From positions 1 to 27,131 of IMG/VR virus record IMGVR_UViG_3300030098_005215: a stretch of 27,131 nt of DNA. One strand, written 5' to 3'. A program made the position numbers and the translations under genes. Shown piece by piece: positions 1 through 27,131 of this stretch. Numbering within the stretch: the first letter of the stretch is position 1; every line of letters starts with the position of its first letter. The notes beneath the pieces are model-generated. The model was not told where the DNA came from, ran no database searches, and was given only the letters and a program-made list of their open reading frames with translations. Source of the stretch: a virus.

Positions 1-10
1 ACCTACACGA

Positions 11-32
11 AAGGGGGCTATTAAACCCCCTT
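11..32 (-). terminator. Possible intrinsic terminator after the leftward accessory operon
   Basis: A perfect 7-bp inverted repeat (AAGGGGG, 8-nt loop, CCCCCTT) lies a dozen bases beyond the stop of the leftmost leftward gene. It is an unusually GC-rich stem for this AT-rich DNA and sits where a transcript end is expected. Read on the minus strand only three T residues follow the stem, so the U-tract is weak. It could be an RNA-stabilising hairpin or a two-way terminator with a gene beyond the window edge. Confidence 0.5.
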
Positions 33-44
33 AATTGTGATTGT

Positions 45-659
45 TTATTCTTCCATTAATTTCTCTATTTCGTTAAGAGTGTCCACCACTTTTTGTCCAT
101 TAAATTGATAATTTTCTTTTTCCTTATTCGTTAAATCTTCATCATCATAACATTCATCATCTTTCATTCTTTCGTAGTATTCCTCATTTCTCATCTCCTT
201 AGAATTTACATCTTCTAACACTATACACTCTGTCGTACATTCTAAATTGTCGTACCAAAGTGATGTCGTATTATGTTCTATTAGTTTTAATAACTCTCTT
301 ACTTTTCTTTCTAGTCTCATTCTTTTAGTAAATTCTTCTCTATATAAATCCCTTTGCCTAATCATTTCATCTAAAAATGGATTATCTATCAACTCTCCTG
401 TCTTTTCGCATAACATATATTGCATATCGCTTTCACATTCCCATTCAGTCCAATAATAATCTTCACTTTCGTATGCTTCTTTGAGTATATATTCATCACT
501 TGCTTTATTATATTCCTCATCTCCATTGCTTCGTAATTCTTTTATTAAATCTTTTTCGTGTTTGATTGTGTCGCTATCGTATAGTACATATCCTTCATTC
601 ATTCCTTCGCCTGTTATATCGCAAATTCTTGCGTAAAATTGTCTTCCTAGTGTTTCCAT
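45..659 (-). CDS. Acidic hypothetical protein with N-terminal CDITGEGMNEGYV motif
   Basis: A 204-residue, strongly acidic protein without signal peptide or membrane segment. The N-terminus has the pattern C13-D-I-T-G-E-G-M-N-E-G-Y followed by an acidic stretch and YYWTEWE near residues 68-74. From memory, similar 'C-x-I-T-G-E-G-M ... YWTEW' proteins occur in marine flavobacteria and their phages without assigned function; this was not checked by a search. A Lys/Arg/Glu-rich helical segment near residues 98-128 may be a coiled coil. It is the last gene of a four-gene leftward set and ends just before a hairpin. The position suggests an early or accessory host-interaction role, which is inference. 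Confidence 0.75.
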   Translation of the reverse strand: METLGRQFYARICDITGEGMNEGYVLYDSDTIKHEKDLIKELRSNGDEEYNKASDEYILKEAYESEDYYWTEWECESDMQYMLCEKTGELIDNPFLDEMIRQRDLYREEFTKRMRLERKVRELLKLIEHNTTSLWYDNLECTTECIVLEDVNSKEMRNEEYYERMKDDECYDDEDLTNKEKENYQFNGQKVVDTLNEIEKLMEE

Positions 660-673
660 AATATTATATATTT

Positions 674-958
674 TTAGTTAATAATTTCTGCAGTTATTTT
701 CATTGATTGGTCTGGCATACCACGATACTCAATTCTTTCCATTTCCTCATAGTATTCAAAAAATCTTTCTTCTTCTTCTGTTTCAGTCTCTCCATTGATT
801 AAACTTTTAATATAGCACTCAATGGTATAGAAGTCATCTGAATACATATCAGAGTTTTTGTACATCTCCTCCAAATCAAAATTAGCTGACCACAAACTCA
901 AATCAATTTCCACCTCAACAAAGTTTGTTTGTTCTTTTGTTATTTTTATTGCTTTCAT
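674..958 (-). CDS. Small acidic hypothetical protein
   Basis: A 94-residue acidic protein that I do not recognise. It starts MKAIKITKEQTNFVEVEIDL, which reads like a beta hairpin, and continues with an acidic helical middle containing ETETEEEERFFEYYEEME. There is no signal peptide, membrane segment or cysteine cluster. Only 14 bases separate it from the downstream acidic gene, so the two are probably co-transcribed. An 81-base gap upstream holds a hairpin at 984-1001. Small acidic proteins in accessory phage operons are sometimes DNA mimics or inhibitors of host enzymes, but nothing here shows that specifically. Confidence 0.65.
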   Translation of the reverse strand: MKAIKITKEQTNFVEVEIDLSLWSANFDLEEMYKNSDMYSDDFYTIECYIKSLINGETETEEEERFFEYYEEMERIEYRGMPDQSMKITAEIIN

Positions 959-983
959 AATTTTGTGTGTTGTTTAATATATT

Positions 984-1001
984 ACGCCTAGTTAAAGGCG
1001 T
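984..1001 (-). promoter_or_regulatory. Intercistronic hairpin
   Basis: A perfect 6-bp inverted repeat (ACGCCT, loop AGTTAA, AGGCGT) lies in the 81-base gap between two leftward genes. No T-run follows on either strand, so it is not a standard intrinsic terminator. It may be an RNA processing or stability element, or a protein-binding dyad. The CG-containing stem is unusual for this sequence. Confidence 0.4.
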
Positions 1002-1039
1002 TTCGCTTCATCAAAGCTCATCAGATATATTGTAGGTAG

Positions 1040-1237
1040 TTATTGACTTTCTAAACATTCTCTGCAAAATCCAAAATCATCAACGTTGTGCGTGTTCTCT
1101 GCTTCACAACTCCAACAATTCCACGTATTAATATCTAGTTCAAATGCTTTACTTCTGAATAAAAATTCTTCAAATGTTATTTGATTATTTGTTAATAGTC
1201 TAGCTAGATTTTGGGGTGTGTTTAATTCTTTTTTCAT
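1040..1237 (-). CDS. Small zinc-ribbon-like protein
   Basis: A 65-residue protein whose C-terminal half carries two Cys-x2-Cys pairs, C41-W-S-C44 and C58-R-E-C61, separated by 13 residues. This is the spacing of a small zinc ribbon or knuckle. The N-terminal 40 residues look helical (LARLLTNNQITFEEFLFRS). A zinc-binding nucleic-acid or protein adaptor is the natural reading, but no family could be assigned. It lies third from the left in the leftward accessory operon, 19 bases downstream of the first gene. The complete cysteine set argues that the ORF is real despite its size. Confidence 0.65.
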   Translation of the reverse strand: MKKELNTPQNLARLLTNNQITFEEFLFRSKAFELDINTWNCWSCEAENTHNVDDFGFCRECLESQ

Positions 1238-1256
1238 AATTATAATTTTTAATTCA

Positions 1257-1682
1257 TTAATTTAAAATATTCAGCTCATTATATATTAATTCTTCGCCTA
1301 TTATATAGGTCAACATATTTACAATTTTTTCTTGGTCTATATCTTCCACATTAATTGCAGGTTTCCACTCAAAACCCTTTATTGTCCAAACCTTTCCACT
1401 TTTAGAGTATTTTACCCATATATCTGCTTCAGTTTCTATTACATTATCATTTCCATAAAAGTTATTAATCTCATAATTTTTTATAAACCTGTAAGCATCT
1501 GTTATATCTATATTATGCTTTTTTAACCATTGTTCAGCTTGGTAATATCCTATTATATAATAGTCTGTATTAAACAACTCATGATGTAGTTCATTATCTG
1601 TTTTTAACTGTATGTTATCATAGTCATTTATAATGTCTAAAATATATTCTTTTAATTCTGCTTTAATTGTGTTTGTTTTCAT
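1257..1682 (-). CDS. Conserved phage hypothetical protein, first gene of the accessory operon
   Basis: A 141-residue soluble protein. The middle reads HHELFNTDYYIIGYYQAEQW (residues about 34-53), a pattern I associate from memory with small uncharacterised proteins in many marine phages ('D-x-H-x-E-x-F-N-x-D-Y-x-I-I-G'). The C-terminus, EKIVNMLTYIIGEELIYNEL, also fits that impression. Function is unknown. It is promoter-proximal: the TTGACA...TATATTTG promoter lies about 65-95 bases upstream of its ATG. It therefore leads a leftward accessory, possibly early, unit. No signal peptide or membrane segment is present. Confidence 0.75.
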   Translation of the reverse strand: MKTNTIKAELKEYILDIINDYDNIQLKTDNELHHELFNTDYYIIGYYQAEQWLKKHNIDITDAYRFIKNYEINNFYGNDNVIETEADIWVKYSKSGKVWTIKGFEWKPAINVEDIDQEKIVNMLTYIIGEELIYNELNILN

Positions 1683-1746
1683 AATTCAAATTGTTTAATT
1701 AATAATTTATATCTGTTGGGGGTGTGTAATCCCTCATTCGTATACT

Positions 1747-1776
1747 CAAATATAGTATTATTTATTTAAATGTCAA
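1747..1776 (-). promoter_or_regulatory. Leftward Bacteroidota-type promoter
   Basis: On the minus strand TTGACA (1776-1771) is followed after 16 bases by TATATTTG (1754-1747). This matches the Bacteroidota -7 box TAnnTTTG and a -33 TTG element; counted from TTG the spacer is 19 bases, within the usual range. It lies about 65 bases upstream of the leftward gene starting at 1682. The 13-mer ACTATATTTGAGT here also occurs exactly at 14817-14829 on the plus strand. It is the best-supported promoter in the window. Confidence 0.7.
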
Positions 1777-1898
1777 CTATAATTTACAAAATAGTTTGTT
1801 ATTTTGTTGTTCTACCTCTGTTAAATAATTTATTATTAATATAATTATATAAATCTAAATAATATATATAAAATCAATGATCTAGATAACAGATATAT

Positions 1899-1920
1899 AA
1901 ACACAATTAAACGTGTGTTT
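1899..1920. repeat. Inverted repeat AAACACA / TGTGTTT
   Basis: A perfect 7-bp inverted repeat with an 8-base spacer (ATTAAACG) in the non-coding region. On the plus strand it is followed by T-rich sequence, but no gene lies upstream on that strand, so a terminator role is doubtful. An operator or origin element is an alternative. Confidence 0.4.
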
Positions 1921-2062
1921 TTGTTTGTGGTTGTGTTCATTTAATTTATTGCGTGATTGTGTGTAATTGTTTTCGTTTTCGCGTGTGATTAAAATAGTAA
2001 TAGTTAGTTTTCAAATCTCAGGCGATTAATAATAAGCGACACCCCCCCTTTAAAAATGCGTT

Positions 2063-2104
2063 TGGGGTTTGTGTACGCGTGTTGCATATAAGTATATAAC
2101 CCCA
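2063..2104. repeat. Inverted repeat TGGGGTT / AACCCCA
   Basis: A perfect 7-bp inverted repeat with a 28-base spacer, about 135 bases beyond the stop of the last gene of the leftward late-type operon. On the minus strand a run of five T follows the right arm after about seven bases, so it might serve as a loose terminator for that operon. The long loop makes this uncertain. Confidence 0.35.
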
Positions 2105-2237
2105 CCCCTGAAAATTTCTAAAAAAAATTTTAAAATTAACATTCGCTTAACATGTGAAACGTATATTGCAGTATGCAAATTGAAATATCTAAAATACTCT
2201 ATATTCTTTTAATGATCTTGGTCTTTGTTGCCTCTAT

Positions 2238-2543
2238 CTAACCTGCAGTATAGGTTATGGCTGTTATAGATTGTAATGGTCCTTTTGTTAAGCCTAATTT
2301 TACTTCGCTATAACCAGGCTTATTGATCTCTTGTGCTAGGTGTTTTACAATATTACCCATAAATTGTTTAGTAGCAGTAATGGTTATTGTGTCATTGTCT
2401 ATTAAGGCGTTTTCTGCTGCAAAATATAACAATATAGATCCATAGACCCCAGAAGTGTAAGAAGTGTACATATACTTAAATGTATCTTTACTAAATACAT
2501 ACTCTTCTGTGTTGGCTGTTTTTATAAAGGTTATTGTACCCAT
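2238..2543 (-). CDS. Small hypothetical protein, probably virion-associated
   Basis: A 101-residue, beta-rich protein starting MGTITFIKTANTEEYVF, without signal peptide. The mixture of Thr, Ile and Tyr in alternating strands (DTITITATK; SEVKLGLTKGPLQSITAITY) resembles small phage structural proteins, but no family was recognised. It is the last gene of the long leftward operon. Its ATG overlaps the stop of the upstream basic-protein gene by one base (TAATG-type coupling), which supports co-translation and a real start. Function is unknown; a head or tail accessory role is only inferred from the neighbours. Confidence 0.7.
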   Translation of the reverse strand: MGTITFIKTANTEEYVFSKDTFKYMYTSYTSGVYGSILLYFAAENALIDNDTITITATKQFMGNIVKHLAQEINKPGYSEVKLGLTKGPLQSITAITYTAG

Positions 2544-3034
2544 TATCTAGACTTTCTTTTTATAGTGACGCCACCTTTTTGATAACCCATTTCTTTTCTT
2601 CTTTCTTCCATTTCTGCCTCCTTTTTTGCCTTTAACATTGCTGATTGAGTTTCTTCAGCATGCTCACTTCCTCTTGGGTGAAAAGACATTTCACTAACAA
2701 CTTTTTTGCCATCAGCGTCTTCTGTCCAGAATGTACCTGTCCAAGACTGGTTTTTACAACAAGATATATGGGCTTCTCTGGCTTTGGCAGCATCCTCATA
2801 AGATCTATATTGGGCACCTTTACCTTTAGTCACCCCACCAGTGTTATAATACTTTTTTCTCTTTTTAACGATACCAATACCACCCTTTTTAAAAGAAGGT
2901 TTAACTCTTCCTCTCTTGGCTTTTTTCATTACCTCTTTTTCAGCAATATCAAGCTTTCTTTTATTTAGCTTTACATCACCACCAGCTTCCTCTACAGTAT
3001 CTATTAATGACTTTGTATATTTTTCTGTATTCAT
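2543..3034 (-). CDS. Lys-rich GG-motif protein
   Basis: The frame is open from 3094, but an ATG at 3034 gives a 163-residue protein that starts 5 bases after the upstream stop instead of overlapping it by 55 bases. I prefer that start (MNTEKYTKSLIDTVEEAG). The protein is very basic and has three Gly-Gly boxes flanked by aromatic or basic residues (SFKKGGIGIV, YYNTGGVTKG, GYQKGGVTIK, the last near the C-terminus). The same style of box occurs in the other basic proteins here. A middle segment with two adjacent Cys (HISCCKNQSWTGTFW) may be a small fold. DNA-binding or virion-interior roles are plausible but unproven. Confidence 0.7.
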   Translation of the reverse strand: MNTEKYTKSLIDTVEEAGGDVKLNKRKLDIAEKEVMKKAKRGRVKPSFKKGGIGIVKKRKKYYNTGGVTKGKGAQYRSYEDAAKAREAHISCCKNQSWTGTFWTEDADGKKVVSEMSFHPRGSEHAEETQSAMLKAKKEAEMEERRKEMGYQKGGVTIKRKSR

Positions 3035-3039
3035 AGTTC

Positions 3040-3942
3040 TTATATTTGTTTGTAGTCTGTATCCATTTCTAACGCTGTTGTTGGTCTTTCCCAACTCTTC
3101 ATCTCCTGCTTCCTTCTTTCCCTTTTAAGTCTTCTACGATCTTTTTTAAAACTTTTAAGATCCTTTTTTTGCTGTTTAGCTAATTTTCTATTATTTGCTT
3201 TATTGATCTTTTTTTCGTTGATCTTATTTTTTCTAACCTTTTCCTGTTTAGGGTTTTTAGATTTAATTTCTTTACCACTAACGTAGGTATATTTACCTTC
3301 AGCATCAGGATCTATATATTGACGTCTAAGACCTTTTCTAACATACCTTCTAGCTTCTTCTGGATGACCCCCTCTTTTCTTAACTCTTTTACCATCTTCA
3401 ACAACGACATATTTCCTTTCACTTCCAACTCTTTTTTCCTTTTCTTTGTAGGTTGGAATATCTCTACCATATTTCCCTTTTATTTTTAGTTTCTTTTTTA
3501 ATGGATCCCCTTCTTCATCTTCACCTTGTTGAACATACTTTCTATGTTCTCTACCCATTTTCTTTTCTTCTTTTTTTGTAGAAACAGAATACTTATCCCT
3601 TCTACCATGTATTACATTTGGATCATCTTCATAAAGAACGTCATCATGTATTTTTTTAACAAGACCTTTTTCCTTTTTTCTTCTAAGTATTTGATCAAAT
3701 ATATTCTTCTTCTTTATATTACCTAGTCTTTTCTTTTCTATGATAGACTTTTCTGGATCCATTGCTCTTTTACGATCAATAAAATCACTCATTTTTTCAC
3801 CCCTCTTCTTTGATACTTTTTTATTTTTACCAATATGTTTTACATATGGGGATGTTTCAGATATATATTCTTTTTTAGTTCTGCTTCTGTTATCTCTCCA
3901 GTGTTTATAGCCAGATGCCTTATCATTCTTTTTTCTTGCCAT
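3040..3942 (-). CDS. Extremely Lys/Arg-rich protein
   Basis: A 300-residue protein dominated by Lys, Arg and Glu, with no hydrophobic core segments and no signal peptide. The last 80 residues (NKINEKKINKANNRKLAKQQ, then KKDRRRLKRERRKQ) are nearly continuous basic helix. There is one GG box (KKRGGHPEEARRY). It is probably natively disordered or extended and nucleic-acid binding. Its start overlaps the upstream gene's stop by one base (TAATG), fixing the ATG at 3942. It lies in a run of three basic proteins just downstream of the holin-like gene. A mirror set of three lies in the rightward operon (11055-14050). A protein packaged with DNA is a hypothesis; no known domain was seen. Confidence 0.7.
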   Translation of the reverse strand: MARKKNDKASGYKHWRDNRSRTKKEYISETSPYVKHIGKNKKVSKKRGEKMSDFIDRKRAMDPEKSIIEKKRLGNIKKKNIFDQILRRKKEKGLVKKIHDDVLYEDDPNVIHGRRDKYSVSTKKEEKKMGREHRKYVQQGEDEEGDPLKKKLKIKGKYGRDIPTYKEKEKRVGSERKYVVVEDGKRVKKRGGHPEEARRYVRKGLRRQYIDPDAEGKYTYVSGKEIKSKNPKQEKVRKNKINEKKINKANNRKLAKQQKKDLKSFKKDRRRLKRERRKQEMKSWERPTTALEMDTDYKQI

Positions 3943-4604
3943 TATTTTTCAGTTAAAATTTTATTAATACGTTCTTTTTTATCTGCTGATGCGTTTCCAT
4001 ATAAAGATCCAAATAGCCCACCAACTCCACCAGTTGTTTTTCCTTGCTTAACCTCTTTAGCTTCTTTAGCAGAACCAATAGGACCACCAGATCCCTTCTT
4101 ACCAAATAATCCACCAATACCACCACCTATACTAGAAGCAGTTTGAGTTATTAGTCCACCTAAAAAATATTTTCCCTTTCTTCTTCTTTTTCTAAGTCCT
4201 TTGTAGAAATCTTGTCTTTGTTTCTCTCTGAACTTTTCCAGTCTTTTTTTTCTCTTTTCACCCACCAACTTATAATCACCTTCAGGAACAAATGGCTTCC
4301 ACCAAGTTCCTTTTTCCCAATTAGACATCTTTTTTTCAAGATTAATTCGTTCTTCTATACTCTTTTGAAGCTTCTTGTTTCTCATATGCTTAATCTTTCC
4401 ATCCTCATCCCTGTATGTGTAATGTCTACTATATGGGTGTTTTCTGTAATGCTCTATTAATGGGTGAGTTTGTGCCTGATGTTCTTTTGCAACCTTAATA
4501 AGATCATCTTCACCATTAGTTTTACCATTAGTCTTGCCATTGGTTTTACCACCATTTACATAAACTCTAGGTCTCTTTTTATTTTTTTTCTTAAAACTAC
4601 TCAT
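3942..4604 (-). CDS. Basic protein with Gly-rich C-terminal segment
   Basis: A 220-residue protein. The N-terminus is basic and carries GG followed by TNGK repeated three times (VYVNGGKTNGKTNGKTNG, encoded by 12-bp repeats at 4513-4548). The middle is Lys/Arg/Trp-rich. The region around residues 148-205 is glycine-rich (GGLITQTASSIGGGIGGLFG and VGGLFGSLYG). Such small-residue segments can insert into or cross membranes and occur in phage internal virion or DNA-ejection proteins, but this is only a resemblance. The start overlaps the holin-like gene's stop by one base, and its own stop overlaps the next start. Tight coupling suggests a fixed stoichiometry with its neighbours. Confidence 0.65.
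   Translation of the reverse strand: MSSFKKKNKKRPRVYVNGGKTNGKTNGKTNGEDDLIKVAKEHQAQTHPLIEHYRKHPYSRHYTYRDEDGKIKHMRNKKLQKSIEERINLEKKMSNWEKGTWWKPFVPEGDYKLVGEKRKKRLEKFREKQRQDFYKGLRKRRRKGKYFLGGLITQTASSIGGGIGGLFGKKGSGGPIGSAKEAKEVKQGKTTGGVGGLFGSLYGNASADKKERINKILTEK
4513..4548 (-). repeat. Three tandem 12-bp repeats coding TNGK
   Basis: Three imperfect 12-bp units (plus-strand CCATTAGTTTTA, CCATTAGTCTTG, CCATTGGTTTTA) encode the N-terminal TNGK repeats of the basic protein. In-frame units like this can expand or contract by slippage, changing a flexible linker length. Confidence 0.75.
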
Positions 4605-4816
4605 TATTTTTTAGCAAATTTTTCTACACCACTTATCCCAAAACAACCTAATACACACCAGACGAAGCTGTCGTATACAAATTTGTTTATGACGAGATCT
4701 TTCCCAACCCATCCAGTAACTAGATCAGCGACCATTATTATACACATTATTATAAAAGCTATAAAACCAACTATAGCCTTCTCATTCCAATCGTTATTAT
4801 TTTTAAATATATTCAT
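4604..4816 (-). CDS. Small two-segment membrane protein, holin-like
   Basis: A 70-residue protein with a short charged N-terminus, a clear membrane segment at about residues 14-35 (IVGFIAFIIMCIIMVADLVT) and a second, weaker one at about 48-62 (YDSFVWCVLGCFGISG), ending in basic residues (EKFAKK). Length, two hydrophobic segments and the charged tail fit small phage holins, which make pores in the inner membrane to trigger lysis. No endolysin was recognised next to it. A nuclease lies directly upstream and the basic proteins downstream. A generic membrane protein is the alternative. The stop overlaps the next gene's ATG by one base. Confidence 0.6.
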   Translation of the reverse strand: MNIFKNNNDWNEKAIVGFIAFIIMCIIMVADLVTGWVGKDLVINKFVYDSFVWCVLGCFGISGVEKFAKK

Positions 4817-4827
4817 AAGTTTTATTT

Positions 4828-5241
4828 TTAATCTGCAAAAGGAACATCTTCATTTTGATTAGCTGGTTCTTTTTTATCTTCTTTCTTTTTCTTTTTACCA
4901 CCAAAATATTCTACAGCATAACCTTCTTTTACTAAAGTTTTATTAATATTAATTGGTAGATCACCCTCTGGGTGTACAGTTAAATTACCTAAAACTCTTC
5001 CAAATTTGCCAACATCTGTACTCTCCACAACTAAATCACCTTTGTCTAGAAGTTCTATTAATCTAGCTTTAGAAGCAAGTCCCCTTTTCTTTTCTTCCAG
5101 ATCCCTTGTTCTAGACTCTGGGGTGTCTATACCTGCTAATCTTATTCTTTTATGAATGGTTATATCAAACCCAAGATCCATATTTACATCTATAGTATCT
5201 CCATCAATAACTCTATCTAATTTAGCTTTATACGTATACAT
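4828..5241 (-). CDS. Thermonuclease-family (staphylococcal nuclease-like) endonuclease
   Basis: A 137-residue protein of the SNase family, calcium-dependent nucleases that cut DNA and RNA. The family motifs are all visible: VIDGDT (D13, D15, T16), RLAGIDTPE (R34, D39, E42) and FGRVLG (R82), then NKTLVKEGYAV. These correspond to the metal-binding Asp residues and the catalytic Arg/Glu/Arg of the staphylococcal enzyme, so activity is expected. Unlike the secreted bacterial forms it has no signal peptide, so it would act in the cytoplasm or be carried in the virion. The C-terminal 25 residues are Lys-rich and disordered-looking. Its start overlaps the stop of the T9SS-tail gene by one base. Host DNA degradation is a likely role. 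Confidence 0.9.
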   Translation of the reverse strand: MYTYKAKLDRVIDGDTIDVNMDLGFDITIHKRIRLAGIDTPESRTRDLEEKKRGLASKARLIELLDKGDLVVESTDVGKFGRVLGNLTVHPEGDLPININKTLVKEGYAVEYFGGKKKKKEDKKEPANQNEDVPFAD

Positions 5242-6026
5242 TAGTTTAGTATATATTTTACTTTACCATTCTGAATGTATATACTTTCTGGTCTTCGTAT
5301 TGGTTGACCCAGTAAGTTATACATTTTATTATTATCTTTTGATTTATCCAAAACCTCATTTATAGCACTATTACATGGGAGACCTGTATCACAATCAATA
5401 TACTCTGTATTTATTATTTCTACATATTCTATGATTGTGTCTACTACAAATATCTCCACGTATTCTGTTTCCACTATTGTATCATATACATTGACTTCAA
5501 CCTCTTCTATAACATCTACATATAAAGTATCTAAAGCACCATCCATCCAAAGAGTATCTGTTACGTATATATATTCAGGAACTAAAACCTCAACCTCAAA
5601 TGTATCAATTACTATTTGAGTTATGTATTCTGTTTCTACTATTGTGTCAAATTGTATAATTGTTTCGTATATATAGAAGGGAACCTCAACTTCTACAGTA
5701 TCAGTAATAAATACATCAACATATTCTATTACAGGTATCTCCACATATACAGTATCACAATCAGGTGGTGGTGGCAAACATTCTTCAGGTGATGTAGGAA
5801 CAGCACCATTTTCATCGCCTTCATCTACACAATCGACCCAACCATCATTTAGCCATTGATTTATAACACAACCATTAGGGCTATATTGAGTCCAGTTTGT
5901 AGGATCATCACCACAGTAATATCCTTCAGCTTCAGCACACGCTAAACATAACTCTTGAAAATCATAATCCTGTGCATTAATAAATGATCCAATAAAAGCA
6001 AATAATACAAATAAAATCTTCTTCAT
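5241..6026 (-). CDS. Exported beta-repeat protein with type IX secretion-like C-terminal tail
   Basis: A 261-residue protein. It has a typical signal peptide (MKKILFVLFAFIGSFINAQ, cut near residue 19). A Cys-rich segment follows (C27, C30, C38, C53, C66, C83, C90). About 120 residues of alternating acidic/Thr and branched or aromatic residues come next (units such as DTVYVEIPVIEYVDV, DTIVETEYI). The last 27 residues contain MYNLLGQPIRRPESIYIQNG followed by KVKYIL. That tail resembles the T9SS type A sorting domain ('YNLLGQ ... GIYIQNGKK'), which directs Bacteroidota proteins across the outer membrane for surface anchoring. The gene follows the outer-membrane-barrel gene by 2 bases. Surface display on the infected cell is inferred. 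Alternatively it is a periplasmic repeat protein with a chance tail. Confidence 0.7.
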   Translation of the reverse strand: MKKILFVLFAFIGSFINAQDYDFQELCLACAEAEGYYCGDDPTNWTQYSPNGCVINQWLNDGWVDCVDEGDENGAVPTSPEECLPPPPDCDTVYVEIPVIEYVDVFITDTVEVEVPFYIYETIIQFDTIVETEYITQIVIDTFEVEVLVPEYIYVTDTLWMDGALDTLYVDVIEEVEVNVYDTIVETEYVEIFVVDTIIEYVEIINTEYIDCDTGLPCNSAINEVLDKSKDNNKMYNLLGQPIRRPESIYIQNGKVKYILN

Positions 6027-6028
6027 AA

Positions 6029-7081
6029 CTAAAATATTAAATAATTAAACCCAAACTTAATCTCATATATTGGTTTCATCCAATATCTTTGATGTGTTCC
6101 TTCAACAAATAAACCTAAATGTTTTGTTATTCTTGATCCAAGAACAATACCAGAATCCCACTCTATGTTGTCCCAATCTTCCACGCCATACTCAAAAGAA
6201 TACTTATCTAATCCATAATGAAGTGGTAAGCAATTAAACCAAGCATGTATCCACATTTTGTTTGTATACTTATAATAAGCTAAACCTATAACAGCACTTA
6301 ATTCTTTTTGCATACCAAGCTTATCAAGCTCTCTTTCATTGTAGGTTGCAACTGCATCACCAAAATAGTGGTTAAAGAACTCATCATTAGAAGTAGCGAC
6401 TAAAACAGAGTCCCCACCACTAACATCGTACCAATTTTGATTTACATAAAATCCCTGAACCCATTGTTCAGGAGCATAACCAAAATCTTGTGCTAATTGT
6501 TGGAAAGACGATTCTCCAGGTACCCAGAAATCTTCTATAGGATTTATTCCATATACAGGGTGCATTCTAAATACACCACCTATTGTTAGATCCCAATTAC
6601 CTTTGTTTATTCTAAATCTTGTATCAAAAGAGTTATATCTTAGATTGACTCTTTGGTTATCTTTGTACTGTAATTTGGTGACGCATTTATCTCCAAGGTA
6701 TCTAAGCCAGAAATTTTGCTCAGTATACTTATCACCACGATTGCGTATAAATGAATAATTAAATAAATACTCCCAACCAACAGCGTTACCAATAGTAACA
6801 TTATCTGCAACAGCTTTTTCAGTGCCATAATACCACGTTTTAACTTTATATTCATAATCAAATCTTGCTATTTTTCTCAAGCCTATTGTTAAATTATAAT
6901 CATAAGGATTGACTTGAGTTACATCCTCATAACCTTTATCAACAGCTATATAATCTTCTCTTTCTGTGAAAGAGGTACCTGTAGTCATTGATGTATAGAA
7001 TGTTGAATATTTAAAAAAATCTCGAATTTGTGCTTGGGCACAAATACTTATAAACAGAAATAGTATTATTATTTTTTTCAT
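6029..7081 (-). CDS. Exported beta-barrel-like outer-membrane protein
   Basis: A 350-residue protein with a clear signal peptide (MKKIIILFLFISICAQAQ). The mature chain has many aromatic-rich, amphipathic strands and a C-terminal strand ending in Phe (YEIKFGFNYLIF). A terminal aromatic on the last strand is the signature recognised by the BAM outer-membrane assembly machinery. Typical strand patterns include YDYNLTIGLRKIARFDYEYK and NWDLTIGGVFRMH. Phage-encoded outer-membrane proteins are known to block or alter receptors (for example the Cor lipoproteins of coliphages), so superinfection exclusion is a sensible hypothesis. No specific family was recognised. It lies 2 bases upstream of the T9SS-tail gene. 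A possible promoter box (TATATTTA) lies just ahead of it. Confidence 0.7.
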   Translation of the reverse strand: MKKIIILFLFISICAQAQIRDFFKYSTFYTSMTTGTSFTEREDYIAVDKGYEDVTQVNPYDYNLTIGLRKIARFDYEYKVKTWYYGTEKAVADNVTIGNAVGWEYLFNYSFIRNRGDKYTEQNFWLRYLGDKCVTKLQYKDNQRVNLRYNSFDTRFRINKGNWDLTIGGVFRMHPVYGINPIEDFWVPGESSFQQLAQDFGYAPEQWVQGFYVNQNWYDVSGGDSVLVATSNDEFFNHYFGDAVATYNERELDKLGMQKELSAVIGLAYYKYTNKMWIHAWFNCLPLHYGLDKYSFEYGVEDWDNIEWDSGIVLGSRITKHLGLFVEGTHQRYWMKPIYEIKFGFNYLIF

Positions 7082-7099
7082 TGGTTTTTATTTTATCTG

Positions 7100-7107
7100 T
7101 AAATATA
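7100..7107 (-). promoter_or_regulatory. Possible leftward promoter -7 box for the exported cassette
   Basis: In the 48-base gap before the outer-membrane-protein gene, the minus strand reads TTTGTATATTTACAG. The 8-mer TATATTTA is one base off TATATTTG and lies 18 bases from the ATG. Nearly the same string, TTTGTATATTTATAG, precedes the rightward gene at 17505. No good -33 element was found, so it is only a candidate. Confidence 0.3.
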
Positions 7108-7129
7108 CAAATTATTTAACTAACTTATA

Positions 7130-7876
7130 TTAATCAACCCCTATTACTTTTGCAATACTAGCTGTGGCAACCCCTTTTACTTTAGCAATACTTCCTGAGG
7201 CAACATTATTTACTTCATGTCCAAATCCTGTAGCTGCTAATGTGTAATCTATTTTTGGATCTCTACTTGTTCCAGGATAGTTTGCGAAATGACCACCTAT
7301 ATTTAAGTTACCATTTGATGTTAATGCACTATTTAAGTAGTCATTGGTGTAGTCCATAAAACAAATGATAACAACATCTTCGTTTTGCATATCAGTTCTA
7401 AGATCAGAAGTTGTAGTAAAATCATTGTAACTGCCTGTATTCCAACTTGTGGTTAATATTTGTGATCCATAAACAGTAGCACTACCAGCCAAACTACTAC
7501 CAGAGCTCCATCCAGATATAGCATCAAAATCACCACTTGCTAAGGATGTTCCACCATCACCTCCAAATGCTGTACTTTTAACAGCAATAACGCTACCATC
7601 ATTTCCACTACTACCACGTATTTTTATGGTTGCTGAGGAAACTGTTCCAGTTATACCTGATGTGTCAAAAACCATAAAACTTCTATAAATACTATAAACG
7701 CTTCCACCACCCCTGGAGGGACCCCTACCTACTAGAGTGAAAGCTGTAGTGGATTGAGTTGCTGTACTTAAAGTAGCAGATGTGGCATCTCTAGCGTTAG
7801 ACCATGATGATTGATTAGTCTTAAACATTAAACCATCATTCGATGTTCCACTTGAGCTTGAATATATTGTTGGCAT
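7130..7876 (-). CDS. Fibre- or adhesin-like virion protein with repeat tip
   Basis: A 248-residue protein rich in Ser, Thr, Gly and Asn, without signal peptide, of the composition typical of phage fibre proteins. The central part (YRSFMVFDTSGI...SATIKIRGSSG) resembles the jelly-roll 'DNRLRE'-type adhesive domain, in which SxMxFDxS is followed by a strand pair; this is a resemblance from memory. The C-terminus has two near-identical units, SIAKVKGVAT and SIAKVIGVD. Similar repeated 'I-A-K-V-N-G-V' tails are familiar from structural proteins of marine phages. Its start overlaps the methyltransferase stop by one base. Host binding is inferred from composition and from the fibre gene two genes upstream. 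Confidence 0.65.
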   Translation of the reverse strand: MPTIYSSSSGTSNDGLMFKTNQSSWSNARDATSATLSTATQSTTAFTLVGRGPSRGGGSVYSIYRSFMVFDTSGITGTVSSATIKIRGSSGNDGSVIAVKSTAFGGDGGTSLASGDFDAISGWSSGSSLAGSATVYGSQILTTSWNTGSYNDFTTTSDLRTDMQNEDVVIICFMDYTNDYLNSALTSNGNLNIGGHFANYPGTSRDPKIDYTLAATGFGHEVNNVASGSIAKVKGVATASIAKVIGVD

Positions 7877-8448
7877 TAAAATTGTTTTTTAGGTAAGTAA
7901 TAGGTATTAGAATTAAAATACATATTATCTACTGGGTTAACACTTATAGTCTCGTATATTGTGCCATTTACAAAAAACACATCATCTTTGTTTGTAAAGT
8001 TATTCCACCAGGTTGCTTTTCCTCCAGATTTCATTAATGTTGGTAAAACAGAAATAAAGTTATTTGTATTATTATCTCCAAATGTATCATAAAACAATCC
8101 ATCATAAGTTGATAATGAATCTTTTACATCATACCAGTCACCTTCTATTATAGTTACATTAGGCTTGTCCTCAGCCCACACTTTAGCTTTTTCGATTACT
8201 TGTGGATGGTTTTCTATAATAGTATGTGAACTTATATTATTAGCTTGAATATATTCTGCTGATATACCCATTCCAAAACCTATTTCTAATATATCACCCC
8301 CATTTTCACAAACGTAATCTGCAGATGCTTTCATTATATTATCTTCCCAATCCATCATAACTTGACATTCTGCTCCACCCTCATCTGTATAATAAATCTT
8401 ATTATTATTGAATATTAATGTTCTGTCTTTATAGATCATATTACGCAC
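7876..8448 (-). CDS. Class I SAM-dependent methyltransferase, GAMT/RMT2-like
   Basis: A 190-residue Rossmann-fold methyltransferase. Motif I is ILEIGFGMG (residues 53-61). The acidic residue after strand 2 is E79 (TIIENHP). Then come IEGDW (101-105) and LFYDTFGD (118-125). The order WEDNIM ... GGDILEIGFGMGIS ... IIE ... GDW ... YDT closely follows guanidinoacetate N-methyltransferase and the related arginine methyltransferase RMT2; the Asp in YDT is the GAMT guanidine-binding residue as I recall. The substrate here is unknown. The gene sits between two fibre genes and overlaps the upstream fibre gene by 8 bases. That suggests it modifies a virion protein, a host surface component or a guanidino metabolite. 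The N-terminal 30 residues are shorter than in GAMT. Confidence 0.8.
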   Translation of the reverse strand: MRNMIYKDRTLIFNNNKIYYTDEGGAECQVMMDWEDNIMKASADYVCENGGDILEIGFGMGISAEYIQANNISSHTIIENHPQVIEKAKVWAEDKPNVTIIEGDWYDVKDSLSTYDGLFYDTFGDNNTNNFISVLPTLMKSGGKATWWNNFTNKDDVFFVNGTIYETISVNPVDNMYFNSNTYYLPKKQF

Positions 8449-10099
8449 TTACTACTACCCATGTATTATCTGGACAAAACCATATTTCATCGTCATTACC
8501 CATTTTATAACCTACTACTCTTACCACATCATTATTATCACTAGGTGCTGTTGATGTTGTATTACCTGCTACTGAATCTGATAAATACACTGGAGTGCCA
8601 TAGTTGTTATCACCAGTATTATGATCTAAAGTGAACATACCTCTTAACAACATTCCATCTGTAGCAGGGGTTGTTCCTAAGGCTATTGCTAGTAAGTAAG
8701 TTGATGTACTTTCAGCATTTGCTTGTGCAGCAGTCCAGACTGGGTTATTACTTCCATCTGTGTCTAAAAAGCATATTTCTCCCAGAGTTGTAGAACCTGT
8801 TCCAAAATAAACAACATCTCCATCGTGGTCATTGTCAGTGCTTGATGAAACTGTCATTTTACGCCTTTTTATAGAGGTAGAATGTTGGGAGTTGAGGGTT
8901 GTTAATGTTATATCGCCATCAGCACTAATAGTTATATCAGCAGCGTGAGAAGCAGCATCAACTGTTGTAAATGTAGCATCCCCATTACTTCCTATTTCTA
9001 ACTGTAAATAATCAGATGTATTACCAGCCTTATACCACTTACTTATACCAGTATGGGGGTCATGTATTATATCTCCATCAATATCCATCGTGAGGTGAGC
9101 AGCAGTAGCAGCAGCATCAAGTGTAAGAATTTCTGTAGCTCCATGTTCTGCCACAGATACTTTAAGGTAATCAGAAAGTGAAGCACCACCTTCTGAGTAA
9201 ATAGTTAAATATGTTGTAAGAGTATCCCCCTTTAATCCCATCCATGCTGCGTCACTTCTTAGTGTATCACCACTAGAAGCATTTTGTAAACTTCCACTCC
9301 AACTAAAACCACCAGGAGTTGCATTTCCAGTTGGTCTACCACTATAAAAAGTAAAATTTCCTCCATTTTTGTCAGTTCCATTTCCATTACCAGACAAAAG
9401 ATACAACCTAGAACCATGATCATCAGAAACATCACCAACTCCAATAACATATAGAGAATCTGACCCATCTCCCACTGTAAGGGTATTCGAGTCAAATTTT
9501 AGCTTGGATTCAGATGTTACTGTACCATCTCCATCGTCAGTTAATAATTGGTTGGCAGATCCATCAACACCCACAGGATGTAGGTCAGAAACAGATAGAA
9601 CACCACTACTGGCAGACAATCCTGTCGCAGAAGCAGTTCCTGCAAATAAAGTAGCTACGTCATTTATACTTCCCTTTGAGGCAGTGCCTGATGCACCACC
9701 ATCTAGAAATATTATATTGTCTCCAGCAGCGATAGTTGCTGCAGCAGCTTCAGTTAAATCTACATTAAATGTTGTTGTTGATAAATCTAATAGTGTTCCA
9801 GCAGAATAAGTTGTGTCAGATAAAGATACTGTTCCTGAAGAGTCTGGTAAAATAATTACTCTATCTGCTGAGGGATCTGCTGCAGTTAACTGGGTTTCAA
9901 ATTCATTAGCAGTAGCACCTTCAAATATAATTCCTGCAGTATTAGTTATAGATATACCAGAAGCAGAAAGAGTTGATGAAGATGCTGTATGAAGATCGTT
10001 AACATGAAGTGTATTGAAAAATCCTTTATCCCAATATTTTGTATCAGAACCTATCTGTCCTGCATTATTAGATCCAGGTATAATTGTTCTTGTACCCAT
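8441..10099 (-). CDS. Tail-fibre-like structural protein
   Basis: A 552-residue Ser/Thr/Gly/Asp-rich protein. The N-terminus (MGTRTIIPGSNNAGQIGSDTKYWDKGFFN) follows the 'IGS-x-x-K-x-W' pattern that opens many marine phage fibre or appendage proteins. A long beta-repetitive body follows. The C-terminal ~150 residues (GDVVYFGTGSTTLGEICFLD ... DGMLLRGMFTLDH ... PDNTWVVVSA) look like a separate terminal domain also seen, from memory, in other marine phage structural proteins. There is no signal peptide or membrane segment. It is the second gene of the leftward unit, 12 bases from the first and overlapping the methyltransferase start. Role: adhesion or appendage body. Tail fibre versus head fibre cannot be decided from sequence. 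Confidence 0.75.
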   Translation of the reverse strand: MGTRTIIPGSNNAGQIGSDTKYWDKGFFNTLHVNDLHTASSSTLSASGISITNTAGIIFEGATANEFETQLTAADPSADRVIILPDSSGTVSLSDTTYSAGTLLDLSTTTFNVDLTEAAAATIAAGDNIIFLDGGASGTASKGSINDVATLFAGTASATGLSASSGVLSVSDLHPVGVDGSANQLLTDDGDGTVTSESKLKFDSNTLTVGDGSDSLYVIGVGDVSDDHGSRLYLLSGNGNGTDKNGGNFTFYSGRPTGNATPGGFSWSGSLQNASSGDTLRSDAAWMGLKGDTLTTYLTIYSEGGASLSDYLKVSVAEHGATEILTLDAAATAAHLTMDIDGDIIHDPHTGISKWYKAGNTSDYLQLEIGSNGDATFTTVDAASHAADITISADGDITLTTLNSQHSTSIKRRKMTVSSSTDNDHDGDVVYFGTGSTTLGEICFLDTDGSNNPVWTAAQANAESTSTYLLAIALGTTPATDGMLLRGMFTLDHNTGDNNYGTPVYLSDSVAGNTTSTAPSDNNDVVRVVGYKMGNDDEIWFCPDNTWVVVSA

Positions 10100-10111
10100 A
10101 CTCTAAATGTT

Positions 10112-10645
10112 TTAATATACCTCGAAACCAAACGTAATAGTTAAGTGGTTATTTCCAGACTCTCCTGACACATCAGTAGCTTCTCTAGCTATAATGCCAA
10201 AATAACAACCTGTTTGAGCTTTTTCATGATCAGTTATAACTTGATCTACTGAAGATGTTAGAATTAAGTTAATATCTGTAAGTGTAGTAACCTTACTAGC
10301 TACAAGATCAGAGGCACTTATTGATTTTGTTGCAGCAGTGGCAGCATCACCATCAACAGATACAGATCCAAGAAATACGTTTGTTCTTAAATTAGCATCT
10401 GTAATATCAACAACATCATCATGAGTTCCAAGCTCAGCGTCACCATCTGTGTTTTTAACAAAAATAATATCAAAGTTTTTACCTAAATCTGCTGCATCAA
10501 TAACAGCAATAGATTTTAACATAACTGATTCTCCATCTCTAACAGGTAATGGTAACCTAGTGAAATCCCCCATAACATCAGCGTCTGCAAAATTAGCTTT
10601 CACTATGGTTGGTGTTATTGTAACTGTACTATATCTCTTAGCCAT
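10112..10645 (-). CDS. Virion structural-type protein, first gene of the leftward operon
   Basis: A 177-residue protein starting MAKRYSTVTITPTIVKANFA, mostly beta-rich with many Asp, Ala and Thr residues and one late Cys. There is no signal peptide. The composition and position ahead of the fibre genes suggest a structural role such as a fibre base, head decoration or appendage connector. No family was recognised. It is promoter-proximal: a TATATTTG box on the minus strand lies 38 bases from its ATG. It is divergently arranged with the winged-helix-like gene at 10730. Confidence 0.65.
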   Translation of the reverse strand: MAKRYSTVTITPTIVKANFADADVMGDFTRLPLPVRDGESVMLKSIAVIDAADLGKNFDIIFVKNTDGDAELGTHDDVVDITDANLRTNVFLGSVSVDGDAATAATKSISASDLVASKVTTLTDINLILTSSVDQVITDHEKAQTGCYFGIIAREATDVSGESGNNHLTITFGFEVY

Positions 10646-10678
10646 TTTATTTATATTTTTAAGATTATCAATTAATTA

Positions 10679-10711
10679 TTGTCAAATATAAGAAATAATT
10701 ATTTATATTTG
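10679..10711 (+). promoter_or_regulatory. Rightward promoter of the divergent region
   Basis: TTG at 10679-10681 and TATATTTG at 10704-10711 are separated by 22 bases, close to Bacteroidota -33/-7 spacing. The ATG of the next gene is 19 bases past the box. The rightward -33 overlaps the leftward -7 area, so the two promoters probably compete or are co-regulated. Confidence 0.6.
10683..10690 (-). promoter_or_regulatory. Leftward -7 promoter box for the 8.4-kb operon
   Basis: TATATTTG on the minus strand, matching the Bacteroidota -7 consensus TAnnTTTG, 38 bases upstream of the first leftward gene. It forms the left arm of a 9-bp inverted repeat (CAAATATAA at 10683-10691, TTATATTTG at 10703-10711) whose right arm is the rightward box. 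No clear leftward -33 TTG was found. Confidence 0.55.
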
Positions 10712-10729
10712 TCATTATATTTTAATTAA

Positions 10730-11053
10730 ATGCAGGAAAATAATTACTTAAAGTATTACAGGGATACCTTGTTTTACTTTAGAGACAACTATAGTTTGAA
10801 GATTTCAGACATAGAATTTTTGTTCTTTGTGTATGATTTAAAGTATTTCACAGGCACTGATGTTAAACATGGTTATAAGTGCTCCTTAACTTTTCTGACT
10901 AGAAATATGCCAGAATTGATGAAAAAAGGTTATCTTGCAATTTATCAAGAGAGAGCAAGACGTAGAGCTAGGAAATACATGATCTCTCAAAGAGGAAAAT
11001 TATTAGTAACTAGATTTTATAATATACTAGAACAAACAGAAGCAAAAATATAA
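10730..11053 (+). CDS. Winged-helix-like small protein, possible transcription regulator
   Basis: A 107-residue protein rich in aromatic and basic residues, without signal peptide. The order of helices, a basic segment (YQERARRRARKYMIS) and a terminal helix after 'YMISQRGKLLVTRFYNILE' resembles MarR-type winged helices, where a strand pair is followed by 'Y-x-L-T-x-x-G-x-x-L'. From memory such small proteins recur in Bacteroidota phages. It is the first rightward gene beside the divergent promoter, a common place for a regulator controlling both directions. A DNA-binding role is moderately supported; binding to the inverted repeat at 10683-10711 is a testable guess. The next gene starts 1 base after its stop. 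Confidence 0.6.
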   Translation: MQENNYLKYYRDTLFYFRDNYSLKISDIEFLFFVYDLKYFTGTDVKHGYKCSLTFLTRNMPELMKKGYLAIYQERARRRARKYMISQRGKLLVTRFYNILEQTEAKI

Positions 11054-11054
11054 T

Positions 11055-12320
11055 ATGCCAAAAGTAGGAAAAAAGAAATTCCCATATACTAAAGAAGGAA
11101 TTAAGGCTGCGAAAAAATACTCTAAGAAAATAGGGGAGCCAGTATACTTTGAAAATAAGTATGAAAAAGGTGGTGTCCCAGAATACGCAGAGGGAGGAGG
11201 GGTAAAATATTACCAAATGCAAAGAAAATCAGCAGCTCCATCATTGCATGAAGCTAAACCTATGGCTGGACTAGGAGGTGGTTTAGGTGCAGGTGCAGGT
11301 GGTGCAGCAGGTGCCCCAGAGGAAGGAGAGCCAATGGAGGATCCTACAACAACAGAAGAGGGAACTCCAGGATCAACAATAGGTTGTCCTTGTGAAGATG
11401 GATCCTACTCTGAAGATTGTTGCGATCAAGAAGAAAAGAAAGAGGAACCTGTAGACGATAAAAAATGTCCAGAAGGACTATTTCCTGATGAGTCTGGAAA
11501 TTGTGTAGAACCAATGTCTAAAAAGGAAGAGAGGTTTGAGAATCAAGAACAGGAAGATGAATTTTACAAAGATACTCCACAGGGTGAAAGTAATATCAAT
11601 GCTAAAATAATTGGACCTGAAGAGGATAACAAAACTTTAATGCAAAAGGGTTCTAGTAGCTTTCCTCAAGAAGAAGCAATATCTTTAAAACCTGAAAAAA
11701 TTACTAAAATTGGAGGAGATAAAAAAATAGAACTACCTAAAAGAAGTGGTGGTGGAGAAAGTCTTGCAGATAAAATAAAAGATAAAACCTCTGGTGATGG
11801 AGAAAGTTTAGCAGATAAAATAAAAGATAAAACTTCTGGTAGTGGAGGGGGAGGTAATCCACTCGAAGCCATAAAAGAAAAAACAGAAGAAATAACAGCA
11901 AAGAAAGGAGCTATGGTTAAAAAACAAGATAAACCAAAAGTTAAAAAGAAAAATGGAGAAGAGGAAAATAAAGGATATAGACCAGGATCATTATATAATG
12001 AAAAGGGTCAAAGAATAAATGTTCCCCCTAGACCTCCAGCAGATATTGATGATGTCCCATTTAGTCGAAAGTATAAAGAAATGTATGGTCCAGCAGGAGA
12101 TGCAGATCCAGATCAATTAACATTTGGAGAAGCCTTTAGGGGTGCAAGACATGCAGGTGTGTCTAGGTTTAAATGGAGAGGTAAGTATTATACCACTGAA
12201 TTAAAAAAGGGTGAGAAAAAATATCACAAAGGTGGAAAAGTAAAAGCCAATAAAAAGGGTATGGCAATTATAATAGCTATAGGTAAACCTAAAATTAATA
12301 AAAAATCCAAAAAAAGATAA
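11055..12320 (+). CDS. Large basic, low-complexity GG-motif protein with Cys cluster
   Basis: A 421-residue, probably largely disordered protein. The N-terminus (MPKVGKKKFPYTKEGIKAAK) looks like a conserved short module. It is followed by GG boxes (YEKGGVPEYAEGGGVKYYQ), a Gly/Ala-rich stretch, and a Cys segment: CPCEDGSYSEDCC at about residues 114-126, then CPEGLFPDESGNC at about 138-150. Two tandem copies of GESLADKIKDKTSG begin at residue 234. The C-terminal part is basic and carries a last GG box (YHKGGKVKANKK). No enzyme motif is present. The Cys segment might bind metal or form disulfides in the virion. It sits 1 base after the winged-helix-like gene and 1 base before the next basic gene. 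Confidence 0.7.
   Translation: MPKVGKKKFPYTKEGIKAAKKYSKKIGEPVYFENKYEKGGVPEYAEGGGVKYYQMQRKSAAPSLHEAKPMAGLGGGLGAGAGGAAGAPEEGEPMEDPTTTEEGTPGSTIGCPCEDGSYSEDCCDQEEKKEEPVDDKKCPEGLFPDESGNCVEPMSKKEERFENQEQEDEFYKDTPQGESNINAKIIGPEEDNKTLMQKGSSSFPQEEAISLKPEKITKIGGDKKIELPKRSGGGESLADKIKDKTSGDGESLADKIKDKTSGSGGGGNPLEAIKEKTEEITAKKGAMVKKQDKPKVKKKNGEEENKGYRPGSLYNEKGQRINVPPRPPADIDDVPFSRKYKEMYGPAGDADPDQLTFGEAFRGARHAGVSRFKWRGKYYTTELKKGEKKYHKGGKVKANKKGMAIIIAIGKPKINKKSKKR
11754..11843 (+). repeat. Two tandem 45-bp in-frame repeats
   Basis: Two 45-bp units (11754-11798 and 11799-11843) encode GESLADKIKDKTSG plus one residue each. Several third-position differences between the copies indicate an old or selected duplication, not an assembly artefact. 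Confidence 0.85.
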
Positions 12321-12321
12321 A

Positions 12322-13248
12322 ATGAAAAGGATAAAGAAAGCTGCAACTAAAAAACACAAAAAATTATTTGGAAGTTCTCCTATAAAGAAGGGAGTAAGAA
12401 TTAAAAGACGAGAAAAATCTTTTAGTGGTAAAAAGTTTTTATCAAAGCTTGACGATGGTGGAAAAGTTTTATTAGATCAGGTTAATGTAAAAGATAAGGA
12501 TGAAAGCACTACTTTAAAGCCTAAAAAAGTAACTTCAGTTACTAACAACAATAATGTTGAAAAATTAGAAAGACGTAATTACAATATAGATGCCTCTACT
12601 GATCCAAGACAGGAGGAAGTTAGAGGTAGGATTTTGAGACCATCAGAAAGAGAGGTTAGAAAACCCAATATGGATGACAGGAAATTGGCAAAAATACAAA
12701 GAAGAGAAGCTGAAAGAGCAGAAAAAAACAGAAAGAGAGAAGAAGAAAGGATGCTTAGAATGTCAGATAGAGAACAAAGAAAACACGCTAGACAACAGGC
12801 TAGAGCAGAAAGAAAGATGGAGAGACAGCAAATGAGAAGGTCTAGAAAGGAACAAAGACAGTATAGAAGAACTATGCGAAGAAAAGCCAGAGAAGAAAGA
12901 AGAGAAGCTAGAGGTATGACTTACACTGGAGGAAGAAGAATATCTCCTAGAAGGTGGACTAAGAATCTTCTTGATAGAATGGGTAGAAGATATGTTGGAG
13001 AAGGTAGATTAAAAGGATATAGAGACTTTAGAACATCTAATATGAACCCTGCTTATTTTGAAACTGAATCAGGTGCACCATTGTCAAGAAAAACAAGAAA
13101 GGGTAGGGTAAGAAGTGGTGAAGGTGTTTTTGATCCATTAAGAGGATCAGTTACCAGATATATGGGTGGTGGAATGACACCACAAGAGGAAAGAGCTAAG
13201 GCTGCATTGAAAAATGCTAGATTTGAAAAAAGAAATAGAAAAGTATAA
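12322..13248 (+). CDS. Arg/Lys-rich coiled-coil-like basic protein
   Basis: A 308-residue basic protein. Residues about 110-195 form an almost uninterrupted Arg/Glu/Gln/Met helix (REAERAEKNRKREEERM ... RKEQRQYRRTMRRKARE), probably a long coiled coil or single helix. Flanking parts are basic, with GG boxes at KLDDGGKVLLD and RYMGGGMTPQE. There is no signal peptide, membrane segment or enzyme motif. It follows the Cys-cluster protein by 1 base and precedes another basic protein by 22 bases. The composition parallels the leftward-encoded protein at 3040-3942. Nucleic-acid binding or an internal virion role is inferred from charge only. Confidence 0.7.
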   Translation: MKRIKKAATKKHKKLFGSSPIKKGVRIKRREKSFSGKKFLSKLDDGGKVLLDQVNVKDKDESTTLKPKKVTSVTNNNNVEKLERRNYNIDASTDPRQEEVRGRILRPSEREVRKPNMDDRKLAKIQRREAERAEKNRKREEERMLRMSDREQRKHARQQARAERKMERQQMRRSRKEQRQYRRTMRRKAREERREARGMTYTGGRRISPRRWTKNLLDRMGRRYVGEGRLKGYRDFRTSNMNPAYFETESGAPLSRKTRKGRVRSGEGVFDPLRGSVTRYMGGGMTPQEERAKAALKNARFEKRNRKV

Positions 13249-13270
13249 ATAATAAAAAAAACTTAAAAAA

Positions 13271-14050
13271 ATGAAAATTTTAAAAAAATATTCAAATGGT
13301 GGTAAGGCTGTTAAAGGAAAAGATGATAAAGGCTTATCGAAGAAATCAAAAACGAGAAAGGGATCAAGATTAAAAAAGGAATTAGATAAAGGGATAGATG
13401 ATAAATTTGATTTTAAAAAACAAAGTGGGGGCATGGAAGCGAGTGACATCAACATGACAGATAAACAGTATGATGCTGAGGTAAGAAGAGCAAAAGCACA
13501 AAAAAAAGCTTTTAAAAGATCTTTTGGATTAAGTGAAGATTCAAATGAAAAAAGAGGATCTAAAATGAAAGAAAGAGGATCTAAAATGCAGATGAGAAAA
13601 GATTTAGTAAAAGTTTATGAAAATGGTGGAACTCCAGAAAAAGAGGGTCCATTTCCTAAAGCGAGAATTATTAAGCCAGAAGACAAATGGAAAAAAGAGT
13701 CTTACAACACTTCAGATAAAATGAAAGATCATAAGGGTGATCCAGATAAAGAACCATCACTAGCACCAGAACAACTTAAACATGATCCAAGACAAGCAGG
13801 TGCTAAACTAGATAGAAAAAGAAGAGCAAAAAGATTACTTAAAAAGTCTTATGGTCCAGCATCAGCTACAGGAAGCAAATCAGCAGGAGTCACATTATCT
13901 TCAAGAGCAAAAGGTAAGAAAAGAAAATATGTAAAAAATAGAGGAGAAGTTTATTCAGGAGGAGAGAAACGCACAAAAGTAGATATGAAGATTCCAAAGT
14001 TAGCCCAAGCACAAAACCTAGGAAGGGATGCAAGAAGGAAAAAAAGATAA
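13271..14050 (+). CDS. Lys-rich GG-motif protein
   Basis: A 259-residue very basic protein beginning MKILKKYSNGGKAVKGKDD, so a GG box sits directly at the N-terminus. A second box is at VYENGGTPEKEGPFPKA. Residues about 94-108 contain a 7-residue repeat (KERGSKM-type, encoded by near-identical 17-bp words at 13551-13588). There is no hydrophobic core or known domain. The gene is 22 bases after the previous basic gene, with an A-rich leader (AAAAAAACTTAAAAAAATG) typical of Bacteroidota translation starts. Third member of the rightward basic trio. A DNA-associated or virion-interior role is plausible, not shown. Confidence 0.7.
   Translation: MKILKKYSNGGKAVKGKDDKGLSKKSKTRKGSRLKKELDKGIDDKFDFKKQSGGMEASDINMTDKQYDAEVRRAKAQKKAFKRSFGLSEDSNEKRGSKMKERGSKMQMRKDLVKVYENGGTPEKEGPFPKARIIKPEDKWKKESYNTSDKMKDHKGDPDKEPSLAPEQLKHDPRQAGAKLDRKRRAKRLLKKSYGPASATGSKSAGVTLSSRAKGKKRKYVKNRGEVYSGGEKRTKVDMKIPKLAQAQNLGRDARRKKR
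13551..13588 (+). repeat. Short in-frame tandem repeat
   Basis: The 17-mer AAAGAGGATCTAAAATG occurs twice with a 21-bp period and encodes the repeated RGSKM segment of the basic protein. A third full copy is absent. Confidence 0.75.
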
Positions 14051-14064
14051 TAAAAAAGAATAAA

Positions 14065-14346
14065 ATGAAAGAACTATCAGAAGATTCTAAATTTGAAATA
14101 AGCTTAAAAACAATGGGTGGGATAGCTTTTTTAATAGCTACTCTAGTTGGTATGTGGTTTACGCTTCAAGCTGATATAGATGAGGCTAAACAGCTACCAG
14201 TTCCACCTGACCCAGAGGTTACTAAAATGGAGTTTAAAATGAAGGACGAAATGATACGTCAATCTATTCTTTCTACTCAAGAGGATGTTCAAGAAATAAA
14301 GGAAGATATGAAGTATCTTAGGGATAAGATAGATAAAATGGAATAA
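14065..14346 (+). CDS. Single-span membrane protein with coiled-coil tail
   Basis: A 93-residue protein. A short charged N-terminus is followed by one membrane segment at about residues 15-35 (MGGIAFLIATLVGMWFTLQA). Then comes a Pro-rich linker (LPVPPDPEV) and a charged C-terminal helix (STQEDVQEIKEDMKYLRDKI) that looks like a coiled coil. The pattern fits small phage lysis-zone proteins (spanin or holin accessory) or a membrane-tethered assembly factor; these cannot be separated from sequence. It lies directly before the exported thioredoxin-fold gene with no gap (the next ATG follows its stop). The second holin-like protein is in the opposite operon (4604-4816). Confidence 0.65.
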   Translation: MKELSEDSKFEISLKTMGGIAFLIATLVGMWFTLQADIDEAKQLPVPPDPEVTKMEFKMKDEMIRQSILSTQEDVQEIKEDMKYLRDKIDKME

Positions 14347-14739
14347 ATGAAATATTTGGATTTAAAATTACTATTATTATTTATAGTTATTCTACTAATT
14401 GGTTCAAAGGCTCTTTCACAAGAGTTTTTAACGCCTAGTAATTTTAACGATAAAGTAGCAAAAGATATTGTTGCTGTTGAGTTTTGGGTAGAATGGAATA
14501 AAACAAATGAATTTTCTGAATTTGTAGATCTTAATGACTGTGAAAAGTATAGGGTAGACATTGGTAAATACCCTGATCTGCAATCAGAATATGAAGTAAC
14601 CTGTATACCTACTGTAATTATATTTGAAAGTGGAGAAGAAAAGGAAAGATTTAAGGCAAATATAATGTTTCAATTAGAAGCAACTAAAAAAGACGTTCAA
14701 AAAAGTATTGATGAAATAATGTTAGCAAAATTTAATTAG
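14347..14739 (+). CDS. Exported thioredoxin-fold protein lacking the CxxC active site
   Basis: A 130-residue protein. Residues 1-25 are a signal peptide or N-terminal anchor (LLLLFIVILLIGSKALSQ). The rest follows thioredoxin order. IVAVEFWVEW (41-50) matches 'VLVDFWAEW', but the next four residues are NKTN instead of CxxC. Then come RVDIGKYPDLQSEYEVTCIP (69-88), matching 'NVDENPxLAxxYxVxxIP' with the cis-proline at P88, and VIIFESGEEKERF. The helix after the active site is shortened. Cys65 and Cys86 remain, and C86 lies two before the cis-Pro. Normal disulfide exchange by CxxC is impossible; a binding or chaperone role, or chemistry by C65/C86, is conceivable. It would act in the periplasm. 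Confidence 0.75.
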   Translation: MKYLDLKLLLLFIVILLIGSKALSQEFLTPSNFNDKVAKDIVAVEFWVEWNKTNEFSEFVDLNDCEKYRVDIGKYPDLQSEYEVTCIPTVIIFESGEEKERFKANIMFQLEATKKDVQKSIDEIMLAKFN

Positions 14740-14741
14740 TT

Positions 14742-14915
14742 ATGAATTGGATTAATTCTTGGAAAGCTGGAAATAAAAAAGAAAAATATAGTGTGTCTAT
14801 AAGGCTTGGCACTATAACTATATTTGAGTTAAAATATTGTATTTGCAATACTTGTAAAAAAACAAGTTGTGCGAAATTTAGATTTATGATCTTAAACTTT
14901 GGATTTGAAATATAA
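14742..14915 (+). CDS. 57-residue protein with Cys4 cluster
   Basis: A short frame of 57 codons starting ATG at 14742, two bases after the thioredoxin-fold gene, with its TAA stop overlapping the next gene's ATG by one base (TAATG). That coupling recurs at other gene junctions here and supports a real gene. It contains C33-x-C35-x2-C38-x4-C43 (KYCICNTCKKTSC), a compact cluster suited to zinc or disulfides, plus two Trp near the N-terminus. No family was recognised. Its position beside a Cys-altered thioredoxin-fold protein is suggestive but may be coincidental. A TATATTTG box lies inside it. Confidence 0.6.
   Translation: MNWINSWKAGNKKEKYSVSIRLGTITIFELKYCICNTCKKTSCAKFRFMILNFGFEI
14819..14826 (+). 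promoter_or_regulatory. Possible internal rightward promoter box ahead of the fibre gene
   Basis: TATATTTG inside the small Cys4 gene, 89 bases upstream of the fibre gene start. The surrounding 13-mer ACTATATTTGAGT (14817-14829) is identical to that of the promoter at 1747-1776 on the other strand. A TTGGCA lies only 7 bases upstream, too close for a -33 element, so confidence is low. Confidence 0.3.
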
Positions 14916-16966
14916 TGGGAACTTCACTATCAGGACAAAAAATATCATCAAAATATCAGTTTTTAATAAAGACTGCTGAAGCTGCTTTTTCTTCATCACT
15001 TACTAATATAGAAGATGGTGCAGGAAATGGGAGTGATCTTTCTATAGCCACAAATAAAGTTAAGGTTGGAACATCTTTGGGTATAAACCAAAGCTCCCCA
15101 ACATACAAATTAGATATAAGTGGTACTACATCAGCAGTAAGAGTTGATAATGGAACTAATGCCTCTTTTCTTGTTGGTAAGGGAAATACGTATGGTTTTT
15201 GTGCAGGGGACTGTAACCCAGCAACCACAGTTGGTGGTGGTGCAGGAGGAAGCACAACAGCTCAAGCAAACTCAAACTATATAGCTATTGACCCTACGTT
15301 TGCATCAAGTGCAGGTAGAGTAACCATTATGAATGGGGCTTCTTCAGGAACAGGAGCTATAGGTATAGGTGCTAATGCTACAGCAGATGGATTTATAGAA
15401 TTTGGTGCTTCTAATAAGATTTTTAAATTTACTGCTAAAACAGCAACTCAATCATTTTATGTATATGGAAATGGTGAGTCACAATTAAGTATAGATTCAA
15501 CTAATAAAAGAGTTGGTTTAGGTGAAGATGTTACCAATCCTGCTCATACTGTAGAAATAAGGGAGACAGGTAGTGCAGAAGCAAATACAGATATATTAGC
15601 AATAACAAACAAAACTAATGCTGCAGCTATGACAAATACAAGAGGTAGCGTTTTGTTTAACCAATATTATTATGACGCATCTACACCTGCTGTAGCAGAC
15701 GCAGGTAGAATCTCTGTGGGAACTGAAACTAACTGGACTTCTTCAGGGGCTACTCAAGATTCATATATGTCTTTAGAGACTGCTTTGGATGGAGCAGTAT
15801 CAGAAAAAGTTAGAGTAACAAGTGCTGGTAATGTTGGCATTGGAATAACAACACCAACTTCAAAACTTTTTGTAGCTGGTGATATTACATGTACAGGTAC
15901 AATTACTGCAACAAAAGCTATAGTTTCAACATCTAGGTATCAATTAGAAGAATATTTTGATAGAAAGCCTCAGTTAAATGCTACACAAACTATAGACCCA
16001 GATGCAGATGATGCAGCAGCATTAGCAGCTTTTGTTAGAGCAAATAGACATTTTGAACTACTGGGAACAAACGCAGCAGATTCACACGTTATATATGATA
16101 GTGAAAAAGCCTGCCTCCAAATAGCTACAGCAGGTAGTAGCACTTCTGATTCTGCAATAGTATTACCACACTTAGATTATTTAACTGCACAAAACGCAGG
16201 TGCACAAACAGCGTGGACAGGAATTTTCTGGAAAACTGATGCTCAAGTAGTTTGGGAGTGTTCGATAATTACAGATTCAACAATAAGTGATTGTATGTAT
16301 TACGCAGGTCTTAAACTTACAAATACTCATGTTATAGCAACTGATGCAGATCAAGCATATTTCTTTTATGATTCTAGTAAAACAATATTATCTAATGCTG
16401 GTACAGCTACAACTTGGCATTTTGCTTATAGTAATAATGGGACTGATTATGTTACAGACCTTGGGGTAACTGTTGATACGTCTACAATATATCATTTTAA
16501 AATAGATATAGATAGTGACAGAGATGTTAGGGTTTATGTAAATGGTGTTCAAAAAGGATTAACACAAATATCAGGCGTTGGTGACACTGGTGTTGACGTT
16601 AATGGTGCAGTAAGTTTAACAGGTGGTGCCTCTCACGTCATAACTGTTGATGGAACTGATGCTACAACAAAAATAGTGGCAGGAGATGTTATAGTAGATG
16701 GATCAGGAACTGTTTATGGAACAGTAACTGCTGTATCATCTGCAACAAGTATAACTATAACTGCATCTTCTACACAAACACTAGCAAATAATACAGATAT
16801 ACATCTAAATGGTAGGGCAGCAGTTAGCTCAACAACAGAAAGTGCAGCATTAAAAACAGGAGTTGATTTAATACCATATATAGGTATTGTTAAACATACA
16901 AATACCACAGCTAGAAATTTAAGGATTAGTTATCAAAAAATAAGTAGACATATAACAACATCGTAA
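14915..16966 (+). CDS. Large tail-fibre-like protein with lectin-like domain
   Basis: A 683-residue protein. The N-terminus (MGTSLSGQKISSKYQFLIKT) opens a fibre-type body. Two 'LGIxxxxPTxKLxxxG'-type repeats are visible: VGTSLGINQSSPTYKLDISG near residue 51 and VGIGITTPTSKLFVAGDI near 307. These are a hallmark of Bacteroidota and phage surface fibres. Around residues 390-550 the pattern (W-x-G-I-F-W-K ... YYAGLKLTN ... STIYHFKIDIDSDRDVRVYV) fits a concanavalin A/LamG-like sandwich, a carbohydrate-binding fold. The C-terminal part is again beta-repetitive. No catalytic motif was seen. It probably mediates host binding. It is coupled by a one-base overlap to the Cys4 gene and lies 11 bases before a small virion-type gene. 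Confidence 0.75.
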   Translation: MGTSLSGQKISSKYQFLIKTAEAAFSSSLTNIEDGAGNGSDLSIATNKVKVGTSLGINQSSPTYKLDISGTTSAVRVDNGTNASFLVGKGNTYGFCAGDCNPATTVGGGAGGSTTAQANSNYIAIDPTFASSAGRVTIMNGASSGTGAIGIGANATADGFIEFGASNKIFKFTAKTATQSFYVYGNGESQLSIDSTNKRVGLGEDVTNPAHTVEIRETGSAEANTDILAITNKTNAAAMTNTRGSVLFNQYYYDASTPAVADAGRISVGTETNWTSSGATQDSYMSLETALDGAVSEKVRVTSAGNVGIGITTPTSKLFVAGDITCTGTITATKAIVSTSRYQLEEYFDRKPQLNATQTIDPDADDAAALAAFVRANRHFELLGTNAADSHVIYDSEKACLQIATAGSSTSDSAIVLPHLDYLTAQNAGAQTAWTGIFWKTDAQVVWECSIITDSTISDCMYYAGLKLTNTHVIATDADQAYFFYDSSKTILSNAGTATTWHFAYSNNGTDYVTDLGVTVDTSTIYHFKIDIDSDRDVRVYVNGVQKGLTQISGVGDTGVDVNGAVSLTGGASHVITVDGTDATTKIVAGDVIVDGSGTVYGTVTAVSSATSITITASSTQTLANNTDIHLNGRAAVSSTTESAALKTGVDLIPYIGIVKHTNTTARNLRISYQKISRHITTS

Positions 16967-16977
16967 TATAGAATAAA

Positions 16978-17424
16978 ATGGCAGATTTAACAGTAACATT
17001 AAAAGAGGATATAACAGTAAGGGGACATCAATATGGTGGATCTAAATCTTTTACTATAACAGGGATAAATGAGGTTTCTAAAAGAGTTATATCAATTCCT
17101 GCTAGTAATGATGTAACTATAGCTACATTTGCTGCTTCAGTTCATACGTCTGTTCAGGCATTTGACGTGGAGGACACAAGATATGTTAGAGTTACAAATC
17201 TAGATGCAACGTACACAGTAAATGTTGCTTGTGTTGGTGCAAGTGATAATTTTCAAGTTTTACTGCAGCCAGGTCAAAGCTTTTATCTGGGTAAGACTGA
17301 AGATTGCATGCTAGGTGAAACTGATACATCCCCAGCATTTGCTTCTTTAGAAGATCTAGCAAGCATAATAGTTGACTCAGGAGCTAATGCTATTGATGTA
17401 GAATTATTTGTAGCTGGTGTATAA
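16978..17424 (+). CDS. Small virion-type protein, last gene of the rightward unit
   Basis: A 148-residue beta-rich protein (MADLTVTLKEDITVRGHQYG ... LLQPGQSFYLGKTEDCML). No signal peptide or membrane segment is present. The combination of a lysine-poor, Val/Thr-rich chain and the phrase 'RYVRVTNLDATYTVNVACVG' resembles small phage structural proteins that decorate heads or fibres; I could not place it in a family. It follows the fibre gene by 11 bases and ends 22 bases before the intrinsic terminator, so it is the final gene of the unit. A role as partner or cap of the fibre is an inference from adjacency. Confidence 0.65.
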   Translation: MADLTVTLKEDITVRGHQYGGSKSFTITGINEVSKRVISIPASNDVTIATFAASVHTSVQAFDVEDTRYVRVTNLDATYTVNVACVGASDNFQVLLQPGQSFYLGKTEDCMLGETDTSPAFASLEDLASIIVDSGANAIDVELFVAGV

Positions 17425-17446
17425 ACCTGTTTATAACTTTTAAAAT

Positions 17447-17474
17447 AAGGCTACTTTTTGTAGCCTTTTTTTTT
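17447..17474 (+). terminator. Intrinsic terminator of the rightward fibre operon
   Basis: A perfect 8-bp stem (AAGGCTAC, loop TTTTT, GTAGCCTT) is followed immediately by a run of T (nine in a row, counting the last two of the stem). It lies 22 bases after the stop at 17424 and before the next rightward gene. This is a textbook rho-independent terminator, and separates the fibre unit from the packaging/head unit. Confidence 0.9.
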
Positions 17475-17475
17475 G

Positions 17476-17483
17476 TATATTTA
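17476..17483 (+). promoter_or_regulatory. Possible promoter -7 box for the packaging/head unit
   Basis: TATATTTA directly after the terminator and 21 bases before the ATG at 17505, within the string TTTGTATATTTATAG. Nearly the same string precedes the exported cassette on the minus strand (7100-7107). No -33 element with normal spacing is present; transcription may also start elsewhere. Confidence 0.3.
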
Positions 17484-17504
17484 TAGAAATTTAATTTAAT
17501 ATAT

Positions 17505-17915
17505 ATGACAACAGAACAATTAATAAGAAGAGTGACCAATGAAATGGAAGACCTTCTAATTTCAAAAAACAAGGCATATGGAGATAGTGCCACAAACCCA
17601 TCAAATATATTTTCAAAAGGATCAGCAATAGAGTCTTTATGTGCACGTATAGACGATAAGCTTATGCGTATAAAAAATAAAGGAATAAATGATCAAACAG
17701 AAGATACAGTTTCAGATCTAATAGGTTATCTTATACTGTTAAGGGTTTCTATGATTAAAAATAGTGCATCTTTACATAGAGAGTATATAAACGAAGAATA
17801 CGAAGAAATGGCTGAATCTGTAAGATTGGGTGGTTTTGCAAATATTAATGGAACCACAATAGACAATTTAGAAGACTTGCAGGTTCACTACGACAATCTA
17901 AGTGAAAACGAATAA
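17505..17915 (+). CDS. DUF1599/Nmad1-like protein
   Basis: A 136-residue all-helical-looking protein. It contains KNKAYGDS (residues 21-28), RIDDKLMRI (48-56) and an acidic helix TEDTVSDLIGYLILL (65-79). This matches the pattern 'K-x-x-x-Y-G-D-S ... R-x-x-D-K-x-x-R-I ... E-D-x-x-x-D-L-x-x-Y' of the DUF1599 family, also named nucleotide modification associated domain 1. The family is common in phages and resembles MazG-like nucleotide pyrophosphohydrolases in its conserved acidic residues; its exact reaction is not established. Location at the start of the packaging/head unit suggests a role in nucleotide pools or modified bases, not structure. The next gene overlaps its end by 14 bases. Confidence 0.75.
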   Translation: MTTEQLIRRVTNEMEDLLISKNKAYGDSATNPSNIFSKGSAIESLCARIDDKLMRIKNKGINDQTEDTVSDLIGYLILLRVSMIKNSASLHREYINEEYEEMAESVRLGGFANINGTTIDNLEDLQVHYDNLSENE

Positions 17916-18201
17916 AAAAATAGAAAAAATTATTAAAGAAATTCAATCTTTAGATAAGTTAAAAAATATAAAATACATATTTTCTTATATATCTATTGGG
18001 GATAATTTATCTGAATTACAATCAGAGGTGGTTGATAATTTAGGTGAAGATATACCTTCTAATGCTCTTTTACATGTTATTGATGAAAAGATTTTTGGAA
18101 ACCCTATAGTTAAAACAGAAGAAGAAATGGATATGGAAGAGGTTTCAGCAAAACTCCATATGTTTAATTTATTTAATAAAGGAAAAAACTATAAAGCATA
18201 A
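17902..18201 (+). CDS. Small acidic hypothetical protein with GTG start
   Basis: A 99-residue protein. The frame begins with GTG, overlapping the DUF1599-like gene by 14 bases; no ATG is available until residue 76, so the GTG is the best start. The sequence is helical and charged (KKIEKIIKEIQSLDKLKNIK ... EEEMDMEEVSAKLHMFNLF). There is no signal peptide, membrane segment or cysteine. No family was recognised. Its stop overlaps the next ATG by one base. Such small proteins between a nucleotide-metabolism gene and terminase are often assembly or regulatory accessories, but nothing specific is shown here. Confidence 0.65.
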   Translation: MKTNKKIEKIIKEIQSLDKLKNIKYIFSYISIGDNLSELQSEVVDNLGEDIPSNALLHVIDEKIFGNPIVKTEEEMDMEEVSAKLHMFNLFNKGKNYKA

Positions 18202-18473
18202 TGGAATTACTAAGTGGAATTATAAGAAAAATAACAATAGGAGATATAAAGGATGGTATAACTTATGTTGTTGGTCAACCAATAATGAGAGGTAGAGCAA
18301 CAATAACAGCTATAGTTCAAGACGATATGTACTTTTATAAGTATAAAATGTTAAAATTTAATGTATTCATAAAAATGAAAGACGAAGAATCTTCAGAGTT
18401 ATGGAAGTCATTTTTTGATCTAACAGGAATAGAATATAATTTAGATTATCAAGAAGAGTACGAAGTAAATTAA
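18201..18473 (+). CDS. Small hypothetical protein
   Basis: A 90-residue protein with several beta-strand-like segments (IRKITIGDIKDGITYVVGQP; GRATITAIVQDDMYFYKYKM) followed by a helix and an acidic tail (LDYQEEYEVN). It is translationally coupled to the upstream gene (TAATG) and followed by the tandem GroES-like gene after 6 bases. It has no signal peptide or membrane segment. I recognise no domain; the small beta-rich start followed by an acidic tail could be an adaptor or assembly factor. Confidence 0.65.
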   Translation: MELLSGIIRKITIGDIKDGITYVVGQPIMRGRATITAIVQDDMYFYKYKMLKFNVFIKMKDEESSELWKSFFDLTGIEYNLDYQEEYEVN

Positions 18474-18479
18474 ATAAAA

Positions 18480-19127
18480 ATGAAAAAACCACAAATACCT
18501 AAGAATCAATTTTTAGTAAAAGTTGACAAACCCTATGAAGACACAATAGAAATAAATGGAAAACAAATATTTTTAAATTATACATTTGACCCACTAAAAC
18601 ACGCTAGGCAGTTTGGGACAGTTTACCAGGTTCCTGGTTGGCTTCCAGATGGTTTAGAGTTTGATGTTAAAATTGGTGATAAAGTATACTTTCATCACCT
18701 TATAACAGCGAATACAGGAAATGTTAGTGTAAATAAAAAGTTTTCTAGTCAATCTAGTCAGGATTATATTAGCGATAATAAAGTTGAATGGCTAGATGAG
18801 GAAAAACTATATAAAGTTCACTGGGAGTTTATGTATGCTAGAGTAAGAAAGGGTAAATTAAAAATGTTACATCATTGGAATTTTGTTGAGCAAAAAACTG
18901 AAGACGAAGAAAGTATAAAAACCAAATCAGGTATATTCTTAAAGCCTGAGGTTGAGGACATAACACTACATGGATATGTTATATATATGAATGATTGGTT
19001 AAAAGATCAGGGTGTTAAAATAGGAGATGAAGTTATATTTTCAGAAAACTCTGAATATGATATGAAAATAGAAGACACTAAGCTTCTTAGGATGAGAAAC
19101 CAAGATATATTAGCAATAGTAAAATGA
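18480..19127 (+). CDS. Tandem GroES-like co-chaperonin
   Basis: A 215-residue protein made of two GroES-type (Cpn10) halves. The second half (148-215) follows GroES closely: GVKIGDEVIFSENSEYDMKI (178-197) parallels 'DVKVGDIVIF', and KLLRMRNQDILAIVK (201-215) parallels 'EVLIMSESDILAIVE'. The first half repeats VKIGDKVYF (63-71) and ends in a similar KLKMLHHWNFVE (126-137), with an insertion between. GroES caps the GroEL chamber; phage versions such as T4 gp31 and RB49 CocO replace it to fold capsid protein. Location a few genes before TerL, portal and MCP supports capsid folding. A fused tandem form recalls plastid Cpn20 and would change ring stoichiometry. The mobile loop that contacts GroEL could not be pinned down. 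Confidence 0.8.
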   Translation: MKKPQIPKNQFLVKVDKPYEDTIEINGKQIFLNYTFDPLKHARQFGTVYQVPGWLPDGLEFDVKIGDKVYFHHLITANTGNVSVNKKFSSQSSQDYISDNKVEWLDEEKLYKVHWEFMYARVRKGKLKMLHHWNFVEQKTEDEESIKTKSGIFLKPEVEDITLHGYVIYMNDWLKDQGVKIGDEVIFSENSEYDMKIEDTKLLRMRNQDILAIVK

Positions 19128-19408
19128 AAGAAAGTAATAAGTCATACGTTCAAAGAACACTTCAGGATTTAATAGACTCATCTAAAGAGGCTGTGGCAAT
19201 ACTTATAGAGGATATTAAAAAACCACTAGATCCTGATCTTTCTGATGAAAAAAGAAGAAATGCTATTAAAGCAAAGAAAGAGTGTTTTGTGGATGCTCAA
19301 GAAATACTAATAGGCATATCTAAGTTAGAGTCACAAATAACAGATGGAGAATTTAAAGAAGAGAAAGATTTTGAAAAAGGGTTAGCAGAGAAATTCGCAA
19401 AAAGATAA
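19124..19408 (+). CDS. Small helical protein upstream of TerL, terminase small subunit candidate
   Basis: A 94-residue, highly charged helical protein (MKESNKSYVQRTLQDLIDSS ... DFEKGLAEKFAKR). Its ATG overlaps the stop of the GroES-like gene (ATGA), and TerL starts 3 bases after its own stop. The position immediately before the large terminase gene is the classic place for the small terminase subunit, which recognises phage DNA and forms rings, but no helix-turn-helix is evident. TerS sequences are poorly conserved, so absence of similarity is not decisive. Alternatives are a portal- or TerL-associated accessory. Confidence 0.6.
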   Translation: MKESNKSYVQRTLQDLIDSSKEAVAILIEDIKKPLDPDLSDEKRRNAIKAKKECFVDAQEILIGISKLESQITDGEFKEEKDFEKGLAEKFAKR

Positions 19409-19411
19409 AAT

Positions 19412-21481
19412 ATGTCTAAACCAATTATTTTAAATATAAGAAGTTTAGGGGACATAATAGAGATCCAGGGATTAAAAATACAATTACCTAAAAAGCCTAA
19501 GAAAAAAGATATATTATTCTCAAATAAAAAAAAGGCTGACCAGAAGTGGGTTAGGGAAGAAATGCCAAGTGGTCTGTCTAGAGAAAACTCTCCTGAATAT
19601 TATGACTACATAGAAGAAGAGTTTAGAAGAAGAAGGGAGGGTTTGTGGTTTATGAATAATGGTCACCCAACATATATAACAGGTGGTCATTATATGTTTA
19701 TACAGTGGTCTAATATAGATGTTGGATACCCTGACTACAGAGATGCTAATAGAAAATTCTTTTTATTTTGGGAGGCTTGTAAGATTGATCCAAACTGCAT
19801 GGGTATGTGTTTTCTAAAAAATAGACGTTCTGGATTTTCATACATGGCTAGTGCTGAGATGGTTAATCAAGCGACTCAGACTTATGAGTCTAATTTTGGT
19901 TTATTGTCTAAGACAGGTTCTGATGCTAAAACAATGTTTACAGATAAGGTTGTTAGAATATATAGAAGGTATCCATTCTTTTTTCAACCCATCCAAGATG
20001 GATCAAGTAATCCAAGGGTGGAACTAGCTTTTAGAGAACCAGCAAAACGAATATCAAAAAAGAGTAAGTATATACAAAAATCAGATGCTCTTAACACTGT
20101 TATTGACTGGAGAAACACAGCAGATAATAGCTATGATGGTATGAAGCTAAAATTGCTTATTCATGATGAGGCAGGTAAATGGACAGGATCAACCTCAATA
20201 GCTAAAAACTGGAGAGTTACTCAAACATGTCTTCTTTTGGGTAGAAAAATAGTTGGTAAATGTATGATGGGGTCTACTGCTAATAAACTTGAAGATGGTG
20301 GTTTGGAATATAAAGATTTATACTATGATTCTGATGTAACAGATAAAGATCTAAATGGTAGAACAAAGTCAGGGCTGTATTCTTTATTTATACCATCATA
20401 TGAAAACCTAGAGGGTTTTATAGATGAATATGGGTTTTCTGTCATAGACACCCCTAAAAGAAGTATAATGGGAATGGATGGAGTAAATATAGATGTTGGT
20501 GCAAAAGATTATATGGTTAATAGAAGAGAGGGTTTAAAAAATAACACAGCATCGTTGTCAGAATTTAAAAGACAATTTCCATTTACAACAGAAGAAGCTT
20601 TTAGAAATGATTCACTTTCAAGTATATTTGATGTAGAAAAAATATATCAACAAATGGATTACAATGAAGTTACTGAAAATTTAACTGTAAAGGGTGATTT
20701 TGTTTGGAGAGGTGGAGTGGAGGATAGCGAAGTTTTATGGATTCCTAATGCTAAAGGAAGGTGGGAGGTTTGTTGGTTTCCTCAAAAGGAAATGCAGAAT
20801 GTTGTACATATGAAGTATAATAAGAAAAACCCTGGAAATGAATTAAATCTTGTTGCTGGCTGTGACCCCTACGATCATGACACAACAACAGATGGAAGAA
20901 GATCTAATGCAGCTTGTCATATATATCACAAGTTTACTATGGCTGAAGGATTGCCATCAGAACAATTTGTTTGTGAATATATAAATAGACCACCTAAAGC
21001 AGAAATGTTTTATGAAGATATGATTAAACAATGTGTGTTTTATGGATGTCCAATACTTGTGGAAAACAATAAAATAGGTATAATAAAATATTTTGAAAGA
21101 AGAGGTTATTATAATTATTTAATGGATAGACCAGAATCTACACATACAGATTTTAGCAGAAAGCAGGTAACTAAAGGTATTCCAGGATCAGGTGTTGCTG
21201 TTATTAATGCACAGGCAGAGGCAGTAGCAACGTATATTTATGATCATGTTGGTTTAAAATCAGAGACTGGAGAGATTGGAAAATGCTATTTTAATAAACT
21301 TTTAGATGACTGGAGCAGGTTTGATATTAGCGATAGAACAAAATTTGATGCAACTATTAGTTCTAGTCTTGCTTTATTAGCATCACAAAAATTCGTTACA
21401 ATTAAGAAAGAATTGCCAAAATTTGTTAAATTTGTAAAAACCTACAATAATAGGGGTTTTTTATCTAAAAAAGCAAAATAA
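19412..21481 (+). CDS. terL: Terminase large subunit (TerL)
   Basis: A 689-residue packaging motor with N-terminal ATPase and C-terminal RNase H-like nuclease. The ATPase has a lambda-style variant Walker A, LKNRRSGFSY (residues 135-144): Lys at the front of the loop instead of GK[ST], as in lambda gpA KSARVGYS. Walker B is LLIHDE (248-253) and the coupling motif MMGST follows. The nuclease acidic triad is probably D485 (VAGCDPYDHD), E551 (ILVENNK) and D646 (TKFDATISS). It cuts concatemeric DNA and pumps it through the portal ring at the procapsid. It starts 3 bases after the small helical gene and its stop directly abuts the portal ATG. Its length and motif set look complete. Confidence 0.95.
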   Translation: MSKPIILNIRSLGDIIEIQGLKIQLPKKPKKKDILFSNKKKADQKWVREEMPSGLSRENSPEYYDYIEEEFRRRREGLWFMNNGHPTYITGGHYMFIQWSNIDVGYPDYRDANRKFFLFWEACKIDPNCMGMCFLKNRRSGFSYMASAEMVNQATQTYESNFGLLSKTGSDAKTMFTDKVVRIYRRYPFFFQPIQDGSSNPRVELAFREPAKRISKKSKYIQKSDALNTVIDWRNTADNSYDGMKLKLLIHDEAGKWTGSTSIAKNWRVTQTCLLLGRKIVGKCMMGSTANKLEDGGLEYKDLYYDSDVTDKDLNGRTKSGLYSLFIPSYENLEGFIDEYGFSVIDTPKRSIMGMDGVNIDVGAKDYMVNRREGLKNNTASLSEFKRQFPFTTEEAFRNDSLSSIFDVEKIYQQMDYNEVTENLTVKGDFVWRGGVEDSEVLWIPNAKGRWEVCWFPQKEMQNVVHMKYNKKNPGNELNLVAGCDPYDHDTTTDGRRSNAACHIYHKFTMAEGLPSEQFVCEYINRPPKAEMFYEDMIKQCVFYGCPILVENNKIGIIKYFERRGYYNYLMDRPESTHTDFSRKQVTKGIPGSGVAVINAQAEAVATYIYDHVGLKSETGEIGKCYFNKLLDDWSRFDISDRTKFDATISSSLALLASQKFVTIKKELPKFVKFVKTYNNRGFLSKKAK

Positions 21482-23956
21482 ATGGATGTAACTAATATAT
21501 TTGGTAAAGATAGTAAAAAAATTGGAGGATACCCAAGTCCTTTTGTATCTCCAGAAGAAAAAGAAAAAAAAGAATATGGTCTTGCGTACTTTAAAAAAAT
21601 GTACCATGACTGGAAGGATAACTCTCAAATAAACATAGATAGTAGAAAAGCTAGGTATGCTAAGGCTAGAAGTTATGCTCAAGGATCTCAGAATGTTTCT
21701 AAGTATAAAGATCTTTTAGATGTTGAGGGAGACACTTCTTATCTTAACTTAGATTGGACACCTGTTAATATAATACCAAAATTTTTAGATCTAATAGTGA
21801 ACGACTTAGCTAATCAAGATTATGAAGTTGTTGCTAATGCTATTGATCCACTTGCTAATACGACAAGAGAAAAAGATAAAGATAGATTGTTTGCACAAAT
21901 GTTATCAATGCCTGGCTTAAATAAACTAAGCAAGGTAACTGGATATGACTTGTCTCAAGCTGGATATGTTCCACAAAATAAAGAAGAGTTAGATATTCAT
22001 ATGCTTCTTAACTATAAGCAGGCAACTGAAATAGCTATGGAAAAGGGTATTAAATTTGTCATGGATATAAATGACTTTGAGGCTGTAAAAAAATCAATGA
22101 TTAGAGATATGGTGGTTTGTGGAATTGGTGCTTGTAAAACGTCAATAGATCCAAACTCTAGTGTTAAAGTTAAATATGTTGATCCATCTAATTTAATAAC
22201 ATCTTATACAAATAAAGAAGATTACACTGATATTCAACACGCTGGAGAAGTTTATACAATGACTATAGGTGAGCTTAGGAGGATAGCAGGAGATCAGTTG
22301 TCTGAGGAGGATTATGAAAAAATAGCAGGCGAGTATTCAGGTAAAAATGATAATGCTATTACGCCAAACTATGAGTCATACGTAAATCAATATCAGCATG
22401 AACACGAATATGACAAATTTAGAATCACAGTTGTTGACGCTGAGTTCTTTTCAGTTAATCAATTAAAATATGAAAAAAAGAAAAATGCTTTTGGAGGATA
22501 TTCTGTGAGAAAAAAATCTGGTAAATATAAGTCTCCTAAAAAATCAAAGTTTGAAAGAGAGCTAATACAAACTTCTGTTAAGGTTGTTTATTCAGGTAAG
22601 TGGATCGTTGGAACTGATTATGTAATTAATTATGGTCTTGCTAAGAACATGATGAGAAAAAAATCTAATTTAACAGACACTAAATTATCTTATATTGTTT
22701 ATGCACCTGGAACACATAAAATGATCAATAAATCAATGGTTGAAAGAATGATTCCATTTGCAGATCAAATTCAACTTGCTCACCTTAAACTACAACAAGT
22801 AATTGCTAAGGCAAGACCAAAGGGTGCTGCATTTGAACTTGGTGCTTTGGAAAATGTGTCAAAAGGTGATGGTGGGACATTTACTCCATTAGAGCTGCAA
22901 GAAATATATGATCAGACAGGTAATATATATTACAGAACCATGACAGATGATGGTCAGCCCTCAGGGTCAATTCCTGTGCAGGAGCTAGAAAATGGTATAG
23001 GTGGAGATATGCAAAAACTTATATCTATATATCAACATAATTTACAGATGATAAGAGATGTGTCTGGTGTAAATGAAGCAAGGGAGGGTGCAAAGCCACC
23101 AAGTGAAGCCTTAGTTGGTGTTCAAAAATTACAGTTAATGGCTTCTAATAATGCAACAAGATCCATAAATGATGGAGCTTTAAATATAACAAGGAGAGTT
23201 GCAGAGTGTGTTTGCATGAGGGTTCAGGATATAATATCTAATAAAAGTAAATTTAACTCTTATAGAAATGCTTTAGGAAAAACCACTATGGCGATGTTTG
23301 ATTTAAACAAAGACGTCTCTCTTCATGAGTTTGGCATTGTTTTAGATGTTGCTCCAGATGAAGAGGAAAAATCACAATTAGAACAAAACTTACAAGCATC
23401 ATTATCTCAAAAAGAAATAAGACTTGAAGATGTTATTATTATAAGAAGAATTAAAAATGTAAAACTTGCCAATCAAGTTTTAATGTTTAGAAGAAAAAAG
23501 TATCAAGAGGAAGAGGAAAGAAAAGCTAAAGAGGCTCAAAAACAAAATGCAGAAATACAGCAGCAAGCAGCAGAGCAACAATCAAATCTTAGGAATCAAG
23601 AAGCTCAATTCATGGCTCAAGTAGAAGTTCAAAAGGTTCAGGCTAAATCTCAAGCTGTATTACAAGAGTTGGAAGCTGAGTATAAACTAAAAGACCAATT
23701 AGATGCTCAACAACATCAGAGAAGAATGGCTGAAATAGAGCTAAATAATACAGGTAAACAAAGCGTTGCAAGCACAACAGGTAAAGTAAAATTAGAGGCA
23801 CAAGACAAGCAGGCTTATAATCAGTCTAGGATGATCGAGCAAAAAAGAGATAGAGCACTTCCTTTATCTCAACTAGAGGATCCACCTAAAAAAGAAGAGC
23901 CTGTACAAGAGCTTCCTGAAAGTGTAGAAAACCCAATACCTGAAATTTTAAAATAA
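21482..23956 (+). CDS. Portal protein
   Basis: An 824-residue protein directly after TerL, in the standard place for the dodecameric portal that serves as the DNA channel at the head vertex. Support: WTPVNIIPKFLDLIVNDLAN (residues about 93-112), typical of the portal clip/stem approach; long helices with VRDVSGVNEAR-like wording (MIRDVSGVNEAREGAKPPSE), a portal hallmark in podovirus-type phages; and a Gln/Glu-rich coiled coil at about 670-780 (EEEERKAKEAQKQNAEIQQQ). The size exceeds that of siphovirus portals and is nearer to podovirus-type (P22 or crAss-like) portals, though no tail genes are in the window to confirm morphology. A C-terminal extension is proline- and glutamate-rich. Confidence 0.9.
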   Translation: MDVTNIFGKDSKKIGGYPSPFVSPEEKEKKEYGLAYFKKMYHDWKDNSQINIDSRKARYAKARSYAQGSQNVSKYKDLLDVEGDTSYLNLDWTPVNIIPKFLDLIVNDLANQDYEVVANAIDPLANTTREKDKDRLFAQMLSMPGLNKLSKVTGYDLSQAGYVPQNKEELDIHMLLNYKQATEIAMEKGIKFVMDINDFEAVKKSMIRDMVVCGIGACKTSIDPNSSVKVKYVDPSNLITSYTNKEDYTDIQHAGEVYTMTIGELRRIAGDQLSEEDYEKIAGEYSGKNDNAITPNYESYVNQYQHEHEYDKFRITVVDAEFFSVNQLKYEKKKNAFGGYSVRKKSGKYKSPKKSKFERELIQTSVKVVYSGKWIVGTDYVINYGLAKNMMRKKSNLTDTKLSYIVYAPGTHKMINKSMVERMIPFADQIQLAHLKLQQVIAKARPKGAAFELGALENVSKGDGGTFTPLELQEIYDQTGNIYYRTMTDDGQPSGSIPVQELENGIGGDMQKLISIYQHNLQMIRDVSGVNEAREGAKPPSEALVGVQKLQLMASNNATRSINDGALNITRRVAECVCMRVQDIISNKSKFNSYRNALGKTTMAMFDLNKDVSLHEFGIVLDVAPDEEEKSQLEQNLQASLSQKEIRLEDVIIIRRIKNVKLANQVLMFRRKKYQEEEERKAKEAQKQNAEIQQQAAEQQSNLRNQEAQFMAQVEVQKVQAKSQAVLQELEAEYKLKDQLDAQQHQRRMAEIELNNTGKQSVASTTGKVKLEAQDKQAYNQSRMIEQKRDRALPLSQLEDPPKKEEPVQELPESVENPIPEILK

Positions 23957-23991
23957 TTTTTATATTTCTAGATATAGTTAATATAAAATAT

Positions 23992-23999
23992 TATATTTG
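23992..23999 (+). promoter_or_regulatory. Possible promoter for the scaffold and capsid genes
   Basis: TATATTTG in the 73-base gap between portal and scaffold, 30 bases before the scaffold ATG. It fits the Bacteroidota -7 box and would allow stronger expression of scaffold and capsid than of portal. No clear -33 TTG is present. Confidence 0.45.
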
Positions 24000-24029
24000 C
24001 AAAAAGTATTAATTTTAATTTAATTTATT

Positions 24030-25190
24030 ATGGCTGATGAAAATCACGATATAGCAGAAGCATTTGCTGAAGCAACAGGATCAGAAGTAGAAGTTCAGGG
24101 AGATTCTCCAATGAACGCTGAAACTATTGAAATAACAGCAAATGACAATTTTACAGAAAATAATGAGGAAAACCCTTTAGAGGAGCAACCTCAAGAAGAA
24201 ACAAATGAAAGCTCTTTGACAGACGAACCCCAGGAAGAAAGTGAGGGTTATAATGAAGTAGATCAAGATGATGACAATTATCAAGACGATTATTATGAAG
24301 ATAATGATCATGATTCAACATTAGATGTTCTAAACGAGAAGTATGGAACAAACTATGATGATTTAGATGAATTACTAGATGATTTAGAAGCATCAAGAGA
24401 ATCTGAATATGCTAACGAGCAGGTAGCAGAATTAAATAGATTCGTAAAAGAAACAGGTAGAAAACCTGAAGACTTTTTTAAAACCCAGACACAAGATTAC
24501 GATCAAATGTCTGACGAACAGATAATAAAAGAATATCTCAAAGTAGAAAATCCAGACTTATCTAATAAAGAAATTGATCTATTTTTTAATAACACTTACA
24601 GACAAAATGGGGAGAAGTATAATGAGGAGGAAGTTGAGTTAGGTAAGGTTCATCTTAAAAGAGATGTTTCAAAAGCTAAAGGCGAACTTAAAGAACTTCA
24701 AGAAGAATATTGGTCTCCATTAAAAGATGAAGATGGATATTCTCAAGATGAATTAGAAAAAATGGAGATGGAGGAAGAGAGAGCAATAAGTGAGTATAAG
24801 GAAGGTCTCTATGACGCTATGGATTCAGAACTTGATGACATTGAGTCTTTAACTTTTGACATTAATGATAATGGTGAGTCTTTTGAATACAAACTAACAG
24901 AAGAAGATAAGCAGATGGTTGGAGAATCGTTATCTAATTTAGATGACTTTTTTGATCCTTATGTGGATGATAATGGAAATTGGGACACAGAATCGTTAGC
25001 TCTCGATATGATAGCTATGAGGTTACAAAGCAAAATTATAAGAAGTGTTGCCAATCAATATAGATCACAAGGAACTGAGCAAGTTCTTAGAGACATTAAA
25101 AATCCATCGTTTGAACCAACTAAAGTTTCTCAAGAAAAGTCAGGAGATTCATTTGTAAGCCAAATATCAAAAGAGATATTTGGAGATTAA
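24030..25190 (+). CDS. Acidic scaffold-like head assembly protein
   Basis: A 386-residue, extremely acidic protein between portal and major capsid protein, the canonical place for a scaffolding protein. The N-terminal ~100 residues are disordered, Glu/Asp/Asn-rich (NENNEENP-like; VDQDDDNYQDDYYEDNDHDS). The middle and C-terminal parts are helical (KGELKELQEEYWSPL; EEERAISEYKEGLYDAM). The last 50 residues are more basic (RLQSKIIRSVANQYRSQG), which is typical of the segment that contacts the capsid protein in other scaffolds. No protease motif was seen. It would fill the procapsid and leave or be degraded before DNA packaging. Confidence 0.75.
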   Translation: MADENHDIAEAFAEATGSEVEVQGDSPMNAETIEITANDNFTENNEENPLEEQPQEETNESSLTDEPQEESEGYNEVDQDDDNYQDDYYEDNDHDSTLDVLNEKYGTNYDDLDELLDDLEASRESEYANEQVAELNRFVKETGRKPEDFFKTQTQDYDQMSDEQIIKEYLKVENPDLSNKEIDLFFNNTYRQNGEKYNEEEVELGKVHLKRDVSKAKGELKELQEEYWSPLKDEDGYSQDELEKMEMEEERAISEYKEGLYDAMDSELDDIESLTFDINDNGESFEYKLTEEDKQMVGESLSNLDDFFDPYVDDNGNWDTESLALDMIAMRLQSKIIRSVANQYRSQGTEQVLRDIKNPSFEPTKVSQEKSGDSFVSQISKEIFGD

Positions 25191-25224
25191 TAAATTAGTT
25201 TAAAAATTTAAAAAATATTAAAAA

Positions 25225-26661
25225 ATGGCAACAGTAAGTTTACCCTCAGGGGAGAATTTTGTTCTGAATCCTACATCTGTAGCGATGGCGACTCAGGACA
25301 ATTACGTGAGCTCACTCACTACTTTAGCTTTACATAAGAGAGAAGTTGATGAACGATTGATCAAAAGATATGGAGATCAAGGTATCACAGGACTTCTTGA
25401 ATTAGTAGGTGCTAAGAAAGAGTGTACTCAAACACAATTTGAGCACTTCGAGGAAGCGTTCATTCACAACACAGTTAGTTTAGATTTTAATGATGGTGGT
25501 GTACCTACGTCAGGTGCAGCAGTTGAAGTTATGCACATCAATGACTCTGACTTAGCAGATGGAGGTATCGTAGCAACAAATCAATCACACCCAGTTAGAT
25601 TAGGTGATATTTTATTATCTCAAACAGGGCAGATGGGTATTGTTACCTCAGCTCCAACTGCAGCAGCAGAACCAACATTTAACATGTATCCAATTAATAC
25701 TTGGAATGCTAACAATGCACAAGGTCAAACTTGGACTATTATAGGTAATGAGTGGGGAGAAAATACTTCTCAACCAGAATCTATCTTACCAAGAGTTCAT
25801 GAATATTCTAATAAATGTATGATTATTAAAGAATCGTTTGAAGTTTCAGGTACTGAGGCTACTAACGTAATTTACTTTAAAGTTGATAGTCAGCATTTTG
25901 GATCTGGATATTTATGGTACTTAAAAGGTGAGGCAGATACTTATAAAAGATTTCAGGATTATCAAGAATTAATGATGATTTTAGGTAAATCAGTATCAAA
26001 CTCTAACTTAACTTCTGCAGTAGCTTCTTCTTCATTTACAAATGGAGGAATTAGAGGTACTGAAGGTTTATTAGAATTTATTGAAAATAGAGGTCAATCT
26101 ATGGATTTAGGATCTGCTTCTATTACAATGGCTGATTTTGATGCTATCGTTAAGTCTTTAGATAAATATAGAGGTGCTAAAGAATATGCTCTTTACGCTG
26201 GTATTAACTTATCTTTAGATATTGATGATCTATTAGCTGCTCAAGGTGCTTATGCTGCTGGTGGTGCTAACTATGGTACTTTCCAGAATAACAAGAACAT
26301 GGCATTAAACCTTGGTTTTAACTCTTTCACTAGAGGTGGTTATACATTCCATAAGAAAACTTATGATTTGTTCAATCATCCTAAATTGGTAGGAGCTACT
26401 AACTTTAACTACAATGGTTATGGTATATGTATTCCTATGGATACGCAGAAAGATGCTAAATCTGGAGATAAAATACCTTCTCTAAGAATTAGATATAAGG
26501 CTGCTAATGGTTATTCAAGAGAGATGGAACACTGGTTAACAGGTTCTGCTGTTCTTAAAAACAAAACAAACACTGAAGATAATCTGAAGTGTCACTACAG
26601 AACTGAGAGAGGTTTTGAAGGTTTTGGTGCGAACAGATACATGTTGATCAAGAAATCTTAA
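25225..26661 (+). CDS. Major capsid protein, probable HK97 fold
   Basis: A 478-residue protein downstream of the scaffold. The start MATVSLPSGENFVLNPTSVA follows an A-rich leader (AAAAATATTAAAAAATG) and no Shine-Dalgarno. Identification rests on position, length and composition: Ala/Gly/Asn-rich beta and helix mixture, an E-loop-like start, and a late conserved-looking PSLRIRYKAANG ... HYRTERGFEGFGANRYMLIK. Codons look more C-ending and GC-rich than in neighbours, as expected for a highly expressed gene. The short N-terminal part before the presumed N-arm lacks a long delta domain, consistent with a separate scaffold gene. The fold assignment is inference; crAss-like phages have capsid proteins of similar size. 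Confidence 0.85.
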   Translation: MATVSLPSGENFVLNPTSVAMATQDNYVSSLTTLALHKREVDERLIKRYGDQGITGLLELVGAKKECTQTQFEHFEEAFIHNTVSLDFNDGGVPTSGAAVEVMHINDSDLADGGIVATNQSHPVRLGDILLSQTGQMGIVTSAPTAAAEPTFNMYPINTWNANNAQGQTWTIIGNEWGENTSQPESILPRVHEYSNKCMIIKESFEVSGTEATNVIYFKVDSQHFGSGYLWYLKGEADTYKRFQDYQELMMILGKSVSNSNLTSAVASSSFTNGGIRGTEGLLEFIENRGQSMDLGSASITMADFDAIVKSLDKYRGAKEYALYAGINLSLDIDDLLAAQGAYAAGGANYGTFQNNKNMALNLGFNSFTRGGYTFHKKTYDLFNHPKLVGATNFNYNGYGICIPMDTQKDAKSGDKIPSLRIRYKAANGYSREMEHWLTGSAVLKNKTNTEDNLKCHYRTERGFEGFGANRYMLIKKS

Positions 26662-26688
26662 TTATTAACTCTATAAAATATATATAAA

Positions 26689-27084
26689 ATGAACGAAAAA
26701 TATTTTTATGTTAGACAAGATTCTACGATAGGAAACGATGATGATGAGACAAATGGCTCAACTGTATTCAAAGTTTCTGACATGATTAGTATGGGGTCTT
26801 CTGGTGACACTGGATTAGCTTTACGATTTAAACCTCGTTTTAATGCTTTTGGTGCAGACCAAGATGACACTACTGGTACAGTTCTTAATAAGACAGACTC
26901 TGTTACATTAACAACTGGTACTAATGCTCAGAAAGCTGTTATAGAAGCTATATTAGCTGAAGTAGCCAAGCCAATGATTGCTGGTGCACCTTATCTGATA
27001 AACTTGTATGACGCTGTTAATGCAAACAGTGACATTAAAGGTGTTTCTGGTGCTTCAGTTGCACTAGCTGCTGCTCAGTCTTAA
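26689..27084 (+). CDS. Small head-associated protein
   Basis: A 131-residue Ala/Thr/Asp-rich protein (MNEKYFYVRQDSTIGNDDDE ... LRFKPRFNAFGADQ). No signal peptide or membrane segment is present. It lies 27 bases after the capsid gene. Its position and simple beta-then-helix layout (NAQKAVIEAILAEVAKPMIA) suggest a capsid decoration or stabilisation protein, or a similar small virion component. No family could be named. Confidence 0.65.
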   Translation: MNEKYFYVRQDSTIGNDDDETNGSTVFKVSDMISMGSSGDTGLALRFKPRFNAFGADQDDTTGTVLNKTDSVTLTTGTNAQKAVIEAILAEVAKPMIAGAPYLINLYDAVNANSDIKGVSGASVALAAAQS

Positions 27085-27110
27085 TCAGTCTAATTGACAA
27101 CTGTCTTGAA

Positions 27111-27131
27111 ATGATATACAGGCAGTATAAA
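27111..27131 (+). CDS. Start of the next rightward gene, cut by the window edge
   Basis: An ATG 26 bases after the previous stop opens a frame that reads MIYRQYK to the end of the window. The spacing fits the other gene gaps in this unit. The product cannot be named; a head-completion protein would be usual here. Only seven codons are visible. Confidence 0.4.

Follow-up and report, generated by a model that had tools for sequence, protein, structure and literature searches.

The locus and its genes

The window analyzed here (i.e., the whole stretch of DNA under study) is a 27,131-base virus record in which a terminase and a portal protein are recognized by PHROGs. After one environmental Caudoviricetes, the nearest named terminases belong mostly to Flavobacterium, Bacteroides, Cellulophaga and Tenacibaculum phages, all of these named relatives falling below 60% identity, and this kinship makes it very probable that the host is a member of Bacteroidota. 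A sequence-only reading of this DNA had proposed that the C-terminal segment of one protein, if functional, would predict the same host phylum; the terminase signal now supports this phylum independently of the segment itself, and the leader of that protein is of Bacteroidota type.

The protein in question (hereafter, the tail protein) is the 261-aa product of an ORF at 5241..6026 on the minus strand, comprising a leader, an LDL-receptor class A (LDLa)-like head, a stalk and a compact tail resembling a signal for the type IX secretion system (T9SS). Its N-terminus reads MKKILFVLFAFIGSFINAQ and its C-terminal end, by translation, reads KMYNLLGQPIRRPESIYIQNGKVKYILN, which agrees with the text of the original reading save for a final Asn omitted there. 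Absent from that description was the N-terminal leader MKKILFVLFAFIGSFINA (5973..6026, minus strand), which is followed by Q and presumed to be cleaved before Gln19 in line with the Q-rule of Bacteroidetes signal peptides, i.e., the occurrence of Gln after the cleavage site (PMC5837995). The LDLa-like head occupies residues 24–84 (5775..5957), the stalk with its D-T-[VIL] / VYVE-type repeats residues 90–207 (5406..5759), and the compact type A-like tail MYNLLGQPIRRPESIYIQNGKVKYILN the last 27 residues, 235–261 (5244..5324), all on the minus strand. In the AlphaFold model of the protein, leader residues 2–16 are helical, the stalk is not folded, and neither stalk nor tail is modeled with confidence, the model showing only a helix and a few low-confidence strands. 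The tail does not end a generic phage protein; its carrier is dedicated to export and bears an LDLa-like head, and its gene adjoins a gene for an outer-membrane barrel (6029..7081, minus strand).

Several other genes of the window were recorded alongside. Directly after the tail gene, at 4828-5241 (minus strand), lies a gene for a staphylococcal-nuclease-type enzyme (PF00565), which has no leader and the position of which varies among relatives. At 14347-14739 (plus strand), a protein with a thioredoxin fold (PF00085, E 8e-8) is encoded, which has a leader of its own followed by Gln; in most relatives, this gene and the small ORF at 14065-14346 before it stay near the barrel and tail genes. 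The regions 2543-4604 (minus strand) and 11055-14050 (plus strand) contain several ORFs that are very basic, rich in Lys/Arg/Gly and without a known family, and some of these include stretches rich in glycine.

Conservation of the tail among relatives

A first scan of IMG/VR yielded 29 relatives of the tail protein, and a profile scan gave 214 confirmed places, the collected loci of which provided 109 distinct proteins. The tail is kept in all complete relatives: in 28 of the 29 first loci (the 29th being cut by the contig end) and in 109/109 distinct proteins, which together represent 83 distinct tail cores. Homologues without a conserved tail segment, named earlier as an observation that would count against a signal, were therefore not encountered in this set. 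The leader is equally constant: it is hydrophobic and has [AGS]Q where cleavage is presumed to occur in 109/109 distinct proteins, so that by pattern the proteins carry the Sec signal peptide expected of T9SS cargo. A divergent LDLa-like head is likewise present in every relative. Stalk length varies between relatives, and whole proteins range from 156 to 314 aa.

Over the 83 cores, the first stretch follows the motif B pattern of type A sorting domains, Y[ND]xxG[RQK]x[VI], with Y in 80, N in 71 or D in 7, [LIMV] in 83, G in 83, [QKR] in 78 and, at the final position, [IV] in all 83 (I 79, V 4). Four residues separate it from a motif D stretch, in which G (68), S (12) or D (3) is followed by [LIV] in 83, Y in 82 and I in 83; after YI come [EQ] in 81, one residue, G in 83 and K in 69 (column 21), with a further K at column 23 in 64. 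Gly is thus the rule before [LIV]YI, and the Ser that had been pointed out in its place before IYI is real, being a clade variant common to 12 of the 83 cores. Estimates of dN/dS (about 0.17 for the tail and 0.12 for head and stalk, dS being near saturation) show that the tail is under purifying selection. Taken together with its conservation, this means that the tail has been selected as a protein sequence and has not decayed, contrary to one option offered in the original reading; of the other wordings proposed there, "mimicking" fits.

When the roughly 8,600 (redundant) ORFs of these phage loci were searched with a relaxed regular expression for the tail, 254 ORFs of the family were retrieved, the sole listed matches outside the family being two contig-edge pieces of the family itself. 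In the loci that were read (the best 80 of 136 places), the same tail was found on no other phage protein, and modularity of the tail among phages therefore lacks support. No relatives of the tail protein or of the barrel were found in named phage records.

Relation of the tail to type A sorting domains

Type A C-terminal sorting domains (CTDs) are reported to contain motifs A–E and to depend on their last 13 residues, with conserved lysines; for secretion of GFP, the 22 C-terminal residues of HBP35, which comprise motifs D and E, are sufficient (PMC10202324), so a short tail can be enough. In P. gingivalis, relevance has been shown for two elements of the CTD, namely the C-terminal strand, which resembles motif E, and the beta3-beta4 loop, which resembles motif B (PMC11285876). 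Like type A sorting domains, the phage tail stands at the extreme C-terminus of a protein that begins with a leader, and it has their motif B (Y[ND][LI]xGQxI) and motif D (G[LIV]YI) as well as a C-terminal strand rich in Lys; motif D, in the form G-[IVL]-Y, and the Lys-containing last strand of motif E were recognized by inspection of alignment columns rather than by HMM. It differs in having 27 residues vs. about 70–75, in lacking motifs A and C, and in a gap of only about four residues between motifs B and D. Upstream of the tail we found neither a PNP-type motif A nor a matching length, and the seven-stranded, approximately 70-residue Ig-like fold was not seen in a low-confidence model that tests it weakly.

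Curated models do not detect this likeness. TIGR04183 and PF18962 matched neither the whole protein nor any of the 29 tails, while the CTD of a Crocinitomicaceae protein (locus L030, described below) matched TIGR04183 with 42 bits as a positive control; curated HMMs from Pfam, NCBIfam and PHROGs gave no match on the tail either. The tail is consequently not a member of the sorting-domain family as presently defined. CTDs of types B and C were also considered as its identity and rejected, there being no profile match to the phage tail.

A profile-profile comparison of the phage tails with 28 type A CTDs from the T9SS-positive Crocinitomicaceae MAG described below gave an alignment confined to the motif B half of the tail (Prob 44%), with a score of 18.9, a value reached by 0 of 200 column shuffles (best shuffle 17.3; reversed profile 6.7). 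In the reverse direction, a phage-only tail profile searched against 395 Bacteroidota genomes returned 30 places, 13 of which match the first half of the tail, 10 of these 13 being the motif B strand of C-terminal CTDs (for example, 'KIYNILGQEI...SGVYFYRL...'). About half of the genome matches of the tail profile are 9-residue 'YIENGKIKY' matches, mostly in TldD-like proteins, which we judged to be due to chance because they are internal and have no motif B in common. A 45-column tail profile gave four weak matches in the 395 genomes, none of them a CTD; a DNA pattern with the compact B-to-D spacing gave 4 matches in the same genomes, two of which look CTD-like by eye, but motifs B and D are in no case spaced as compactly as in the phage tail. 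Overall, the full-length compact tail was not found in the sampled Bacteroidota genomes, and one full CTD used as query against named phages produced one weak match.

The same compact arrangement was encountered among solved structures. In PDB, the phage tail profiles matched best at 'RIYDLSGRLVTTPLQKGIYIRNGKKYV', residues 656–682 of 692 in 4kca, the GH43 arabinanase ARN2 from a bovine rumen metagenome (PMC11813348). Another match is formed by residues 812–840 of 847 in 7jvi ('Beta-helix domain'). These matches are individually weak (E-values 0.06 to 0.7), but the mean alignment scores are 55 for 4kca and 44 for 7jvi vs. shuffle maxima of 29 and 36, respectively. Both tails have the compact order of the phage tail, namely Y[DN]LxG[RQ]xV, a spacer of 5–6 residues and G[IL][YI]IxNGK; they differ in being carried by cellular/metagenomic enzymes and in a B-D spacer that is longer by 1–2 residues. 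Since TIGR04183 and PF18962 miss these two tails as well, the matches indicate that a compact tail class exists outside phages, and the 4kca and 7jvi tails may represent an unnamed class of sorting signals. Compact tails may also occur in some bacteria without T9SS. When the two PDB tails were added to the profile, 22 of 27 inspected places fell in the last 80 residues of their proteins, and nearly all of these were read as CTDs; the enlarged profile is a less independent test, having been built with two CTD-like tails.

The type A likeness proposed from the sequence alone has thus fared unevenly: it is upheld by the profile-profile and reverse searches and is not reflected in TIGR04183 or PF18962, so that the absence of profile similarity, suggested as a way to dismiss it, holds for curated HMMs only. 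The match could in principle be coincidental, if the tail were no more than the terminal part of the stalk or the final beta-hairpin of a structural protein of the phage. The lack of any curated profile match, the low confidence of the AlphaFold strands and the chance nature of roughly half of the genome matches speak for this view. We nevertheless consider it improbable: a leader in 109/109 proteins speaks against a virion part, neither the shuffled profiles nor the shuffled 4kca tails ever reached the real scores, and the genome matches are enriched in CTDs. Judged by these comparisons, the likeness of the phage tail to motif B of type A CTDs is beyond chance.

The LDLa-like head and its cellular relative

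With an E limit of 10, the Pfam LDLa model PF00057 matches the head in 24 of 30 family members, the lowest E being 4e-4; the head encoded in the window scores 16.8 bits, below the cut-off of 24.1. Common to the head and the PF00057 modules is the core GC[VI]..W/Y..DG..DC.D.SDE with the Ca-ligand residues D, D, D and E; the corresponding positions D61, D65, D71 and E72, assigned from the known LDLa motif, are invariant in the 30 sequences. The six-cysteine LDLa pattern is incomplete, the fourth cysteine being replaced by an invariant Asn60 with the other cysteines present, and the head has extra N-terminal cysteines. Against PDB, the head profile matched megalin with an E-value of 6e-15 summed over many modules (the best single module having an i-Evalue of 0.05) and VLDLR with about 1e-6 over two modules. 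The fold match to megalin and VLDLR modules is weak: VIA-align gave structural alignments at Z>=2 with megalin, VLDLR LA1-2 and a Semliki Forest virus entry (Z 2.0–2.9 over 38–42 residues), and the top Foldseek match is a megalin complex at E 4.3. On these grounds we read the head as a divergent LDLa-like module, which is probably Ca-binding.

A search of 84,980 species genomes for cellular relatives of the head returned one, a 1138-aa protein of a Crocinitomicaceae MAG (L030, 4956-8372), which contains two heads and a complete type A CTD (TIGR04183, 42 bits). Its head copy scores 23.9 bits with PF00057, and the MAG genome has 54 Por_Secre_tail matches as well as SprA and PorV. The head therefore occurs in cellular T9SS cargo. 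Shared with the phage protein are the LDLa-like head (57% identical in the best segment) and a leader with Gln, whereas the cellular protein is long and multidomain, ends in a complete type A CTD and lacks the D-T-V stalk. With one genome among those searched, the LDLa-like head looks rare in Bacteroidota genomes. We make no claim that the Crocinitomicaceae MAG represents the host of the phage.

The outer-membrane barrel partner

The gene at 6029..7081 encodes a predicted 350-aa exported outer-membrane beta-barrel with about 12 long strands and of no known family. It was found upstream of the tail gene and on the same strand in 29/29 first loci, usually directly upstream and, in a few loci, with one or two ORFs in between; conversely, the tail protein is present in 76 of 79 barrel loci, the other three ending just past the barrel. 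In one relative (L010, 3235-4286), the barrel gene is split into two ORF pieces, possibly by a frameshift or an assembly error. The AlphaFold model of the barrel (pLDDT 76, pTM 0.73) has its nearest folds in Tsx (Z 13.8), EstA (Z 12.6), KdgM and NalP, all within Z 11–14. At the sequence level, no Pfam family, PorP/SprF and PorV included, repeats among 62 members, the window protein has no NCBIfam match, and no consistent PDB sequence relative was found. A search of 199 genomes of the order of the MAG, performed without a positive control, found no such barrel. The stability of this gene pair suggests that the barrel and the tail protein work jointly at the cell surface, and it is possible, by analogy with SprF for type B cargo, that the barrel is a dedicated receiver.

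The same gene pair lends itself to an explanation without T9SS. The tail could be an anchor or docking peptide for the phage's own barrel, the protein passing by Sec to the periplasm and binding or threading through that barrel, and the likeness to CTDs would then arise from both ending in short beta-hairpins that bind outer-membrane barrels. The near-constant pairing agrees with this, as do the resemblance of the barrel model to proteins with transport or translocation roles (Tsx, EstA, NalP and FapF among them), the shortness of a tail without motifs A and C, and the clustering of type B cargo genes with their own SprF/PorP barrels (PMC10202324). It is at odds with the specific match of the tail to motif B of type A CTDs, with the failure of the barrel to match consistently any Pfam family (PorP/SprF and PorV among them), and with the ordinary CTD of the cellular relative of the head. 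On balance, we regard docking to the barrel as unlikely.

The neighbors of the tail gene also include a 70-aa membrane-type protein and the nuclease, and these would be in place if the locus served lysis, with the barrel and the stalked protein disturbing the outer membrane late in infection and the 70-aa protein acting as a holin. A head with conserved Ca-ligand residues on a stalk does not point in this direction, no lysis family was matched, and we hold such a role to be very improbable.

Discussion

From the features described above, we infer T9SS dependence, surface display and function of the tail protein. The explanation that we favor, with reasonable rather than high confidence, is that of a phage protein displayed at the cell surface, to which the host T9SS would export it by means of a compact CTD-like signal; the tail keeps motifs B and D and the Lys-rich end without the rest, as a minimal signal would, which makes T9SS export the best explanation. 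In this scenario, the tail protein would be made during infection and carried across the inner membrane by Sec, its leader being cut before Gln19, and the host type IX secretion system would take it across the outer membrane. Sorting would depend on the C-terminal 27 residues as a compact, type A-like signal, in which motif B (YNLxGQxI) and motif D ([G/S][LIV]YI) are retained along with a last strand rich in Lys (GKxKYxx). On its stalk of variable length, the head, which is LDLa-like and probably binds Ca, would be shown at the infected-cell surface, with the co-encoded outer-membrane barrel acting at the same surface. The most likely benefit would be an altered surface of the infected cell, e.g., exclusion of other phages or changed adhesion.

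A more specific version of this proposal, drawn by analogy and in our estimate rather doubtful, would have the phage encode a pair consisting of a cargo with a minimal T9SS tail and a dedicated barrel for its reception or anchoring, a task performed by SprF/PorP in the case of type B cargo. The compact tail would, on this view, constitute a separate, unnamed class of sorting signals shared with some Bacteroidota-type enzymes and missed by current profiles.

Phage-encoded T9SS cargo has a precedent in Cryophage, for which a role in superinfection exclusion was suggested (PMC7468147). Common to both cases are phage-encoded proteins with a type A tail that presumably use the system of the host, whereas the Cryophage cargo is variable, consisting of PA14 or enzyme-like proteins whose annotation includes type A sorting domains (PMC7468147). 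Here, we deal with one conserved family on more than 100 phage contigs, with a compact tail and a barrel gene partner. New in this study, therefore, are a family conserved in more than 100 phage proteins, its LDLa-like head, a compact tail missed by profiles and the constant barrel partner.

If the favored explanation of export by the host T9SS is true, a large group of Bacteroidota phages displays a head of Ca-binding type via host type IX secretion, always with a barrel of their own nearby; these phages would thereby offer a concrete candidate for superinfection exclusion or surface remodeling. Natural selection would also be shown to act on a tail limited to motifs B, D and E, which bears on the minimal CTD needed for sorting, and annotation pipelines based on TIGR04183 and PF18962 would be missing a class of T9SS cargo.
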